Assembly (NCBI RefSeq): GCF_001968825.1
Contig: NZ_MIEU01000011.1
Span: 186,001-250,000 of the forward strand
Source: Tersicoccus sp. Bi-70
GTDB lineage: Bacteria; Actinomycetota; Actinomycetes; Actinomycetales; Micrococcaceae
Direction: 5' to 3'
DNA length: 64,000 nucleotides
Positions 1-64,000 of this stretch are shown in pieces (within the stretch, counting starts at the first letter, position 1; each line of letters starts with the position of its first letter). The notes beneath the pieces are model-generated. The model saw only the letters and a program-made list of their open reading frames with translations. It had not been told where the DNA came from and did no database searches. The position numbers and the translations under genes are program-made.

Positions 1-752
1 TCGAGCATGTGCCGGACGCCGCCGGCGCCGCCGCCGAGGTGGAAGCTGGCCAAGGGTCCGTGCACGGCCCAGCGGGGGCCCAGTGATGCGGTGACGATGC
101 GGTCGAGGTCCGCGGCGGTGGCGTAGCCCTGCTGGACGAGCCAGAACGACTCCCGCAGGATCGCCGACTGCAGCCGGTTGGCGATGAAGCCCTCGATCTC
201 CCGGCGCTCGAGCACGGGCTCCTTGCCCAGGGCCGCGAACAGGGCCATGGCCCTCTCGACCGCCGGCGGGGCGGTGCGCTCACCCGGCACGATCTCCACC
301 AGCGGCAGCACGTGCGGCGGGTTGAACGGGTGGGCGACGAGCAGGCGGGCGGCGGCGTCGTCCGGCAGGTCCCGGGCGATGTCCGTGGGCAGGATGCCCG
401 ACGTCGACGTCGTCAGCAGGGCCTCGGCGGGCGCGGCGGCCGCGATCCGCCCGAAGAGCTCCTGCTTGAACGGCAGGCGCTCGGGGCCGGCCTCGATGAC
501 CAGGTCCACGCCGGCCACGGCCGTCTCGACGTCGTCGGCGGTGCTCACCCGGGACCGGGCCGCGGCCGGGGAGGTGGTCCCGTCGGCCGTGAAGGCCCGG
601 TCGATGGCCTCGGCCAGGTCGGGCCGCGGGTCGCTGATGCGGACGTCGATGCCGTGGTCGGCCAGCAGCCGGGCCCAGGACAGGCCGATCGTGCCGGCGC
701 CGACGATCGCTGCCCGCGAGGGCAGGACGGCGGACGGGGTGGAGTGATTCAT
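1..752 (-). CDS. 3-hydroxyacyl-CoA dehydrogenase, C-terminus cut by window edge
   Basis: NAD-dependent oxidation of a 3-hydroxyacyl-CoA (or related 3-hydroxy compound such as carnitine) to the 3-keto form in the cytoplasm. About 250 codons are visible. An N-terminal Rossmann fold has GAGTIG near residue 18, and the second domain shows the ANRLQ and GPLASFHLGGGAGG segments typical of single-domain HAD/carnitine-dehydrogenase-like enzymes. The ATG at 752 overlaps the stop of the upstream decarboxylase gene (ATGA), so it is the last visible gene of the minus-strand operon that starts at 3718. The exact substrate cannot be read; L-carnitine dehydrogenase-like activity is one option because the operon also has CaiB- and CaiD-like genes. 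Confidence 0.85.
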   Translation of the reverse strand, partial: MNHSTPSAVLPSRAAIVGAGTIGLSWARLLADHGIDVRISDPRPDLAEAIDRAFTADGTTSPAAARSRVSTADDVETAVAGVDLVIEAGPERLPFKQELFGRIAAAAPAEALLTTSTSGILPTDIARDLPDDAAARLLVAHPFNPPHVLPLVEIVPGERTAPPAVERAMALFAALGKEPVLERREIEGFIANRLQSAILRESFWLVQQGYATAADLDRIVTASLGPRWAVHGPLASFHLGGGAGGVRHML

Positions 753-1492
753 CGGGTTGCCTCCAGGTAGGAGAAGACCGGCTGGACCGGTGCGAGGGTC
801 AGGTCGGCGAGGATGTGGCTGGTCGCGACGATATCCCGGACGGGCAGGTCGGCCAGCGGGGCGAGGACGTGAGGGTGGAGTGCGAGCCGCGCGTCGCCGG
901 TCCACGCCTCGGTGACGGTGAGGTCGGTGATCCGGGTGCGGACCAGGTCGACGGCCGTCGGCCCGGTGTAGCCCGGGATCATCTTGACCATGAACGTCGG
1001 GACACCGATCTGCGCGGCGGCCTCGGCGGGGTCCAGCGGCCGGTCCTGGTAGCGCATGGTGGCGGTGGCCACCCGTTCGCTGCCGATGTCGAGCGTCCCG
1101 ACCAGGGCCTCGGCCTCGATGCGCAGGCGCGGGCTGCCGGGAGCCTTCGGGTAGGCGGACAGCTCGCGGCCGCTGGTGGTGGCGCCGAAGTGGTCCAGGT
1201 ACATCGCGTGCAGGTACTCGCCCTCCTCGCCGTCGAAGGTGACGAGGATGGCCTGGCCGGATTCGGTGTAGGGGCCGAAGCCGGTGACCTGGTTCATCCG
1301 CATCACCTCGAAGCGGACGAGCGCGTCCGGGTGCGGGGTGAGGGGCTCCGGGACGGCGGCGCGCAGGGCCTCCGGATCGGTGCGGTAGGTGATGGTCAGG
1401 TATTCACGGTTCGTGAACCGGTGCGGCCGGCGCGAGTACGCGGGGGCGGTCAGCGGGGTCGAGCCGGCGGCGATGACGTCGTCGAGGGTCAT
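749..1492 (-). CDS. acetoacetate decarboxylase family protein (ADC-like)
   Basis: 247-aa ADC-superfamily enzyme. Known members decarboxylate acetoacetate to acetone through a Schiff base on a lysine next to a second lysine that lowers its pKa. Here the motif around residues 112-118 reads SAYPKAPG: the first lysine (K116) is kept but the neighbour is alanine. Either a 3-keto acid is still decarboxylated or the enzyme does different Schiff-base chemistry such as aldol/dehydration. The start is the ATG at 1492 (MTLDDVI); the frame is open further upstream but runs antiparallel inside the crotonase gene, so those codons are a shadow. Operon position between crotonase and dehydrogenase suggests it acts on a 3-oxo acid made in the pathway. 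Confidence 0.83.
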   Translation of the reverse strand: MTLDDVIAAGSTPLTAPAYSRRPHRFTNREYLTITYRTDPEALRAAVPEPLTPHPDALVRFEVMRMNQVTGFGPYTESGQAILVTFDGEEGEYLHAMYLDHFGATTSGRELSAYPKAPGSPRLRIEAEALVGTLDIGSERVATATMRYQDRPLDPAEAAAQIGVPTFMVKMIPGYTGPTAVDLVRTRITDLTVTEAWTGDARLALHPHVLAPLADLPVRDIVATSHILADLTLAPVQPVFSYLEATR

Positions 1493-1557
1493 GCTCAGCT
1501 TCTCTCGGTGGTGGTGCTGGTGTTCTGGTGGGACGGGGCCGGTCAGCGAGGGATTCC

Positions 1558-2358
1558 TCAGCGACCGGTCCACTGCGGGGGTCGCTTCTCGGCGAAGGCG
1601 CGGGCGCCCTCGGCGGCGTCGGCGGAGTCCTTGAGCGACGCGATGATGGGCCGCTGGACGGCGAACGCCTCGGCGTCGGAGAGGCCCTCGGTCTCCCGCA
1701 GGATGCGGGTGACGGCGGCGAGGGCGAGCGGTGCGCTGGTGGCGATGCGCTCGGCGAGGTCGAGGGCGGCCTCGAGCGACTGGCCGGGTTCGGTGGCCTC
1801 GACGGCCAGCCCGAGCTCGGCGGCCCGGGCGCCGTCGATCGGTTCGCCCGTGAGCATCATCTGCAGGGCGAGGGCGCGCGGGATGCGGCGCGGCAGGCGG
1901 AAGACGCCGCCGGCCCCGGCGACGAGGCCGCGGGTCACCTCCGGCAGCCCGAGCCGGGCGTCCCGGGCGGTGACGACGAGGTCGCACGCGAGGGCGAGCT
2001 CGAGTCCGCCGCCGAGGGCGTATCCCTCGATCGCGGCGATCAGCGGGGTGGCGACCTCCGCCTCGACCAGGCCGCCGAAGCCGCGGCCGGGCACGGTGGG
2101 GGTCTGCCCGGCGGCGAAGGCCTTGAGGTCCATGCCGGCGCTGAAGACGCCGGCGCTGCCGGTCAGGACGCCGACGCGCAGGTCCGGCCGGGCGTCGAGT
2201 TCGGTGGTCGCCTCCGCGAGGGCGGTGGCCAGGCCGAGGTCGATGGCGTTGCGGGCGTGCGGGCGGTTGATCGTCATCACCATCACCGCGCCGTGTTCGG
2301 TGACGAGCAGCGGGCGGTCGTCGGTGGTGTCGGTGGGGTTCACGTCGGTGCTGTTCAT
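1558..2358 (-). CDS. enoyl-CoA hydratase/isomerase family (crotonase), CaiD-like
   Basis: 266-aa crotonase-fold enzyme that handles an acyl-CoA in the cytoplasm. Oxyanion-hole segments are visible as SAGMDLKAF near residue 73 and GYALGGGLELALACD near 113. The first catalytic glutamate is present in GLPEV, but the position of the second one (LAMEMVLTG in classical hydratases) reads ALALQMMLTG, so it is Gln. The stretch GGVFRLPRRIP resembles carnitinyl-CoA dehydratase CaiD. Twenty-eight bases separate it from the CoA transferase upstream and 65 from the decarboxylase downstream, so the four genes are likely one transcript. Loss of the second Glu means hydration should not be assumed. Confidence 0.88.
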   Translation of the reverse strand: MNSTDVNPTDTTDDRPLLVTEHGAVMVMTINRPHARNAIDLGLATALAEATTELDARPDLRVGVLTGSAGVFSAGMDLKAFAAGQTPTVPGRGFGGLVEAEVATPLIAAIEGYALGGGLELALACDLVVTARDARLGLPEVTRGLVAGAGGVFRLPRRIPRALALQMMLTGEPIDGARAAELGLAVEATEPGQSLEAALDLAERIATSAPLALAAVTRILRETEGLSDAEAFAVQRPIIASLKDSADAAEGARAFAEKRPPQWTGR

Positions 2359-2386
2359 GGGGCGATTCTCCGGGTGTCGAGGGTCG

Positions 2387-3718
2387 TCAGTGGGACGTGC
2401 CGGTCGCGGCCAGCCCGGTCGCGGCGTCGTCGGTGGCGGTGTATTCGGTGTCTTCGTCGCCGTGTTCGCGGGCGGTGGCCGTCGCGGTGATCGGCGTGCG
2501 GCCGGCGGTGCTGTCCTCGGCCTCGCGGGTCAGCGCCGCGATCCTCGCGTCGTCGTAGCCGAGGGTGCGCAGGACGTCGACGGTGTCGGCGCCCAGAGCG
2601 GCCGGGGTCCGGCGGATGGTCACCGGGGTGTCGGAGAAGATCATGCCCGGCAGTGGGGACCGGAAGGCGCCGAGCGTCTCGTCCTCGACGACGGGCACGA
2701 GGCCGCCGCTGGTGACGTAGTCGTCGTCCATCACGGTGTCCAGGTCCGCGACGGCGGCGAAGGGGATGCTGCGGGCGACGCACAGCTCCTCCCACTGGGC
2801 GGTCGTCCGCTGGGACGCGCGCTCGCGGATGAGGGCGTACAGGTCGACGTAGTGCCGGGCGAGGGCGGCGTTGGTGGAGAACCGCTCGTCGTCGGCGAGG
2901 TCGTCCTCCCCGAGCGCGGCGAAGAAGTCGTGGATGTTCTTCGGGGTGTAGGGCAGGATGCAGGCCCAGCCGTCGGCGGTCTCGTAGGCACTGTGGCCGG
3001 CGGAGAGGGACCGGGGGAAGCCGGCCGGGCCGAGTGCCGGCTGGAAGGTCTGCCCGGCGAGGTGTTCGACCAGGTTGAAGGAGAGCAGGACGTCCGTCAT
3101 GGGGACCTCGATGTGCTGGCCGCGGCCGGTGGCGCGCTGGTGGAGCAGGGCGGCGAGGACCGAGTAGACGATGGTCAGGGCGCACACCTTGTCGGCCAGG
3201 ATCGTCGGGGCGTAGGTGGGGCTGCCGGTCGCACGGCGCATCAGGTCGGTCATGCCGCCGGCGGACTGGACGATCTCGTCGTACGCCGCGTGGTCGGCGC
3301 GGGCGGAGTCGGAGCGGAAGCCCTGCGCGCTGCAGTGGATGAGCTTCGGGTTGACCTCGGCGAGGCTCTCGTGGTCGAAGCCGAGGCGGCGAAGGGCGGC
3401 GGGTCGCATGTTGGTCACGAGCACGTCGGCGGTCGCGATCAGATCGAGGATCGCCTGCCGGCCGTCCGGGTCCTTCGCGTTCAGCCGCACGTTGCGCTTG
3501 TTCCGGTTGACGTTGAGGCTGAGCGGCCCCATGCCCTCCCCGGGCTGGGGCTGGGTGCGGCGGCTGACGTCGCCGGCGGGCGGTTCGACCTTGATCACGT
3601 CGGCGCCGAGGTCGCCGAGGAGCTGGGTGGCGTAGGGGCCCATCACGACGGTGGAGAGGTCGATGACCCGGACGCCGTCGAGGGCGCCGGGGGTGAGGGG
3701 GGTCTGGTCGGGCGTCAT
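2387..3718 (-). CDS. CaiB/BaiF family III CoA transferase
   Basis: 443-aa family III CoA transferase, which moves CoA between carboxylic acids and would activate the substrate of this operon. The N-terminus shows GVRVIDLSTVVMGPYATQLLGDLGADVIKVEPP, split over residues 15-47, and the family nucleophilic aspartate is D147 in AAYDEIVQ. The start is the ATG at 3718, which has AAAGG 8 nt upstream; an earlier in-frame ATG at 3751 lacks this. The last 40 residues are low-complexity and Thr/Ala-rich, beyond the usual family end. First gene of the operon, divergent from the IclR regulator at 3839. Confidence 0.9.
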   Translation of the reverse strand: MTPDQTPLTPGALDGVRVIDLSTVVMGPYATQLLGDLGADVIKVEPPAGDVSRRTQPQPGEGMGPLSLNVNRNKRNVRLNAKDPDGRQAILDLIATADVLVTNMRPAALRRLGFDHESLAEVNPKLIHCSAQGFRSDSARADHAAYDEIVQSAGGMTDLMRRATGSPTYAPTILADKVCALTIVYSVLAALLHQRATGRGQHIEVPMTDVLLSFNLVEHLAGQTFQPALGPAGFPRSLSAGHSAYETADGWACILPYTPKNIHDFFAALGEDDLADDERFSTNAALARHYVDLYALIRERASQRTTAQWEELCVARSIPFAAVADLDTVMDDDYVTSGGLVPVVEDETLGAFRSPLPGMIFSDTPVTIRRTPAALGADTVDVLRTLGYDDARIAALTREAEDSTAGRTPITATATAREHGDEDTEYTATDDAATGLAATGTSH

Positions 3719-3760
3719 GCCGCACCTTTCGTGATGCTTAGGTTGTCTCACTGAATCCAG

Positions 3761-3780
3761 GAATCACGCTAGGCGTAATC
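3761..3780. promoter_or_regulatory. imperfect inverted repeat, possible IclR operator
   Basis: The arms GAATCACGC and GGCGTAATC around a central TA form an imperfect dyad in the region between the CoA-transferase operon and the divergent iclR-type gene. It lies 43 bp from the operon start codon. Assignment as an operator is inference from position. Confidence 0.35.
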
Positions 3781-3801
3781 TTTCGCAAATGGCGATAAAG
3801 C

Positions 3802-3815
3802 TACCCATATGGGTA
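3802..3815. promoter_or_regulatory. perfect 14-bp palindrome, likely IclR-family operator
   Basis: TACCCATATGGGTA is a perfect palindrome in the divergent control region. It covers the place where the -35 of the iclR promoter should sit (its -10 is 3827-3832), which would allow autorepression, and is 84 bp from the CoA-transferase start codon. IclR proteins commonly bind dyads of this size; the assignment is inferred. Confidence 0.5.
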
Positions 3816-3826
3816 ACCCGCGGAGC

Positions 3827-3832
3827 TAGGCT
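3827..3832 (+). promoter_or_regulatory. -10 box TAGGCT, leaderless promoter of iclR-type gene
   Basis: TAGGCT ends 6 nt before the ATG at 3839, so the transcript should begin at or next to the start codon. No Shine-Dalgarno sequence precedes that ATG. Confidence 0.6.
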
Positions 3833-3838
3833 CAATGG

Positions 3839-4618
3839 ATGGCTGAGGACGACGGCGACGCTGGCACCGGCGGAAGCACGGACGCGGGCGACTCGACGCG
3901 GCGGACGCATCACCGCACCGTGGACCGCGTCGTGCGGATCCTCGAACTCGTCGTCGCGGTGCCGGACGGGGCGACGCTGACCGAGCTGGCGCGGGAGCTG
4001 ACAGCACCGGTGTCCTCGGTGCAGAAGCTGGTGAACGGTCTGGTGGCGACCGGGTACGTGACGGAGTCGAACCACCGCTTCACGCTGGGACCGGCGGTCT
4101 TCTACCTGACGCACCGCGCCGCCGCGCGGCCACCGGTGCTCAGCGTGCGGCACGCCGACCTGGAACGGCTGCGGGCGGAGACCGGGGCCTCGGCCATCCT
4201 GGCGGTGCGGGTGGGCGCGGAGTCCGTGTACATGGACTGGGCGAGCACGGACGAGGCCTTCAGCTTCCAGATCAGCATGCAGAGCCGGGCGCACCTGACC
4301 GAAACGGCGGTGGGTCGGGTGCTGCTCGCCCACCTCGAGCCGGGCGAGCGGCGTCGGATCGTCGCGGCGCACCTGCCGCCCGAGGAGGCGGTCCGGATGC
4401 TGGATCGGCTGGCCGGTATCCGCGAGAGCGGGTACGAACTCGGGTTCTCCGGCGCGCGGCTGCCCGAGGCCCGGGCCATCGCGGTGCCCGTGCTCGAGGG
4501 CGGCCACGCCGTGGCGGCGGTGTCGTTGACCAATCACCGCTCCTCGGTGAGCGACCGCGCCCTGACGGCGCACCGACGGCTGCTGCGGGCCGAGGCGGAA
4601 CGCTGGGCGCAGCGCTGA
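3839..4618 (+). CDS. IclR family transcriptional regulator
   Basis: 259-aa regulator with an N-terminal winged helix (about residues 28-90: VDRVVRILELV, LTELARELTAPVSSVQKLVNGL) and a C-terminal GAF-like effector domain (IclR C-terminal domain, ending in AIAVPVLEGGHAVAAVSL). It is transcribed away from the CoA-transferase/crotonase operon and most likely represses or activates it in response to a pathway acid. A second ATG lies 4 nt upstream in another frame; the 3839 start fits the -10 box spacing. The first 25 residues are acidic and low-complexity. Confidence 0.9.
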   Translation: MAEDDGDAGTGGSTDAGDSTRRTHHRTVDRVVRILELVVAVPDGATLTELARELTAPVSSVQKLVNGLVATGYVTESNHRFTLGPAVFYLTHRAAARPPVLSVRHADLERLRAETGASAILAVRVGAESVYMDWASTDEAFSFQISMQSRAHLTETAVGRVLLAHLEPGERRRIVAAHLPPEEAVRMLDRLAGIRESGYELGFSGARLPEARAIAVPVLEGGHAVAAVSLTNHRSSVSDRALTAHRRLLRAEAERWAQR

Positions 4619-4756
4619 CGCGGTCCCCGGATGCCGCCCGAGCCGCATCAGGTCCCGAGTACGTTCGTCCCTGTTCGGGGCCTCGCGCCAGATCCCCGCA
4701 ATCGGTATGGAAGTTCGGGACCGGGTGCGAGGTCGGTGCCCGCGTGCGGGCCGGTC

Positions 4757-5137
4757 TCAGGGACTGGTGGTCGGGATGAACCCGGAGCAGATCACGCGCA
4801 GCAGCGTCATCCGGTCGCCGTCGAGGTCGTAGTACGCCGTCTGCTCCACGACATGGTCACCTCGGGGATTGCGGACGGTCATCCGGTAGCTGATCCGGTG
4901 CCGGTCGACGACGTCGTCCTCGCTCGTCCCGAGGACGGCGGTGATCTCGTCAGCGTCCTCGAACCAGTGGCCGAGCAGGACGTCCACCACCTCCTGGGCG
5001 TGGTCCGCCTCCCAGAAGCGGTGCGGCGTCATGGCCCGGAAGTCGACGTCGGGGGAGAGCACCGCGGCCAAGGCGGTGCGGTCCTTCGCTGCCAGAGCGC
5101 GCACGTAGCGGACTCCGGCGTTTGGGGTCGTCGTGAT
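4757..5137 (-). CDS. SnoaL-like (NTF2-fold) protein with non-canonical ATC start
   Basis: About 126 aa with the pattern of the SnoaL/NTF2-like fold: VRYVRALAAKDRTALAAVLSP, VDFRAMTP, VVDVLLGHWF and IRYRM-like beta strands to the end. Such proteins include small ketosteroid-isomerase-like enzymes and proteins of unknown role. No ATG, GTG or TTG lies at a sensible place in frame. The codon just behind a GAGAGG Shine-Dalgarno is ATC (5135-5137), followed by Thr-Thr-Thr-Pro, exactly where ATG would be expected. The frame remains open to an ATG at 5236, but that extension runs into the DnaA-box region and does not look coding. Either a rare AUC start, a mutated start codon or a sequence error. Confidence 0.6.
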   Translation of the reverse strand: MTTTPNAGVRYVRALAAKDRTALAAVLSPDVDFRAMTPHRFWEADHAQEVVDVLLGHWFEDADEITAVLGTSEDDVVDRHRISYRMTVRNPRGDHVVEQTAYYDLDGDRMTLLRVICSGFIPTTSP

Positions 5138-5663
5138 GCACCTCTCGGGCCGGTGGATCGCGTGCTGTTCAGACCGTGATACGGGGCGGAGTGCCTCGTT
5201 GTCAACAAGCCTGCTGTGGATCGGACACGCCAGCAAGGTATTCGTCGTCCACAGGATGTGCGCCGTCTTTTCCCTTGTCAGAGCGGGTATGCGAAGTTAT
5301 CCACTGGTGAATCCACATCGTCGTCCCCATGGCGTGCACAGTTGTCCACGGCGTTTTCCACAGTGTGCGGCGTGTCGCCCACAGGGCAGCCGCCGGGCGG
5401 TGGACGGTGAGGTTGGTGCTCCCGCCGGTGGGGGCTAGCGTGGCCCTGTCCTCCCCTCGGCAGTCGTCGTCCACACCTTCGTGATGGGCTCGATCGGACC
5501 CTCGTGATCGCCTTCCGGATCGCCGTGATCGATCGGGTGCGGGATGGGGTTGCGGGTTCTGTCGGTGGACGGCGGTAGACCGGGAGTACCACGGACGGAG
5601 TCCTCGCGGACGCCCGTCGTGAGGACAGACAGCAGGACGTACATCAGGAGCAGAGGGGTCGGC
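5138..5663. other. non-coding region between SnoaL-like gene and dnaB
   Basis: No convincing gene in this 526-bp stretch, although several frames are open by chance. Its first half is rich in DnaA-box-like 9-mers (see 5215-5475). The second half has a TAGCGT hexamer at 5435-5440 that could be a -10 for dnaB, and repeated TCGTGATC/GTGATCG words at about 5490-5535. Confidence 0.6.
5215..5475. promoter_or_regulatory. cluster of DnaA-box-like 9-mers
   Basis: Compared with TT(A/G)TCCACA, the following are visible on the plus strand: TCGTCCACA 5245-5253, TTATCCACT 5297-5305, GAATCCACA 5309-5317, TTGTCCACG 5342-5350, TTTTCCACA 5354-5362, TCGCCCACA 5375-5383 and TCGTCCACA 5467-5475. On the minus strand there is CGATCCACA at 5215-5223. 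Five differ from the consensus at one position. They stand 190-450 bp before dnaB. This could be a DnaA-controlled promoter, a DnaA-titrating site or part of an origin; dnaA, dnaN and rpmH are not in the window. Confidence 0.6.
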
Positions 5664-7034
5664 GTGTCGATCGGGGAACTGGATCGGGAACAGCGGTCGA
5701 GGCAGGACGAGTTCTCGCGCACCCCGCCGCAGGACCTGGTGGCCGAGGAGAGCGTCCTCGGCGGCATGATGCTCTCGAAGGACGCCATCGCCGACGTCGT
5801 CGAGGTGCTCAAGGGCAGCGACTTCTACCGGCCCGCGCACGAGAACATCTATGACTCGATCGTCACGCTCTACGGCAAGGGCGAGCCGGCCGACGCCGTC
5901 ACCGTCGCCGACGAGCTGAACAAGCGCGGCGAGCTGTCCCGCATCGGCGGCCCCGCCTACCTGCACACCCTCATCTCCTCGGTGCCGACCGCCGCGAACG
6001 CCGGTTTCTACGCCGAGATCGTCCGTGAGCGTGCGGTGCTGCGGCGGCTCGTGGACGCGGGCACCAAGATCGTGCAGCTCGGCTACTCCAGCGACGGCGA
6101 GGTCGACGACCTGGTCAACGCCGCGCAGGCGGAGATCTTCTCGGTGGCGGACACCCGCTCCAACGAGGACTACGCGCCGCTCTCGGCGATCATGGAGCAC
6201 ACGATCGACGAGATCGAGTCCGCGTCGGGCCGCAGCGAGGGCATGCTCGGTGTGCCCACCGGCTTCTACGAGTTCGACGAGCTGACCCACGGGTTCCAGG
6301 CCGGCCAGATGATCGTCATCGCCGCACGTCCGGCGGTCGGCAAGTCGACGTTCGCCCTGGACATCGCCCGGTCCGCGGCGATCAAGCACGAGCTGCCCAC
6401 CGTCGTCTTCTCTCTTGAGATGAGCCGCAACGAGATCGCCATGCGCATCCTCTCAGCAGAGGCGACCATCAACCTGCAGGACCTGCGCAAGGGATCGCTG
6501 CGGCAGGAGCACTGGACCAAGATCGCGGCCGTGTCGCAGAAGCTCAACGACGCGCCGCTGTTCATCGACGACTCCCCGAACATGTCGCTGATGGAGATCC
6601 GCGCCAAGTGCCGGCGCCTCAAGCAGAACCACGGCCTCAAGCTCGTGGTGCTGGACTACCTGCAGCTGATGTCCTCGGGCAAGCGCGTCGAGTCGCGTCA
6701 GCAGGAGGTCTCCGAGTTCTCCCGTGCGCTGAAGCTGCTGGCCAAGGAGCTGGAGATCCCGGTGATCGCCCTCTCCCAGCTGAACCGTGGCTCGGAGCAG
6801 CGCACCGACAAGCGGCCGATGGTCTCGGACCTGCGTGAGTCCGGCTCGATCGAGCAGGACGCGGACATGGTGATCCTGCTGCACCGCGAGGACCTCTACA
6901 ACAAGGAGTCGGAGAAGGCAGGCAGCGCGGACATCATGGTCGCCAAGCACCGTAACGGCCCGACGAAGAACATCGAGGTCGCCTTCCAGGGCCACTACTC
7001 GCGGTTCAACAACATGGCCCCGGATGGGATGTAG
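5664..7034 (+). CDS. dnaB: replicative DNA helicase DnaB
   Basis: 456-aa hexameric 5'-3' helicase that unwinds DNA at the replication fork. The N-terminal DnaB domain (about 20-125, PPQDLVAEESVLGGMML) is followed by a RecA-type ATPase with Walker A ARPAVGKST near 221 and Walker B LVVLDYLQLM near 328, then the conserved SQLNRG and DLRESGSIEQDAD motifs. GTG at 5664 is the start because GGAG/GAGGGG lies just upstream and homologues begin near this point; the open frame back to 5544 is not needed. No intein, which many actinobacterial dnaB genes carry. It stands alone rather than behind rplI. Confidence 0.97.
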   Translation: MSIGELDREQRSRQDEFSRTPPQDLVAEESVLGGMMLSKDAIADVVEVLKGSDFYRPAHENIYDSIVTLYGKGEPADAVTVADELNKRGELSRIGGPAYLHTLISSVPTAANAGFYAEIVRERAVLRRLVDAGTKIVQLGYSSDGEVDDLVNAAQAEIFSVADTRSNEDYAPLSAIMEHTIDEIESASGRSEGMLGVPTGFYEFDELTHGFQAGQMIVIAARPAVGKSTFALDIARSAAIKHELPTVVFSLEMSRNEIAMRILSAEATINLQDLRKGSLRQEHWTKIAAVSQKLNDAPLFIDDSPNMSLMEIRAKCRRLKQNHGLKLVVLDYLQLMSSGKRVESRQQEVSEFSRALKLLAKELEIPVIALSQLNRGSEQRTDKRPMVSDLRESGSIEQDADMVILLHREDLYNKESEKAGSADIMVAKHRNGPTKNIEVAFQGHYSRFNNMAPDGM

Positions 7035-7089
7035 GGACCGCGAAGCCCGGATGCAGGGTCCGTGCGCGCAACGCGCTGAGTTTCTCGTG

Positions 7090-7129
7090 AGTTTCTGTCT
7101 TCATCGAGCGTCATGTCGTGATAGAAACT
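7090..7129. promoter_or_regulatory. inverted repeat before AlbA_2 gene
   Basis: AGTTTCT (7090-7096) and AGAAACT (7123-7129) are exact inverted arms separated by 26 bp and end 4 nt before the start codon of the AlbA_2/ATPase gene. The local base composition is clearly more AT-rich than the surroundings. Autoregulatory role is possible because the product has DNA-binding-type domains; unproven. Confidence 0.35.
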
Positions 7130-7133
7130 TCCC

Positions 7134-8849
7134 ATGAAACTTGCCACCTTGGCGGACTCGCTCCAGCAGATCGTCGACGGCGCCACCGCAGGTTCTCTTG
7201 AAACCGACGTGCTGGACTTCAAGCGAGATCCGCACACGGTGACCGGCCCGGGGGCGCCGGGCAACCCTCAAGCACGCCTTGTCGAGGAGTTGGTCGATGC
7301 CGTGGTCTGCTTCGCCAACGCTCGAGGGGGTCGGATCGTACTCGGAGTCGACGATCGCTTGCCAGGCCCGGATGCCTTTCTCGGCACTAAGGTCGACCCC
7401 GCATTCCTGCGGAGCAAGGTTTACAACAACACCAGGCCACAGCTGACCGTACCGATCGACGAGGTGGAGTTTGCGGGCACCCGCCTTCTCGTGATCACGG
7501 TTCCTGAGGGTCTTGACTTGGTCACTGACACCAAGGGCAAGGCGCTGGGTCGTAATGGAACGTCCTGCGCGCCCCTGTCCGAGGATGCCAGGCGGGCGTT
7601 GGCCCACGAACGTCGCAATCCTGATCTCACAGCCCGTCCGTCCGATCGAAGTTGGCGCGACGTATCCGCGGCAGCGATGCGGCAGGCGAGAGAATTCCTG
7701 AAGCGGATGACCGACCTCCGGCACCAGATGGCAGACCTAGATGACCTGACACTGCTCCGAGCACTCAACGTGGTCGACCGCGACGATCGACTGTTGATCG
7801 CCGGCGAGACCCTCTTTTGTGATCCCGAGCAGGACGCGCTTGACCTGTTGACCCGATCAGCTGCGGGTGCTGAGCCCTCCGTTCGCCGATTGCGCGAACC
7901 CCTGGTGCTGCTCCTACCTCGCGCGCTCGAAGCGACGCGGGGCAGCATCGATCCGGAAGTGGCGCATATCGGTCTGAGCGGTGGACAGGAGGTTGCACTT
8001 CCCGACTTCTCTCCGATCGCGGTAGACGAGGCGGTCACCAACGCACTCGTACATCGCGATTACTCCCGGCCCGAGCGGGTGGTGATCGATCATTCCCCTA
8101 CAGCCTTGCGTGTATGGTCTCCCGGTGGTCTGCCCTTCGGCGTCACGGAGGATCGACTGCTGAGCACCGTCTCGACGCCCCGAAACCCAACGCTCATGTC
8201 GGCCATGCAACAACTCGGACTGGCGGAGCGCGCCTCCCGCGGCATCGATCGAATGTTCCGCGAGCAAGTGCGTGTTGGTCAGCAGGTTCCAGGGATTCGC
8301 GCTGATGAGTACTCGCTTGAGGTCTACTTCTCCAGCGGTGCTCCAAACCGAGCGTTCGCTGGCTACATAGCGACTCTGCCAACTTCGTTGCGCGAGAACG
8401 TCGATGCCATGCTCTCGCTGGTGCACCTGTGCCAACGCTCGACCCTGACGCTGATCGACGCCACCCGGCTACTGCAGGTCACCGCACCCGAAGCGCGAGA
8501 TCGACTCGATGGGCTGGCTTCGGGTCCCTCGGCTCTGCTTGATCGCGATGGCGACGCACGCCGGGGCGAGAGATGGAGACTACGGCCCAACGTCGCGCGC
8601 GCACTGGGAACCGCTGTGCAGCATCGTGCACGTGCGAGTTCGGCACGACCGCGCGTGGAGGCGCATTTGAGGGAGTACGGCTGGATCACCAACAAGACGA
8701 TTCGGAACATGTTCGACCTGGACGTTCAACAGGCCAATCAAGTCCTCAATGAGCTTCGAGCGGCCAACGTCTTGGTCAAAGATCCTGACGGTCCGAACCG
8801 GGGCCCCGCGATCCGCTGGCTCCCAGCAAAGGCGAAGAAGGACCGATGA
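7134..8849 (+). CDS. AlbA_2 (Schlafen-type)/HATPase putative transcriptional regulator
   Basis: 571-aa protein with an N-terminal AlbA_2 domain (about 20-150; ETDVLDFKRDP, VCFANARGGRIVLGVDD), a GHKL/RecG-like ATP-binding domain (about 290-390; AVDEAVTNALVHRDYS, LRVWSPGGLPFGVT) and a C-terminal winged-helix-like part with helix WITNKTIRNMFDLDVQQANQ (split description, about 515-535). The family is annotated as ATP-dependent RecG-related helicase or transcriptional regulator without firm function, and some members occur in defence islands. Codon use includes more TTG, CTT, GAA and CAT than neighbours, suggesting acquisition between dnaB and the MFS gene. Single gene, no partner. Confidence 0.8.
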   Translation: MKLATLADSLQQIVDGATAGSLETDVLDFKRDPHTVTGPGAPGNPQARLVEELVDAVVCFANARGGRIVLGVDDRLPGPDAFLGTKVDPAFLRSKVYNNTRPQLTVPIDEVEFAGTRLLVITVPEGLDLVTDTKGKALGRNGTSCAPLSEDARRALAHERRNPDLTARPSDRSWRDVSAAAMRQAREFLKRMTDLRHQMADLDDLTLLRALNVVDRDDRLLIAGETLFCDPEQDALDLLTRSAAGAEPSVRRLREPLVLLLPRALEATRGSIDPEVAHIGLSGGQEVALPDFSPIAVDEAVTNALVHRDYSRPERVVIDHSPTALRVWSPGGLPFGVTEDRLLSTVSTPRNPTLMSAMQQLGLAERASRGIDRMFREQVRVGQQVPGIRADEYSLEVYFSSGAPNRAFAGYIATLPTSLRENVDAMLSLVHLCQRSTLTLIDATRLLQVTAPEARDRLDGLASGPSALLDRDGDARRGERWRLRPNVARALGTAVQHRARASSARPRVEAHLREYGWITNKTIRNMFDLDVQQANQVLNELRAANVLVKDPDGPNRGPAIRWLPAKAKKDR

Positions 8850-9165
8850 TGGAGAGGGGTGCTGTGTGACCGGACCTGTCAGCAGTTGTGTCTCGAGCCG
8901 CAGCACCGTCCGGTCGGCGGACGATAACGAGGCCGATGATGCCGGCCGCTGCCAGAACCAACGGCGTCCGGTGTCTGTGACGCTGCACAAGGTTCACGGG
9001 AAGGTCTGTCGATCGTGGCACCACTGAACGAGACACCGTGAAAGGCCGTCCGACCTCGCCGCGGTGAAGGAACGCACCGCCCGAGATCACAACGCGGGCT
9101 ACCTCCAAGCCATCCGACCGCGACGGTCCGGCGGCGATGGCAGGCGCCTACGACACACCACCGGC
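8850..9165. other. intergenic region without recognisable gene
   Basis: 316 bp between the AlbA_2 gene and the end of the MFS gene. Several short overlapping frames are open but none has a start context or a recognisable domain. Base composition in the first half resembles the AlbA_2 gene, so it may be the tail of the same inserted segment. No tRNA or terminator seen. Confidence 0.5.
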
Positions 9166-10596
9166 TCAGCCGGCGGCCTCCGCCTTCAGGTCCGCGACCA
9201 TCTCCTTGGCCTCCTGCTTCGACCCGGCGGACGGGGTGGAGCCCCACAGGGCCTGCCCGTTGGACTCGGGCACCCGGTGGATGGAGACCAGGCCGATGAC
9301 GCCGGCGGTGATCAGGTAGTAGGCCGGCCACATCAGGTCACCGGTCGCGCCGACGAGCGCCTTCATCACGGTCGACGTCGTACCGCCGAACAGCGAGACG
9401 GAGATGTTGAACGCGATCGACAGGGCGCCGGCCCGCACCACGGTCGGGAACAGCGAGGGCAGCGTCGACGGCATCGTCGCGCTGAAGCAGATCAGGCTCA
9501 AGCCCATGATCAGCAGCCCGGCGAGGACGCTGACCTCACCGGTGCCGCGGATCAGCAGCAGGGACGGGATCGACAGCGCGATCAGGGCCACCGAGCCGAT
9601 GCGGACGATCAGCTTCCGCCCGAACCGGTCGGAGAGCCTGCCGATGATGGGGATCATCACCACGCACACGGCCATCACGATGATCTGCAGGATCTGCGAC
9701 GTCACCGGGGAGATGCTGACCGAGCCCTGGACCCGCTCGATGTCGGGGAAGAAGGTCGGCATATACGCGGTGAGCATGTAGTTGGTGACGTTCCACGCCA
9801 GCACGAGGCCGATGCAGGCGAGCAGGTTCGGCCACAGGGAGAAGATCTTCTTGAACTCGCCGGCGACCTTGTGCTCCTTCTCGCGGTCCTCCGACTCCTT
9901 CTCCAGCTGCAGGTACGCGGGGGTGTCCGCGAGCTTGGACCGCAGGTAGACGCCGACGAAACCCAGGGGCAGGGCCAGGAAGAACGGGAGCCGCCAGCCC
10001 CAGGACGTCAGCGCCTCGGCGGGCAGCAGGAGACCGACGAGGGTGGCGATGGTGGCGCCGAGGAGGTAGCCGACGAAGGTGCCGACCTCGAGGAGGCTGC
10101 CGAGGAAGCCGCGGCGGCGGTCCGGCGCGTACTCGGCGATGAACGTCATCGCGTTGCCGTACTCGCCGCCGGTCGAGAAGCCCTGCACCAGCCGGCAGGC
10201 CAGCAGCAGGAACGGGGCGCCGATCCCGATGGCGGCGTAGCTCGGCAGCACGCCGATGGCGAAGGTGCCCAGCGCCATCATGATCATGGTCACCGCGAGC
10301 ACCTTGTTGCGCCCGATGCGGTCCGCCAGCGGTCCGAAGAACATCCCGCCGAACGGGCGGACCAGGAAGGCCACGGCGAACAGACCCGCGACGATGATGC
10401 CACCCGCCACCCCCGCGTCCTTGGGCAGGAAGACCCCCTCGATGGTGGTCTGCAGGTAGCCGTAGACGCCGAAGTCGTACCACTCGGTGACATTGCCGAT
10501 GGCGGCGGCCGCGATGGCCCGCTTGATCACGTCGGGCTTCGTGACGGTGATGTCCTCGACGCGCCACCGTCGACGGACGTTATCGGGACCGAACAT
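9166..10596 (-). CDS. MFS transporter, metabolite:H+ symporter (MHS/ProP-like)
   Basis: 476-aa inner-membrane symporter with 12 predicted helices. It shows the MHS hallmark AIGNVTEWYDFGVYGYL near residue 32, the loop motif GPLADRIGRNKVL, and GEYGNAMTFIAEYAPDRRRG in helices 4-5. MHS proteins import compatible solutes (proline, betaine), dicarboxylates or 2-oxoglutarate; the substrate here is not readable. The start at 10596 has AAAGG 13 nt upstream; a longer in-frame ATG exists but codes for non-membrane sequence in the divergent promoter region. Divergent from the NAD(P)-binding gene at 10775. Confidence 0.88.
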   Translation of the reverse strand: MFGPDNVRRRWRVEDITVTKPDVIKRAIAAAAIGNVTEWYDFGVYGYLQTTIEGVFLPKDAGVAGGIIVAGLFAVAFLVRPFGGMFFGPLADRIGRNKVLAVTMIMMALGTFAIGVLPSYAAIGIGAPFLLLACRLVQGFSTGGEYGNAMTFIAEYAPDRRRGFLGSLLEVGTFVGYLLGATIATLVGLLLPAEALTSWGWRLPFFLALPLGFVGVYLRSKLADTPAYLQLEKESEDREKEHKVAGEFKKIFSLWPNLLACIGLVLAWNVTNYMLTAYMPTFFPDIERVQGSVSISPVTSQILQIIVMAVCVVMIPIIGRLSDRFGRKLIVRIGSVALIALSIPSLLLIRGTGEVSVLAGLLIMGLSLICFSATMPSTLPSLFPTVVRAGALSIAFNISVSLFGGTTSTVMKALVGATGDLMWPAYYLITAGVIGLVSIHRVPESNGQALWGSTPSAGSKQEAKEMVADLKAEAAG

Positions 10597-10774
10597 GGGG
10601 ACCGCTGCCTTTCGTGGGAACCACTCCCGGGCGGAGCAGGTCCACCCTACGCCCGGGCGGGATCGGCCGGCAGGGGCCCGGAACGCCGTGAAAACGTCCC
10701 CCATCCCGGGAATGCCGGGCCTCCGGGCGGCCTTGTGATGGGTGAGCATCCCGCTCCATCGTGAAGGAGAACAC

Positions 10775-11416
10775 ATGGCACGCATCACCGTGATCGGCGG
10801 CACCGGGTACGCCGGCGCCCACCTCGTCGCCGAGGCCGCCCGCCGCGAACACACCGTCACCGCGATCAGCCGCACCGTCCCCGACGAGCAGCTCGACGGC
10901 GTCACCTACCGGGCGGGATCCATCACCGACGACGCCGTCGCCGCGGCCGCCGTGGACGCCGACGTCGTCATCGTGACCGTCTCCCCGCGGGGCACCATGG
11001 CCGGGCAGGTGGCGCCCGCCGCCGAGAACGTCGCCCGGCACGCGCAGCGCAACGGCACCCGGTTCGGGATCATCGGCGGGGCCGGTTCGCTGCGGGTGGC
11101 GCCGGACGGACCCCGGCTGATGGACACCGCCGAGTTCCCCGACGCCTTCAAGGCCGAGGCCGAGGAGTTGACCGACGTCCTCGACTGGCTGCAGCAGCAG
11201 GACGAGGCGCTGGACTGGTTCTTCGTCAGCCCGGCCGCCGGCTTCGGCGCCTACGCGCCCGGTGAGGCCACCGGAACCTATCGCACCGGCGGCGACGTGC
11301 TGCTGACCGACGAGAACGGCCAGTCGGATCTCTCCGGGGCCGACCTCGCGACCGCGATCGTCGACGAGATCGAGCAGCCGGTCCACCACCGGCAGCGGTT
11401 CACGGTCGCGTACTGA
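10775..11416 (+). CDS. NAD(P)H-binding atypical SDR
   Basis: 213-aa single-domain protein with a Rossmann nucleotide site VIGGTGYAGAHLVAEAARR near residue 6. It resembles NmrA-like/YwnB-type NAD(P)H-binding proteins, some of which are stress-related reductases or redox sensors. The ATG is preceded by GAAGGAGA, a strong ribosome site. A kinase-like gene starts 11 bp downstream and is probably co-transcribed. No catalytic tyrosine/lysine pair typical of classical SDR enzymes is obvious, so a reductase role is uncertain. Confidence 0.82.
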   Translation: MARITVIGGTGYAGAHLVAEAARREHTVTAISRTVPDEQLDGVTYRAGSITDDAVAAAAVDADVVIVTVSPRGTMAGQVAPAAENVARHAQRNGTRFGIIGGAGSLRVAPDGPRLMDTAEFPDAFKAEAEELTDVLDWLQQQDEALDWFFVSPAAGFGAYAPGEATGTYRTGGDVLLTDENGQSDLSGADLATAIVDEIEQPVHHRQRFTVAY

Positions 11417-11427
11417 GGCCGCTGCCG

Positions 11428-12204
11428 ATGACGACGCCGGGCGGCGAGCACGCGCACGAGGCCGAGCGGGTGCTCGCCGGCGGCAACATGGGACCGGTGA
11501 GCCGGCGCGGCGACGTCGTCCTGCGGACCACCGGCCCGTGGACCCCGGCGGTCCACCACCTGCTCGCCCACTGCCGTGCGCAGGGGATGGACGGCGTGCC
11601 CGAGCCGCGTGGCGTCGAGACGGACGAGCGGCACGGGGAGCGGGAGGTGCTCGAGTACGTCGACGGGGACGTGCCCGCCTACCCGATGCCGCCCTGGTCG
11701 TGGACCCCCGAGGCCCTCGATTCCGCCGTCGACCTGCTGCGCCGCTTCCATCGGGTGTCCGCGACCGCGGACCGGACCGGCCCGTGGCGCTCGGCGGTCC
11801 ACGAGCCGGTCGAGGTCGTCTGCCACAACGACGCGGCTCCGTACAACATGGTGTTCCGGGACGGCCGCGCGGTGGGGTTGATCGATGTCGACCACGCCTC
11901 GCCCGGTCCGCGGATCTGGGACCTCGCCTACCTCGCGTACCGGATCGTCCCGCTGACCATCGACCGGGCGGACGGCTTCACCGACGCCCAGCGCCAGGCG
12001 CGCCTGAACCGTGTGCTGACGACGTACGGCGAGCCGGCCATCACCGCCGATCGCCTGCTCGAGACGGCGGCCGAGCGACTCGACGAGCTCGCCGTGTTCT
12101 CCGTGGCGAAGGCGGTCGAGCTGGACAACCCGGAGCTGGCCGACCACGCCGCGCTCTACGAACGCGACGCGATGGCCATCCGGGCCCGGCTGTCGGCCCC
12201 CTAG
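11428..12204 (+). CDS. aminoglycoside phosphotransferase/choline kinase-like protein
   Basis: 258-aa protein-kinase-like fold. The catalytic loop is CHNDAAPYN (about 132-140), matching HxDxxxxN, and the metal-binding motif follows as IDVDHASPGPRIWDLAY near 152. It would transfer phosphate from ATP to a small hydroxylated compound. The family includes antibiotic phosphotransferases and choline/homoserine kinases; nothing in the neighbours points to an antibiotic. The start ATG at 11428 follows the previous stop by 11 nt with no strong ribosome site, consistent with translational coupling. Confidence 0.85.
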   Translation: MTTPGGEHAHEAERVLAGGNMGPVSRRGDVVLRTTGPWTPAVHHLLAHCRAQGMDGVPEPRGVETDERHGEREVLEYVDGDVPAYPMPPWSWTPEALDSAVDLLRRFHRVSATADRTGPWRSAVHEPVEVVCHNDAAPYNMVFRDGRAVGLIDVDHASPGPRIWDLAYLAYRIVPLTIDRADGFTDAQRQARLNRVLTTYGEPAITADRLLETAAERLDELAVFSVAKAVELDNPELADHAALYERDAMAIRARLSAP

Positions 12205-12695
12205 CGGGGCGTCGTCGCCGCCGTCTCCAGCGCCGCCAGGGACCGGTCGAGGAACTCGGGCTCGAACGGCGGGACGTTGACGTACTGACGCAGCTTCTCG
12301 GGTACGGCCGACCAGTCGTAGGTCAGCGTCACCTCGGTGCCGGTGCCGGTGCCGGTGCCGGTCGGTTGCAGGTCGTATCGCCACGTCCAGCCGCCGGAGC
12401 GGACGGCGCCGTCGTGTTCCTGGCCGGGCCGCCAGGCGATCGTCCGGTCCGGTTCGAGCGCGATCACCGTGTTGTGCATGACGTAGTCCCCGCCCGCCCC
12501 GGTGTGGAACATGTTCATCGCGAACACCTGACCGACCGCCGTCAGCCGCTCCGTGTCCCGCGCGTCCCGCACCCAGTCGGTAGGTTCGGTCTCCTGGTGG
12601 CGGGACGGGTCGGTCAGGACGGCGAAGACCGCCGCGGGCGGGGCATCGATCGTGCGGGAGCGGACGTACCGCTCCTCGGGGGGCGCCTGCGTCAT
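12201..12695 (-). CDS. SRPBCC family polyketide cyclase/START-like protein
   Basis: 164-aa helix-grip (START/Bet v1) fold protein: the N-terminal strand VRSRTIDAPPAAVFAVLTDPSRH and the late strand WRYDLQP lead to a C-terminal helix. Members bind hydrophobic ligands or act as cyclases/dehydratases; no activity can be assigned. The start at 12695 overlaps the stop of the DUF899 gene (ATGA), so both are one operon and translated together. A short Thr-Gly run is encoded by a hexanucleotide repeat (12336-12359). Confidence 0.85.
   Translation of the reverse strand: MTQAPPEERYVRSRTIDAPPAAVFAVLTDPSRHQETEPTDWVRDARDTERLTAVGQVFAMNMFHTGAGGDYVMHNTVIALEPDRTIAWRPGQEHDGAVRSGGWTWRYDLQPTGTGTGTGTEVTLTYDWSAVPEKLRQYVNVPPFEPEFLDRSLAALETAATTPR
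12336..12359. repeat. coding microsatellite (GGTGCC)x4
   Basis: Four exact tandem GGTGCC units, read on the minus strand as alternating Gly-Thr codons inside the SRPBCC gene. Because the unit is 6 bp, length changes would keep the reading frame. Confidence 0.9.
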
Positions 12696-13477
12696 CGGGT
12701 CACCTGCGGGGCGACCGCGCCGCGCTCGCCGGCGGTGGCAGCGGTGCTGGTCGTGCCGCTCGTGCGCGCCGGCGTGGGATCGGACGTGCCGTCCGGTCCG
12801 TACAGCCGCGCGATGTCGGGGGAGTCCAGCCACCCCTCATACGTGGTGTTGCGCGGCCACCCGGCGGGGGAGTCCTGCCACTCCTCCTGCCGGCCCCACG
12901 GGAGCAGGTCGATCAGCGGGAAGGTGTGCGTCAGTTGCTCGGTGCCGCGACCGTCCGTGTGCCAGGTGCGGTAGACGGTGTCCCCGTCGCGCAGGAACAC
13001 GTTGACCGCGAACCCGGCGCCCGCGGGGGCGCCCATGTCCGCGCCGAACGGGCTGTCGGCGGTGGAGTACCAGGTCATCTTGTTGCCCACGGTGTCGCGG
13101 TAGGCCAGGGCCTCGTCGATCGCCCCCTGCGTGACGACGACGAACCGGGCGTCGTACGTGTCCAGGAAGTCCAGCCTCGTGTACTGGGACGTGAAGCCGG
13201 TGCACCCGCCGCACTGCCACTGCTCCCCGGGGAACCACATGTGGTGGTAGGTGATCAGCTGGGACCGGCCCTCGAAGACGTCGGCCAGCCGTACCGGTCC
13301 GTCCTCACCGGCGAGGGTGTACTCGGGCAGCCGGACCATCGGCAGCCGGCGGCGCTGGGCGGCGATGGCGTCCAGCTCGTGGGTCGCCGCCTTCTCGCGG
13401 AGGCGCAGCTCGTCCAGCTGCTCCCGCCAGGTGTCCGCGTCGACCACCGGAGGCAGTGCGGTAGGGGTGGCGTTCAT
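12692..13477 (-). CDS. DUF899 family thioredoxin-like protein
   Basis: 261-aa DUF899 protein, a thioredoxin-like family of unknown function that is common in soil actinobacteria. Visible family features are LPEYTLAGEDGPVRLADVFEGRSQLI, HHMWFPG, and a CxxC site in WQCGGCTGF near residue 87, which could be redox-active. Start at 13477 is preferred over the ATG six bases earlier because GAGGAG is then correctly spaced. It heads a two-gene operon with the SRPBCC protein, divergent from the zinc alcohol dehydrogenase, with an 18-bp dyad in between. Confidence 0.85.
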   Translation of the reverse strand: MNATPTALPPVVDADTWREQLDELRLREKAATHELDAIAAQRRRLPMVRLPEYTLAGEDGPVRLADVFEGRSQLITYHHMWFPGEQWQCGGCTGFTSQYTRLDFLDTYDARFVVVTQGAIDEALAYRDTVGNKMTWYSTADSPFGADMGAPAGAGFAVNVFLRDGDTVYRTWHTDGRGTEQLTHTFPLIDLLPWGRQEEWQDSPAGWPRNTTYEGWLDSPDIARLYGPDGTSDPTPARTSGTTSTAATAGERGAVAPQVTR

Positions 13478-13533
13478 GTCCATCTCCTCATCGGTCGTGA
13501 GTCACAGATCGCCGGATGCAGCGCCAATGTGGA

Positions 13534-13551
13534 CACTGTACACATACAGTG
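13534..13551. promoter_or_regulatory. 18-bp dyad between DUF899 and alcohol dehydrogenase genes
   Basis: CACTGTA and TACAGTG are exact inverted arms around CACA. The dyad contains TACAGT (13545-13550), a TANNNT -10 candidate for the dehydrogenase gene starting at 13574, so a bound repressor would block that promoter and sit within 57 bp of the DUF899 start. No regulator gene lies next to it, so a TetR/GntR-type protein elsewhere is assumed. Confidence 0.5.
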
Positions 13552-13573
13552 GCACAGGCCTGGCGGAGGTTCA

Positions 13574-14608
13574 ATGGGTAGCATCGCCAGCATGACCACC
13601 ATGACGATTGCCCGGGTCCCCGAGGCCAACGCTCCCTTCGAGATCACCGAGGTCGAGGTCCCCGAACCGGGTCCCGGCCAGGTCCGCGTGCACGTGCGCG
13701 CCTGCGGTGTGTGCCACTCCGATTCCCTGACCGTGGCCGGTGCCATGGGCAACGACTTCCCGCGCGCGCCCGGCCACGAGGTGGCCGGCGAGATCGATGC
13801 CCTGGGTGACGGGGTGAGCGCCTGGAAGGCCGGCCAGCGGGTCGGCGTCGGCTGGTTCGGTGGCTGCGACTTCACCTGCGATTCCTGCCGCCGCGGCGAC
13901 TTCATCTCCTGCGAGAACGGTCTGGTCGCCGGCATCGCCTACGACGGTGGCTACGCGGAGTACATGATCGCGCCCGCCGAGGCGCTGGTGAGCATCCCCG
14001 ACGACCTCTCCGACGTCGACGCCGCCCCGCTGCTGTGCGCGGGTGTGACGACGTTCAACGCGCTGCGTGAGTCGGTCGCCCGGCCCGGCGACGTCGTCGC
14101 CATCCTCGGCGTCGGCGGCCTCGGCCACCTCGGCATCCAGTACGCCGCCAAGATGGGCTTCGAGACCGTCGCGATCGCCCGCGGCACCGACAAGGAGTCC
14201 CTCGCCCGCGACCTCGGCGCCCATCACTACATCGACTCCACGGCGTCGGACGTCGCGGAGGAACTGAACAAGCTCGGCGGCGCGTCGGTCGTGCTCGCCA
14301 CCGTGACGGTGCCGGACGCGATGACGCCGGCCCTCGGTGGTCTGCGCCCGCGCGGCCAGCTCGTGGTCGTCGGTGCCTCCGCCGACCCGATGCAGGTGCC
14401 GCCCTTCGCGCTGATCCCCGGGTCCACCGCCGTCCAGGGTCACGCCTCCGGCACCTCGAAGGACTCCGAGGACGCGCTGAAGTTCAGCGTCCTGACGGGC
14501 GTTCGGCCCTCCATCGAGACGATGCCGCTCAAGGACGCCCAGGCGGCCTATGACAAGATGATGGCCGGCGACGCGCGGTTCCGGATGGTGCTCACCACCG
14601 GCGAGTGA
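13574..14608 (+). CDS. zinc-dependent alcohol dehydrogenase
   Basis: 344-aa medium-chain dehydrogenase converting alcohols and aldehydes with NAD(P). Catalytic zinc ligands are in CGVCHSD and GHEVAGEI, the structural zinc cysteines in CDFTCDSCRRGDFISC, and the cofactor site is GVGGLGHLGIQYA. The sequence fits the AdhP/YahK-like group with a GWFGGC segment. Start chosen at the first ATG (13574) because GGAGG is 5 nt upstream; further ATGs at 13592 and 13601 have none. Followed by a strong hairpin terminator. Confidence 0.93.
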   Translation: MGSIASMTTMTIARVPEANAPFEITEVEVPEPGPGQVRVHVRACGVCHSDSLTVAGAMGNDFPRAPGHEVAGEIDALGDGVSAWKAGQRVGVGWFGGCDFTCDSCRRGDFISCENGLVAGIAYDGGYAEYMIAPAEALVSIPDDLSDVDAAPLLCAGVTTFNALRESVARPGDVVAILGVGGLGHLGIQYAAKMGFETVAIARGTDKESLARDLGAHHYIDSTASDVAEELNKLGGASVVLATVTVPDAMTPALGGLRPRGQLVVVGASADPMQVPPFALIPGSTAVQGHASGTSKDSEDALKFSVLTGVRPSIETMPLKDAQAAYDKMMAGDARFRMVLTTGE

Positions 14609-14630
14609 TCGCCGACGACTGAGTAGGCGA

Positions 14631-14662
14631 CATGCCGTATGCCTCATGGGGCATACGGCATG
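14631..14662. terminator. bidirectional hairpin terminator
   Basis: A perfect 13-bp stem CATGCCGTATGCC/GGCATACGGCATG with a 6-nt loop lies between two convergent genes (alcohol dehydrogenase and the pterin dehydratase-like fusion), followed by TCCCTTCT. It can serve both strands. Confidence 0.85.
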
Positions 14663-14683
14663 TCCCTTCTCCGTCCCCGTTAC

Positions 14684-15331
14684 TCAGCGGCCCAGGCAGG
14701 TGCACACGCACGCTCGATTGCCCTCGGCGTCCGCAAGGACGGTGAAGGTGGGTGCCGGGGAGTCGTCGACGACCGTGCCCCCGGCGGCGACGGCGGCCGC
14801 GATGCGCTCCTCGGCGACGTCGTGCGGCACCCACACATCGAGGTGGAACCGCTGCCGCGGCGTCTCGTGCGGATCCGTGTGCTGGAACCAGACCAGCGGC
14901 GTCTGTCCGGTCCGGTCCACCACGTCCTCGCCGTCCACGTTCTTGGCCGACCCCGTGAGCAGGGCCGCCCAGAAGGGCCCGAGCGCGGCGACGTCCGCGG
15001 TGTCCAGTCCGAGTTCGACGAGGGCCAGCTTGTGCGGCGTCGCCTCGACGCCCAGCCCGGCGGCGATCTCGCTGATGCGACGCGCCAGGTCCACGTCGCG
15101 GTCGGTCACCCCGCCGGCGTCGTGGCTGAGCAGGCGGAACTCGACCGAGCCGTAGTGCAGGCTGATGTCCGGATGGTGATCGGCCTGCTCGGCCGCCTGT
15201 CCCGCGGCCTCCACGAGCGCGAGCCCGGTGCGGAATTCCCGCGTCCGGTAGCGCGCGTGCAGGCCCTGAGCGAGGCGCCGCCAGTCGGTCAGGGAAGCGT
15301 CGAGGATCTGGCTGACGGTGAGGGTCTCCAT
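14684..15331 (-). CDS. pterin-4a-carbinolamine dehydratase-like/VOC fusion protein
   Basis: 215 aa with two domains. Residues about 1-95 match pterin-4a-carbinolamine dehydratase, with the active-site block ADHHPDISLHYGSVEF and LLSHDAGGVTDRDVDLA. Residues about 100-215 form a glyoxalase/VOC-like domain (ALGPFWAALLTG, FHLDVWVP, GNRACVCTC). The dehydratase normally recycles the cofactor of aromatic amino-acid hydroxylases, but no hydroxylase gene is near. Fusions of this type occur in actinobacteria without a defined role. A weak CACGAT box 6 nt before the ATG suggests a leaderless start. Confidence 0.82.
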   Translation of the reverse strand: METLTVSQILDASLTDWRRLAQGLHARYRTREFRTGLALVEAAGQAAEQADHHPDISLHYGSVEFRLLSHDAGGVTDRDVDLARRISEIAAGLGVEATPHKLALVELGLDTADVAALGPFWAALLTGSAKNVDGEDVVDRTGQTPLVWFQHTDPHETPRQRFHLDVWVPHDVAEERIAAAVAAGGTVVDDSPAPTFTVLADAEGNRACVCTCLGR

Positions 15332-15431
15332 GCCGTCATCGTGGCAGGGATCGGCGCACGCGGACAGGGAGGGCGGTCAGTTCCGGTCCGCGGTGCGGAA
15401 CCGTCCTCCCGCTCGCCGGCGAGCGGGTGCC

Positions 15432-16865
15432 TCAGGTGAGGATGCGGTAGGTGCTCCACCCGGATCCGACGAGGATGCGCGGTGCGAACCGGCCACCGAT
15501 CAGCGGGTAGTAGGACAGGCCGCCGTCCACCGCCGTCCGGGCGAGGACACCCGTACTGCCGGCTCCGGCGAAGCCGAACACCACGGAGACGGACGAGATG
15601 CCGTTCCAGCCACGGCCCAGCACGGCCCGGGCTTCCGGCACGAAGCCGCCCGCGCCGTTGCCGCGGTAGAGCAGCAGTAGCCCGTCGGTGCGTTTGGCGA
15701 TGAGGTCCTGGCGGCCGTCCCCGTCGACGTCGACCATGGTCGTGGTCATCGTGCCCCACCCGCGCCCGATCACCGTGCGGGCGCCGAGCCGGTTGCCGAC
15801 GTTCGGGTACTGGTACAGCACCCCGTCCGGGCCGCGGGCGATGATCGACGTCGCGCGTCCGTTGACCCAGGGGCCGGGCGTGATGGCCCATCCGTTCCAG
15901 CCGGTGCCCAGCAGGACTCCCGCGCCGAGGCCCGGCGTCGATCGACCGGGATAGAACCAGAGGGTGCCGTCCGTGTGGCGGCCGATCACGTCGAGCCGGC
16001 CGTCACCGTTCCAGTCGACGACGGCGCCGCTGGTCACGCCGCCCCAGCCGGTGCCGACCGCGACCCGGGCTCCCAGCGTCCCGCGCCCGGTGGCCGGATA
16101 GCTCCAGAGGGTCCCCGCGGGGTCGATCGCGCCGAGGTCGGCCGCCGTCGCGAAGGCGGGACGTGGCGGCGTGCTGAAGTACTGCTCCATGGTCGCGATG
16201 CCGCGGTTGCGCATGTCCGCGGCCAGGGCGGGGCCGACGTAGCGCAGGTGCCACGGCTCCCACGTGTACCCGGTGATCGCGGTGTAGCCGTTCGGGTAGC
16301 GGACGATGAAGCCGTACCGCCACGCGTTCGCGGCGACCCAGCGGCCACCCGGGGTGTTGCCGAAGCAGCTGCCGTCCGCGTTGCCGACGTCCACGGCGAG
16401 TCCGGTCTGGTGCTCGCTGTGCCCGGGGTGCGCGGAGATCGTCTCGGCGTACGCCAGGCCGTACTGGTTGACGTAGCTGGCGAACAGGGCGGCCTGCTGG
16501 TCGTAGGAGCGGTAGGCGCTGACCGTTGCCAGGGGCGACCCGGCCGCGGCCGCGCCGGCGTAGAGCCGACCGAGGGCGGACGAGGTGACCGACCGCATCT
16601 GGTGACCGCCGGGACCCCACACCAGGTCCGGCGGCACGTAGCGCAGCGGGTTGAGCGGCCGCTGCTTGTTCACCAGCACCTGCACGTTGGTCGGGTCGCT
16701 GATCGGCGTGGCCGCGACGGCACCGCCGATGCCGACCAGCTGCAGGGCCGCGACGACCACGGCGACGAGCGCCGCGAGACGACGCGGCGCGACGGCGGAC
16801 CAGCGGCGGCGCCCCACGGCCGCCGGGTTCGAGGAACAAGGGAGAAGGTGGTCAGCAGCGACCAT
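15432..16865 (-). CDS. secreted VanY-type D,D-carboxypeptidase with FG-GAP repeats
   Basis: 477-aa exported peptidase that would trim D-Ala from peptidoglycan peptides. A signal peptide (RRLAALVAVVVAALQLVGIGGAVAA, about 28-52, given here as a region) is followed by a VanY domain with zinc and catalytic motifs SAYRSYDQQA, SEHQTGLAVDVG and EPWHLRYVG. Residues about 250-477 contain FG-GAP/VCBS-type beta-propeller repeats (DWNGDGRLDVIGR, DVDGDGRQDLIAK), likely for binding or calcium. The 16865 ATG has GAGG 7 nt upstream; a GTG at 16817 would also give a signal peptide. Confidence 0.9.
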   Translation of the reverse strand: MVAADHLLPCSSNPAAVGRRRWSAVAPRRLAALVAVVVAALQLVGIGGAVAATPISDPTNVQVLVNKQRPLNPLRYVPPDLVWGPGGHQMRSVTSSALGRLYAGAAAAGSPLATVSAYRSYDQQAALFASYVNQYGLAYAETISAHPGHSEHQTGLAVDVGNADGSCFGNTPGGRWVAANAWRYGFIVRYPNGYTAITGYTWEPWHLRYVGPALAADMRNRGIATMEQYFSTPPRPAFATAADLGAIDPAGTLWSYPATGRGTLGARVAVGTGWGGVTSGAVVDWNGDGRLDVIGRHTDGTLWFYPGRSTPGLGAGVLLGTGWNGWAITPGPWVNGRATSIIARGPDGVLYQYPNVGNRLGARTVIGRGWGTMTTTMVDVDGDGRQDLIAKRTDGLLLLYRGNGAGGFVPEARAVLGRGWNGISSVSVVFGFAGAGSTGVLARTAVDGGLSYYPLIGGRFAPRILVGSGWSTYRILT

Positions 16866-17011
16866 GGCGATGCCTCATCGACTCGATGCACACGCCCCCA
16901 TTGGCGGTGCGACCCGCCGTCAGCCTACTCGCGGAGGGTGGCGGCGGGACCGGCGGCGGGACAGGATGGGCGCGGACGGATGACGCGGCCGTTCGCGATG
17001 GGAGGGCGACC

Positions 17012-17302
17012 ATGCAGAGCCGGTTCGATGCGGAGGTCTGGCACTGGCGCGGCCCCGCGCCCTTCCACTTCGTCAGCCTCCCGCCGGCGGTCGCGGAGCA
17101 GGTCCGCGACCTCGCCGCTGACGTCACCTACGGCTGGGGCATGATCCCTGCCCGCGCACGGATCGGCGCGACGACGTGGTCGACGGCCATGTATGCCAAG
17201 GACGGTACGTACGCGCTCCCGGTCAAGGACGCGGTGCGGCGGGCGGAGAGCATCGACCTCGGGGATACCGTCACCGTCCTCCTCGACGTCCCGGGCACGT
17301 GA
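17012..17302 (+). CDS. DUF1905 domain protein
   Basis: 96-aa DUF1905 protein: FDAEVWHWRGPAPFHFVSLP, the WGMIPARARIGATTW block, and the LPVKDAVRRAESIDLGD block with the family Lys/Arg residues. Function unknown; the family is sometimes fused to YdeI/OmpD-like domains. ATG at 17012 follows GGGAGG with good spacing. It stands divergent from vanY and 75 bp before a kinase-like gene. Confidence 0.85.
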   Translation: MQSRFDAEVWHWRGPAPFHFVSLPPAVAEQVRDLAADVTYGWGMIPARARIGATTWSTAMYAKDGTYALPVKDAVRRAESIDLGDTVTVLLDVPGT

Positions 17303-17377
17303 GCCGCGTCGGCTCCGGCGCTGACTCCGCTGCACACCTTCGGCTGCGGTGAAGCGGTCGCGTGGGACGATCGAGCG

Positions 17378-18325
17378 ATGGCCACCACGACGATCACGGA
17401 CGAGCTGGTCACGGCGCTGACCGCGGCCGTGACGGTGGCGACCGGCCGTGCGGCGCGCCTGGACCCCGGCTGGCGTCCGCCGGTGCAGGGCGCCGTCGGC
17501 CATCTGCTCGGCATGCGCCTCGAGGCCGAGCACGCTCCCCTCGTCGTCAAGCTCTTCCCGCCGGCCGCCCGGGACCGGGCGGTCACCGAGGCCCGAGCGA
17601 TCGCGACCGCAGGCCTGCCGGGCGGCATCGTGCCCCGGGTCCGTACCGAGGGCCGGTTGCCCGGCGGCACGTCCTTCCTCCTCATGAGCCGACTGCCCGG
17701 GGACCGCTGGGCGGACCGGCGACCCGCCCTGACGACGGCGGAGCGCGCGAGTGTGGTCGCGCAGGTCGGCGTGCTCGCCCGTCGGTTGCACGCCGTGACC
17801 GACGACCGCTTCGGCCCGTTCGCAGGCGGGGGTGGTGTCCACCCGTCGCTGACCGACTGGACCCGGGCCCTGGTGGAGGGGACGGTCGCGACGTTCCGGG
17901 CCGCCGGCGGCCCGGACGACCTGGCATCCGGTGTCGAACGGCTGGCGGCGGCGACCGTTCTGGACGACGCGGTGCCGCCGGCGTTCTGCCATCAGGATCT
18001 GAACGGCGGCAACATCCTGCTGAGCAGTGATCCCGGAGGACCTCCCCGGATCAGCGGAGTCGTGGACTTCGAGCGCGCCGAGTGGGCGGACCCGGTCCAC
18101 GACCTGGCGCTGACGGTGATCCACCTGATGCACGAGGGCGAGGAGGGCCTCGTGTCGACGCTGCTCGAGGCGTACGGCGGTCTGGACGACGCCGCGCAGT
18201 CCCGGCTCACCCTGCACGTGGTGCTGCGGATGGCGTCCGAGTGGGCCTGGGTGATCACCGACCGGCCCGCCGACTGGAGGCCCAAGACCGCGACCCTGGC
18301 CGCCTGGATCGGCGACCGGACCTGA
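17378..18325 (+). CDS. aminoglycoside phosphotransferase-like kinase
   Basis: 315-aa kinase-fold protein unrelated in detail to the one at 11428. The catalytic loop is CHQDLNGGNILL (about 205-216) and the metal site VVDFERAEWADPVHDLAL follows. ATP-dependent phosphorylation of a small molecule is expected; some relatives are fructosamine or macrolide kinases. The hairpin-free 2-bp gap to the convergent repeat-protein gene means the two transcripts must overlap or end inside each other. Confidence 0.82.
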   Translation: MATTTITDELVTALTAAVTVATGRAARLDPGWRPPVQGAVGHLLGMRLEAEHAPLVVKLFPPAARDRAVTEARAIATAGLPGGIVPRVRTEGRLPGGTSFLLMSRLPGDRWADRRPALTTAERASVVAQVGVLARRLHAVTDDRFGPFAGGGGVHPSLTDWTRALVEGTVATFRAAGGPDDLASGVERLAAATVLDDAVPPAFCHQDLNGGNILLSSDPGGPPRISGVVDFERAEWADPVHDLALTVIHLMHEGEEGLVSTLLEAYGGLDDAAQSRLTLHVVLRMASEWAWVITDRPADWRPKTATLAAWIGDRT

Positions 18326-18327
18326 GG

Positions 18328-18657
18328 TCAGTGCCGGCGCCGCCGGGCCCGCAGGAGCAGGGCGGCCGGAATCGCCGCGAGGCCGGCGAGGACGAGCACC
18401 GGCATCCCGTTGATGACGCCGATGCCGCCGAAGCTGTTGATCGACGCGACCGACCCGACCGACCCGATGGACGCGATCGAGCCGGTGGAGCCGATCGATG
18501 CGACGGATCCGATCGAGGCGACCGAGCCGATGGAGCCGATCGATGCGATGGACCCGATGGAGCCTGCCGAGGCGATGGACCCGATGGAGCCTGCTGAGGC
18601 GATGGACCCGGCGGAGCCCAGGGAGGCGAGTGATCCCGTCGAGGCGGAGGTGGTCAT
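18328..18657 (-). CDS. Ser-hydrophobic-Gly/Ala tripeptide-repeat protein with C-terminal membrane anchor
   Basis: 109 aa. After MTTSASTG come about 23 uninterrupted triplets of the form S-[I/V/A/L/T]-[G/A] (SLA SLG SAG SIA SAG SIG and so on) up to about residue 77. A hydrophobic segment follows (MPVLVLAGLAAIPAALLL, about 86-103), then the tail RARRRRH. No signal peptide and no LPxTG motif. The basic tail should stay in the cytoplasm, which places the repeat outside, or the repeat itself may be membrane-embedded because it averages hydrophobic. I know no characterised family like this. An upstream ATG at 18690 would add RRR-containing residues. The gene may be co-transcribed with the Bcr/CflA-type pump upstream (68-bp gap). 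Confidence 0.65.
   Translation of the reverse strand: MTTSASTGSLASLGSAGSIASAGSIGSIASAGSIGSIASIGSIGSVASIGSVASIGSTGSIASIGSVGSVASINSFGGIGVINGMPVLVLAGLAAIPAALLLRARRRRH
18431..18640. repeat. 9-bp/27-bp tandem repeat tract in coding DNA
   Basis: Degenerate 9-bp periodic DNA underlying the tripeptide-repeat protein. The two best copies are 27-bp units at 18545-18571 and 18572-18598, which differ at one base and encode a nine-residue block. Recent unit duplication is the simplest explanation. Confidence 0.85.
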
Positions 18658-18725
18658 GGCTCCATCATGCCGCCGCCGTGCCGAGGTCATGCCATGCCCG
18701 GGGTTGTGCCCGTGCCGTGCCGGCG

Positions 18726-19952
18726 TCAGCGGCTGAGCCGGCGCGCGAGGAACGCGGTGCCGAGGGCGAGGACGGACCACACCGCCATCGAGAGCGCCAT
18801 CGGGACGGCGGTGTGCTGCCCGGCGATGCCCGTCAGCGGGCTGACCAGGCCGCCGAGCACGAACTGCAGCAGGCCGAGCACCGCCGCACCGGCGCCGGCC
18901 AGCCCGGGCACCCGGCTCTGTGCCTGGGCCACCGCGTTGCCCATGATGAAACCGATGGCCGTCTGCCCGATCAGCAGCTGCACCAGGGTCATCCACCCGG
19001 TGATGCCGCTGAGGATGAGTACGAGGCCGACGAGGTTGACGGCCGCCATCACCGTGACGGCGACGCGCAGGATGGCTGCCGGCTCCACGCGATCCACGAG
19101 GCGGGCGTTGATCAGGCCGCCGGCGATGGCGCCGCACGCGTTGACGGCGAACGCCACGGAGTACGCCAGGGCGGAGAAGCCGAGCACGTTCTGGATCACG
19201 AACGAGGACGCGGAGATGTACGAGAAGAGGGAGCCGAACGAGAAGGCGAACGTGAGGGCGTACGCCATGAAGGACCCGTTCCGCATCACCCGCATCGACA
19301 GGCCGAGGACGCTGCGCAGCGCGTGGTGCCGGGCCGCCGGGGGCAGGGTCTCGGGTACCACGACCACCGAGCAGACCAGCATCAGCAGCCCGAAGACGGT
19401 GAGCGCCCAGAACACCGCCTGCCACGGGGCCACCGTCGCGATCACCCCGCCGAGCAGCGGCGCGACCACGGGGGACACCGAGGTGATCGTGGCCAGGATC
19501 GAGTAGAGCTTGGCGGCCTGCCGACCGGTCGCGATGTCCGCGACGATGGCCCGGGCGATGACGACGCCGGCGGCCCCGGCCGCGCCCTGCAGGGCCCGGA
19601 GCGCCATCATCACGCCGATGCTCGGCGCGAAGACGATGAGCACCGAGCAGAGCAGGAAGAGGGCGTTGCCGGCGACGAGCAGCCGGTGGCGACCGAGCAC
19701 GTCCGAGACGGGTCCGATGAAGAACTGGCCGAGGGCCATGCCGACCATGTACGTCGTCAGGGTCAGCTGCACGGCCGAGGCGGAGGTGCCGAACCAGGTG
19801 CTCAACCCCGGCATCGACGCCAGGTACATGTCCGTGGCGAGGGGGCTGACCGCGCTGAGGATCCCGAGCGCACCGATCAGCACCGCGCGATCCCGGCCGC
19901 CAGTCAGACGCAGGCGGGACTGCACGGGCTCGTCGGGGGTCGCGGAGGTCAT
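18726..19952 (-). CDS. Bcr/CflA-type MFS drug efflux transporter
   Basis: 408-aa 12-helix exporter of the DHA1 family. It shows LSPLATDMYLASMPGL-like helix 1 (here AVSPLATDMYLASMPGL), the loop motif GPVSDVLGRHRLLVAG and the motif GAAGAAGVVIARAIVAD of the Bcr/CflA group. Members export bicyclomycin, chloramphenicol or sulfonamides; the actual substrate is unknown. The ATG at 19952 is the first sensible start; an earlier ATG at 20072 codes for basic non-membrane sequence. Confidence 0.9.
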   Translation of the reverse strand: MTSATPDEPVQSRLRLTGGRDRAVLIGALGILSAVSPLATDMYLASMPGLSTWFGTSASAVQLTLTTYMVGMALGQFFIGPVSDVLGRHRLLVAGNALFLLCSVLIVFAPSIGVMMALRALQGAAGAAGVVIARAIVADIATGRQAAKLYSILATITSVSPVVAPLLGGVIATVAPWQAVFWALTVFGLLMLVCSVVVVPETLPPAARHHALRSVLGLSMRVMRNGSFMAYALTFAFSFGSLFSYISASSFVIQNVLGFSALAYSVAFAVNACGAIAGGLINARLVDRVEPAAILRVAVTVMAAVNLVGLVLILSGITGWMTLVQLLIGQTAIGFIMGNAVAQAQSRVPGLAGAGAAVLGLLQFVLGGLVSPLTGIAGQHTAVPMALSMAVWSVLALGTAFLARRLSR

Positions 19953-20182
19953 GGGGTCCTTCGGGCAGGGAGGCGCGTCGCCTCCATCTCTAGCACGCCG
20001 GCCGCGGACCGTGGATGTCCGCGGCACCTCGTGACCGGCCGCACGGCCGCGAGCCTGCTGACGCCTCCCCAAGCGGACAGGGAGGTGGGTGCATCCGGAG
20101 GGGACCCGCGGGCGGTAGCAGGAGTGTCCCGACCCCCTCGGACCGGCTCACGCGCCGGTTCCCTTCTCCCGGAGGAACCACC

Positions 20183-20998
20183 ATGCGCACCACCCTCGCC
20201 GCCGCGGCCGCTCTCGGCCTCGCCACCGTCACCCTCGCCGCCGCGGCTCCCGCCACCGCCGCCGACGGTGACGCCCAGCTCTCCGTCCTGCACGCCGTGC
20301 CCGGCACGACCGTCGACGTCTACGTCGACGGTGCGCTCACGCTCGATGACTTCACCCCCGGCTCCCTGGCCGGGCCGCTACCCGTGCCGGCCGGCTCCCA
20401 TCAGCTGGCGATCACCGCGCCCGACGCCGCGGACGCGTCGTCGCCGATCATCGGACCGGTCGCCGCGGACCTGAAGGCCGGCGGCGACTACACGGCCGTC
20501 GCGCACCTCACCGCCGCCGGCAAGCCCGGGGCGACGTTGTTCACCAACGACACGTCGACGGTGCCCGCCGGTCAGGCGCGGCTCACCGTCCGGCACGTCG
20601 CCGCCGCGCCCGCGGTCGACGTGCTCGCCGGCGGCAAGGCCGTGCTGAGCGGGCTGACCAACCCGAAGGAGGCATCACTCGAAGTGCCCGCGGGAACCGT
20701 CCCGGCGGCCGTCGCGCTCGCCGGCACCACGCAGCCGGTGATCGGGCCGGCGGACCTCGCCCTCGGCGAGGGCACGACGACCGTCGTGTACGCGTGGGGC
20801 TCGGCCGCCGACGGCAACCTCGCGCTGGCGACCCAGACGGTCGGCGGCATGCAGCAGAACCCGAACGGCGTGCCGGCGGGCACGACCGGTGCCGCGGCCG
20901 AACCGAGCCCGGCGCTGGTGGCCGGCGGCATCCTCGGTGTGGCGGCGCTCGGCGGCGCGCTCGTGCTCTCCCGGCGAGCTGCCCGCGCCCGCGCCTGA
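20183..20998 (+). CDS. secreted DUF4397 surface protein
   Basis: 271-aa exported protein with a signal peptide (LAAAAALGLATVTLAAAAPATAA, about residues 5-27, given as a region), two DUF4397 beta-sandwich units (VLHAVPGTTVDVYVDG and VRHVAAAPAVDVLAGG starts) and a C-terminal hydrophobic helix ending SRRAARARA. There is no LPxTG; the sequence ahead of the helix reads NPNGVPAGTTG. The next gene is a class F sortase, so this protein is a likely cell-wall substrate with an atypical sorting signal. Strong GGAGGAA ribosome site; a hairpin terminator follows. Confidence 0.88.
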   Translation: MRTTLAAAAALGLATVTLAAAAPATAADGDAQLSVLHAVPGTTVDVYVDGALTLDDFTPGSLAGPLPVPAGSHQLAITAPDAADASSPIIGPVAADLKAGGDYTAVAHLTAAGKPGATLFTNDTSTVPAGQARLTVRHVAAAPAVDVLAGGKAVLSGLTNPKEASLEVPAGTVPAAVALAGTTQPVIGPADLALGEGTTTVVYAWGSAADGNLALATQTVGGMQQNPNGVPAGTTGAAAEPSPALVAGGILGVAALGGALVLSRRAARARA

Positions 20999-21030
20999 CG
21001 CCCGGCTCCGGTCCGTGACCCATCCCCACG

Positions 21031-21068
21031 ACCCTGCCGGTGCCGTTCCCCCACGGCACCGGCAGGGT
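21031..21068 (+). terminator. strong hairpin terminator after DUF4397 gene
   Basis: Perfect 16-bp stem (ACCCTGCCGGTGCCGT and its complement) with a 6-nt C-rich loop, followed by TCTCCCTCCCC. It ends the DUF4397 transcript and argues against the sortase starting at the GTG at 21015. Confidence 0.85.
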
Positions 21069-21137
21069 TCTCCCTCCCCGTCGAGGGCCCGCGCGTCCAG
21101 GGCCCGTGCGTGGGCCTTCCGCGATGCCCCACGTGCG

Positions 21138-21896
21138 ATGGCGGGCAGCGGCGGGGACCCGCAGGACCGCCCGCTCCCCTCCTTCCTCCCGACCCGCGGC
21201 GCTGCCGCGCTCGCCGTCGCCGGTCTCACCCTGCTCGGATCCGTCTCGGTGGCCGCACTCCCGGCGCCCGAACCGGGCGCGCCCGACGGACTCACCCTCG
21301 CCGCCCCGACGTCGTCGTCCGCCAGCGTGCCGGCACCGGGCCGGCCGACACTCTCGAGCCAGCCGCCGGTCCGGCCGACCGCCGCGCCGCAGTCGCTCGT
21401 CCTCGGCCGCATTCCGGTGGTCCCGGCCGCGCCCCGCCCGCCCCGCGTCACCGCGACGCCGGTCGAAGTGCGCGCCGCCGGCCAGGACCTGGTCCTGCCC
21501 GTCGACCCGATGGGCGTCGACGACCGCGGTGCCCTGGCCATCCCGCGGACACCGGGGCGGATCAGCTGGTACCGGTACGGGCCGGCGCCGGGTGACACGG
21601 CAGGGTCTGCCGTCTTCGCCGGTCACGTCGATGCGCCCTGGGGGAAGACGCCGCTGTACCGGATCAAGGATCTGCGGCCCGGCGACACCGTCGACGTCCT
21701 GCTCAGCAGTGGCCGGGTGCTGCCGTACCGGGTCCGGGCCGTCGACGCCGTCGCGAAGACGCGCCTGAGCGACACCGATCTGTTCCGGCGCGACGGTGCA
21801 CCCGTGCTGCGCCTGGTCACCTGCGGCGGCCCGTGGCTGCCGGACCGGCAGGACTACCGTGACAACGTCGTCGTCACCGCCGAACCCCTCCGGTGA
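21138..21896 (+). CDS. class F sortase
   Basis: 252-aa membrane-anchored transpeptidase that would attach surface proteins to the cell wall. One N-terminal membrane segment (about 21-42), a Pro/Ser-rich linker, then the sortase domain from about 110. The catalytic triad is visible as H163 (FAGHVD), C229 (LVTCGG) and R241 (DYRDNVVV). The ATG at 21138 is used because an upstream GTG lies before the terminator hairpin. The adjacent DUF4397 protein is the probable substrate; sigma and anti-sigma genes follow. Confidence 0.88.
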   Translation: MAGSGGDPQDRPLPSFLPTRGAAALAVAGLTLLGSVSVAALPAPEPGAPDGLTLAAPTSSSASVPAPGRPTLSSQPPVRPTAAPQSLVLGRIPVVPAAPRPPRVTATPVEVRAAGQDLVLPVDPMGVDDRGALAIPRTPGRISWYRYGPAPGDTAGSAVFAGHVDAPWGKTPLYRIKDLRPGDTVDVLLSSGRVLPYRVRAVDAVAKTRLSDTDLFRRDGAPVLRLVTCGGPWLPDRQDYRDNVVVTAEPLR

Positions 21897-21978
21897 GGTC
21901 TTCCGTATACTCGCCCGCAAGCAGGCACGCGTCCGGCCCCGACTGCATGGATCGGGGCGGTCGAGCACGGGAGTCGGC

Positions 21979-22548
21979 ATGACGCACACCGCGCCGGTGT
22001 GGGACGCCGCGGCCGATCCGCGGTTCCGGGAGGGCGACCCGGAGGTGCTCGAGCGTGCGTTCCGGCACTGCGGCGCCGTCGTGCGCGGCCTGGCCCTGCG
22101 CGCGGTCCGCGACCCGCACCTGGCGGACGACGTCGTCCAGGACGTGTTCGTGCGCGCCTGGACCTATCGGGCGAGCTTCGACCCGGAACGGGCTGCTCTG
22201 CCCGCGTGGATCATCGGCATCACCCGCCGCGTGATCGTCGACCGGGCACGGCAGGTGGCCAGCGACCGGGACCGGACGACGGACCTGGACCCCGGGACGG
22301 ACGCCGCCGTGCCGACCGAGGACGAGGTGGAGTCGGCCGTCACGAGGCTCGTGGTCCGCGACGTGCTCGCCACCCTGCCGGACCCGCCGCTCTCCTTCCT
22401 GCACCTCGCCTTCTACGAGGACCTGACCCACCGGCAGATCGCCGACCGCACGGGCGTCCCGCTCGGTACGGTGAAGAGCCACCTGCGCCGGGGGCTGCTC
22501 GACCTGAGACGACGGATGGAGGCGAGCCGTGAATCATCTGGATGGTGA
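21979..22548 (+). CDS. ECF-type RNA polymerase sigma factor (SigK-like)
   Basis: 189-aa ECF sigma factor with region 2 (LADDVVQDVFVRAWTYR, about 50-66) and region 4 (FYEDLTHRQIADRTGVPLGTVKSHLRRGL, about 145-173). It redirects RNA polymerase to a small regulon, likely including this surface-protein locus. A TATACT hexamer at 21906-21911, just behind the sortase stop, may be a promoter. The anti-sigma gene begins inside its last 20 bases, so the pair is translationally coupled. Confidence 0.92.
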   Translation: MTHTAPVWDAAADPRFREGDPEVLERAFRHCGAVVRGLALRAVRDPHLADDVVQDVFVRAWTYRASFDPERAALPAWIIGITRRVIVDRARQVASDRDRTTDLDPGTDAAVPTEDEVESAVTRLVVRDVLATLPDPPLSFLHLAFYEDLTHRQIADRTGVPLGTVKSHLRRGLLDLRRRMEASRESSGW

Positions 22549-23389
22549 GACCATCGCTCTCCTCGCCCTCGGGGAGGACGTCGGCGCCGACGCCCGGTCC
22601 CACCTGGACGGCTGTGCCCGCTGCCGGGCCGAGGTGGCCGAGTTGCGCGCCCTCACCGACGCGGCGCGGGCGGCGCGACCGGGCTCCGGCCCGGACCTCG
22701 AGCCGCCCTCGGACGCCGTGTGGGCGCGGATCCGCACGCGGATCGACGACGACGCCGGGGCCGGCGCGGCCGGTGAGCATCCCGGTGTCGCCGGGGCCGA
22801 GCCGTCGGCCGCCGCCACGTCCCGGCAGGCAAGCGTTCGGCCCGCGTCCCGGCCGGGCGCACGGCCGGCCGGCCCGCCCGCCGAACCGGGCGCGTCGCGA
22901 TCCCGGGCGGCAGCCTCGTCGTCCACCCGGCCGCCCGGCCGCCGTCGGCGCCGCCCGGGGGCGCGGACCTGGAGCTTCCTGGCTGGTGCGGTCGTGGCCG
23001 CGCTCGTCGTCGTCGCCGTCGTCTGGACGATCGCCGTCCGGCCGACCGATCAGGTCCTCGCCTCCGCCCATCTGGCCCCGCTGGCCTCCTCCACCGGCTC
23101 GACCGGCTCCGGCTCCGCGGAGTTGCAACGGACGGCCGACGGCGTCGAGGAACTGCGGCTGCAGACCGACGGCGACCGGGTGCGCGGCTACCCCGAGGTG
23201 TGGCTCATCGCGAAGGACGGCAAGCGCATGGTCAGCCTGGGCACGCTGCAGGGCGGGTCGGCGGTGCTGCCGGTGCCGGCCGGCCTGGACGTGCACGACT
23301 ACGCCACCGTGGACGTCTCGGACGAGCCCTTCGACGGAAATCCGGCCCACTCCGGCGACTCGATCCTGCGTGGCTCGCTCGCGTTCTGA
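22529..23389 (+). CDS. zinc-binding anti-sigma factor (RskA-like)
   Basis: 286-aa membrane anti-sigma factor. The N-terminal zinc-binding motif is H25-x3-C29-x2-C32 (HLDGCARC). A long Arg/Ala/Pro linker precedes one membrane helix (about 149-171), and the outer C-terminal domain (from about 190: EELRLQTDGDRVRGYPEVWLIAKDG in part) matches the RskA/anti-sigma-K domain. It would hold the co-encoded ECF sigma inactive until an envelope or redox signal triggers release. GTG start at 22529 overlaps the sigma gene by 20 bp. Confidence 0.9.
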   Translation: MNHLDGETIALLALGEDVGADARSHLDGCARCRAEVAELRALTDAARAARPGSGPDLEPPSDAVWARIRTRIDDDAGAGAAGEHPGVAGAEPSAAATSRQASVRPASRPGARPAGPPAEPGASRSRAAASSSTRPPGRRRRRPGARTWSFLAGAVVAALVVVAVVWTIAVRPTDQVLASAHLAPLASSTGSTGSGSAELQRTADGVEELRLQTDGDRVRGYPEVWLIAKDGKRMVSLGTLQGGSAVLPVPAGLDVHDYATVDVSDEPFDGNPAHSGDSILRGSLAF

Positions 23390-23472
23390 CAGACGCCCTC
23401 ACGTCGGCTGCAGGACCCGCCAACTCGTCAACAGAGGCACGAACGAGCCCGAATTCCGCCCGGATCCGACAT

Positions 23473-25701
23473 CTATTGACGAGCCGGCGCCTGGTTCGCT
23501 GGCGGCTCCGCCGCGGCGTGCCGGCCGGACGGGCGCGAGAGCCGGCCCGGCCACCAGATGGCCGGCCCGATCTGGTACGTCAGCGCCGGGACCAGCAGGG
23601 TGCGGACGACGAAGGTGTCGAGCAGCACGCCGAACGCCACGATGAACGCGATCTGCAGCAGGAACAGCACCGGGATCACCGCAAGTGCCGCGAACGTCGC
23701 CGCCAGCACCACGCCGGCGGACGTGATGACGCCGCCCGTCACCGCGAGCCCGCGCAGGATGCCCGGCCGGGTGCCGTGTCGCAACGACTCCTCCCGCACC
23801 CGCGTCATGAGGAAGATGTTGTAGTCGATCCCCAGCGCCACCAGGAACACGAAGCCGAACAGCGGCACGGACGGGTCCGCACCCGGCAGGTTGAGCACCT
23901 GGTTGAACACCACCGCGGAGACGCCGAGCGCCGTCGCGAAGGAGATCACCGTGGTGAGGATGAGCAGCACCGGGGCCAGCACCGATCGCAGCAGCAGCAT
24001 CAGGATCAGCAGGATCACCACCAGGGTGATCGGGATGATCAGCGTCCGGTCGTGGATCGACGTGTCGTTGGTGTCGATCGCCGTCGCCGTCTCGCCGCCG
24101 ACGAGGGCGAATCCGGCCATGTCGGAGCGCAGGGAGCGCACCGTGCTCTCGGCGGCGGCACTGTCCGCCGGATCGGTCAGGGTGGCCTGGAGGAGCACGT
24201 CGCCGTCCGCGACCGTCGGAGCCGGCGCCGGCGTGCCGGGCCGCCCGACCGCGCCGATGCCCCGCTCCGTCACCGGCGCGGAACCCGACGGCGAGTCGGC
24301 GCTGGTCACGGTCACGGCGTCGACGCCGTCGTTGGCCAGCAGCACGTCCGCCGCGCGCTGCAGGTCCCCGCGGGCGACTATCACCGAGGCGGGCGAACCG
24401 GAGCCGCCGGGGAAGTGCTCGGCGAGAGCCTTCTGTCCGTCGCGTGCGTCCGAGGTGCCGATCACCAGGTCGCTCTGCGGGACACCGTCCGCGCGCAGGC
24501 CGGTGATGCCGGCGGCCCCGGCGAGCAGCAGGACGACGCAGGTGATCCACACCGTCCGCGGCCGGCGGGCGACGAGCCGGCCCACCCGGGCGTAGAGGCC
24601 GCGCGGGTCGATCGCGTTGTGCCGGTGCTCCGGCTCGTACCTCGGCCGGCGCGGCCAGTACGCGGCGCGGCCGAAGGCGAACAGCAGGGCAGGCAGCAGG
24701 GTGAGGGCGGCCAGCATGGAGAAGACGATGCCGAGGGCGGCAACCGGTCCGAGCGACTTGTTCGAGTTCAGGTCCGAGAGCAGCAGGCACAGCAGGCCCG
24801 CGATCACGGTTCCCCCGGAGGCGGCGATCGGCTCGACGGCGCTGCGCCAGGCCGCGAGCGTGGCGGCCCCCTTGTCCGGATTGGACCGCAGCTCCTCCCG
24901 ATAGCGGGCGGTGTAGAGCAGCGAGTAGTCCGTCGCCGCGCCGATCACGAGGATGAACAGGATGCCCTGGGTCTGGCCGGTGAGGGTGAGGATGCCGGCC
25001 TTCGCCAGCCACCACACCACCAGCAGGGCGACACAGAGGGCGAACATGCTGGTGGCGAGCACGGCCACCGGCAGCAGCAGGGACCGGTCGACGATGACGA
25101 GGATGACGAGCACCGCGGCCAGGGCGACCAGCAGGAGCACCCCGTCGATGCCGGCGAACGCGCCGACGAGGTCCGCGGTGAACCCGGCCGGCCCGGTGAC
25201 GTGCACGGTCACGCCGTCGGGAGCGGCCTCGGTGAGGCGCTCGCGGATCTGGTCGACGACGTCGGCGATCTCGCCCGAGGAACTGACCGGGACGAAGGCC
25301 TCGACGGCGCGCCCGTCCTCCGAGGGGATCACGGGGGAGACGCCGTCCTCGACGCCGTCGACCTCCGTCAGGCCGGCGACGGCGGTGGTCAGCGCCTGCC
25401 GGTCCTGCGCGGTCAGCGCCCGATCGGCCGTCATGACGGCGACGGCGGGCAGGGCGTCCGAGGAAGTGAAGTCGCCGAGCCGGTTCTGCACCTTCGTGGC
25501 GTCGGCGCTCGCGGGCAGGAAACTCGTCTGGTCGTTGGAGGAGACCTCGTCGACCTTGCCGAAGTACGGTCCGCCGACCCCGGCGGCCACCAGCCAGATC
25601 AGGATCAGCAGCGCCGGGACGACGACGCGGACCACGCGGCCGCCGGGGCGCCAGCCGGTCCCCCTGCTCGTTCGGGTGACGTCCGGTGCTCGCGTGCTCA
25701 T
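23473..25701 (-). CDS. MMPL/RND-type membrane exporter
   Basis: 742-aa RND-superfamily protein with 11-12 membrane helices and two large outer loops. Each half carries the MMPL proton-relay-type motif: GAATDYSLLYTARYREEL in the first and LGIDYNIFLMTRVREE in the second. Actinobacterial members move lipids or hydrophobic drugs across the membrane. The ATG at 25701 (MSTRAPD) is preferred; an extension to 25782 would enter the MarR control region. The divergent MarR gene is the probable regulator. Confidence 0.92.
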   Translation of the reverse strand: MSTRAPDVTRTSRGTGWRPGGRVVRVVVPALLILIWLVAAGVGGPYFGKVDEVSSNDQTSFLPASADATKVQNRLGDFTSSDALPAVAVMTADRALTAQDRQALTTAVAGLTEVDGVEDGVSPVIPSEDGRAVEAFVPVSSSGEIADVVDQIRERLTEAAPDGVTVHVTGPAGFTADLVGAFAGIDGVLLLVALAAVLVILVIVDRSLLLPVAVLATSMFALCVALLVVWWLAKAGILTLTGQTQGILFILVIGAATDYSLLYTARYREELRSNPDKGAATLAAWRSAVEPIAASGGTVIAGLLCLLLSDLNSNKSLGPVAALGIVFSMLAALTLLPALLFAFGRAAYWPRRPRYEPEHRHNAIDPRGLYARVGRLVARRPRTVWITCVVLLLAGAAGITGLRADGVPQSDLVIGTSDARDGQKALAEHFPGGSGSPASVIVARGDLQRAADVLLANDGVDAVTVTSADSPSGSAPVTERGIGAVGRPGTPAPAPTVADGDVLLQATLTDPADSAAAESTVRSLRSDMAGFALVGGETATAIDTNDTSIHDRTLIIPITLVVILLILMLLLRSVLAPVLLILTTVISFATALGVSAVVFNQVLNLPGADPSVPLFGFVFLVALGIDYNIFLMTRVREESLRHGTRPGILRGLAVTGGVITSAGVVLAATFAALAVIPVLFLLQIAFIVAFGVLLDTFVVRTLLVPALTYQIGPAIWWPGRLSRPSGRHAAAEPPANQAPARQ

Positions 25702-25733
25702 CGTTCTGCTCTCTCGTCGACCTCGTCTGATCT

Positions 25734-25762
25734 CTCGCCAAGCTAGCAAATCGCTCGGCGAG
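25734..25762. promoter_or_regulatory. inverted repeat in MMPL-marR control region, possible MarR operator
   Basis: CTCGCCAAGC (25734-25743) and GCTCGGCGAG (25753-25762) are inverted with 9 of 10 positions matching, 9-bp spacer TAGCAAATC. It lies between the divergent exporter and MarR genes, 33 bp from the exporter start codon. Operator role is inferred. Confidence 0.5.
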
Positions 25763-25802
25763 ATGGAAGCCCGGCTTACCATGGTCGCCGGAGGTGATGG
25801 CG

Positions 25803-26423
25803 ATGACGGAGCAGGACGCGGAGCTCGATGCCGCTTCGGTCTACCGGCTCGACGCGAGCGACCCGCACGGTCGCCTCGTCGACCGCACGGGCCTGACCAC
25901 CGCGGACGTCGCCCAGATCGACCGGCTGATGGCTGCGGTGGGGCGCCTCAACGACGTCGAACGGCGGATGGCCGACCAGGCCCAGCAGTACATGCGCCTG
26001 AACGCGACGGACATGCGGGCCATCCACTTCCTCGTCGTCGCCGCGTACCGCGACGAAGCCGTCACCCCCGGAGCACTGGCTCGCTACCTGGGCATCGCGA
26101 GCGCGTCCACGACCAAGCTGCTCGACCGGCTCGAGGCCGGCGGCCACATCACCCGTACGGCCCACCCGACGGACCGGCGGTCGCAGGCGGTCCGCGTCAC
26201 TCCACGGACGCAGGAGGCGGCGACGACGACGGTCGGGCGGGTGCAGTCGCGCCGCTACGGGGCGGCGGCGGACCTCACGCCGGACGAGCGGGAGACGGTG
26301 ATCCGGTTCCTCGACGCGACCGCCACGGCGCTCGCCGGACCGGAGGCCGACGCGCCCGGATCCGCTGCGGACCCGAGCCGTGGCGGCGGGCGAGGTCGGC
26401 AGGTGGACGGCCCTGTGCCGTGA
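25803..26423 (+). CDS. MarR family transcriptional regulator
   Basis: 206-aa winged-helix regulator: LNATDMRAIHFLV, LARYLGIASASTTKLLDRLEAGGHITRTAHPTDRRSQAVRVTP (about 60-125) is the MarR DNA-binding helix and wing with the conserved D-RR. The last 30 residues are low-complexity. It is transcribed away from the MMPL exporter and probably represses it until a phenolic or drug ligand binds. GGAGG is 8 nt before the ATG at 25803; GTG 25794 and ATG 25797 are less well spaced. Confidence 0.9.
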   Translation: MTEQDAELDAASVYRLDASDPHGRLVDRTGLTTADVAQIDRLMAAVGRLNDVERRMADQAQQYMRLNATDMRAIHFLVVAAYRDEAVTPGALARYLGIASASTTKLLDRLEAGGHITRTAHPTDRRSQAVRVTPRTQEAATTTVGRVQSRRYGAAADLTPDERETVIRFLDATATALAGPEADAPGSAADPSRGGGRGRQVDGPVP

Positions 26424-26436
26424 GCGCGGCGTGCAC

Positions 26437-26442
26437 TAGCGT
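26437..26442 (+). promoter_or_regulatory. -10 box TAGCGT, leaderless promoter
   Basis: TAGCGT ends 6 nt before the ATG at 26449 (helix-hairpin-helix gene), with no ribosome site between, so the mRNA likely starts at the ATG. Confidence 0.55.
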
Positions 26443-26448
26443 CGGCAC

Positions 26449-26703
26449 ATGAGCACGCCCCTGCCGGTCACCAGCGCCCCCGCTCACCGGGCCCTGACCG
26501 CGCAGGGCATCGCGACGCTCGAACAACTCAGCACCTACCCGGAGGCCTGGGTGGCCTCGCTGCACGGTGTCGGCCCGAAGGCGATGCGCCTGCTGCGCGT
26601 GGCCCTGACCGACGCCGGGTACGGCTTCGCGGCGGGTGCGGAACGCATGCCTTCCGAGGTCGCAGCCGCGACCCCGGTTCTTCAGACAGGAGATCGCACG
26701 TGA
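26449..26703 (+). CDS. small helix-hairpin-helix protein
   Basis: 84 aa. Residues about 15-60 (RALTAQGIATLEQLSTYPEAWV followed by LHGVGPKAMRLLRVAL, given in two parts) form a helix-hairpin-helix like that of RNA polymerase alpha C-terminal domains and DNA-repair proteins, with the hairpin HGVGPKA. It may bind DNA without sequence specificity. The stop codon overlaps the GTG of the epimerase-like gene (GTGA), so they are co-translated, an odd functional pairing. Confidence 0.75.
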   Translation: MSTPLPVTSAPAHRALTAQGIATLEQLSTYPEAWVASLHGVGPKAMRLLRVALTDAGYGFAAGAERMPSEVAAATPVLQTGDRT

Positions 26704-27584
26704 CCCAGGAGACCAGCACGCACTCGGACACCCCGCTGCGGGTGGCGGTGACCGGCTCGTCCGGCAAGCTCGGCGTCGCCGTCGTCGAGGACCTGACCGC
26801 CCACGGGCACCAGGTCATCACCCTGGACCAGGTCAAGCCCGCGGACCCGTCTACCGGTGCCCGCGTCGACCTGACCGACTACGGCCAGACGGTGGACGCC
26901 CTCGGCGGTATCGAGGACCGGTACGACGGGATCGATGCGGTCGTGCACCTGGCCGCACTGCCCTCGGCCGGTCTCGCGCCGGACGTGACGACCTTCGAGA
27001 ACAACATCCTCGCCAGCTACCACGTCTTCCGCGCCGCGTTGCGCCTGGGCATCCGCAACATCGTGCACGCCTCGAGCGAGACCCTGCTCGGCATCCCCTT
27101 CGCGCAGGACCCGCCGTACCTGCCCGTCGACGAGGAGTACCCGGTGCGGCCCGAGTCCACGTACTCGCTGGTCAAGCACCTCGAGGAGACGATGGCGCAC
27201 CAGTTCGTGCGCTGGAACCCGGATCTGAAGATGGTCGGGCTGCGGTTCTCCAACGTGATGGCGGTCGAGGACTACGCCCAGTTCCCGGGCTTCGACGCCG
27301 ATCCGACCTCCCGCGACTGGAACCTGTGGGCCTACATCGACCGGCGCGACGGTGCCCAGGCGGTGCGCAAGGCGCTGACCTGGCAGCACACCGGGTACGA
27401 GACGTTCGTCATCGCCAACGACGACAGCGTGATGTCCCGCAGCAGCGCCGAGCTGGCCGCCACCCGGTTCCCGGACGTGAAGGTCACCAAGGAGCTCGGT
27501 GAGCACGAGAGCCTGCTCTCCAGCGCCAAGGCCAAGCGGCTGTTCGGCTACGCGCCCGAGCACTCCTGGCGCGACCACGTCTGA
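26700..27584 (+). CDS. NAD-dependent epimerase/dehydratase family protein
   Basis: 294-aa extended SDR. The nucleotide-binding motif is VTGSSGKLG near residue 16, and the catalytic YxxxK appears as YSLVK near 159 with a serine pair in HASSETLLG. Extended SDRs epimerise or dehydrate nucleotide sugars or oxidise uronates; similarity in layout to uronate dehydrogenases makes that one possibility. GTG start overlaps the previous stop. No glycan cluster surrounds it. Confidence 0.87.
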   Translation: MTQETSTHSDTPLRVAVTGSSGKLGVAVVEDLTAHGHQVITLDQVKPADPSTGARVDLTDYGQTVDALGGIEDRYDGIDAVVHLAALPSAGLAPDVTTFENNILASYHVFRAALRLGIRNIVHASSETLLGIPFAQDPPYLPVDEEYPVRPESTYSLVKHLEETMAHQFVRWNPDLKMVGLRFSNVMAVEDYAQFPGFDADPTSRDWNLWAYIDRRDGAQAVRKALTWQHTGYETFVIANDDSVMSRSSAELAATRFPDVKVTKELGEHESLLSSAKAKRLFGYAPEHSWRDHV

Positions 27585-27633
27585 GCCCGGTCGGGCGTCG
27601 GAATCGCGTCGACCTGAAACCGATGCAACGGCC

Positions 27634-27707
27634 ACACCGAGTGTGACGGGAGTGGCGCGAGCCAGCCCGTCGGCGTCACAGCCGCCCCACCGGTCCCACT
27701 CGGTGTA
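27634..27707. repeat. inverted repeat between epimerase and VOC genes
   Basis: ACACCGAGTG (27634-27643) and CACTCGGTGT (27698-27707) are perfect inverted 10-bp arms, flanked by GGCC/GCCC, with inner partly paired TGACGG and GCGTCA. It could form a long hairpin acting as a terminator of the upstream pair, or be the remnant of two inverted repeat copies, since the arms share similarity beyond 10 bp. Confidence 0.5.
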
Positions 27708-27736
27708 GCCCTTGGTCCCGGTGGCGCGGCCGGGCG

Positions 27737-27742
27737 TAGCCT
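27737..27742 (+). promoter_or_regulatory. -10 box TAGCCT, leaderless promoter
   Basis: TAGCCT ends 7 nt before the ATG at 27750 (VOC gene); no ribosome site present. Confidence 0.5.
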
Positions 27743-27749
27743 CCGAGCC

Positions 27750-28430
27750 ATGCTGATCACCGAGGTGGCCACCACCGTCACCGATCTGGACGAGGCGGAG
27801 GGGTTCTGGCGTCACGTGCTGCGGCTGCCGGTCGACCGGGTCGACGGCGCCCTGCACGTGAGCGTGGGCACGACGTCGCTGACACTGGAGCTGCGGCCCG
27901 ACGGCCCGGTCGCCGACCACCTCGCGCTCGCGATCCCCGCCGACGCGTTCGACGCCGCCCGGCGCTGGCTGACCGAACGATGCGACCTGCTCGACCGGGA
28001 TGGCCAGGACGAGTTCGACGGGCCGCCGGGCTGGGACAGCCGCTCCCTCTACTTCGTCGGGCCGTCGGGGGCGGTCCTCGAACTGATCGCCCGCCGCCGG
28101 CTGCCCGACCGGGCAGGGAGCGCGCCCTTCGGGCCGGAGTACCTGCTCGGCATCAGTGAGGTGGGCATCGCGGTGCCCGATGTGCCCGCCGCCGTCCGTA
28201 CGCTCGCCGAGACGGCCGGCCTCACCCCGTTCGCCGGCACCGAGGGACCTGACTTCGCCGCCGTCGGGGACGACCACGGCCTGCTCATCCTCGCCGAGGA
28301 GGGCCGCCCCTGGCTTCCCACCCGCGATCGGCGCGCCGTCGCGGCACCGTCGACCATCCGGGTGGACCGCGACGAGCCCGGGGTGAGCGCCGTGACCGTG
28401 AGGCTCGGCGCCGCGACGGTCGTCGCCTGA
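27750..28430 (+). CDS. VOC (glyoxalase-like) two-domain protein
   Basis: 226 aa with two vicinal-oxygen-chelate units: TEVATTVTDLDEAEGFWRHVL at the N-terminus and ISEVGIAVPDVPAAVRTLAE from about 130. The first unit ends with LYFVGPSGAVLELI. VOC proteins bind a metal or a small ligand and include dioxygenases, isomerases and antibiotic-binding proteins; too little is distinctive to choose. Single gene with its own promoter. Confidence 0.83.
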   Translation: MLITEVATTVTDLDEAEGFWRHVLRLPVDRVDGALHVSVGTTSLTLELRPDGPVADHLALAIPADAFDAARRWLTERCDLLDRDGQDEFDGPPGWDSRSLYFVGPSGAVLELIARRRLPDRAGSAPFGPEYLLGISEVGIAVPDVPAAVRTLAETAGLTPFAGTEGPDFAAVGDDHGLLILAEEGRPWLPTRDRRAVAAPSTIRVDRDEPGVSAVTVRLGAATVVA

Positions 28431-28552
28431 CGTGTGAGCCGTCCCGCCGGACTGGTCACCGTTGGGCGGATCGCCGTACCGGCGGCAGGATGGGCGGAGG
28501 GTCGGGTGCCGCTTGGCGCCCGGTCACCGTCCACCCACCGAAGGAGCCCACC

Positions 28553-28837
28553 GTGGCCGTTTTCGCCGTCACCTACCGCTACGCCGACGACACCGCCCGC
28601 CTCGACGAGCACCGGCCGTCCCACCGGGCCTTCCTGCGCGGGCTGCACGAGCAGGGCCGCCTGCGACTGTCCGGACCGACCGACAGCGGCGCCACCGCCC
28701 TGATCATCATGGAGGCCGACAGTGCCGAGGCCGTCGAGACCGACCTGGATCAGGACCCGTTCCGGCTCGAGGGCCTCATCGCCGAGCGCACCGTCCAGCC
28801 CTGGACCATCGTGATCGGCAGCCTCGACACCGAGTGA
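28553..28837 (+). CDS. YCII family protein
   Basis: 94-aa YciI-like protein of the ferredoxin-like (dimeric alpha-beta barrel) fold: VFAVTYRYADD, the conserved His-Arg block DEHRPSHRAFLRGLHEQGRL and the acidic DQDPF segment match the family. Some members are dehydrochlorinase or muconolactone-isomerase-like; this one is unassigned. The GTG at 28553 is right behind AAGGAGCCCACC, so the longer frame from 28490 is rejected. Confidence 0.86.
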   Translation: MAVFAVTYRYADDTARLDEHRPSHRAFLRGLHEQGRLRLSGPTDSGATALIIMEADSAEAVETDLDQDPFRLEGLIAERTVQPWTIVIGSLDTE

Positions 28838-28941
28838 GCCGGCCCGGCCGGCACTGACCGTCCCGCGTCGGCCCGCCCGCCGCGCCGTCGATGGCCCCGG
28901 AACGCCTCCCGCCGCGTGCCGGAGTGGGCCGCGGCGAAATC

Positions 28942-28947
28942 TAGAAT
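28942..28947 (+). promoter_or_regulatory. -10 box TAGAAT, leaderless promoter of GntR gene
   Basis: TAGAAT is the best -10 hexamer in the window and ends 7 nt before the ATG at 28955. GAGGA lies only 2 nt before that ATG, too near to act as a normal ribosome site. Confidence 0.6.
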
Positions 28948-28954
28948 GAGGACC

Positions 28955-29677
28955 ATGGCGCTGCAGAAGTTCGAACCCGGCACGTCCCTGGCGAACCAGG
29001 TCTTCGACGCCATCCACGAGGGCATCATGAAGGGTGACCTCCCCGCCGGGTACCGGCTGCGGATCCGGGATCTGGCCGAGGAGCTGGGCACCAGCGTCAT
29101 GCCGGTCCGGGAGGCGATCAATCGACTCGAGGAGGCCGGCCTGGCCGAGAAGGTTCCCTACAAGGGGGCCGTGGTCAAGGGGCTGAGCCTGGAGGAACTC
29201 CTCGACGTCTACGACGTCCGCCGCCTGCTCGAGGTCGAGGCGGCGCGTCTGGGGGCCGCACGGGTGTCGACCGCTGACGTCGACCGGATGCGGCAGCACT
29301 ACCGAGCCATGTGCCAGGCGCTCGAGGAGGGCCGGGTCGTCACCCTCCTGGACCATGACGAGGAATTGCTGAGCATCCTCTATGCCGCCTCCGGCAACCG
29401 CGTCATCGTCGACACGATCCGGACGCTCTGGCGTCGTTGCCGTCCCTACAAGATCGTCGGTGCTCGCAACACGCTCGAAGCCGGGGACCCCGCGATCCTG
29501 TCGGCCTTCCAGGAACGTCTGATCGAGGCGGTCGCCGGGCAGGACGCCGACGCCGCCGCCGACATCAACAACCAGTCCCTGGTCAGCGCCACGGACCGCA
29601 TCCGGGACGCGCTGCTGCGCTCGGAGTCCTCGCACAGCCGCGTCGACGGAGCTGCTTCGCCGGCACACGTCCGCTGA
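28955..29677 (+). CDS. GntR family (FadR subfamily) regulator
   Basis: 240-aa regulator. The N-terminal winged helix (about 10-75: NQVFDAIHEGIMKG, IRDLAEELGTSVMPVREAINRLEEAGL) is followed by an FCD ligand-binding domain of helices (VYDVRRLLEVEAARL, DHDEELLSILYAASGNRVI). It precedes and is co-directional with the MFS-oxidase-lyase-dehydrogenase cluster and most likely controls it. A TGTGATCACA palindrome lies 65 bp after its stop. Confidence 0.9.
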   Translation: MALQKFEPGTSLANQVFDAIHEGIMKGDLPAGYRLRIRDLAEELGTSVMPVREAINRLEEAGLAEKVPYKGAVVKGLSLEELLDVYDVRRLLEVEAARLGAARVSTADVDRMRQHYRAMCQALEEGRVVTLLDHDEELLSILYAASGNRVIVDTIRTLWRRCRPYKIVGARNTLEAGDPAILSAFQERLIEAVAGQDADAAADINNQSLVSATDRIRDALLRSESSHSRVDGAASPAHVR

Positions 29678-29741
29678 CATCGCCACCCGAGATGACCGAT
29701 GAGTGGATCAGCGCCGTCTTCGTTTCGCCTCTTGTGTGATC

Positions 29742-29751
29742 TGTGATCACA
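29742..29751. promoter_or_regulatory. palindrome TGTGATCACA, possible GntR operator
   Basis: Perfect 10-bp palindrome preceded directly by a second GTGTGATC copy (29734-29741), within the 265-bp region between the GntR gene and the catabolic operon it should control. It fits the dyad size of FadR-type operators. Confidence 0.45.
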
Positions 29752-29942
29752 TGCGTACGATGAGACCCATCCCACACTCCGACCACTCGCGCGGCTCTCA
29801 CCCGTCGGTGGAGTGCTGCAGCACCGGGGAAGCGTGGACGGGCGCAGCTCGGGGGAGGGGCCGCGGTCCAACTGATGCAGACAGGAGCCTCCTCATCCAC
29901 GAGGGGGCGGCGACCACCACTCCACAGAAACGGATCAGTGTC

Positions 29943-31357
29943 ATGGAAGTGAATCGACCCGGAAGTACCGTCGGCGTGGCGACCGCCGCCGGCTCGACGA
30001 CAACGCCCCAGTTCAAGCAGCGCTTCATGGTCCGGCTGATCGCCGTGCTCATCGGCGGCATGGTGCTCGACGGCTACATCCTCGGCATCCTGGGCCCCAT
30101 CACCGGGCTCATCCGCGAGGACGTCAATCTCGACGACATCTGGATCGGACTCATCGCCGCGGGTCCCCTCTTCGGCATCTTCATCGGGTCACCCCTGGCC
30201 GGCTGGGCCACCGACAAGTTCGGTCGCAAGCCGATGTTCATCCTCGACATGGGGTTGTTCACGGTGGCCTCGGCGCTCCAGTTCTTCGTGACGTCGGGCG
30301 AGGGAGCAGCGATCCAGCTGTTCCTCATCCGGCTCGCGATGGGCATCGCGATCGGGGGGGAGTACGCGATCGGGTGGCCGCTGCTGTCCGAGTTCGCGCC
30401 GCCCAAGCTGCGCGGACGCCTGCTGGGCGTGACCGTGGTCGCCTGGTACGTCGGCTTCATGATCGCCTTCATCGTCGGCACGCTCCTGCAGCAGATGGGC
30501 GTGCCGTGGCGGGTGATCATCGGCACCAGCACGCTGCTCGCACTCGTCCTGTTCGTCGCCCGGCTCGGCCTGCCGGAATCGCCGAGCTGGCTGATCACCA
30601 AGGGCCGCCGCGACGAGGCCCTCACCATCGCCCGCCGCTACGTGGAGTCGACGGAGATGCACGAGAGCATCACCCAGGAGATCGACCTCCGGCTCATCCG
30701 GGAGGAGCAGGCCGCCCGGGACAAGACGCAGCTGAAGAACGCGTCCTTCGCGACCCTGTTCTCGCCGCAGTACTGGCGGGCCACCCTCTTCACCGCGGGA
30801 TTCTGGTTCTGCGCGGTCACGCCGTACTTCGCGATCGCCACCTTCGCCGTCGAGGTGCTCAAGAACTACGGCCTCGACAACACGTGGGCCAGCGGCGTGG
30901 GGCTGTCCGCGCTGGCGGCTGCCGGCGTCGTCACGAGCGTCCTCCTCGTCGACAAGGTGGGCCGGCGCGTCCTGACCGTGCCCACGCAGTGGTCGCGACG
31001 GGCCTGCTGCTCATCATCGGCCTGTGGTCGGGCGCGCCGTCCTGGCTCGTGCTCGTCCTGTTCCTGACGTTCTCGTTCGTCAACGCGATGTACAACACGC
31101 TCACGCAGATCTACCCGTCGGAGCTGTTCCCGAGCGAGGTGCGCGGCATCGGCATGGGCTTCGCCGCCGCCGTCAGCCGGATCGGCGCCGCTCTCGGGAC
31201 CTTCGCGCTGCCGTGGTCGATCACGAACCTCGGAGCCGGCACGACCATGGTCATCGCGGCCGGCCTCGCCCTCGTCGGTGCGCTGCTCTCGCAGTGGCTC
31301 GCCCCCGAGACGAAGGGCAAGTCCCTGGCCGAGACGGCCCAGGGCTTCTCCCACTGA
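29943..31357 (+). pseudogene. MFS transporter gene with single-base frameshift
   Basis: Would encode a 471-aa 12-helix importer of the sugar/aromatic-acid type: helix 1 MVLDGYILGILG, loop GWATDKFGRKPMF, motif GIAIGGEYAIGWPLLSEFAPPKLRGR. At about 30989 the reading frame breaks: the first part runs to VLTVPTQ and then out of frame to a stop at 31067, while the rest (VVATGLLLIIGLWSG to the end at 31357) continues in the -1 frame. Inserting one G into CAGTGG to give CAGGTGG restores the whole protein. No slippery heptamer is present, so this is a mutation or a base-calling error rather than programmed shifting. Confidence 0.88.
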
Positions 31358-31488
31358 ATCCACTGAACTCACTCGATCCGACGGCGCCGCGGGAGCCGGA
31401 CACCCCCGTGGCGCCGTCGGATCGACCCGATCGACCGATGTCGCCGTCCCGGCGGCCGGTCCACGAGCCAGAGAAGGACGAGCAGTTC

Positions 31489-32964
31489 ATGAAGGACGTC
31501 ATTGTCATCGGCGGCGGGCTCGCCGGCATGTCCGCGGCCTGGCGGCTGCGGCACTGGGACATCGAGGTGCTCGAGGCGGACACGCGGCTGGGTGGGCGCA
31601 TCCGGTCCGAGCGACGGGGCGCGTACTGGCTCAACTGGGGCGGCCACCTCTTCGCCGGCGCCGGCACGTCGACCGACCTGCTGCTCAGCGAGGTCGGCGT
31701 CACCGCCGTCGCCCTGCCCGGCTCGCTCGCCGGACTGTCGATGAACGGCCGGCTCCTGCGCGGCGGCAGCATTGCGACGTACCCGCTGCGCGTGCCCATG
31801 CCGCTGGACGCCCGGCTCGCGGTCCTGACCAAGGGGGCGAAGATCGCCGCGTCGGTGCTGCGCTATGTCGCCGACGTCGTGCGGGTGCGGCCGGGGGAGT
31901 CCGGTGCTCAGCGCCAGCAGCGCATCTACGACTTCGAGAACAGCCGCACCTTCGCGGACTTCGTCGGCGCGATGCCGCCGGACGCGACCGAACTGATCAA
32001 GACGACGGTCACGCGCTCCGCCGGCGAGATGGACCAGATCTCGGCCGGTGCCGGCATCGGCTACTTCAGCCTCGTGCTCGGTTTCGGCGCGGGCCTCGAC
32101 CGCGGCATCGTGGGCGGGCCGTCGACGCTGATCGAGGCGATCTCGGCGGCGATCGGCGACCGGGTGCAGCTCGGCGCCGAGGTGCACGAGGTCGTGCACC
32201 GGAAGGACTCGGTGCTCGTGCGCTACCGGCAGGACGGCGTCGACCACGAGGCCGAGGCGCGCACCGTCGTGCTCGCCACCACCGCGAACGTCTCGCACCG
32301 GGTGGCCGTCGACCTGCCCGACGACGTGCGCGACGCGCTCGGTCGGATCGTCTACGGGCCGCACGTCAGCGCCGCCTTCCTCACCGACGAGCAGGGACCA
32401 CGGCGCTGGGACGACGTCTACGCCATCGCCGCGCCCAAGCGCTCGTTCGCCATCGCGCTGAATCAGGCGAGCATCGTGCGCGGCACCGAGTCGGAACGCC
32501 GTCCCGGCGGCAGCATCATGACCTTCTCTCCGGCGAACCTCGGCCGGGCCCTGCTCGACAAGAGCGACGAGGAGATCGTCGAGAGCCATCTGCGCGACCT
32601 CGACCAGGTGCTCGACCGGAACTTCTCCTCGAGCGTCGTCGAGGCACACGCGTCCCGCTGGGCGCAGGGCTCGCCCTACAGCTTCCCGGGCCGCGGCACC
32701 CTGCAGTCCGCGCTCACCCGGCCCTCCGGCCGCGTCTTCCTCGCCGGCGACTACCTCGGCACGCTCTACACCGAGACGTCGATCACGACGGGCTTCTCCG
32801 CCGCGCAGGACGCCATGAGCCTGCTCGCGACCGATCGCCAGCGAGCCGGCCGGCCGGTGGTTCAGCAGGTTCAGCCCGCCGTGCCCGCCCCGCCCGCCGT
32901 CGTCGGCCACCCGCGTCAGCACCAGACCTCCATCAGCTCCAGCTCCGAAAGGCACGCCTCATGA
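31489..32964 (+). CDS. FAD-dependent amine oxidase/protoporphyrinogen-oxidase-like protein
   Basis: 491-aa flavoprotein. N-terminal dinucleotide site VIVIGGGLAGMSAAWRLR with the acidic strand end EVLEAD and the following GGRI(R) motif; near the C-terminus the FAD-binding GDYLGTLYTETSITTGFSAA. It should oxidise an amine or C-C bond with oxygen and yield an imine/aldehyde. The substrate-binding region does not match putrescine oxidase or MAO clearly. The last 30 residues are Pro/Gln-rich and probably disordered. The stop overlaps the ATG of the DapA-like gene (ATGA). Confidence 0.86.
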   Translation: MKDVIVIGGGLAGMSAAWRLRHWDIEVLEADTRLGGRIRSERRGAYWLNWGGHLFAGAGTSTDLLLSEVGVTAVALPGSLAGLSMNGRLLRGGSIATYPLRVPMPLDARLAVLTKGAKIAASVLRYVADVVRVRPGESGAQRQQRIYDFENSRTFADFVGAMPPDATELIKTTVTRSAGEMDQISAGAGIGYFSLVLGFGAGLDRGIVGGPSTLIEAISAAIGDRVQLGAEVHEVVHRKDSVLVRYRQDGVDHEAEARTVVLATTANVSHRVAVDLPDDVRDALGRIVYGPHVSAAFLTDEQGPRRWDDVYAIAAPKRSFAIALNQASIVRGTESERRPGGSIMTFSPANLGRALLDKSDEEIVESHLRDLDQVLDRNFSSSVVEAHASRWAQGSPYSFPGRGTLQSALTRPSGRVFLAGDYLGTLYTETSITTGFSAAQDAMSLLATDRQRAGRPVVQQVQPAVPAPPAVVGHPRQHQTSISSSSERHAS

Positions 32965-33845
32965 CCTCCTCCTCCCTGCACGGTGTCCTCGTCGCCCTCG
33001 CGACCCCCTTCACCCCCGACGGCGCCGTCGACGAGGCGCGACTGCGCCAGGTCGTCGACCGCACGATCGACGGCGGCGTGCACGGCGTCGTCGCCTGCGG
33101 CTCGACCGGCGAGTTCGCCGCTCTCACCGACGCCGAGCGACGCCTCGTCGTCGAGACCGTCATCGACCAGACCGCGGGCCGCGTGCCCGTGGTCGCGCAG
33201 ACCGGATCCACCAGCACGGCCACCGCGATCGAGCTGACCCGGCACGCCGAGGCCGCCGGCGCCGACGTCGTCATGCCCGTCGCCCCCTTCTACGAGGCGC
33301 TCTCGATCGACGAGACCGTCCGCTACCTCTCCCGCGTCGCGAGCTCCGTGAGCGTGCCCGTCATGGTCTACAACCTGCCGGCGGCGACGGGCGTCAACCT
33401 CGAGCCCGACACGATCGCGAAGCTCGCGACCAACGTCGAGAACATCCGCTACGTCAAGAACACGGTTCCGGACATGGCGCAGTCGACACAGCTGATCACC
33501 CACTACGGCGATCTGCTCGGCACCTTCGTCGGCTGGGACAGCTTGATCCTCGCCTCGCTCGCGACCGGAGCGGCGGGCGTCATGACCGGCACCGCCAACA
33601 TCGTGCCGGCCGAGATCGTCGCGGTGTACGACGCCGTACAGGCGCGCGACCTCGATCTCGCGCGCGAGCACTGGGCGCGGATCTACCCGCTGCTGGACGC
33701 CACGCTGCAGGTCAACTTCGTCGGGGCCGTCAAGCTCGCCATGGAGGCGGTCGGCTTCCCCGTCGGCGATCCCCGGGAGCCCTTCCTGCCGCTCGGGGGC
33801 GAGGAAGCCCAGCACATCCGCGCCCTCGCGAGCACGTTCCGCTGA
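32961..33845 (+). CDS. DapA/N-acetylneuraminate-lyase family aldolase or dehydratase
   Basis: 294-aa TIM-barrel class I lyase. The Schiff-base lysine is in IRYVKNT (about 170) and the family tyrosine in VMVYNLP (about 138); the phosphate/carboxylate site is GSTGEFAALT near 46. The lysine-biosynthesis enzyme normally lies with dap genes; here it is between an amine oxidase and an aldehyde dehydrogenase. A role in cleaving or dehydrating/deaminating a keto acid is therefore more likely, as in hydroxyproline or sugar-acid breakdown where a DapA-type enzyme feeds an aldehyde dehydrogenase. Confidence 0.88.
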   Translation: MTSSSLHGVLVALATPFTPDGAVDEARLRQVVDRTIDGGVHGVVACGSTGEFAALTDAERRLVVETVIDQTAGRVPVVAQTGSTSTATAIELTRHAEAAGADVVMPVAPFYEALSIDETVRYLSRVASSVSVPVMVYNLPAATGVNLEPDTIAKLATNVENIRYVKNTVPDMAQSTQLITHYGDLLGTFVGWDSLILASLATGAAGVMTGTANIVPAEIVAVYDAVQARDLDLAREHWARIYPLLDATLQVNFVGAVKLAMEAVGFPVGDPREPFLPLGGEEAQHIRALASTFR

Positions 33846-33897
33846 CCCGCCTCGATCCGAGACCTGTGTCGACCGAGACCACCGACTGGAGATCACC

Positions 33898-35396
33898 ATG
33901 AGCCCCGACACCCAGACCCGCATCCGTCGCGGGACCGGTACGCCCCTGCTGCGTGACGGCGATCTGCCGCCGACCGAGCACTTCATCGGCGGCGTCTTCC
34001 GCGCCGGCGCCTCCGGTGAGACGTTCGACGTCGTCGACCCCTCGACCGGCGAGACCATCGCCCGCACCCCGCGCGGCACGGCCGCCGACGTCGACGAGGC
34101 GGTCGCGGTCGCACGCGGTGCCCTGCCCGGCTGGGCGGCGCTCACGCCGCGGGATCGTGCCGGCGTCCTGCTCGCCGTCGCCGACCGCATCGAGGAGAAC
34201 CGCGACCTGTTCGAGCGGCTCGAGGCCGCCAACACCGGCAAACCCGCGGCGGTGACCGAGGACGACATCACCAGCACGATCGACTCGTTCCGGTTCATGG
34301 CCGGCGCCGCGCGCGCGATCACCTCCGAGGCCGCGGGCAACTACGCCGCCGATCACCTCTCGGTCATCCTGCGCGAGCCCCTCGGCGTGATCGGTGTGGT
34401 CACGCCGTGGAACTACCCGCTGCTGATGGGCGTGTGGAAGATCGCGCCCATCCTCGCGGCCGGCAACACGCTCGTCGTCAAACCGTCCGAGCAGACGCCG
34501 CTGACCACTCTCAAGCTCGCCGAGCTCACCGCCGACCTGCTGCCCGCGGGCGTGCTCAACGTCGTCACGGCGTGGGCTCCGTGGTCGGCGCGCGCCTGTC
34601 GAACCACCCGGACATCGACATGATCGCCATCACCGGTTCCGTCGGCTCGGGCCGCGCGGTGGCGCGTGCAGCGGCGGAGTCGCTCAAGCGCGTCCACCTC
34701 GAACTCGGCGGCAAGGCGCCCGTCCTGATCTTCCCGGATGCGGACCTGAAGGCCGCGGCGGCGAGCCTGCGGTCGGCCGGGTACTGGAACTCGGGACAGG
34801 AGTGCGGGGCGGCGTGCCGGGTGCTCGTGCACTCCTCGGTCGCGGCGGAGTTCACCGAGCACCTCGTGCGCGAGGTCTCGGAGATCGTCGTGGGGGAGCC
34901 CGGGGCCGACGATGTCGAACTCGGGCCGATGATCTCCGAGGCCCACTTCGAGCGGGTGAAGGGGTTCCTGGAGCGGGCGAAGGACGCCGGCATCCGCGCC
35001 GCGGTGGGCGGTGAGCCCCTCGACGGCCCCGGTTTCTTCATCGCCCCGACCGTCCTCGTCGACGTCCCGGGTGATGCCGAGTGCGCGCTCGAGGAGATGT
35101 TCGGGCCGATCGTCACCGTCGAGACGTTCGAGTCGGAGGAGGAGGCGATCCGCCGGGCGAACGAGGTTCCCTACGGGCTTGCGGCGTCCGTCTTCACGGA
35201 GGACGCGCGCCGATCCCTCCAGGTCCCCGCGAAGCTCGACTTCGGCACGGTGTGGGTGAACACGCACCTCGTGATCGCGACCGAGGCGCCCTGGGGCGGC
35301 TTCAAGAGCTCGGGCTACGGGCGCGACCTCTCGCTGTACGCGCTGGACGACTACTCGCGGACGAAGCACGTGATGCACAGCCTCGCCCGGGGGTAG
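33898..35396 (+). pseudogene. aldehyde dehydrogenase gene with single-base frameshift
   Basis: Would encode a 499-aa NAD(P)-dependent aldehyde dehydrogenase. The first part holds the Rossmann region (VVTPWNYPLLMGVWKIAPILAAGN in part, KPSEQTPL). The second part has ELGGKAP and the catalytic cysteine in GQECGAACRV. The frames join at about 34569: LNVVT is followed by -1 frame GVGSVVGARLSNHPD, and adding one G to ACGGCG (ACGGGCG) restores it. The uncorrected frame ends at 34623, before the catalytic cysteine. The N-terminal block EAANTGKP resembles gamma-aminobutyraldehyde dehydrogenases. Last gene of the GntR operon; a terminator follows. Confidence 0.9.
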
Positions 35397-35421
35397 GGGA
35401 GGGTCACGGTTGTCGGGGAGA

Positions 35422-35458
35422 GGCCCGCGGTGCGCGTCGATGAGCGGCACCGCGGGCC
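35422..35458. terminator. hairpin terminator between convergent genes
   Basis: 12-bp perfect stem GGCCCGCGGTGC/GCACCGCGGGCC with a 13-nt loop between the aldehyde dehydrogenase and CDF transporter genes. No T run follows, as is common in actinobacteria. Confidence 0.75.
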
Positions 35459-35477
35459 GTCCCGTGTCCATCCCGGT

Positions 35478-36389
35478 TCAGTGAGGGATGTGCTCCTGGT
35501 CCCGGTGAGCGGCCGTCTCCAGCTGGAACGTCGAGTGCTCGACCGGCACCGCGAAGTGCTCGGCGACGCAGCGCTGCAGGTCGGACAGGATGCCCGGCGC
35601 GTGCCCGTCGCGGAGACACTCGTCCTCCAGGGTCACGTGACCGGACAGCACCGGTGTGCCGCTGCCGACGAGGCTCGCGTGCAGGTCGTGCACGTCCACC
35701 ACGTGCGGCATCGCGAGGATGTGCTCCCGCACGTCGCCGAGGTCGAGCCCGCGCGGCGTGCTCTCCAGCAGCACGTCGGTGGTCTCCTTGAGCAGCCGCA
35801 GGGTGCGGGGGATGATCAGCGCCCCGATCAGCAGGGACGCGATCGAGTCGGCGCCGGTCCAGCCCGTCGCCGCGATCACGAGGGCGGCGACGATGACGGC
35901 GATGGACCCGAGCGCGTCGTTGACCACCTCGAGGAACGCCGCCCGCGTGTTCAGCGAGTTGCCGCGGCCACCGGCGAGGACCGTCATCGCGATGATGTTC
36001 CCCGCCAGGCCCGCGACGCCGAACCAGACCATGGCGCCGGACGCCACCTCGGGCGGTTCGAGGAGACGGCGGATCGCCTCGACGATGACGAAGACGCCGA
36101 CGATCAGCAGCAGGCCGGCCTGCAGCGCGGCGGCCAGCACCTCGGCGCGGGCGTAGCCCCAGGTGCGGTGCATGGTCGGGGGCCGGCGCACGAGGGTCGC
36201 CGCGATCACGGCGATCAGCAGCCCGGCGGCGTCGGTGAACATGTGGCCGGCGTCGGCGAGCAGGGCGAGGCTGCCGGTGACGACGGCTCCGATCACCTCC
36301 GCGACGAGGATGAGTGCGGTGATGCCGAAGGCGACGAGCAGCCGGCCGCGGTCGGCGCCCGCGTGGCCGTGCGCGTGATCGTGCGCCAC
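35478..36389 (-). CDS. cation diffusion facilitator (CzcD/ZitB-like zinc exporter)
   Basis: 303-aa CDF protein with six membrane helices that exports Zn2+ (or Co2+/Cd2+) against protons. The metal site in helix 2 is LLADAGHMFTDA (HxxxD); in helix 5 the usual HxxxD is AFLEVVNDALG, so the first ligand differs. The N-terminus is His-rich (HDHAHGH) and the C-terminal cytoplasmic domain contains VVDVHDLHA. The GTG at 36389 is used because GGAGG then has 5-nt spacing; the GTG at 36395 overlaps the ribosome site. Confidence 0.9.
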   Translation of the reverse strand: MAHDHAHGHAGADRGRLLVAFGITALILVAEVIGAVVTGSLALLADAGHMFTDAAGLLIAVIAATLVRRPPTMHRTWGYARAEVLAAALQAGLLLIVGVFVIVEAIRRLLEPPEVASGAMVWFGVAGLAGNIIAMTVLAGGRGNSLNTRAAFLEVVNDALGSIAVIVAALVIAATGWTGADSIASLLIGALIIPRTLRLLKETTDVLLESTPRGLDLGDVREHILAMPHVVDVHDLHASLVGSGTPVLSGHVTLEDECLRDGHAPGILSDLQRCVAEHFAVPVEHSTFQLETAAHRDQEHIPH

Positions 36390-36502
36390 GGTCACCTCCC
36401 TCCGTCGTCGAGCTCAGCAGTCTGCCTCCAGTGTGACCGCCGATCCGGGCGGGCGCCACGCGATGCGGGTCACTTCCGTCGGCCGTCCGGCAGGATAGGA
36501 CC

Positions 36503-37375
36503 ATGCCCGAGAACCCCGCCGCTCACGCCCGCGCGCTGACGAAGGACACGCAGCTGTGCATCTCGCTGGCCGCGCGCCCCTCCGACCACGGCACGCGATT
36601 CCACAACTGGCTCTACAACGAACTGGACCTGGACTTCGTCTACAAGGCGATGACGACCACGGACGTCGCGGCGGCGATCGGCGGCGTGCGGGCGCTCGGC
36701 ATCCGCGGCTGCTCCGTCTCGATGCCGTTCAAGGAGGCCGTGATCCCGCTCGTCGACGAGATGGACGCCTCCGCCACCGCGATCGATTCGGTCAACACGA
36801 TCGTCAACGACGACGGCCGGCTGACCGCCTACAACACCGACTACCTGGCCATCGCGTCCCTGCTCGCGACGCACGGCGTCGACCCCGCGTCCTCGGTGCT
36901 GCTGCGCGGCTCCGGCGGCATGGCCAAGGCGGTGACCGCGGCCTTCGCCGATGCCGGCTTCACCGACGTGACGATCCTCGCGCGCAACGCCGACGCCGGC
37001 GCCGCCGTCGCGACCCACTACGGCTTCGCCCACCGGGTCTCCGCGGACGCGGCGGACAGCGCGGACGCGCGGGCCGACGTCGTCGTGAACGTGACGCCCA
37101 TCGGCATGGCCGGAGAGCGGAGCATGGCGGGCGAGGATGCCGGCGCCCTCTCCTTCGACCCCGCCGTGATCGAGGCGGCGACGGTGGTGTTCGACGTCGT
37201 CGCGATGCCGGTCCGCACGCCGCTGGTGGTCGCCGGGCAGGCGGCGGGGAAGACGGTCATCACGGGCGGCGAGGTGATCGCGCTCCAGGCCGCGGCCCAG
37301 TTCGAGCTCTACACCGGCACGCGCCCCACCCCCGAGCAGGTCGATGCGGCGGAGGCGTACGCGGCCGCCGGCTGA
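36503..37375 (+). CDS. shikimate 5-dehydrogenase family protein
   Basis: 290-aa NADPH-dependent oxidoreductase of the AroE family. The catalytic lysine lies in SVSMPFKEAVIP (about 75-80) and the aspartate in AYNTDYLAI near 113; the nucleotide loop is GSGGMAKAV instead of the usual GAGGA. Several actinobacteria have such stand-alone AroE paralogues besides the pathway enzyme, and no other shikimate gene is nearby, so quinate or another substrate is possible. Confidence 0.88.
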   Translation: MPENPAAHARALTKDTQLCISLAARPSDHGTRFHNWLYNELDLDFVYKAMTTTDVAAAIGGVRALGIRGCSVSMPFKEAVIPLVDEMDASATAIDSVNTIVNDDGRLTAYNTDYLAIASLLATHGVDPASSVLLRGSGGMAKAVTAAFADAGFTDVTILARNADAGAAVATHYGFAHRVSADAADSADARADVVVNVTPIGMAGERSMAGEDAGALSFDPAVIEAATVVFDVVAMPVRTPLVVAGQAAGKTVITGGEVIALQAAAQFELYTGTRPTPEQVDAAEAYAAAG

Positions 37376-37423
37376 CGGCGTGGACCGAGCCGAATCACCG
37401 GCTCCATGCGCTTGACTGGTGCC

Positions 37424-39463
37424 ATGCAGCCCACGACCGCACCGGCACCGCGCGCCCGGCGGCGCACTCCGTCCTCGCGCCGCCTCCGCGCGCGAAGAGT
37501 CGCCGTCGCGATCGTCGCGGTCGGGGTGCTCACCGGTTCGCTGACCGCGTGCACGGACAACGGGGATCCGATCCAGCCCGCCGCGGACCGGCTGGCTGCC
37601 GCCCTCTCGGCGCGCAACGCGGACCAGATCGCCTTCACGGGCACCACCGGCGCGGCGGTCACGAAGCAGCTGGCCACCCGGTCCGAGCAGCTCGGCGGTC
37701 TCGCACCGAAGGTCACGGTCGCCCGCGTGGACCGGCCCGACGACGACGCGGCGAACGTCGCCCTCGACGTCACCTGGGACGTCGACGCCACGGACCGGGA
37801 CTGGGTCTACACCGTCACCGCGCAGCTGGCCCGGAAGGACGGGCACTGGTCCGTCACCAACGGCGACGGGCTGATCGACCCGTCGCTCGAGTCAGGGGAG
37901 CAGCTCGCGCTGCGGCGGGTCGCCCCCGAGCGCGGCGACATCCTCGGTGCCGGCAACGCACGGATCGTCACGGGCCGCCCGGTCGTCCACGTCGGGCTGG
38001 ACAAGGCCAAGGTGCCCGCGGCGCAGCAGGACCGGTCCGCCCGGGCGCTCGCCGCCGCCGTCGACATCGATGGCGCCGCCTACGCCGCCGCCGTCAAGGG
38101 TGCCGGCAAGCAGGCGTTCGTCGAGGCCATCACCTACCGGGACGACAGCAACCACGACGCCGAACGCCGCCGCGCGGCCGCCGTGACAGGCGCCGTCGAG
38201 GTCGCCGACACGATCCCGCTCGCCCCGACGTCCGGATTCGCCCGGGCGGTGCTCGGCACGGTGGGCCCCGTGACGGCCGAGATGGTCGCCCAGTCGAACG
38301 GTCGGTACCGCGCCGGGGACACCGCGGGCCTCTCCGGCCTGCAGGCGCAGTACGAGGACCGGCTCGCCGGCACGCCCGGCGCCCGGGTCCTCGCCGTGCC
38401 CGCCAAGGGCGACCCGCGCGTCCTGTTCGAGAACCAGCCCCAGCCCGGGTCCGACGTCCGCACCACCCTCGACCCCACGCTGCAGACCCTGGCCGAGAGC
38501 CTGCTCGCCGACCAGGAGCCCGCGAGCGCGCTCGTCGCGATCAAGCCGAGCACCGGGGAGATCCTCGCCGCCGCCAGCGGTCCGGGCAGCAAGGGATACA
38601 ACACCGCGATGCTCGGGCAGTACGCCCCCGGATCGACGTTCAAGGTGGCCACCTCCCTCGGCCTGCTGCGCACGGGGGCGACGCCGAAGACGGCCGTGCC
38701 CTGCACCCCGAGCGTCACCGTCGACGGGCGCACCTTCAAGAACTTCCCCGGCTACCCGGCTTCGGCGCTCGGCAGGGTCCCGCTACAGACCGCGATCACC
38801 TTCAGCTGCAACACGGCGTTCATCTCGCAGCAGGTCCGGATCGACGACGCCGCGCTCACCTCGGCGGCGGCCAGCCTCGGCGTCGGCCGGCCCAACCAGA
38901 CCGGTGCCGCCGCGTTCCTCGGGTCCGTGCCCACTGGCGTCGGGAAGACCGACCACGCCGCGTCGATGATCGGCCAGGGCAAGGTGCTCGTCTCCCCGCT
39001 GGCGGCGGCGACGATGGCCGCCTCGGTGGCGCACGGAGCCACGGTCACGCCGCGGCTGGTGACGGACGCGACGACGGCGCCTCCCGCGGCGTCGGCGTCG
39101 GCCTCGGCTTCGGCGAGCGCATCCGTGTCGGCGACACCGTCCACGACACCGTCCGCCGCCCCGTCGGCCTCGGCGGCTCCCGCGGTCCCGCTCACGGGCG
39201 GCGAGGTCGCCGGTCTGCGCACGCTGATGCGGTCCGTCGTCACCGGTGGCGGTGTCGACCCGCTCAAGAACGTGCCCGGCGGCCCGGTCTACGCCAAGAC
39301 CGGCACGGCGGAGTTCGGCAACGACTCACCCCCGCAGACGCACTCGTGGATCATCGCGTACCAGGGCGACCTGGCCGTCGCGGTGTTCGTCGAGGTGGGC
39401 GACCACGGCGCCATCACGAGCGCCCCGATCGCGGCCCGGATGTTCACGGACCTGGCGAAGTAG
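37424..39463 (+). CDS. class B penicillin-binding protein (transpeptidase), putative lipoprotein
   Basis: 679-aa cell-wall cross-linking enzyme. A short basic N-terminus and hydrophobic stretch end in the lipobox LTAC near residue 42, so it appears lipid-anchored. An NTF2-like MecA_N-type domain (about 50-150), a dimerisation domain and the transpeptidase follow, with catalytic motifs S404-TFK, S461-CN and K625-TG all present. Between SxN and KTG is an Ala/Ser/Thr/Pro-only insertion (about 549-590). ATG 37424 is chosen over 37406; TTGACT 6 nt before it may act as a -10. Confidence 0.9.
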   Translation: MQPTTAPAPRARRRTPSSRRLRARRVAVAIVAVGVLTGSLTACTDNGDPIQPAADRLAAALSARNADQIAFTGTTGAAVTKQLATRSEQLGGLAPKVTVARVDRPDDDAANVALDVTWDVDATDRDWVYTVTAQLARKDGHWSVTNGDGLIDPSLESGEQLALRRVAPERGDILGAGNARIVTGRPVVHVGLDKAKVPAAQQDRSARALAAAVDIDGAAYAAAVKGAGKQAFVEAITYRDDSNHDAERRRAAAVTGAVEVADTIPLAPTSGFARAVLGTVGPVTAEMVAQSNGRYRAGDTAGLSGLQAQYEDRLAGTPGARVLAVPAKGDPRVLFENQPQPGSDVRTTLDPTLQTLAESLLADQEPASALVAIKPSTGEILAAASGPGSKGYNTAMLGQYAPGSTFKVATSLGLLRTGATPKTAVPCTPSVTVDGRTFKNFPGYPASALGRVPLQTAITFSCNTAFISQQVRIDDAALTSAAASLGVGRPNQTGAAAFLGSVPTGVGKTDHAASMIGQGKVLVSPLAAATMAASVAHGATVTPRLVTDATTAPPAASASASASASASVSATPSTTPSAAPSASAAPAVPLTGGEVAGLRTLMRSVVTGGGVDPLKNVPGGPVYAKTGTAEFGNDSPPQTHSWIIAYQGDLAVAVFVEVGDHGAITSAPIAARMFTDLAK

Positions 39464-39547
39464 CGGCTCAGGTCAGGACGCGGTGAGGTGAGGCCGGCCT
39501 GCGTCACGCGGGTTCACACGGCCGTGACCGGGAGCGGGGCGCGTGGT

Positions 39548-39553
39548 TAGCCT
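39548..39553 (+). promoter_or_regulatory. -10 box TAGCCT, leaderless promoter of tsuA
   Basis: TAGCCT ends 6 nt before the ATG at 39560; there is no ribosome site in that gap. Confidence 0.55.
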
Positions 39554-39559
39554 CGACGA

Positions 39560-40624
39560 ATGCTTCTTTCCGGTCTGGCCGTCGGTGCCGCCCTCGGTTT
39601 CGTCATGCAGCGCGGGCGCTTCTGCGTCACGGGCGCGTTCCGGGACCTGTGGATCACCCGCAACACGCGATGGTTCACGGCGTTCATGGTGGTCGTCGCG
39701 ATCCAGAGCGTCGGGGTGTTCGCGCTCGACGGGCTCGGCGTCATCCACCTGACCACCCCGGACTTCGCCTGGCTGGCCACCATCGTCGGCGCGTTCGTCT
39801 TCGGGTTCGCGATCGTCCTCGCGGGCGGCTGCGCGACCGGCACGTTCTACCGGTCCGGGGAGGGCCTGGTCGGCTCCTGGATCGCCCTGGCGATGTACAT
39901 GCTGGTCGCGGCCGTCGCCAAGTACGGGCCGCTCGGGCCGTCGACCAAGGCGTTCCGGTCCGTCTCCGTGCCCGCCGCCACCATCACCGGATCGCTCGGC
40001 GTCTCCCCGTGGCTGCTGGTGCTGCTGCTCGTCGCCGGCGTCGGGCTCGCCGTCCGGCACCACCTGACCCGGCCCAGGCGCGTCGTCGCCACCCTCCCGC
40101 CGGAGCGCACCGGCCTCGCGCACCTCCTGCTCGAGAAGCCGTGGCACCCCTTCGCGACCGCCGTCGTCATCGGCGTCCTCGCGATCGCCGCGTGGCCGCT
40201 GAGCTGGGCCACCGGGCGGCACTCGGGGCTGGGCATCACCACCCCGTCCGCCAACGCACTGACCTGGCTCACCACCGGCGACACCGACCTCATCGACTGG
40301 GGCGTGTTCCTCATCGCGGGCCTGCTGGTCGGCTCGTTCATCGCGGCCAAGGCCAGCGGCGAGTTCAAGATCCGGGTGCCCGACGCCCGCACCACGGTCC
40401 GCTCGATCGCCGGCGGTGCCCTGATGGGCCTCGGCGCCTCGTGGGCCGGCGGCTGCACCATCGGCAACGCCATGGTCAACACCGCGACCTTCGGCTACCA
40501 GGGCTGGGTGTCGCTGATCTTCATGGTGCTCGGCACCGGCGTCGCGACCCGCATCTTCATCACCGGCCGACGTCGCACGCGCTCGACGGCGACGGCGGCG
40601 TCCGTTGCACCGGTCCCGGCCTGA
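39560..40624 (+). CDS. tsuA: YeeE/YedE family thiosulfate importer TsuA
   Basis: 354-aa membrane protein of the YeeE/YedE family with two related halves. In the characterised bacterial TsuA, conserved cysteines in short central helices pass thiosulfate across the membrane by S-H-S hydrogen bonds. Matching cysteines are visible here in QRGRFCVTG (N-terminus), GGCATGTFYR and GGCTIGNAM. The TusA-like gene 35 bp downstream is the usual partner TsuB. It would supply sulfur for cysteine synthesis. Function rests on family knowledge. Confidence 0.9.
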   Translation: MLLSGLAVGAALGFVMQRGRFCVTGAFRDLWITRNTRWFTAFMVVVAIQSVGVFALDGLGVIHLTTPDFAWLATIVGAFVFGFAIVLAGGCATGTFYRSGEGLVGSWIALAMYMLVAAVAKYGPLGPSTKAFRSVSVPAATITGSLGVSPWLLVLLLVAGVGLAVRHHLTRPRRVVATLPPERTGLAHLLLEKPWHPFATAVVIGVLAIAAWPLSWATGRHSGLGITTPSANALTWLTTGDTDLIDWGVFLIAGLLVGSFIAAKASGEFKIRVPDARTTVRSIAGGALMGLGASWAGGCTIGNAMVNTATFGYQGWVSLIFMVLGTGVATRIFITGRRRTRSTATAASVAPVPA

Positions 40625-40659
40625 ACCAGGCCCGCTTTCCCTGACGAAGGAGTAGTCCC

Positions 40660-40887
40660 ATGACGCAGCACGTTCTCGAGACCGACGGTCAGGTCTGCCC
40701 GTTCCCGCTCGTCGAGGCGAAGCAGGCGATCGACGCCCTGCCCCTCGGCGACGAACTGGTGATCAACTTCGACTGCACCCAGGCCACCGAGGCGATCCCG
40801 CAGTGGGCCGCCGACGAGGGCTACCCGGTGACGAACTTCGCCAAGCGCGGCGCCGCGGAGTGGACCATCACGGTGCAGAAGGCCTGA
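40660..40887 (+). CDS. tsuB: TusA/SirA-like sulfurtransferase, TsuB
   Basis: 75-aa cytoplasmic sulfur carrier with the family CPxP motif as CPFPLVEAK near residue 13; the cysteine carries a persulfide. Next to tsuA it is expected to accept sulfur from imported thiosulfate. GAAGGAG lies 7 nt before the ATG. Short, complete and co-directional with tsuA. Confidence 0.92.
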   Translation: MTQHVLETDGQVCPFPLVEAKQAIDALPLGDELVINFDCTQATEAIPQWAADEGYPVTNFAKRGAAEWTITVQKA

Positions 40888-40918
40888 GCCCCAGACCGAC
40901 CATCACCGTCCGGTCGGG

Positions 40919-42301
40919 TCACGCCAGGGCGGCCTCCTCCCGCAGCGGGTGCTCGCGCTCGTCACGGCGGAGCCGGCCGGCCACGAGGGCGATGATGCCG
41001 AGGAGCGGGGACGCGACGGCGACGACGACGAAGATCGTCCCGACGTCGACCACCTGCGCGACCGGGCCGGCCAGCGCCATCGACACCGGCATCAGGGCGA
41101 GCGAGACGAAGAAGTCCAGACTCGAGATGCGTCCGAGCAGCGCCGGGGGCACCCGACGCTGCAGCAGGGTCCCCCAGATCACCTGACCGACGCCGCCCGT
41201 GAAGGAGCACACGAACAGGGCCACGGCCATCACGGCGAATCGGTCGGTGTAGCCGAGCACGGCGAGGGGCAGCATGCCGAAGCCCCAGACGGCGATCATC
41301 ACCGTCAGGTAGTGGCGCGGCAGGGGCAGCGATGCCGTCAGCAGGGATCCGGCCGCGGCGCCGACCCCGTAGATCGCCAGCAGGAACCCGAAGGTCTGGC
41401 TGCCTCCGCCGAGCTGGTCCCGCACGAGGAACGGCAGGAGGACCTCGAGCGGGCCGATGAACAGCAGGACGACGAACACCGCCCAGCACAGCGTCCAGAA
41501 CAGCCAGCGGGTGCGCACGGTGAACGCGACGCCCTCACGCAGGTCCGCCCACACCGAGCGCGGCGGCGCTGGATCGCCGTGCTCGGCGTCGTCGTCGCCG
41601 TCCGCACTCTGCTCGACCGGACCGTCCATCGGCGCCGGAATCCGTGGGTCCGCGACCGGGCCGGACGGGGTCGGCGCGTTGTCCTCGAAGCGCAGCGGTG
41701 CGGTGTCGAGGGCGCGCGGCAGGCCCGCGGTCAGGACGACGAGCGCGACGGCGTGGCAGGCGGCGATGGCGAGGATCGCCGGACCCGGCGTGAGCGCCGC
41801 GACCAGGACGCCCGCCAGCGCCGGGCCGGCCGCCTGCTGCAGCACCGGCCGGACGGTACCCTCCATGCCGTTGGCCGCGAGCAACTGCCGGGCCGGCAGG
41901 ATCTGGGGGAGCAGCGCCGAGTACGCCGGGTAGAAGAAGGCCAGGGACACCCCCAGCACGAACGCGGACACGCACAGCGGCGCCAGGGTCAGGACGCCCG
42001 TCACGGACAGGACCGCGGTGAAGCTCACCGCCACCAGGTTGGCCGCCTCGACGGCGATCAGGACGCGGCGACGGGGCAGCCGGTCGGCCGTGACACCGCC
42101 CAGCAGGATGAAGGCAATCATGCCGACGCTGTTGACGGTGGCGACGACGGAGAGCTCGAGGGCACCGCCGCCGATGGCGATCACCTGGTAGACCATCGCC
42201 ACAGCCCACATCCCGGCGCCGACCATCGACGCCGAGAGTCCCGCGATCAGCACGCGGTACTGGCGATTCCTGAAAGGCGCGAACGCGGCCGGAGCCTGCA
42301 C
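40919..42301 (-). CDS. MFS transporter, EntS/TMS-like exporter
   Basis: 460-aa exporter of the MFS_3/EntS type: FAPFRNRQYRVLIAGLSASMVGAGMW at the N-terminus (in part) and LGGVTADRLPRRRVLI as the loop 2-3 motif. The long cytoplasmic loop (about 205-255) is acidic and poorly conserved. Members export siderophores, macrolides or unknown compounds. GTG start at 42301 with a -10 box 6 nt upstream; convergent with tsuB. Confidence 0.88.
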   Translation of the reverse strand: MQAPAAFAPFRNRQYRVLIAGLSASMVGAGMWAVAMVYQVIAIGGGALELSVVATVNSVGMIAFILLGGVTADRLPRRRVLIAVEAANLVAVSFTAVLSVTGVLTLAPLCVSAFVLGVSLAFFYPAYSALLPQILPARQLLAANGMEGTVRPVLQQAAGPALAGVLVAALTPGPAILAIAACHAVALVVLTAGLPRALDTAPLRFEDNAPTPSGPVADPRIPAPMDGPVEQSADGDDDAEHGDPAPPRSVWADLREGVAFTVRTRWLFWTLCWAVFVVLLFIGPLEVLLPFLVRDQLGGGSQTFGFLLAIYGVGAAAGSLLTASLPLPRHYLTVMIAVWGFGMLPLAVLGYTDRFAVMAVALFVCSFTGGVGQVIWGTLLQRRVPPALLGRISSLDFFVSLALMPVSMALAGPVAQVVDVGTIFVVVAVASPLLGIIALVAGRLRRDEREHPLREEAALA

Positions 42302-42307
42302 AGCGCC

Positions 42308-42313
42308 AGCCTA
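42308..42313 (-). promoter_or_regulatory. -10 box TAGGCT, leaderless promoter of MFS gene
   Basis: On the minus strand TAGGCT ends 6 nt before the GTG at 42301. Confidence 0.55.
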
Positions 42314-42448
42314 GAGCGGACCACCGACGAAGCCGGCGGCTGAACAGGTGAGCAACCACTCAAAACCGAGGGGTCTCTCGATGGACGAAACATCAGCACA
42401 CTGACTAGTGTGGGTGGTGAACCTGTTCGTCAACCCCAGGAGCATTCC

Positions 42449-42994
42449 ATGGCCAACGCACTGTTCTCCCGTTCCCTCCACGATCTGAGCGCCGCCGCCT
42501 GGTTCGGTGGTTCGCTGATGGGCGCCGTCGGCGTCAACGGCGCCGCCGCCGCCGCCAAGGACCCCGCCGAGCGCACCCGGCTCTCCACCGTCGGCTGGGG
42601 CAAGTGGACCCCCGTCGTGATCGGCGCCTTCGCCGCCCACGCCGTCGGCGGCATCGGCCTCATCATCGAGAACAAGGGCCGCGTCGTCGGTCAGCAGGGC
42701 GCCGGCGCCAACACCGTCGTCAAGAGCGCCGTCACGGTGGTCGGCATGGGGCTCTCGCTCTACTCCGGTCTCCTCGGCCAGAAGATCGCGAAGCTCGCCG
42801 ACCAGGGTGCCGTCGGCGCCACGGAGCCCCGGCCGGACGCCTCCCCGGAGCTGAAGTCGGCGCAGCAGCAGCTGAAGGTGCTGCAGTGGGCCATTCCCGT
42901 GGTCAGCGGCACCGTGATCGTGCTCGGCGCGCAGCAGGGCGAGCAGCAGCGTCCCACCAACGTGGCGAAGGGCCTGCTCAAGAAGCGTCGCTGA
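42449..42994 (+). CDS. small membrane protein of unknown function
   Basis: 181 aa with about four hydrophobic stretches (LSAAAWFGGSLMGAVGVNGAAAA, WTPVVIGAFAAHAVGGIGLII, VVKSAVTVVGMGLSLYSGLL, WAIPVVSGTVIVLGA, each listed only in part of its region) and a basic C-terminus GLLKKRR. I do not recognise the family. A TAGTGT hexamer at 42406-42411 and AGGAG before the ATG give it a normal leadered promoter. A strong terminator follows, so it is a single-gene transcript. Confidence 0.8.
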   Translation: MANALFSRSLHDLSAAAWFGGSLMGAVGVNGAAAAAKDPAERTRLSTVGWGKWTPVVIGAFAAHAVGGIGLIIENKGRVVGQQGAGANTVVKSAVTVVGMGLSLYSGLLGQKIAKLADQGAVGATEPRPDASPELKSAQQQLKVLQWAIPVVSGTVIVLGAQQGEQQRPTNVAKGLLKKRR

Positions 42995-43009
42995 CGCCTC
43001 TGCCCGACC

Positions 43010-43048
43010 GACGGGGCCCGGTGCGCATCAGCCGCACCGGGCCCCGTC
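43010..43048 (+). terminator. strong hairpin terminator
   Basis: 16-bp perfect stem around a 7-nt loop CATCAGC (arms 43010-43025 and 43033-43048), 15 bp after the membrane-protein stop codon. Confidence 0.85.
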
Positions 43049-43165
43049 GTCGTCTCCCTGATCGAACACCCGTCGCCCGGGACGGGAACGGGCGTCATGG
43101 GGAAGAATGGGAGCGCGGGCGGCGTTGCCCTCATCGACTCCCCACCTTCGTTCTGAGGACGACTC

Positions 43166-44755
43166 ATGCCTTCCGCCCTGCCCGAGGATCCGGCGCCCCG
43201 CACCGGCCGCACCCAGGTCATCTGCGAACCCGATCCGCAGTCCGGGGTCCAGCCGATCGTCCCGGCGGCCTCCGTCGACACCGCCGCTGGCGGCACCCTG
43301 TCCTCACCGGCCGGCGCGAGCCCCGCCGAGCAGGAGAAGATCCCGGCCGGCGGCGTCGCCGTCATCGTCACCATGCTCGTGGCCGCGTTCGTCGTCATCC
43401 TGAACGAGACCATCCTCAACGTCGCCCTGCCGCGCCTGATGGTCGACCTCGGCGTCAGCGCCACGACCGTGCAGTGGCTCTCCACCGGCTTCCTGCTGAC
43501 CATGGCCGTGGTCATCCCGATCACGGGCTTCGTGCTGCAGCGGTTCTCCACCCGGGCCGTGTTCGTCACGGCGATGGGTCTTTTCAGTGCGGGCACGCTG
43601 CTGGCCGCGCTCGCCCCCGGCTTCGGGGTGCTGCTGGTCGCCCGCGTGGTCCAGGCCGGCGGCACCGCGATGATGATGCCGCTGCTGATGACGACGATCC
43701 TCACCCTCGTCCCGCTGAGCCGTCGCGGGGCCGTGATGGGCAACCTCAGCATCGTCATCTCCGTCGCCCCGGCGCTGGGCCCGACGGTGTCCGGTCTGAT
43801 TCTGCAGTCCTTCTCCTGGCGGTTCGTCTTCGTCTTCGTGCTGCCGATCGCGCTCGCCGCGCTGGCCTACGGCGCATGGAAGCTGACCAACGTCAACGAG
43901 GGCGGTGACCAGCGGTTCGACATCGTCTCGGTCCTGCTCTCCGTACCCGGCTTCGGCGGCCTCGTCTACGGCCTCAGCCACATCGGTGAGGGCGGGGGCG
44001 GCAGCGTGGACCCGGCCGCCCTCGTGATCATCGTCGTCGCCGTCCTCGTGCTCGCGGTGTTCGTGGCTCGCCAGCTCCAGCTGCAGCGGCGGGACCGGCC
44101 CTTCCTGGACCTGCGCACGTTCCGCTTCCCCATGTTCAGCATCTCCGTGGCCATCATGTGCATCGCCATGGCCGTGCTGCTGGGTTCGGCGATCATCCTG
44201 CCCATCTACCTGCAGACCGTGCTCGGACTGCCGGCGGTCGTCACCGGGCTCGTGGTGCTGCCCGGTGGCCTGCTGATGGGCATCATGGGTCCGATCGTCG
44301 GGCGGCTGTTCGACCGGCTCGGGCCGCGGCCGCTGACCGTGACCGGGTCCGCGCTGCTGGTCGTGGTGCTGTGGCTGTTCTCGCGGATGGACACGGCGAC
44401 GCCCGTCTGGTCCGTCGTGGTGCTCTACCTGATGCTCACCCTCGGGCTGGCGCTGCTGTTCACGCCGTGCTTCACCGGCGGCCTCAACCCGCTGCCGCCG
44501 AACCTTTACTCGCACGGTTCGGCGATCCTGTCGACGCTGCAGCAGGTGGCCGGTGCCGCCGGCACCGCGGTGCTGATCTCGATCATGAGCGCCGCGGCGG
44601 TCACGACGACGACGGCGGCCGGCACGCGGGTCGACCTGGTGCCGGGCATGCACGTGGCGTTCCTGGTGGCGGCCATCGGCGCGGTCGGCGCGGTGGTGCT
44701 GTCGCTGTTCACGCGGCGCGAGGCGCCGGCGACCGGCGGCCACGGGGGTCACTGA
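43166..44755 (+). CDS. DHA2/EmrB-QacA family MFS drug exporter
   Basis: 529-aa 14-helix drug:H+ antiporter. Typical motifs are FVVILNETILNVALPRLMVDL in helix 1 (in part), QWLSTGFLLTMAVVIPITGFV and the motif-C-like SVAPALGPTVSGLIL. An N-terminal soluble extension of about 60 residues is Pro/Ala-rich. The His-rich end GGHGGH is unusual. ATG 43166 follows GAGGAC. No adjacent TetR/MarR regulator, so induction is not apparent. Confidence 0.92.
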   Translation: MPSALPEDPAPRTGRTQVICEPDPQSGVQPIVPAASVDTAAGGTLSSPAGASPAEQEKIPAGGVAVIVTMLVAAFVVILNETILNVALPRLMVDLGVSATTVQWLSTGFLLTMAVVIPITGFVLQRFSTRAVFVTAMGLFSAGTLLAALAPGFGVLLVARVVQAGGTAMMMPLLMTTILTLVPLSRRGAVMGNLSIVISVAPALGPTVSGLILQSFSWRFVFVFVLPIALAALAYGAWKLTNVNEGGDQRFDIVSVLLSVPGFGGLVYGLSHIGEGGGGSVDPAALVIIVVAVLVLAVFVARQLQLQRRDRPFLDLRTFRFPMFSISVAIMCIAMAVLLGSAIILPIYLQTVLGLPAVVTGLVVLPGGLLMGIMGPIVGRLFDRLGPRPLTVTGSALLVVVLWLFSRMDTATPVWSVVVLYLMLTLGLALLFTPCFTGGLNPLPPNLYSHGSAILSTLQQVAGAAGTAVLISIMSAAAVTTTTAAGTRVDLVPGMHVAFLVAAIGAVGAVVLSLFTRREAPATGGHGGH

Positions 44756-44817
44756 GGGGCTTCAGGTGCGGTCCCGTTGCCTCGTCGCACCCCCATCCCG
44801 CGACGCGCGGCCGCCAT

Positions 44818-44840
44818 CCGGGATATGCGCCATATTCCGG
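44818..44840. terminator. hairpin between convergent MFS and DUF3883 genes
   Basis: CCGGGATATG and CATATTCCGG pair over 10 positions (one G-T) with a 3-nt loop, in the 110-bp gap between two convergent genes. More AT-rich than other hairpins here. Confidence 0.6.
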
Positions 44841-44865
44841 GCGCGCGGCGTGTCCGTGGACGGGC

Positions 44866-45714
44866 TCATACGGAGGCCGGCCAGCCGCGGTAGGTCTCAG
44901 CCTCCAGCCTGGCCTGCTGCTCCAGTGATCCGGTCAGCGTGTAGAAGCCCTGCTTCGCCCCGCCGAAGCGGTAGATGCGGTGCAGGTGGAACTGGTCGCC
45001 GGCCTCGTCGGAAAAGCGAACCTCGTTGCGACTGACGATGAACGGCAAGTACTCGCTGCTGCGCGTGGTCTTGACCTCGATGAAGCGCTCCTTGCCGCCA
45101 GGTTCGAAGGAGAGCACGTCGTATCCGAGCCCGTCACCGCGCTCCTGGGACACATGCTCCACGCGATCCGCGAGTCGTGGCTTGCCGGCGACGAGCAGGG
45201 CCGTCCGCTCTCGCTTGACGACGGCCAGCTCGCCCGCGAGGCCGAGGCTGCGGTTCGACTCCTCGCGCTGCTGATAGTCGATGAAATGACCGCGGCGCTC
45301 CGTCGGTACCGGAGCCTCGGTGCGTTCGATCGCCGGCGGAGCCGTCGGCTGCACGAGGTCGATGGCGCCCATGGCCTCTGCACGACGGCCGGCGAAGTCA
45401 TCCATCAGCCGCCCGACTGAGGCCGGACGGTCGTAGTAGCTCGCGACGACGTCGCGCAGGATGCCTTGCACGTTCGAGCGCGGCTTGTAGCCGTCGATGG
45501 GGAAGCCGCCGAGAGCCTGGATGACGGCGGAGATGTTCTGATGCTTGAACTCGATCGAGCCCTTGGAGCGGTTGACCGTCTCCTGCAGTCGGGTGCGAAA
45601 CTCGGTCTTGGAGTACGGCTCGCCCCTCAGCTCCAGCTCGAGCATCGTGAAGTAGCTGTCGACCGTCGCTTGGACTTCTTCGACGGTCCAGTTGCTCCCC
45701 CGTGCTGCTGGCAT
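44866..45714 (-). CDS. DUF3883 protein, PD-(D/E)xK nuclease-like
   Basis: 282 aa. The C-terminal half (about 165-265) matches DUF3883: GLGYDVLSFEPGGKERFIEVKTT gives the D...ExK core of a restriction-type nuclease, followed by FIVSRNEVRFSDEAGD and LHRIYRF. The N-terminal half (TVEEVQATVDSYFTMLELEL) resembles domains found in stand-alone restriction-like genes. DUF3883 proteins often occur in restriction or other defence loci, but this one is alone between an exporter and a metabolic gene. Codon use is less GC-biased than neighbours, suggesting transfer. Confidence 0.82.
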   Translation of the reverse strand: MPAARGSNWTVEEVQATVDSYFTMLELELRGEPYSKTEFRTRLQETVNRSKGSIEFKHQNISAVIQALGGFPIDGYKPRSNVQGILRDVVASYYDRPASVGRLMDDFAGRRAEAMGAIDLVQPTAPPAIERTEAPVPTERRGHFIDYQQREESNRSLGLAGELAVVKRERTALLVAGKPRLADRVEHVSQERGDGLGYDVLSFEPGGKERFIEVKTTRSSEYLPFIVSRNEVRFSDEAGDQFHLHRIYRFGGAKQGFYTLTGSLEQQARLEAETYRGWPASV

Positions 45715-45720
45715 GAGGTC

Positions 45721-45726
45721 AGCCTA
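45721..45726 (-). promoter_or_regulatory. -10 box TAGGCT, leaderless promoter of DUF3883 gene
   Basis: On the minus strand TAGGCT ends 6 nt before the ATG at 45714. Confidence 0.55.
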
Positions 45727-45784
45727 GGGCCAGAGGCGTCGTATCGTCACAAGTGAGAGCCTGTTTCCACCGAAAGGACCTGAC

Positions 45785-46276
45785 ATGAGCGAGAACCACG
45801 AGGACCTGACCTTCAGCTCCCTCGGCCCGGCCGACAGTGAGGTCGCGATCGACCGCGAGTTCGCCGTCGCCAAGGAGCTCGTCTTCCGCGCCTTCACCGA
45901 CCCCGACATGCTGGCCGCGTGGTTCGGTCCCGAAGGCTGGCCGGTGCCGCGTGAGACCGTCGCGATCGACCTGCGCGAGGGCGGCGCCTACCGCCTCACC
46001 ATGGTCGCCGAGGACGGGTCGGGGGAGTCCCCGGTGGACGCCGTCATCGAGGTGCTCGACGAGCCGCACCGCATCCACAGCACCGAGGCGCCGCAGCCGA
46101 TCACGGGCCTCACCGAGCGCAGCCATCTCAAGCTCGACTTCGAGGACGGGCCGAGCGGCGGCACCCTCCTCCGCCTGCGACAGGGCATGTTCCCCGCCGC
46201 CGTCATCGCCCCGGCTACCGAGGGCTGGCACAGCTCCTTCGCCAAGCTCGACGCCCTCCTCGCCCAGACCTGGTGA
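45785..46276 (+). CDS. AHSA1/SRPBCC domain protein
   Basis: 163-aa helix-grip protein of the AHSA1 (Hsp90-activator-like) group: IDREFAVAKELVFRAFTDPDMLAAWFGPEGW is the typical N-terminal part and GWHSSFAKLDALL the C-terminal helix. Function unknown; many bacterial members sit beside ArsR regulators, but here none is present. GAAAGGACC ribosome site before the ATG at 45785. Confidence 0.88.
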   Translation: MSENHEDLTFSSLGPADSEVAIDREFAVAKELVFRAFTDPDMLAAWFGPEGWPVPRETVAIDLREGGAYRLTMVAEDGSGESPVDAVIEVLDEPHRIHSTEAPQPITGLTERSHLKLDFEDGPSGGTLLRLRQGMFPAAVIAPATEGWHSSFAKLDALLAQTW

Positions 46277-46408
46277 GAAGGAGCGGACGGCGCCCGAAAC
46301 GCTGACATCACCGGTCGACGACGGCTCGACCCGATGGCGACGCAGCGCCATTATGGCCGGACGACGGTCAGCACGGCATCCACCAGTGACGCCCGCCCCG
46401 CCGCGACC

Positions 46409-47107
46409 TCAGCGGACGATCAGCACGTCCAGTCGCCGCGGCCCGTGCACGCCCTCGACCCGCTCCAGCTCGATGTCGCTCGTCGCGGACGGACCCGAGA
46501 TGAGCGTCGTCGGCCGCGTGGGCTCCAGCCGGGCGACGGCCTCGGGCACCAGGGCAACAATCGTCTCGACCGGCACGAGGCAGATGTGGTGGTCGGGCAC
46601 CAGTGAGATGGCCCGCCGTCCCTGATCGGTCGACCCGTCGAGGATGATCGTCCCGGTCTGGGCGATGGACACCGCACTGCTGGTGATGACGGCGTCCGCC
46701 TGATCCAGCATCTGCACATCCAGCGGCGCGGCCGGGGAGTCGACCATCCGCCGCGCGTCCGTGGGGATCTCGGCCAGCGGGTGCCCCGCCTCGTCCAGCG
46801 CCGGCGGCACCACGTACGACGCCGCTCCCTCCAGCCGGCGAGCGACGGCGCCGACGAGGTCGGCCGCGTCGATCACCTCGACCTCCGCCCGGTAGTCCAC
46901 GAGCCGGTCGACGAGCTGCTCGATTCGCTCCTGCTCGCTCATCGTCGACGAGTGGCGGTAGTCCCGCGGCACGTCGACCGGCGCCTGGCCCGCGCGGGCG
47001 TCGTCCGTCTCGGCGCGCCCGTCGTCCAGCGCCGCGCGGATGCGGGCGAGGATCTCCTCCTTCGCTCTGAGATTCGAGGAGGAGGTGCCGGACGAGGTGG
47101 TGCTCAT
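46409..47107 (-). CDS. lutC: lactate utilisation protein LutC
   Basis: 232-aa LutC/YkgG-family subunit of the LutABC L-lactate oxidation complex. The conserved C-terminal LUD domain is visible: ADAVITSSAVSIAQTGTIILD, RAISLVPDHHICLVP. LutC has no iron-sulfur cysteines and its exact role in the complex is not settled. ATG at 47107 overlaps the lutB stop (ATGA), third gene of the operon. Confidence 0.93.
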   Translation of the reverse strand: MSTTSSGTSSSNLRAKEEILARIRAALDDGRAETDDARAGQAPVDVPRDYRHSSTMSEQERIEQLVDRLVDYRAEVEVIDAADLVGAVARRLEGAASYVVPPALDEAGHPLAEIPTDARRMVDSPAAPLDVQMLDQADAVITSSAVSIAQTGTIILDGSTDQGRRAISLVPDHHICLVPVETIVALVPEAVARLEPTRPTTLISGPSATSDIELERVEGVHGPRRLDVLIVR

Positions 47108-48642
47108 GACGTCACCTCCGAGCCGGTGCTGCCCGCAGCGGACCCGGCCGCCTTCTGCCGTTTCCGCCACATCGTGTGGAACGACTCCGCGGGTGGGGCG
47201 GGCACATCCCGGCTGGACGTCCACTTGCCCGCGACACCCGGCAGCCGGGAGAACCGCCGGTCCTTCCCCGCGAACAGGGATGCCAGCGGCAGCACCCGTT
47301 CGGCCGCGGCCATCCGGCGCCCATCGCTCATCATCCACTGGGCACCCTTGAGCGCGACGTCGAGCTGGCCGCCGAGCGTGCCCGCCTTCTTCCGCGCCTC
47401 GACGTCCTTGCCGCGCAGGTGCACGAGGATCTCCGGGATGTTGATCTTGACCGGGCACACGTCGTAGCAGGCCCCGCACAGCGAGGACGCGTACGGCAGG
47501 GAGCCGTTCTCGCCCTCCTCGACGCCCGTCAGCAGCGGCGAGAGGATCGCGCCGATCGGCCCCGGATACGTGGAGCCGTACGCGTGACCGCCGGCCCGTT
47601 CGTACACCGGGCACACGTTCAGGCACGCCGAGCAGCGGATGCAGTGCAGCGCGGAGCGGCCCACCTCGTCGGCCAGCGCGGCCGTCCGGCCGTTGTCCAG
47701 CAGGATGACGTGCACGTTCTGGGGTCCGTCGCCCGGCGTCACACCCGTCCACATCGACGTGTACGGGTTCATCCGCTCGCCGGTCGAGGAGCGGGGGAGC
47801 AGCTGGAGGAACACCTCGAGGTCGGCGTAGCTGGGCAGCAGCTTCTCGATGCCCATCACGGTGATCAGCGTCTCCGGCAGCGTCAGGCACATCCGCCCGT
47901 TGCCCTCGGACTCGACCACCGTCAGCGTCCCAGTGTCGGCGATGCCGAAGTTGGCGCCCGAGACGGCGACCTTCGCCGCGAGGAACTTGGCCCGCAGGTG
48001 TGTCCGGGCGGCCATCGCCAGCAGACGCGGGTCGTCGGAGAGCTCCGGGTCGACGTCGGTCATCTCCCGCAGGAAGATCTCCCGGATCTCGCTGCGGTTC
48101 CGGTGGATGGCCGGGACGAGGATGTGGCTGGGGGTGTCGTGCCCGAGCTGGACGATCAGCTCGGCGAGGTCCGTCTCGAACGCGTCGATACCCACGCCCT
48201 CGAGATACTCGTTCAGTCCCATCTCCTGCGTGGCCATCGACTTGACCTTGACCACCTCGCGGCGCCCGTTCGGCAGCACCGGGGCATACTCGGTGGCCAG
48301 GTCCTCGACGATGCGGTTCGCCTCGTCCGCGTCCCGCGCCCAGTGCACGACGCCGCCGCGCGCGGTCACGTTCGCCTCGAACTGCTCGAGCAGGGTGGGC
48401 AGCTCCGCCATCACCCGTGCCTTGATGGCCGAGCCGGCGTCCCGCAGCGCCTCCCAGTCGTCGAGCTCGCCGACGACCCCGGCCCGCTTGGCGCGGATCG
48501 TCGACGTCGCCCGCCCGAGGTTGGCCCGCAGCTGCTCGTTGGTCAGCTCGCGGCGCGCGTAGTCCGGGAACGGCTCACGTTCGACGATGTTCCCGACGCC
48601 GTGCGCGGGCCGCACCCGCGGCATCCCGAGATCCGTGCTCAT
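47104..48642 (-). CDS. lutB: lactate utilisation iron-sulfur protein LutB
   Basis: 512-aa LutB with a LUD domain (about 70-300) and two 4Fe-4S motifs, CIRCSACLNVCPVY near 335 and CGACYDVCPVKIN near 390, followed by a DUF3390-like tail. It carries electrons in oxidation of L-lactate to pyruvate. Start and stop overlap lutA and lutC by ATGA, giving tight coupling of the three subunits. Confidence 0.95.
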   Translation of the reverse strand: MSTDLGMPRVRPAHGVGNIVEREPFPDYARRELTNEQLRANLGRATSTIRAKRAGVVGELDDWEALRDAGSAIKARVMAELPTLLEQFEANVTARGGVVHWARDADEANRIVEDLATEYAPVLPNGRREVVKVKSMATQEMGLNEYLEGVGIDAFETDLAELIVQLGHDTPSHILVPAIHRNRSEIREIFLREMTDVDPELSDDPRLLAMAARTHLRAKFLAAKVAVSGANFGIADTGTLTVVESEGNGRMCLTLPETLITVMGIEKLLPSYADLEVFLQLLPRSSTGERMNPYTSMWTGVTPGDGPQNVHVILLDNGRTAALADEVGRSALHCIRCSACLNVCPVYERAGGHAYGSTYPGPIGAILSPLLTGVEEGENGSLPYASSLCGACYDVCPVKINIPEILVHLRGKDVEARKKAGTLGGQLDVALKGAQWMMSDGRRMAAAERVLPLASLFAGKDRRFSRLPGVAGKWTSSRDVPAPPAESFHTMWRKRQKAAGSAAGSTGSEVTS

Positions 48643-49439
48643 CGCAGCGCACCTCCCTGCAGCTGAGTCGCTCCGTCGTAGGCCAGAGGATCCTCCCGGG
48701 TGCTGGCCAGGACCTGGGCCAGATGGACGGTGCCGACGCCGGTACTCGCCCGCGACATGCCGCCGCCCATGTGCATCAGGCAGGAGACGTCACCGCCCGC
48801 ACACAGGGGCGCCCCAGTGGCGACGACATTCGCGACCTTGTCCTCGAGCATGGCGGTGGAGACCTCCGGGTTCTTGACCGAGAACGTGCCGCCGAACCCG
48901 CAGCACTCCTCCTCGTGGGGCAGGTCCCGCAGCTCGAGGCCCTCCACGGTGCGCAGCAGATCGCGCTGCCGGTCGCCGAGCCGCAACAGGCGCATGCCAT
49001 GGCAGGACGGATGGTAGGTGACCGGGTACGGGAACCAGGAGCCCAGCTGCGCGGCGGCGTCGGTCACGCCGAGGACGTCGGTGAGCAGGGCGGAGAGCTC
49101 GTAGGTGCGGGCGCCGACGGCGTCCGCCCGGTCGGCCAGGGCTTCATCGCCGGCACGGCGGGCGACCATCGCGTGCTGGTGCTTGACGGAGGCGACGCAC
49201 GAGCCCGAGGGAGCGACGGCGACGTCGTACTCCTCCGACTGGAACGCCCGCACATGATTGGCCACGACGGGCACCGCGGCGTCCAGGTAGCCGGAGTTGA
49301 CGTGCATCTGCCCGCAGCACGCCTGACCGGCGGGGAAGACGACCTCGTGGCCGAGCCGCTCGAGGAGCGTGACCGTCGCGACGGCGACCTGCGGGTACAT
49401 GGCGTCCACGAGACACGTGGCGAACAGGGCGATTCTCAT
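48639..49439 (-). CDS. lutA: lactate utilisation protein LutA (CCG domains)
   Basis: 266-aa LutA with two cysteine-rich CCG domains: ACCGQMHVNSGY in the first half and PSCHGMRLL plus EECCGFGGTFSVK in the second, as in heterodisulfide-reductase-type subunits that bind iron-sulfur clusters. First gene of lutABC; the ATG at 49439 is 34 bp from a TGGTCAGACCA operator shared with the divergent GntR regulator. Confidence 0.95.
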   Translation of the reverse strand: MRIALFATCLVDAMYPQVAVATVTLLERLGHEVVFPAGQACCGQMHVNSGYLDAAVPVVANHVRAFQSEEYDVAVAPSGSCVASVKHQHAMVARRAGDEALADRADAVGARTYELSALLTDVLGVTDAAAQLGSWFPYPVTYHPSCHGMRLLRLGDRQRDLLRTVEGLELRDLPHEEECCGFGGTFSVKNPEVSTAMLEDKVANVVATGAPLCAGGDVSCLMHMGGGMSRASTGVGTVHLAQVLASTREDPLAYDGATQLQGGALR

Positions 49440-49472
49440 CGGTGGCCTTTCCCGAGGTGGATTTGCCTCGTG

Positions 49473-49483
49473 TGGTCAGACCA
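49473..49483. promoter_or_regulatory. TGGTCAGACCA operator of the lut regulator
   Basis: Perfect dyad TGGTC-A-GACCA between lutA and the divergent FadR-type regulator gene. It matches the TGGTNNNACCA core known for FadR, PdhR and LldR operators, so the neighbouring regulator is a good candidate binder. Confidence 0.72.
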
Positions 49484-49568
49484 TACTACGGACGGGCTCG
49501 CCGGAGAAGAGCCGGTGCGTCGCCACGGTGCGCGACAATGAGGTCAGTCCACTGCCAGGAGGAGTTCC

Positions 49569-50279
49569 GTGCCGTCCGATCGTTCGTATCACGTGGTCCT
49601 CGACGGGGTGGAGACCGACCTGCGCAACGGGACCCTCGCTCCCGGGGACCGCCTGCCCGGCGAACGGGCGCTGGCCGAGAAGTACGGCATCTCCCGAGCC
49701 TCGGTCCGGGAGGCCATCCGGGTGCTGGACACCATCGGGCTGGTCCGGTCCTCCGTCGGCTCCGGGCCCGCATCGGGGGCCGTCCTCGTCTCCGAACCGG
49801 CCACCGGCATGGCCCGGGCGCTCCGCCTGCACATGGCGGCCCGCAACCTCCCGCTCGACGACATCGTCCAGACCCGCCAGCTGCTCGAGGGATGGGCGGC
49901 CCGGGGTGCCGCGGACCGGGTCGCCGGGCACGGCACGGACGCGCCGGAGCTGGCCGAGGCGGAGGAGCTGCTGGCCCGGATGGAGGCGGCCGACGTCGAC
50001 CGGGTGGAGTTCCACGTGCTCGACTCCCGGTTCCACCTGGCCGTCTCCGCGCTCGCCGGGAACGTCGTCGTCAGCACGGTGATGGACTCCCTGCGCGAGA
50101 CGATCCGGGACTACGTGATGGGCGCGTTCTCCGACCTCGCGAACTGGTCCGAGGTGGCCGGCACGCTGCGGCAGCAGCATCGCGGCATCCTCGACGCGGT
50201 CCGCGCGGGCGACGGGGACGCGGCCGAGCAGCTCGCGCGGGAGCACATCGCGTGGTTCGTCGAGCGCGCGGTGCGCTGA
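49569..50279 (+). CDS. GntR/FadR family regulator of lactate utilisation
   Basis: 236-aa FadR-subfamily regulator. Winged helix at about 10-70 (LAPGDRLPGERALAEKYGISRASVREAIRVLDTIGLV) with a Ser/Gly wing, then an FCD domain with HVLDSRFHLAVSALAGN and a late QQHRGILDAV; these His residues usually bind metal. It is divergent from lutABC and likely represses it until lactate binds, like LldR/LutR. GTG at 49569 is preceded by AGGAGGAG. Confidence 0.92.
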   Translation: MPSDRSYHVVLDGVETDLRNGTLAPGDRLPGERALAEKYGISRASVREAIRVLDTIGLVRSSVGSGPASGAVLVSEPATGMARALRLHMAARNLPLDDIVQTRQLLEGWAARGAADRVAGHGTDAPELAEAEELLARMEAADVDRVEFHVLDSRFHLAVSALAGNVVVSTVMDSLRETIRDYVMGAFSDLANWSEVAGTLRQQHRGILDAVRAGDGDAAEQLAREHIAWFVERAVR

Positions 50280-50334
50280 CCGGGGGTTCCCGAGTTGGCC
50301 GGTCTTCTCGCTCAGCCGTTCAGCCGTCAGCCGC

Positions 50335-51453
50335 TCAGTCGCCGAAGCGGATGATCTGCCGGACGGCACGGCCCTCGGCCAGTTCGTCCATCGCCGTGTT
50401 CAAGTCCTCCAGGCCGATGGTCGAGGACACGAGTTCCTCGACCGGCAGTCGGCCCTCCCGCCACATCGCGGCGTAGGCCGGGATGTCGCGCGCCGGGACG
50501 GCGGAACCGAGGTAGGAGCCGATGATGGTGCGCGCGCCCGCGGTGATGCCGAGCGGCGCGATACTGGCTCGCGCGTCGGGTGACGGCAGGCCGACGGTGA
50601 CGAGGGTGCCGCCGGGGGCCGTGGCGGTCAGGGCCGTCTCGAACGCGCGTGGATGGCCGGCGGCCTCGATGACGACGGGTGCGGTGACGCGCTGGTCGGT
50701 CACCTCGGCGGGGCTGTACGCGGCGCCGGCGCCGAGCTCCCGGGCCCGGTCCAGCTTGTCCGGGTTGGCGTCCACGCCGATCACCGTGCCGGAGCCGTCC
50801 GCCGTGATCGAGAGGGCGACCAGCAGGGCCGCCATCCCGACGCCGCCGAGGCCGACGACCATGACGTCGTCGTCCGGCCCGGGCTTTCCCGCGTTCAGCA
50901 CCGCGCCGCCGCCGGTCAGCACGGCACAGCCGAGCACCGCGGCCACCTCCGGCGGCACGTCGTCGCCGACCGGGACGACGGAGGCGCGGTGCAGGACGGC
51001 GTGGGTCGCGAAGCCGGAGACGCCGAGGTGGTGGTGCACGGGTTCGCCGTCGCGGTGCAGCCGCCGTCCGCCGCCGAGCAGTTCGCCGGCCTCGTTCGCG
51101 GCCGACCCGTTCGTGCAGGGCAGGCGACCCCCGGTGCGGCACGCGGCGCAGTCCTCGCAGCGCGGCAGGAACACGGTGACGACCCGCTGGCCGACGGCCA
51201 GGTCCGTGACGCCGTCGCCCACCTGCTCGACGATGCCGGCGGCCTCGTGGCCGAGCAGCATCGGCGTCGGGCGCACGCGGTTGCCGTCGACGACGGAGAG
51301 GTCGGAGTGGCACACGCCGGCGGCTTCGATCCGGACCAGCACCTCGTCCCGGCCCGGCGGATCGAGATCGAGCGCGCCGACGGTCAGCGGCCGGCTCGAC
51401 GCGAAGGGTCGGTCACGGCCGGTGGACTCGAGCACGGCTCCGGTGATGCGCAT
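50335..51453 (-). CDS. zinc-dependent alcohol dehydrogenase (class III-like)
   Basis: 372-aa medium-chain dehydrogenase. Catalytic zinc ligands in GVCHSDL and [11 protein letters not shown], structural zinc cysteines in [15 protein letters not shown], cofactor loop [14 protein letters not shown]. Layout resembles formaldehyde/mycothiol-dependent or aryl-alcohol dehydrogenases; substrate unknown. It lies 44 bp after the last ABC-transporter gene but has its own -10 box, so it may be separately expressed. Confidence 0.92.
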
Positions 51454-51459
51454 GGTGCC

Positions 51460-51465
51460 ACCCTA
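51460..51465 (-). promoter_or_regulatory. -10 box TAGGGT, leaderless promoter
   Basis: On the minus strand TAGGGT ends 6 nt before the ATG at 51453 of the alcohol dehydrogenase. Confidence 0.5.
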
Positions 51466-51497
51466 CGGTCGGGACGGCGCGGCCCGCTCGCGACGTT

Positions 51498-52361
51498 CTA
51501 CAGCCGGGGGACCGCCGCCAGCAGGTCCCGTGTGTACTCCGCCTGCGGACGCGCGAGGACGTCGGAGGTCGCGCCGGACTCCACGGCGCGGCCGTCCTTG
51601 AGCACGAGCACCCGGTCGCACAGGTGGGCGACGACGCCGATGTCGTGCGAGACGAGGATCAGCGTCAGGCCCAGCTCGGCGCGCAGACTCTGCAGCAGCT
51701 CGAGGATCTGGGCGCGGACGGTGACGTCGAGGGCGCTGAGCGGTTCGTCGCCGACCAGCAGCCGCGGCCGGTGCACCAGCGCCCGGGCGAGGGCGATGCG
51801 CTGTCGCTGCCCGCCGGAGAACTCGTGCGGGTAGCGGTCGACCATGTCCGGCTCGAGCCCGACGGCGGTGAGGACGCGCGCGACGGCGTCGGCCTCGCCG
51901 GCGTGCCCGCCGTCGTGCTCCTGATGCCCCTGAACCGAGGAACCGCCCGTCAGCCCGAGGGCCTGCAGCGGTTCGGCGACGATCCGGCCGACGTCCATCC
52001 GCGGGTCCAGCGAGGCGTACGGGTCCTGGAACACGATGCCGGTCTGCCGGCGCAGCCACCGCAGGTCCGCGCCGCGCTCGCGCCGCACGGGCCGTCCGTC
52101 GACCGTGACCGTGCCCCGGGTGGGGGTGTCGAGGCCGAGCAGCAGCCGGACGAGGGTCGTCTTGCCGGATCCGGATTCGCCGATGACGCCGAGCGACGCT
52201 CCGTCCGCCAGGTCGAGGTCGACGGCGTGCAGCGCGGTGCGCACCGGCCGCGGCCCGGTCAACCGTTCCCGGCGCAGCAGGTGGTCCCGGCCGAGGCCGC
52301 GGGCGACGACCAACGGCGTGCCGTCGCCCTCCTCGCCGCGGTGCGGGAACGCCGTGCTCAT
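51498..52361 (-). CDS. oligopeptide/nickel ABC transporter ATPase (DppF/OppF type)
   Basis: 287-aa ATPase energising the dipeptide/nickel-type importer. Walker [13 protein letters not shown] near 64, Q-loop [12 protein letters not shown], signature [15 protein letters not shown] near 180 and Walker [14 protein letters not shown] Gly/His-rich insertion (about 143-160, [11 protein letters not shown]) between Q-loop and signature is unusual. The ATG overlaps the stop of the partner ATPase (ATGA). Confidence 0.92.
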
Positions 52362-53161
52362 CGACCCACCTCCGTCCCGGATCCACCCGGCGTCAGGCCC
52401 GTCGCCCGTGCCGCCTCGACGAGGCCGCGCGTCACCGGGTGCTCCGGCGCCTCGACGACCCGCGCCGTCGGGCCGGCCTCGATGATCCGCCCGTCGGCCA
52501 TGACGACGACGTCGGTGCACACGCGGGCGAGCACGGCCAGGTTGTGGGTGATGAAGACGAGGCTGGAGGACTGCTCGCTGACGAGCCGGTCGAACAGGTC
52601 GAGGATCGCGGCCTGGACGGTCACGTCGAGCGCCGTCGTCGGCTCGTCGGCGATCAGCAGGCCGGGATTGCAGGCCACGGCGATCGCGATCCCGACGCGC
52701 TGCTGCTGACCGCCGGAGAGTTCGTGCGGGTACCGGTCGACGATCCGGTCCGGCTCGGGCAGCCCCACGCGACCGGCGAGGTCGACGGCGGCCTGCCGGG
52801 CCTGGCGCCGGTCGAGCCGGTAGTGCAGCCGCAGCGGCTCGGACATCTGCCGGCCGATCCGGTGCAGCGGATTGAGCGCGGTGCGCGGTTCCTGGAACAC
52901 CATGCCGATCGCGTCGCCGCGGATGCCGGCGAGGTCGCGCTCGCTCGCGCCGAGCAGTTCGCGCCCGTCCAGGCTCACCGAGCCGGTGGCCGCGGCGGAT
53001 GCCGGCAGGAGGCCGGTGAGCGCCAGCGCCGTGAGCGTCTTGCCGGAGCCGGACTCGCCGATGATGCCGAGCCGGCCGCCGTCGGGCACGGCGAAGGAGA
53101 CGCCGTCCACGACGGCGTGGTCGTCGATGCGCACGGTCAGATCCGTGACGGTCAGCGTCAT
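52358..53161 (-). CDS. oligopeptide/nickel ABC transporter ATPase (DppD/OppD type)
   Basis: 267-aa ATPase, the second nucleotide-binding subunit. Walker [15 protein letters not shown] near 36, the peptide-transporter Q-loop [15 protein letters not shown], signature [16 protein letters not shown] and Walker [14 protein letters not shown]. It lacks the C-terminal cysteine-cluster extension (oligo_HPY with iron-sulfur site) of longer OppD proteins. Starts 3 bp after the permease stop; same operon. Confidence 0.92.
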
Positions 53162-53164
53162 GCC

Positions 53165-54088
53165 TCAGGCCCCCAGACTCAGCGTGCCGGCCGACTCGCT
53201 GCCACGGCGTCGGGCGGATCGGGACGTGCCGAGCGTCGGGTCGGTCGCCTCGCGCAGGGCGTCGCCGAGCAGGTTCAGCGCCAGCACGGTCACCGCGATG
53301 GCCGCGCCGGGCCAGAACGCCGCGAGCGGATGGGTGGTGACGTGGTCCTGCATCTCGGCCAGCATCCGCCCCCAGCTGATCACGGACGTCGGCGCCCCGT
53401 ACCCGAGGTAGGAGAGCCCGGCCTCCGCCAGCAGCGAGAGGGCCATGGTGAGGGAGAGCTGCACGATGAACGCGGACGCGATGTTCGGCAGGATGTGCCG
53501 GGTGAGGATCCGGGTGCGGGTCAGCCCCGCGGCCTCCGCCGCCAGGACGTAGTCCGCCCCGGCCACCCCGCGGAACTCGCTGCGCAGCACCCGGGAGGCG
53601 CCCACGCCGTAGCCGATGCCGACGGCCACGACGACGACGGCAAGGGAGCCGCCGAAGGTCGCGGCGAGCATCATGGCGATCAGCAGGGTCGGGAACGCGA
53701 TCAGCACGTCCACGAGGATGGCCACCGGCTCCCGGACCCAGCGGGTGGTCAGCGTGCTCAGGGCGCCGAACGCGAGCCCGACGACGGCGGCCAGCACCGC
53801 GGAGAGCACCGCCACCTGCACGGCCACCCGAGAGCCCGCCATCACGCGGGAGAAGATGTCGCGCCCGATCTGGTCGGTGCCGAACCAGTGCGCGGCGCTC
53901 GGCCCGTCCCACAGGCGCGACGACGCGGCCATCGGGTCGTACGGCGTCCACACCAGCGAGACGAGCGCGGTGAGCAGCAGGACGGCGAGGACGACGAGCG
54001 CCCCGACGCCGATCGGCTGCCGGAGCAGACGGCGGGCGGCACCGGGACGACGACGGCGACGGGCCGGTGCGAGTGCGGGTGCGCTCAC
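53165..54088 (-). CDS. ABC transporter permease (DppC/OppC type)
   Basis: 307-aa inner-membrane permease. An N-terminal helix is followed by the OppC_N segment and the periplasmic motif HWFGTDQIGRDIFSRVM near 65; the ATPase-docking EAA-like motif is EAAGLTRTRILTRHILPN. Five to six helices. GTG start at 54088 overlaps the DppB-type stop (GTGA); an open frame further upstream is a shadow of that gene. Confidence 0.91.
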   Translation of the reverse strand: MSAPALAPARRRRRPGAARRLLRQPIGVGALVVLAVLLLTALVSLVWTPYDPMAASSRLWDGPSAAHWFGTDQIGRDIFSRVMAGSRVAVQVAVLSAVLAAVVGLAFGALSTLTTRWVREPVAILVDVLIAFPTLLIAMMLAATFGGSLAVVVVAVGIGYGVGASRVLRSEFRGVAGADYVLAAEAAGLTRTRILTRHILPNIASAFIVQLSLTMALSLLAEAGLSYLGYGAPTSVISWGRMLAEMQDHVTTHPLAAFWPGAAIAVTVLALNLLGDALREATDPTLGTSRSARRRGSESAGTLSLGA

Positions 54089-55038
54089 GCGACCACCTCC
54101 CGCTGCCGCGGGTCGATCAGCCGGTGCACGACGTCGACCGCGGTCCCCACCACGAGCACGAGGGCGGTGAGCACGAGGATGGTCGACTGCACCTTCGGCA
54201 AGTCCCGGTTGCCGACGTCGGAGACGAGCATCCGGCCGAGACCCGGCAGCGCGAACAGCTGCTCGATCACGACGGCGCCGACGATCAGGCCCGCGATCTG
54301 CAGCCCCAGCACCGAGATGATGGACAGCCCGACGCTGGGCAGCCCGTGGGTGACGAGCGCCCGGGTGCGGGTCATCCCCTTGGAGGCCGCGGTGCGGACG
54401 TGGTCCTGGCCGAGCGCCGTGAGCGTCGCGGAACGGACGAAACGCAGCAGGACGGCGCCTTCGACGACGCCGATGGTCAGGGCCGGGAGCATAAGAGAGT
54501 GGAAGGCCTGCCACGGCCGGTGCCAGCCGTCCAGCGGGAACCCCTGCGCGGGGAAGAGGCCGAGCCCCAGCGAGAAGACGGCGATGAACATCATCCCGGC
54601 CCACACCGCGGGCACGGCCGCGAACAGCTGGCCGAGGACGCCGAGGATCCCGCCGTCGGGATGGTGGCGACGGACGGCCGCGACGACACCGAGCGGCAGG
54701 GCGATGAGCAGCGCGACGACCAGGCTCATCATCGTCAACGGCATGGTGACCTGCATCTTCTGCGCCAGTTCGTCCGCGACGGGCACACCCGTGAGCAGGG
54801 AGGTGCCGAGGTCCGCATGCAGCACGCCGCCGATCCAGTGCAGGTACTGCACGATCAGCGGGTCGCCCAGGCCGAGGCCGGCGCGGATCGAGGCCAGCTG
54901 CTGCGGCGTCGCCGTCGTCCCGCCGATCACCTGGGCCACGTCCCCGGGCAGCACGCGCAGCGCCAGGAAGATGATCACGCTCGTCACCCACAGGGCGACC
55001 AGCAGCAGCCCGAGGCGAGTGAGGAGGAAGCGGAGCAC
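54085..55038 (-). CDS. ABC transporter permease (DppB/OppB type)
   Basis: 317-aa permease with the N-terminal FLLTRLGLLLVALWVTSVIIF helix (in part), the GDVAQVIGG segment and docking motif AASKGMTRTRALVTHGLP. Pairs with the DppC-type protein to form the channel. GTG at 55038 is chosen because the protein then begins as family members do; CAGACT 7 nt upstream may be its own leaderless -10, since the binding-protein gene is on the far side of an opposite-strand gene. Confidence 0.9.
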   Translation of the reverse strand: MLRFLLTRLGLLLVALWVTSVIIFLALRVLPGDVAQVIGGTTATPQQLASIRAGLGLGDPLIVQYLHWIGGVLHADLGTSLLTGVPVADELAQKMQVTMPLTMMSLVVALLIALPLGVVAAVRRHHPDGGILGVLGQLFAAVPAVWAGMMFIAVFSLGLGLFPAQGFPLDGWHRPWQAFHSLMLPALTIGVVEGAVLLRFVRSATLTALGQDHVRTAASKGMTRTRALVTHGLPSVGLSIISVLGLQIAGLIVGAVVIEQLFALPGLGRMLVSDVGNRDLPKVQSTILVLTALVLVVGTAVDVVHRLIDPRQREVVA

Positions 55039-55140
55039 GGGTTCCAGTCTGGCAGGTCGGATCTGCCGCACCGGCACGCGTCGGGCGCCGGACGGCGATC
55101 GACGGTGGTGCCGCTCACAGCCACCCGTCATCATGGAGGC

Positions 55141-55452
55141 ATGGGAAAGCAGTATCGAGCCACCGCCGAGGCGAACAGCCGCAATCCGCAGGACTGGGGC
55201 CGCGCCATGGCATGGGCCATGTCCGACCTGTCCACCCAGGCCCTGGCCGACGACAGCCACGAGCGCCTCTTCGGGGAGGATCTCGTGCTGCGGGTCGACC
55301 CCACCGAGCAGGGCGTCGGGATCACCCTGACGTGGGACGCGCCCGAGGGGCTCGAGCGCACCGACACCGGCGCCATCCCGATGGGGCCGGGCCACGCCCG
55401 GGACGACGACGAGGTCGCCGACCCCGAGGAGGGCGCGGCCCACCCGACGTGA
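55141..55452 (+). CDS. small hypothetical protein inside the ABC-transporter locus
   Basis: 103 aa, soluble and acidic toward the end (DDDEVADPEEG). It starts MGKQYRATAEANSRNPQDWGRAMAW and has strand-like FGEDLVLRVDPTEQGVGITLTW; I do not recognise the family. It reads against the transporter genes, 3 bp tail-to-tail with the binding-protein gene and 102 bp head-to-head with the permease gene. GGAGG is close to the ATG. Good coding pattern supports a real gene. Confidence 0.7.
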   Translation: MGKQYRATAEANSRNPQDWGRAMAWAMSDLSTQALADDSHERLFGEDLVLRVDPTEQGVGITLTWDAPEGLERTDTGAIPMGPGHARDDDEVADPEEGAAHPT

Positions 55453-55455
55453 CCG

Positions 55456-57060
55456 CTACCGGGTGAGGTACACCCCGGCGAGGTTCAGGCGTGACGTCGT
55501 GACGTCCGTCGGGAAGCCGTGCACCTTGTCCGAGACGGCCGTCAGCGCCTTGCCGCTGTAGAGCCACTTCGCGGGCGCGTCCTCGGCCACCAGCCGGGCG
55601 GCCTGCTTGAGGTCGTCACCGGCCTTCTGCTCGCTGACCTCCTGCTGCGCCTGCTGGTAGAGGTCGGTGACCTTCGGGTTGCGGTAGTCGAAGTAGTAGT
55701 CCGGGTTGGCGTAGTTCCCGAAGTCGCGGGCCTCGGCGTGGTTGACGAAGCTGAGGTCGTAGTTCTTGTTGGTGTAGACGTCGGTCAGCCAGGTGGGGAA
55801 CTCGACCTGCCGCACCTTCAGCGTCACCCCGACGGCCGCGAACTGGGAGACCAGCAGGTCCGAGACCGTGGACCCGTAGACGTTGGGAATGGTCAGCGTC
55901 AGGGTCAGCTTGTCCGCGCCGGCCGCGGCGAGCAGCTTCTTCGCGTTGTCCGGGTTGTAGGCGTTGATCGCCGTCAGGTCCTCGTAGCCGGGGTCGAGCT
56001 CGGGGATCGGGCCGCCGAGCTTGGTGCCGCCGCCGTTGATGGCCTTGATGATGGCGTCGGTGTCGATGGCCTGGCTCAGCGCCTGGCGCACCTCGAGCTT
56101 GTTCAGCGGGGCCTTGCCGCTGTTGTAGGCGAGCGTGTACTCGTCGTTGGTCCGGCCCTCGGCGATCGTGTAGCCGCGGGCGCCGCGGACCTGGTCGAGC
56201 AGCGTCGGGTCGAGGGCGGTCTGCACGTCCACGGAGCCGGAGAGCACGGCGTTGTTCGCGGACGCCGCCTGCGGCAGATAGGTGAAGTCGACGCCGGCCA
56301 GCCTGGCCTTCTCGCCCCAGTACCCGTCGAAGCGCTTCAGGGACAGCGTCGAACCCTGCTTCCAGGACGCGAGCCGGAACGGGCCGGTGCCGATGGCGGT
56401 CGACGCCAGGTCGTTGCCCGCGCCCTGCTTGAGCACCAGGCCGGCGCGGCCGGCGAGCGCGAACATGAGGTTCGAGTCCGGGTGGCTGAGCGTCAGCCGC
56501 ACGGTGTTGCCTTCCGCGGTGATGGTCTGCACGGCCGCGAGGTCGGCGTGGTTGGCCAGGCTCGCGTCGTTCTTCACCTGGGTGAGGGAGGCGACGACGT
56601 CCTGCGGGGTCAGGGCTGAGCCGTTGTGGAACGTGACGCCGTCCCGCACGGTGAAGGTGTACGTCTTGCCGTCGGCGGAGACCTCGTGGCGCGACGCCAG
56701 GGCGTCGCGGTACTGGCCGTCGGCGGTGCGGGAGACGAGGCCCTGGTAGACGTTGTCGATGAGGGCCTGCTCGAGCGCCACACCGGCCGTCTTACGGATG
56801 TTCAGGTTGGTGGGCTCGAGGCGCAGGCCGAGGCGCAGGGTCGCGCTCGTGTCGGCGTCGCCGGCGGTCCCGGACGGGGACGCGGTCGGCTTCGCGTTGA
56901 GGTTGGTGATCACCGCGATGGCCCCGGCGATCAGGGCGAGCACGACGACGCCGATGATGATCGGCAGCGCGAGGCCACGCCGGCGGCGTCGCTCGAATCC
57001 GACGCGGGGAGTGGAGCCGGGGGTCGGCGTGCCGGAGTCGGGTGTCCGGGGGTCAGACAT
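55456..57060 (-). CDS. ABC transporter substrate-binding protein, family 5, membrane-anchored
   Basis: 534-aa solute-binding protein for peptides, nickel or related ligands. It matches SBP family 5: FTVRDGVTFHNGSALTPQDVV, GTGPFRLASWKQG, VRQALSQAID. Instead of a lipobox it has a cytoplasmic basic segment and one membrane helix (about 30-50, PIIIGVVVLALIAGAIAVI), so it is anchored as a type II membrane protein. It lies upstream of the permease genes but separated by an opposite-strand gene. An inverted repeat precedes it. Confidence 0.92.
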   Translation of the reverse strand: MSDPRTPDSGTPTPGSTPRVGFERRRRRGLALPIIIGVVVLALIAGAIAVITNLNAKPTASPSGTAGDADTSATLRLGLRLEPTNLNIRKTAGVALEQALIDNVYQGLVSRTADGQYRDALASRHEVSADGKTYTFTVRDGVTFHNGSALTPQDVVASLTQVKNDASLANHADLAAVQTITAEGNTVRLTLSHPDSNLMFALAGRAGLVLKQGAGNDLASTAIGTGPFRLASWKQGSTLSLKRFDGYWGEKARLAGVDFTYLPQAASANNAVLSGSVDVQTALDPTLLDQVRGARGYTIAEGRTNDEYTLAYNSGKAPLNKLEVRQALSQAIDTDAIIKAINGGGTKLGGPIPELDPGYEDLTAINAYNPDNAKKLLAAAGADKLTLTLTIPNVYGSTVSDLLVSQFAAVGVTLKVRQVEFPTWLTDVYTNKNYDLSFVNHAEARDFGNYANPDYYFDYRNPKVTDLYQQAQQEVSEQKAGDDLKQAARLVAEDAPAKWLYSGKALTAVSDKVHGFPTDVTTSRLNLAGVYLTR

Positions 57061-57098
57061 GGTGTCCTCATCGTTGAAGCAGCGGGCAGCGAACGGAT

Positions 57099-57114
57099 GC
57101 TTGACCCGTCAAGC
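57099..57114. promoter_or_regulatory. inverted repeat before the binding-protein gene
   Basis: GCTTGAC and GTCAAGC are perfect arms around CC, 39 bp before the ATG at 57060. Possible operator for the transporter locus; no regulator gene is adjacent. Confidence 0.4.
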
Positions 57115-57214
57115 GAAGAAGTCTAGACGCCTGGGCGGCTCCCGGCGTGAGGGCTTGGTCACACCGAGCGGCGCCTCTCCCGGGGCTTCTCCCGGGGCAC
57201 GGCGTTGCCACTGG

Positions 57215-58312
57215 TCAGACGGGGGAGGGCCGCTCGCCGAAGGCGCGGATCAGGTCGGCGAGAGCCGCGGGGGAGTCCTCCTGCACGTTGTGCCCGGAGT
57301 CCAGGTCGACGACGTCGTCGCCGGGGGCCCGGCGCAGGAACTCGGCCACCTGGGCGGTGTCGACCACGCCGTGACGGCCGCGGATCAGCAGCACGGGGAT
57401 GCTCAGAGACGCCAGGGGCTCCCACAGGGCCGAGGTGTCCTTGCCGGCGGCCATCGCCACCTCCGGGTCGAGGTGCGCGAGGTGGTGCTTGAACTCGTAC
57501 TGCCCGTCGTCACGCCGCCGGGTGTTCAGGGTGACGCCGCGGGTCAGGGCACCGCGGTCCGGGCCGTAGCCGAAGGCGAGGGCGCGGTCGATGATCGCGT
57601 CGCGACTCTCGTACCGGCGCTGCCCGGTCATGAACTCCCGGATCTGGGCGAGGGTGGGCTTGCCCGGCGTCGCCGTGGGCTCCCCGCCGCCCGGGTCGGT
57701 GACCGGGGCGCCGGTGGAGACGGGCACGGAGGCGGTGGGCGGTGGGGTCGGTGCGACCGGCTCGCCGTGTTCCTCGCCCGGGGGCAGGGTCGGGACGATG
57801 TCGACGAGGATCAAGTGCGAGACCAGCTCCGGATGGGTGGCGGCGAGCACGATGCCGGTCAGCCCGCCGAGCGACTGGCCGACGATCACCTGCGGGCCGC
57901 CGCCGAGCTCGGTGAGCACGTCCGCGACCGCCTCGGCGTTGCGGGCGGGGGTGTAGTCGGCGTCGTCGCGCCACGTGGAGTCGCCGTGGCCGGGCAGGTC
58001 GATCGCGAGGGTGCCGACGTTCAGGCAGAGGACGGTGGGGTCCCACGTGTGGGCGTTCAGCCCGGCCCCGTGCAGCAGCGTCACCTGCGGCGGGTGAGAG
58101 CCCCACTCGATCGCGGAGACGACCGACCCGCCCTCGCGGCTCACACTGATCCGGCGGTGCGCCGGCAGGGCGGAGCCGATGCCCACCCGGTCGGCATCCT
58201 CGGGCAGGAAGGAGAACTCGTCGGGTTCGGCGGGACGGTCGACGGGCGGCTCGGCGGTCTGCTCGGGGTTGTGCTTCGTCGCGCGCTCGTCGAACTCGTG
58301 CGGATCGGTCAT
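57215..58312 (-). CDS. alpha/beta hydrolase fold protein
   Basis: 365-aa hydrolase. Nucleophile elbow GQSLGG (S about 159), oxyanion strand LLHGAGLNAHTWD, LPGHGDS, and the C-terminal catalytic histidine in DSGHNVQED with IPVLLIRG before it. A Pro/Thr/Gly-rich insertion (about 195-225) interrupts the lid region. Substrate unknown (esters, lactones, epoxides are options). ATG at 58312 follows GAGGGAG; an earlier ATG at 58357 has no support. Confidence 0.88.
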   Translation of the reverse strand: MTDPHEFDERATKHNPEQTAEPPVDRPAEPDEFSFLPEDADRVGIGSALPAHRRISVSREGGSVVSAIEWGSHPPQVTLLHGAGLNAHTWDPTVLCLNVGTLAIDLPGHGDSTWRDDADYTPARNAEAVADVLTELGGGPQVIVGQSLGGLTGIVLAATHPELVSHLILVDIVPTLPPGEEHGEPVAPTPPPTASVPVSTGAPVTDPGGGEPTATPGKPTLAQIREFMTGQRRYESRDAIIDRALAFGYGPDRGALTRGVTLNTRRRDDGQYEFKHHLAHLDPEVAMAAGKDTSALWEPLASLSIPVLLIRGRHGVVDTAQVAEFLRRAPGDDVVDLDSGHNVQEDSPAALADLIRAFGERPSPV

Positions 58313-58424
58313 GATGCTCCCTCGGCGGACGTCCCTGTCGTTCCCATCCTGCCGCACGGGCCACGGCGGTTCGACGCCGGGCGACGCGGGACGAGGGCCG
58401 GACGGTTCCGTCGGCGGCGGTGTC

Positions 58425-58430
58425 TAGGCT
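58425..58430 (+). promoter_or_regulatory. -10 box TAGGCT, leaderless promoter of MATE gene
   Basis: TAGGCT ends 6 nt before the GTG at 58437. Confidence 0.55.
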
Positions 58431-58436
58431 CGAGTC

Positions 58437-59810
58437 GTGAGCACGACACGAGCGCGCCGGGAGGAACGGCACCGGGACAGTCGGCCGGCCGAGGGCCCCG
58501 GCGTCAACCGGCGCATCCTCGCGCTCGCGGTGCCCGCGCTCGGCGCGCTCGTCGCCGAGCCGCTCTTCCTGCTGGCCGACTCGGCGATCATCGGCCACCT
58601 CGGCGTGGACCAGCTGGCCGGCGTCGGGCTCGCCGCGACCGTGGTGCAGACCGCGGTGGGGCTGATGGTCTTCCTCGCCTACTCGACCACCGCGGCGGTC
58701 GCCCGCCGGCTCGGAGCCGGGGACCGGGCCACCGCGCTGGCGATGGGCCGGGACGGCATGTGGCTGGGGGCGGGTCTCGGCGTGGTGCTGGCCGTCGTCG
58801 GCTGGGTCACCGCGGACCCGGTGGTCCGGGCGCTCGGGGCGGACGGCCCCGTCGCCGGCTTCGCCACCGACTTCCTGCGGTTCAGCATGCCGGGACTGAT
58901 CGCGATGCTGCTCGTGCTCGCCGCGACTGGCGTGCTGCGCGGGCTGCAGGACACCCGCACCCCGCTCGTCGTCGCGCTCGGGGGCTTCGGCCTGAACATC
59001 GTGCTCGACCTGCTGCTGGTCTACGGGGCGGGCTGGTCGGTGACGGGCGCCGCGATCGGCACCTCCGTCGCCCAGTGGGCGATGGCGATCGTGTACCTCG
59101 TGATCCTCGGGCGAGCCTTCGCGGCCGAGCACCTGAGCCTGCGTCCGTCGGTGGCCGGCGTCGTGGCCGCGTCCCGGGTCGGGTCGTGGCTGATGCTGCG
59201 CACGCTGAGCCTGCGTGTCGCGATCCTCACCACGGTGGTGGTCGCCACTGCACAGGGGCCGGTCAACCTGGCCGCCCATCAGCTGACGATGACGATGTTC
59301 AACGCCCTGGCCATGGTCCTGGACGCCCTGGCCATCGCCGGGCAGGCGCTGATCGGCAAGGAGCTCGGCAGCGGTGAACTCCCGCTGGTGCGGGCGTTGA
59401 CCCGCCGGATGATCGCCTGGGGACTCGGCTTCGGCGTCGTCACCGGGGTGGCGCTGGCCGCCGTCGCGCCGTGGCTCGGCTTCCTGTTCACGGGCGAGGA
59501 CGCCGTCCGTTCGGCGTTCACGGTGGCGGTCCTCGTGCTCGCGGCCGGTCAGCCGATCTGCGGGCTCGTGTTCGTCCTCGACGGCATCCTCATCGGGGCC
59601 GGCGATGCCCGCTACCTCGCCCTGACCGGGCTCGTGAACCTGGCTGTCTACCTGCCGCTGCTGGCCTGGGTCCACCTCGGCGGGGCGCAGGGAACGGCGG
59701 CGCTGGCCTGGCTGTGGGCCGCGTTCGGGATCGGCTACCTTGCCTCGCGGGCCCTCACCCTGAGCCTGCGCGCCCGCACCGGCCGGTGGATGGTCACGGG
59801 CGCTGTCTGA
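58437..59810 (+). CDS. MATE family efflux transporter (DinF-like)
   Basis: 457-aa 12-helix MATE pump that expels drugs or metabolites with H+ or Na+. Helix 1-2 VPALGALVAEPLFLLADSAIIGHLG (in part) and the repeat of this in the second half (MFNALAMVLDALAIAGQALIGKELG) are typical; the DinF subgroup is suggested by the ALGALVAEPLFLLAD pattern. GTG start with leaderless-type promoter. Divergent from the hydrolase gene. Confidence 0.9.
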   Translation: MSTTRARREERHRDSRPAEGPGVNRRILALAVPALGALVAEPLFLLADSAIIGHLGVDQLAGVGLAATVVQTAVGLMVFLAYSTTAAVARRLGAGDRATALAMGRDGMWLGAGLGVVLAVVGWVTADPVVRALGADGPVAGFATDFLRFSMPGLIAMLLVLAATGVLRGLQDTRTPLVVALGGFGLNIVLDLLLVYGAGWSVTGAAIGTSVAQWAMAIVYLVILGRAFAAEHLSLRPSVAGVVAASRVGSWLMLRTLSLRVAILTTVVVATAQGPVNLAAHQLTMTMFNALAMVLDALAIAGQALIGKELGSGELPLVRALTRRMIAWGLGFGVVTGVALAAVAPWLGFLFTGEDAVRSAFTVAVLVLAAGQPICGLVFVLDGILIGAGDARYLALTGLVNLAVYLPLLAWVHLGGAQGTAALAWLWAAFGIGYLASRALTLSLRARTGRWMVTGAV

Positions 59811-59887
59811 TCCGCCCACCTGATCCAGCGGCCGACGCGGTCGCTTCCGACCGGTTCCTCCGGGCCGTGGCGGGTGCGGGGGCGCAC

Positions 59888-59893
59888 TAGACT
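59888..59893 (+). promoter_or_regulatory. -10 box TAGACT, leaderless promoter
   Basis: TAGACT ends 6 nt before the ATG at 59900. Confidence 0.55.
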
Positions 59894-59899
59894 GAGCGG

Positions 59900-60451
59900 A
59901 TGTCCTCCTCCGCCCATGCGCCCCGGTTCCTGGGCCGCGCCTGGCAACTGCTGCTGGTGCGCGGGCTGGTCTGCGCCGTGTTCGGGCTCATCACCGCCTT
60001 CTGGGCGACGCCGGACGACACCGCGATGCGTCTGATGATCGCGTTCTACATGCTGGCGCTCGGGGTCGTGAACTGGCGGATCTCCGTCGCCGTGCGGGAC
60101 CGCCGGGTGCTCTCGTACGCCCTGACCATCGCGATCTTCGGGGTGATCGTGCTGATCGCCCCGAGCCGGGCGATGCTCGCGCTCGTGGCCGCGCTCGGCT
60201 TCACCCTGTTCGGGCTGATGGAGGCGACCGTGTGCTGGATGTCCCGGCGCACCCACCCCGTGGTCCGGGACGGCGTCATCATCGGGGCGGCGATGGCCGG
60301 CTCCGGCACCATCCTGCCGCTCGTGCAGGACCTCGGGCCCCACGGCATGCTCGGGGTGCTCGGGGGCGGCGCGATCATCTGTGCGGTCGTCATGCTGATC
60401 GGTGCCCTGACCGTCCGGCACGAGATCACCTCCGGGTCACTGCCGGCCTGA
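59900..60451 (+). CDS. HdeD/DUF308-like membrane protein
   Basis: 183 aa with about six hydrophobic helices in three pairs, e.g. LLLVRGLVCAVFGLITAFWA, LTIAIFGVIVLIAPSRA and ALGFTLFGLMEATVCW. The repeated G-hydrophobic pattern resembles the DUF308/HdeD family of small membrane proteins with no defined activity. Separate promoter (TAGACT). The next small membrane gene has its own promoter at 60460. Confidence 0.8.
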   Translation: MSSSAHAPRFLGRAWQLLLVRGLVCAVFGLITAFWATPDDTAMRLMIAFYMLALGVVNWRISVAVRDRRVLSYALTIAIFGVIVLIAPSRAMLALVAALGFTLFGLMEATVCWMSRRTHPVVRDGVIIGAAMAGSGTILPLVQDLGPHGMLGVLGGGAIICAVVMLIGALTVRHEITSGSLPA

Positions 60452-60459
60452 CGACGACG

Positions 60460-60465
60460 TAGACT
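60460..60465 (+). promoter_or_regulatory. -10 box TAGACT with 5' leader
   Basis: TAGACT lies 57 nt before the GTG at 60523; transcription would give a roughly 50-nt leader that includes the AAGGAGG ribosome site, unlike the leaderless genes nearby. Confidence 0.5.
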
Positions 60466-60522
60466 GGAACCACCGGGCCGCCCGCACCACTGGCGGTCCG
60501 TTGTCGTGAAGGAGGAGTGCCC

Positions 60523-60888
60523 GTGTCGCAGGACCGGCAGCGGTCGACGCGAGGAATCAAGGCCACCGTGAAGGCGCCGTTGATCTTCTCCGCGGTGCTG
60601 GCCGCCGTGACGTTCGTCGTCGTCCTCTTCGCGGCCTCGGGCGGGACCGCCAACCACATGCGCGTCGACACGGCCGCCGTCGCCGCGGCCATCGCCTTCA
60701 TCGTCTCGCTCGTCGTCGCCGCGATGCTGATGATGATCGAGAAGCCCAACGCCGACCACCTCGGCAAGGGCAGCGGCATCAACCGGGTCTCCTCCCGGAT
60801 CCCGGGCGGTGCCGCGAAGGCGCCCACCGACCCGAACCACGTCGAGGACCCGGAGTACGGCCAGCGCCACGCGGCCGACGACGACTGA
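60523..60888 (+). CDS. small two-helix membrane protein
   Basis: 121 aa with two membrane helices (about 18-38 and 52-75) and a cytoplasmic tail ending YGQRHAADDD. No family recognised; the lysine/arginine-rich start and the tail GSGINRVSSRIPGG suggest a cytoplasmic C-terminus. The second GTG (60523) is used because GGAGG is 7 nt upstream; GTG 60517 overlaps it. Confidence 0.75.
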   Translation: MSQDRQRSTRGIKATVKAPLIFSAVLAAVTFVVVLFAASGGTANHMRVDTAAVAAAIAFIVSLVVAAMLMMIEKPNADHLGKGSGINRVSSRIPGGAAKAPTDPNHVEDPEYGQRHAADDD

Positions 60889-60956
60889 GCCCGACCCGGC
60901 CAGACCGCCACGACGTCGCGCGCCCCGGCAGAGACGAACCAGCCGTCACGGTGAGA

Positions 60957-60990
60957 GGGCCGGTGACGGTGTCTCCACCCTCACCGGCCC
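60957..60990. terminator. hairpin terminator between convergent genes
   Basis: Perfect 10-bp stem GGGCCGGTGA/TCACCGGCCC with a 14-nt loop between the small membrane protein and xylanase genes. Confidence 0.65.
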
Positions 60991-61029
60991 CTCGCGAGTG
61001 CGACTGATCGCCGCGGCCCGGTCGCCGAG

Positions 61030-62148
61030 TCAGCCGCGGCCGGCCCCGATTCCCGTGCGGTGCGGCGCGCCCTTGCCGAGTTCCAGCGCCTGCTGAAGCG
61101 CGTAGTACTGCGCCTTGGGCTGGAACTTCTCGTCGTAGACGGTGGCCGCTCCTTCGCCCGCGAAGACTCCCGGAACCCAGGAGTTGCCGTCGTCGAAGCC
61201 CCAGACGGTGTAGGAGATGCACCGCTTCACCGCCATGCACGCCTGCAGGGTCTGGGTGTAGCCGGCCACCTGCGCGGACTGCTCGGTGGCCGTGACCGGC
61301 AGGGTGGTCCGCACGTCGACCTCGGTCTCGGCGACGTCGAGCCGGAGGTCGGCGAACCGCTGCAGGTTGCTTTGGAGATCGGGAAGCGGGTACTGCGTGT
61401 CCAGGTGCGTCTGGAACCCGACACCGTCGATCGGGACTCCCTGCGCCTTGAGACTCTTGACCAGCGCGTAGACCGCGTTGCTCTTCGGGCCGGTGTACTC
61501 GATGTTGTAGTCGTTGTAGAAGAGCTTCGCCTTCGGGTCGGCCTGGTGCGCCCAGCGGAAGGCGTCCGCGATGTACCCGGGGCCTAGCTTCTGCAGCCAG
61601 ATGCTGTCGCGGAGGGTCCCGTCGTCGTTGAACGCCTCGTTGACTACGTCCCACTGCCAGATCTGGCCCTTGAAGTGCGTCACCTGGTCGATGACGTGCT
61701 GGCGGAGGATCGCCCGCAGTTCGTCCGGGCTCATCTGCGGTGCCGCGGCGGTGAGCCAGCTGGGCAGCTGGCTGTGCCAGACGAGGGTGTGGCCGCGCAC
61801 GAGCTGGTGATTGGCCTGGGCGAAGGCGACGAGGCGGTCGGCCGCGGCCCAGTCGTAGGTCCCGCGGGTGGGCTCGACCACCTCCCACTTCATGACGTTC
61901 TCCGGGGTGACCGTGGAGAACTGGGATGCCGTGATGTTCCGGTACGTCGCGTTGCTCGCCAGCTGGTCCGTGTTGACGGCCGTGCCGATGCGCAGGCCGA
62001 TCGGGGCCGCGAGCGAGCGCAGGGAGTCGGCGTGGTGGGATGATCCGCCGGCGTGGGGCGAAGCGGGTGCGGCCGTGGCGGAGACCGGCGTCGCGAGAAC
62101 GGCGCACAGTCCGAGGACGCCGGCCAGCAGGGGGCGATGTAGAGCCAT
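61030..62148 (-). CDS. secreted endo-1,4-beta-xylanase, GH10
   Basis: 372-aa exported glycoside hydrolase that cleaves the xylan backbone. Signal peptide at about 1-27 (LLAGVLGLCAVLATPVSATAA). The GH10 barrel shows RGHTLVWHSQLPSW, the acid/base E171 in WDVVNEAF and the nucleophile E276 in AETEVDVR, where the usual Leu before Asp is Val. No carbohydrate-binding module. AGGAG lies 5 nt before the ATG at 62148. A perfect LacI-type operator lies 173 bp upstream. Confidence 0.94.
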   Translation of the reverse strand: MALHRPLLAGVLGLCAVLATPVSATAAPASPHAGGSSHHADSLRSLAAPIGLRIGTAVNTDQLASNATYRNITASQFSTVTPENVMKWEVVEPTRGTYDWAAADRLVAFAQANHQLVRGHTLVWHSQLPSWLTAAAPQMSPDELRAILRQHVIDQVTHFKGQIWQWDVVNEAFNDDGTLRDSIWLQKLGPGYIADAFRWAHQADPKAKLFYNDYNIEYTGPKSNAVYALVKSLKAQGVPIDGVGFQTHLDTQYPLPDLQSNLQRFADLRLDVAETEVDVRTTLPVTATEQSAQVAGYTQTLQACMAVKRCISYTVWGFDDGNSWVPGVFAGEGAATVYDEKFQPKAQYYALQQALELGKGAPHRTGIGAGRG

Positions 62149-62320
62149 GGGAACTCCTGGGGGTTGAGTACTGCGCGAGGGGGTCTGCCGTCTACGTCCA
62201 GCACGCGGCTGCGTCCGGTGAGGAGTTCTGTGCGTCATTTCCCCGGAGGCAGACGTCGCATCGGTCCTCGTGGTCCGGTTCGCCGGCCCCGATCCTGGTC
62301 CCGGCGTATAGCCGGTGACT

Positions 62321-62342
62321 AGAAAGAGAGCGCTCTCTTTCT
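62321..62342. promoter_or_regulatory. perfect 22-bp LacI-type operator
   Basis: Arm AGAAAGAGAGC followed directly by its exact complement, with the central CG typical of LacI/GalR operators. It sits between the lacI-type gene end and the xylanase start, so it probably mediates xylan or xylo-oligosaccharide induction. Confidence 0.8.
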
Positions 62343-62432
62343 GTCGAACAGTGTGTCAAGTGACTCACATCACGTCAAGAACTATTTTCCTTGTGCCGGA
62401 TGAGGCGCCCGCCGCGAGCCTCGGCGCGCGGG

Positions 62433-63518
62433 TCAGGAGGCGGACGGCGCCGGCGGAGTCACCGAGGCGCGACGCGTGAGCTCGGGGGTGATGACGCGGC
62501 TGACCGGACGCGAGTCGGGCGAGGCGAGCAACGTCAGGAGGGAGTCGACCATCATCGACCCCATCGCCTCCAGGGGCTGGCGCACCGAGGTGAGGGGCGG
62601 TTCGAGGGTGCCGGCCACCACGAGGTCGTCGTAGCCGACCACGGACACGTCGCGGGGAACCTGCCTGCCGCTCGCCCGGATAGCGCGCAACGCGCCGACG
62701 GCCATGAGATCCGAGGAGACGAACACCGCGTCCAGGTCGGGGACGCGGGCGAGCAGGGTGGTCATCGCCGCTTCGCCGCCCTCGACGGAGAAGTCGGCTC
62801 GGGCGATCGCGTCGTCGGACAGCCCGTGCTCGCGCAGCACGTCCCGCCACCCGGCGGTGCGGTCGATCGCCACCCCGAGATCGGTGGGCCCGGCGATGTG
62901 GGCGATGCGTGTCCTCCCCGCGTCCACCAGTTCCTGCGCCGCGATGCGGCCGCCGGCGTAGTTGTCCACGTCGACGTAGGAGAACAGCTCGGGGTCGTCC
63001 GGCGGCCGGCCGAGGTAGACCACCGGGAGCGGGGCCTCGCGGAGCTGGCTCGGAAGGTAGGAGCTGTGGGCCTCGAGCACCACCATCGCCCCGTCCACGT
63101 GACCGGCCTCGAGATAGCGCTGCAGGCGGTCCTCGTCATCGTCCGAGGCCGAGGCCAGCAGCATCACCAGCTGCTTCGACGCCCTGGCGATGCCCGTCAT
63201 GACCCCGCGTAGTGGCAACGCGAAGAACGACTCGCTGCTGGAGGAGCCCATGGAGGAGAGGTCGGGTTCGGTCAGGATCAGGGCCACGGAACCGGTCCTG
63301 CCCCCGGCGAGCAGACGAGCCGCGGAGTTGGGGCGATACCCTAGATCCTCCACGGCTCTGGCCACGGCGGCCGCCGCCGCGGGCTTCACCGAGGACCTGC
63401 CGTTGATGGCCCGCGACGCGGTCGCCCGCGACACGCCTGCGGCCGCGGCGACGTCCTCCAGCGTCGGCGCCGTGGCCGCGCCGGGACGCGACGGCGGCGA
63501 CACCGGGGAGGACTCCAT
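62433..63518 (-). CDS. LacI family transcriptional regulator
   Basis: 361-aa repressor. DNA-binding head (about 18-70): TLEDVAAAAGVSRATASRAINGR with hinge GYRPNSAARLLAGGRTG; then a periplasmic-binding-protein-like sugar domain (VDGAMVVLEAH, VVGYDDLVVAGTLEPPLTSVRQPLEAMG in part). It is upstream of and co-directional with the xylanase gene and likely binds the 22-bp operator at 62321-62342. Confidence 0.93.
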   Translation of the reverse strand: MESSPVSPPSRPGAATAPTLEDVAAAAGVSRATASRAINGRSSVKPAAAAAVARAVEDLGYRPNSAARLLAGGRTGSVALILTEPDLSSMGSSSSESFFALPLRGVMTGIARASKQLVMLLASASDDDEDRLQRYLEAGHVDGAMVVLEAHSSYLPSQLREAPLPVVYLGRPPDDPELFSYVDVDNYAGGRIAAQELVDAGRTRIAHIAGPTDLGVAIDRTAGWRDVLREHGLSDDAIARADFSVEGGEAAMTTLLARVPDLDAVFVSSDLMAVGALRAIRASGRQVPRDVSVVGYDDLVVAGTLEPPLTSVRQPLEAMGSMMVDSLLTLLASPDSRPVSRVITPELTRRASVTPPAPSAS

Positions 63519-63524
63519 GCCCGC

Positions 63525-63530
63525 ATCGTA
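63525..63530 (-). promoter_or_regulatory. -10 box TACGAT, leaderless promoter of lacI-type gene
   Basis: On the minus strand TACGAT ends 6 nt before the ATG at 63518; no ribosome site. Confidence 0.5.
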
Positions 63531-63554
63531 GCCCGCCGTCCACGGGCGCCCGGC

Positions 63555-64000
63555 TCAGCCGGAAGCGGCCGCCTTGCGCGCCCGGTACGCGGCCACGTTC
63601 GCCCGGTTCCCGCAGTTGCCCACATCGCAGTAGCGCTTCGACCGGTTCTTCGAGAGGTCGACCAGCACGGCGTCGCAGTCCTCGGCCGCGCACACCTTGA
63701 GCCGGTCGCGTTCGTCCGCGCGGATGACGTCGACGAGCGCCATCGCCGTCTCCACCCCCACCCGCTTCGCGAGGGGATCCGTGGCCTCGGTCGCGTGCAG
63801 GTGCCAGTCCCAGTGGTCGTGCTTGACCAGCTGCGGCAGGGCTCGCGCGTCGGCTAGCAGGGCGTTGACGGCGGCCACGAGTTCGTCCTCGGTCATGGTC
63901 CACAGCTCGCGCACCCGGTGCCGCAGAACGAGCACCTCGTCCAGTTCGGCCTCGTCGCCGACGCGCACGCCCGAGTACTGCTCGCGGTCCAGGAAGGCGT
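63555..64000 (-). CDS. CGNR zinc-finger/ABATE domain protein, N-terminus cut by window edge
   Basis: About 148 C-terminal codons are visible. The last 45 residues form a CGNR zinc finger: CAAEDCDAVLVDLSKN, RSKRYCDVGNCGNRANVAAYRAR with four cysteines. The part before (LRHRVRELW, VNALLADARALPQL) belongs to the ABATE/stress-related domain. The reading frame stays open to the window end (upstream FLDREQYSGV is in frame), so the GTG at 63968 is internal. Likely a DNA-binding transcription factor of unknown regulon. Confidence 0.87.
   Translation of the reverse strand, partial: AFLDREQYSGVRVGDEAELDEVLVLRHRVRELWTMTEDELVAAVNALLADARALPQLVKHDHWDWHLHATEATDPLAKRVGVETAMALVDVIRADERDRLKVCAAEDCDAVLVDLSKNRSKRYCDVGNCGNRANVAAYRARKAAASG

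Follow-up and report, generated by a model that had tools for sequence, protein, structure and literature searches.

A serine-triplet gene in Tersicoccus

Does the run of serine-led triplets read from the minus strand of a Tersicoccus sp. Bi-70 contig belong to a real protein, and what might such a protein do? The question is raised by the open reading frame at positions 18657-18328 of the window, as we call the whole stretch of 64,000 nucleotides that was analyzed. From ATG to stop, it encodes a product of 109 amino acids, MTTSASTGSLASLGSAGSIASAGSIGS...SVASINSFGGIGVINGMPVLVLAGLAAIPAALLLRARRRRH. The locus is organized as follows:

18328..18657, minus strand: coding sequence of the 109-residue Ser-x-x triplet protein (ATG 18657-18655, stop 18330-18328)
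18427..18642, minus strand: residues 6-77, an array of 24 triplets that start with Ser and mostly form nonads S-[IVL]-A S-[IAL]-G S-x-G
18400..18426, minus strand: residues 78-86, GIGVINGMP, a conserved cap that the two congeners share with little or no change and that IGKIGYIGNMP of a further genus in the family matches in part
18352..18402, minus strand: single membrane helix predicted from hydropathy, PVLVLAGLAAIPAALLL (residues 86-102)
18331..18351, minus strand: residues 103-109, RARRRRH, a basic C-terminal tail that holds all the charged residues of the protein
18439..18629, no strand assigned: tandem DNA repeats with 27-, 45- and 18-bp periods beneath the triplets (TRF)

The triplets follow each other in an unbroken series with serine always first, and the third residue is glycine or alanine in 23 of the 24, the exception being SIN. 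An earlier note on this DNA had described about 23 triplets of the form S-[I/V/A/L/T]-[G/A]; the strict run stands, while the count is 24 and SIN departs from the formula. A chance origin of the run is excluded by its score, 24 as opposed to maxima of 4-7 in 20 first-order Markov randomizations of the whole window. The next-highest score within the window, 16, came from another frame of the same DNA. Tandem duplication in the triplet DNA is recent, as had been claimed: on direct reading, a single mismatch separates the 27-mers near 18546 and 18573.

Residues 86-102 are the sole strongly hydrophobic segment of the protein. Among stretches of 19 residues, the most hydrophobic begins at residue 84, with a mean Kyte-Doolittle value of 2.24, and RARRRRH comes after it. 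Because the first charged residue is R103, no N-terminal signal-peptide pattern is present. Hydropathy and charge positions thus bear out the hydrophobic helix, the RARRRRH tail and the absence of a signal peptide reported before. Assignment as an LPXTG cell-wall anchored protein was rejected: helix and tail are present, but the LPXTG motif and a signal peptide are missing. A layout without signal peptide and with one C-terminal membrane helix, predicted in our case, is shared with C-tail-anchored proteins such as ElaB/YqjD (PMC6389858). The likeness is one of layout; there is no family match, and the part preceding the helix in the window protein is the repeat.

Orthologues are present in all three genomes available for the genus, the window genome included. 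Both congeners retain the frame, the triplet phase and the basic tail, traits by which the note had proposed to judge homologues, and also the cap, ASINSFGG-[IL]-GVINGMPVL; the triplets number 24, 23 and 21 in the three genomes. Over the 49 ungapped C-terminal codons of the three congeners, the sense frame has dN values of 0.09-0.12 and dS values of 0.52-0.66, and its dN/dS ratio of about 0.15-0.18, the lowest of all six frames, indicates purifying selection. The only competing antisense frame gave dN 0.13-0.19 and dS 0.24-0.44 for the same codons, and dN exceeded dS in the remaining frames. That this antisense frame is likewise open in 3/3 congeners is what an artefact, be it antisense coding or a repeat that is non-coding, would have in its favor. 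We regard such an artefact as exceedingly improbable in view of the low sense-frame dN/dS, the conserved placement of the promoter and the protein-level conservation throughout the phylum (see below). Hence we conclude from the pattern of substitutions that the minus-strand ORF is a genuine gene; the opposite strand, whose translation in place of this one would have spoken against the note's reading, is not the conserved one.

The repeat unit comprises nine residues

Across family members, the first triplet position is serine in 98% of cases, with substitutes that are almost solely Ala, Cys or Gly, whereas glycine accounts for merely 42% at the third position. Third residues that lie three triplets apart show an identity of 0.56, compared with 0.19-0.25 at lags of 1, 2, 4 and 5. 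They therefore recur every three triplets, giving a nine-residue unit, S-x-[L/A] S-[I/V]-G S-x-[G/N/D]. The window protein fits this family pattern with its 24 triplets, which are mostly nonads of the type SIA-SIG-SxG.

These figures do not support an analogy drawn in the earlier note, that with Gly-X-X polyproline-II bundles such as the snow-flea antifreeze protein. A polyproline-II or collagen-like Gly-X-X bundle, or an antifreeze protein, would share the three-residue periodicity, and the Pfam Collagen model does show sub-threshold similarity to the window protein (12.7 bits, gathering score 27.2). However, serine and not glycine is invariant, the repeat is nearly free of proline, and the real period is nine, with leucine common at one third-position in three. 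We therefore disfavor this reading and rate it as quite improbable.

The three triplets of the unit are not equivalent. When only nonads flanked by Leu/Ala-type triplets were counted, Asn or Asp occupied the last residue of triplet three in 18/202 cases compared with 1 and 0 in the other two triplets, and polar middle residues numbered 43 compared with 10 and 6, these counts not being independent as the members are related. Such a bias in triplet three is what one would expect where a tight turn is exposed, and the gathering of turn-type residues there suggests strands of seven residues separated by turns of two.

Family length falls into a narrow band, with 32 members having 19-28 triplets and one expanded copy having 42. 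The latter (L101, G211:C1:1347066-1347548) stands beside congeners with 21 triplets (L103, L104), so that the number can double within a genus. Together with the 24, 23 and 21 triplets in the genus of the window, this agrees with the note's expectation that length may vary. About 21 of 32 members possess a distinct C-terminal hydrophobic helix, which basic residues follow in most cases, and about one third lack a separate helix; helix and tail are thus frequent among homologues but not universal. Two irregular copies were also seen. One member (L118, G431:C1:1947426-1947754) is split across two frames, likely by a frameshift or sequencing error, and another (L087, G675) contains three in-frame TAG codons and is likely decayed.

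Distribution and database searches

Two profiles were used, the first (A1) built on seven members and the second (A5) on 31. Searches with A1 found relatives all over the phylum, other classes included; profile matches occur in many genera, with E-values as low as 1e-36. With A5 at E <= 1e-10, 80 of 395 class genomes were matched, nearly always with a single copy per genome, and among good class genomes the matches comprised 77/361 genomes and 37/138 genera; these counts are upper estimates, because a few matches are low-complexity tracts. Look-alikes of this kind (SVG, STG and collagen-like tracts, e.g. L005, L060, L064, L084, L091) were left out of the membership, which came to roughly 50. 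Named records of the family come from an Ilumatobacteraceae MAG (L031) and from Streptomyces plasmids, one of which labels its copy 'hypothetical protein'. In the large-genome genus g57, the first 96 residues of one copy (G495) are 92% identical to a Streptomyces copy. Several copies of this genus lie in the outer chromosome, for example at 9.28 of 9.51 Mb and at 8.31 of 9.17 Mb, which fits an accessory gene.

The repeat taken alone could still reflect convergent low complexity. That L031 and L122 combine the SIASIG style of the window with the widespread SILSIG/SVLSIG style argues for one family. As judged from the profile matches, the window protein is a member of a phylum-wide, usually single-copy actinobacterial family of Ser-x-x repeat proteins. 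Open triplet tracts of 500-750 codons at G279:C3:139890-141482 and G204:C8:42495-44234 resemble the family superficially. The former is of STG/SVG type, the nonad pattern was absent from both where they were read, and they may be repetitive genes read antisense or in a shifted frame. No family match was found in viral contigs, queried with a relative's protein and two DNA patterns, or in phage records.

In Pfam and NCBIfam, no model scored above its own cut-off for the window protein (PF00746, which bears on the LPXTG assignment, reached 14.8 bits with a cut-off of 20). A sequence search of the PDB found no relatives of it and returned chance matches, apparently to linkers. PHROGs gave only weak matches to repetitive unknown and tail-fibre models, PADLOC gave none for the window protein, and in the literature the repeat motif was found in no relevant paper, the one letter match being a chance occurrence in a physics paper. 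The family thus appears to be undescribed in the databases searched, in line with the note's remark that no characterized family of this kind was known. Although up to one fifth of the genomes sampled from a single actinobacterial class carry it, and further classes of the phylum have it as well, family databases have apparently missed it, probably because low-complexity masking hides such repeats.

One sub-threshold match points to a precursor of a ribosomally synthesized, post-translationally modified peptide akin to the His-Xaa-Ser repeat peptides (HxsA), with which the family shares serine at every third residue. The NCBIfam model HxsA4 matches the window protein with 28.7 bits (E 1.8e-6) and matches 6/7 members. 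This score is below the curated cut-off of 55, the His-x-Ser repeat is absent, the window protein having no histidine in its repeat, the genome of the window (G000) lacks an HxsC above cut-off, and no radical-SAM gene was found among the neighbors scanned. An HxsA-like precursor is accordingly very improbable.

A conserved promoter position predicts a leaderless mRNA

Immediately upstream of the gene lies a further element:

18664..18669, minus strand: putative -10 promoter hexamer CATGAT, six bases 5' of the ATG, at an offset conserved among relatives (consensus as in PMC3160421 and PMC3898074)

A TANNNT signal about 12 bp upstream of the start codon marks leaderless genes, which are estimated to make up a mean of 19% of actinobacterial genes (Zheng et al., PMC3160421). 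In Mycobacterium tuberculosis, of the genes that have a primary start site, 26% are leaderless; mRNAs of this class become more abundant under starvation and are underrepresented for growth functions (Cortes et al., PMC3898074). In a first set, in which start codons had been picked by eye, xANNNT occurred at exactly the CATGAT offset in 20 of 30 family members (window included) and 0-2 times at each of the other offsets tested. Because of this manner of choosing starts, the test was redone by a fixed rule, the start being the last ATG before the repeat, on 19 relatives outside the first set. The motif was found at the same offset in 12/19, one base further in 4/19, and 0-2 times elsewhere. The position of CATGAT six bases before the ATG and the recurrence of this offset predict a leaderless mRNA from this strand that starts at the A of the ATG. 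By this measure, the family is unusually consistent in bearing a leaderless-type promoter, read from the strand of the gene.

Predicted fold and possible role

With a two-sequence alignment, AlphaFold modelled the repeat of the window protein without structure (pLDDT 40). For the Ilumatobacteraceae relative L031, likewise with two sequences, it placed strands at residues 23-29, 32-38, 41-47, 50-56, 59-65 and so on at low confidence (pLDDT about 43), mostly seven residues long and spaced by nine (7 + 2). This agreement with the turn statistics is a hint but no proof of a strand-and-turn arrangement. Of the conformations proposed in the earlier note, the beta-stacked alternative fits better than polyproline-II, although it is unproven. 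Foldseek with the weak L031 model gave insignificant matches throughout (E >= 1.3), among them the beta-solenoids AlbG, bactofilin and LpxD (E >= 6). Bactofilins, pentapeptide-repeat proteins (AlbG) and LpxD-type proteins are short-period beta-solenoids whose repeats differ from Ser-x-x and give no sequence match. The nonapeptide beta-roll of RTX proteins (review PMC3034196) has in common with the family a nine-residue repeat and glycine-type turns, the strand-plus-turn form being conjectural for the latter. RTX repeats are Gly/Asp-rich, calcium-binding and type I secreted, whereas the Ser-x-x repeat is made of serine and aliphatic residues, has no Asp motif and precedes a C-terminal helix. 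RTX membership was rejected, as the window protein lacks the calcium motif GGxGxDxUx and a Pfam match.

The explanation that we tentatively place first is that of a membrane-tethered, self-associating beta scaffold or coat made from the predicted leaderless mRNA. Each nine-residue unit would form a seven-residue beta strand closed by a two-residue turn; seven to nine units would stack into a compact beta-solenoid-like rod, which might self-associate via its serine and aliphatic faces and be anchored in the cytoplasmic membrane by the C-terminal helix. That the protein works as a small scaffold or coat assembling itself at the membrane, and is made chiefly in slow-growing or stressed cells, is a guess from the architecture, the leaderless mRNA class and the patchy, usually single-copy distribution of the gene; the stress-phase part of this guess is speculative. 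The narrower picture of a tail-anchored serine-ladder beta-solenoid with nine-residue rungs, expressed from a conserved leaderless promoter and polymerizing into a membrane filament or coat in Actinomycetota, which would make a new structural class among bacterial repeat proteins, is rather doubtful. Against a beta rod counts that in/out alternation of S-x-x in a strand is not clean, residues 2 and 3 both being hydrophobic. The topology of the repeat is ambiguous, outside by the positive-inside rule and inside by tail-anchor logic.

The absence of confident structure from the models, together with the fixed spacing of serine as the most invariant residue, would also be expected of an intrinsically disordered, serine-rich, membrane-tethered tail, whose S-x-x-S spacing would serve as a track for processive phosphorylation or O-glycosylation with no fold. 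We consider this unlikely. Serine is exchanged almost exclusively for Ala, Cys or Gly, as at a packing position, the other residues are strongly aliphatic, unlike those of disordered tracts, a phospho-track needs neither a nine-residue order nor lengths confined to a narrow band, and neither a kinase nor a glycosyltransferase recurs beside the genes scanned.

The charge-free stretch of 102 residues could instead lie in or on the bilayer, as a pore, a small transporter regulator or a self-toxin. Repeat hydropathy, which reaches about 1.3-2.1 in the top-scoring stretches of 19 residues in relatives that lack the helix, is moderate and compatible with this but borderline, and transporters (MFS, SSF, Na/H exchanger) adjoin some loci, although neighbors are mostly unrelated. 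Relatives with K, R, D, E or N at regular turn positions of the repeat speak against such a membrane-embedded peptide, as does the lack of a recurrent antitoxin-like partner among the flanking ORFs, and this interpretation, too, seems improbable to us. Should the scaffold or coat indeed assemble at the membrane, it would be a previously unrecognized structural element for a major phylum. Since the pattern is concrete, the length defined, the transcript start predicted and the fold testable, laboratory Streptomyces would allow a direct approach to both structure and role.

Genomic neighborhood

The gene is flanked by the following two genes:

18726..20072, minus strand: Bcr/CflA-type MFS transporter, upstream neighbor (ORF limits; the true start may be internal)
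17378..18325, plus strand: APH/phosphotransferase-like protein, convergent neighbor

The MFS gene is adjacent in one congener (G002) and about 1.5 kb away in the other (G001), and the family as a whole does not keep it as a partner. In G001 the APH gene is present; none was found close to the Ser-x-x gene of G002. Partial synteny at the G001 locus extends over VanY, DUF1905, APH, the Ser-x-x gene, MFS and DUF4397, with about 1.5 kb inserted before MFS. All-against-all comparison of flanking ORFs revealed no conserved partner beyond single genera and pointed to no pathway. Pfam families of the neighbors include MFS, SSF, Na/H exchanger, GroEL, Mg-chelatase/ComM-like, arginase, luciferase-like, AMP-binding, trigger factor and others. 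In two species of genus g3, which belongs to the family of the window organism, the Ser-x-x gene lies directly 3' of a GroEL/Cpn60 gene (L102, L105).

Elsewhere in the window, positions 15432-16865 (minus strand) encode a VanY-type D-Ala-D-Ala carboxypeptidase fused with FG-GAP repeats. The plus-strand region 20015-22548 begins with a DUF4397 protein that has a terminal hydrophobic helix and a basic tail, followed by an ORF at 20889-21896 that by eye looks like a class E/F-type sortase and by a sigma-factor-like ORF at 21796-22548.
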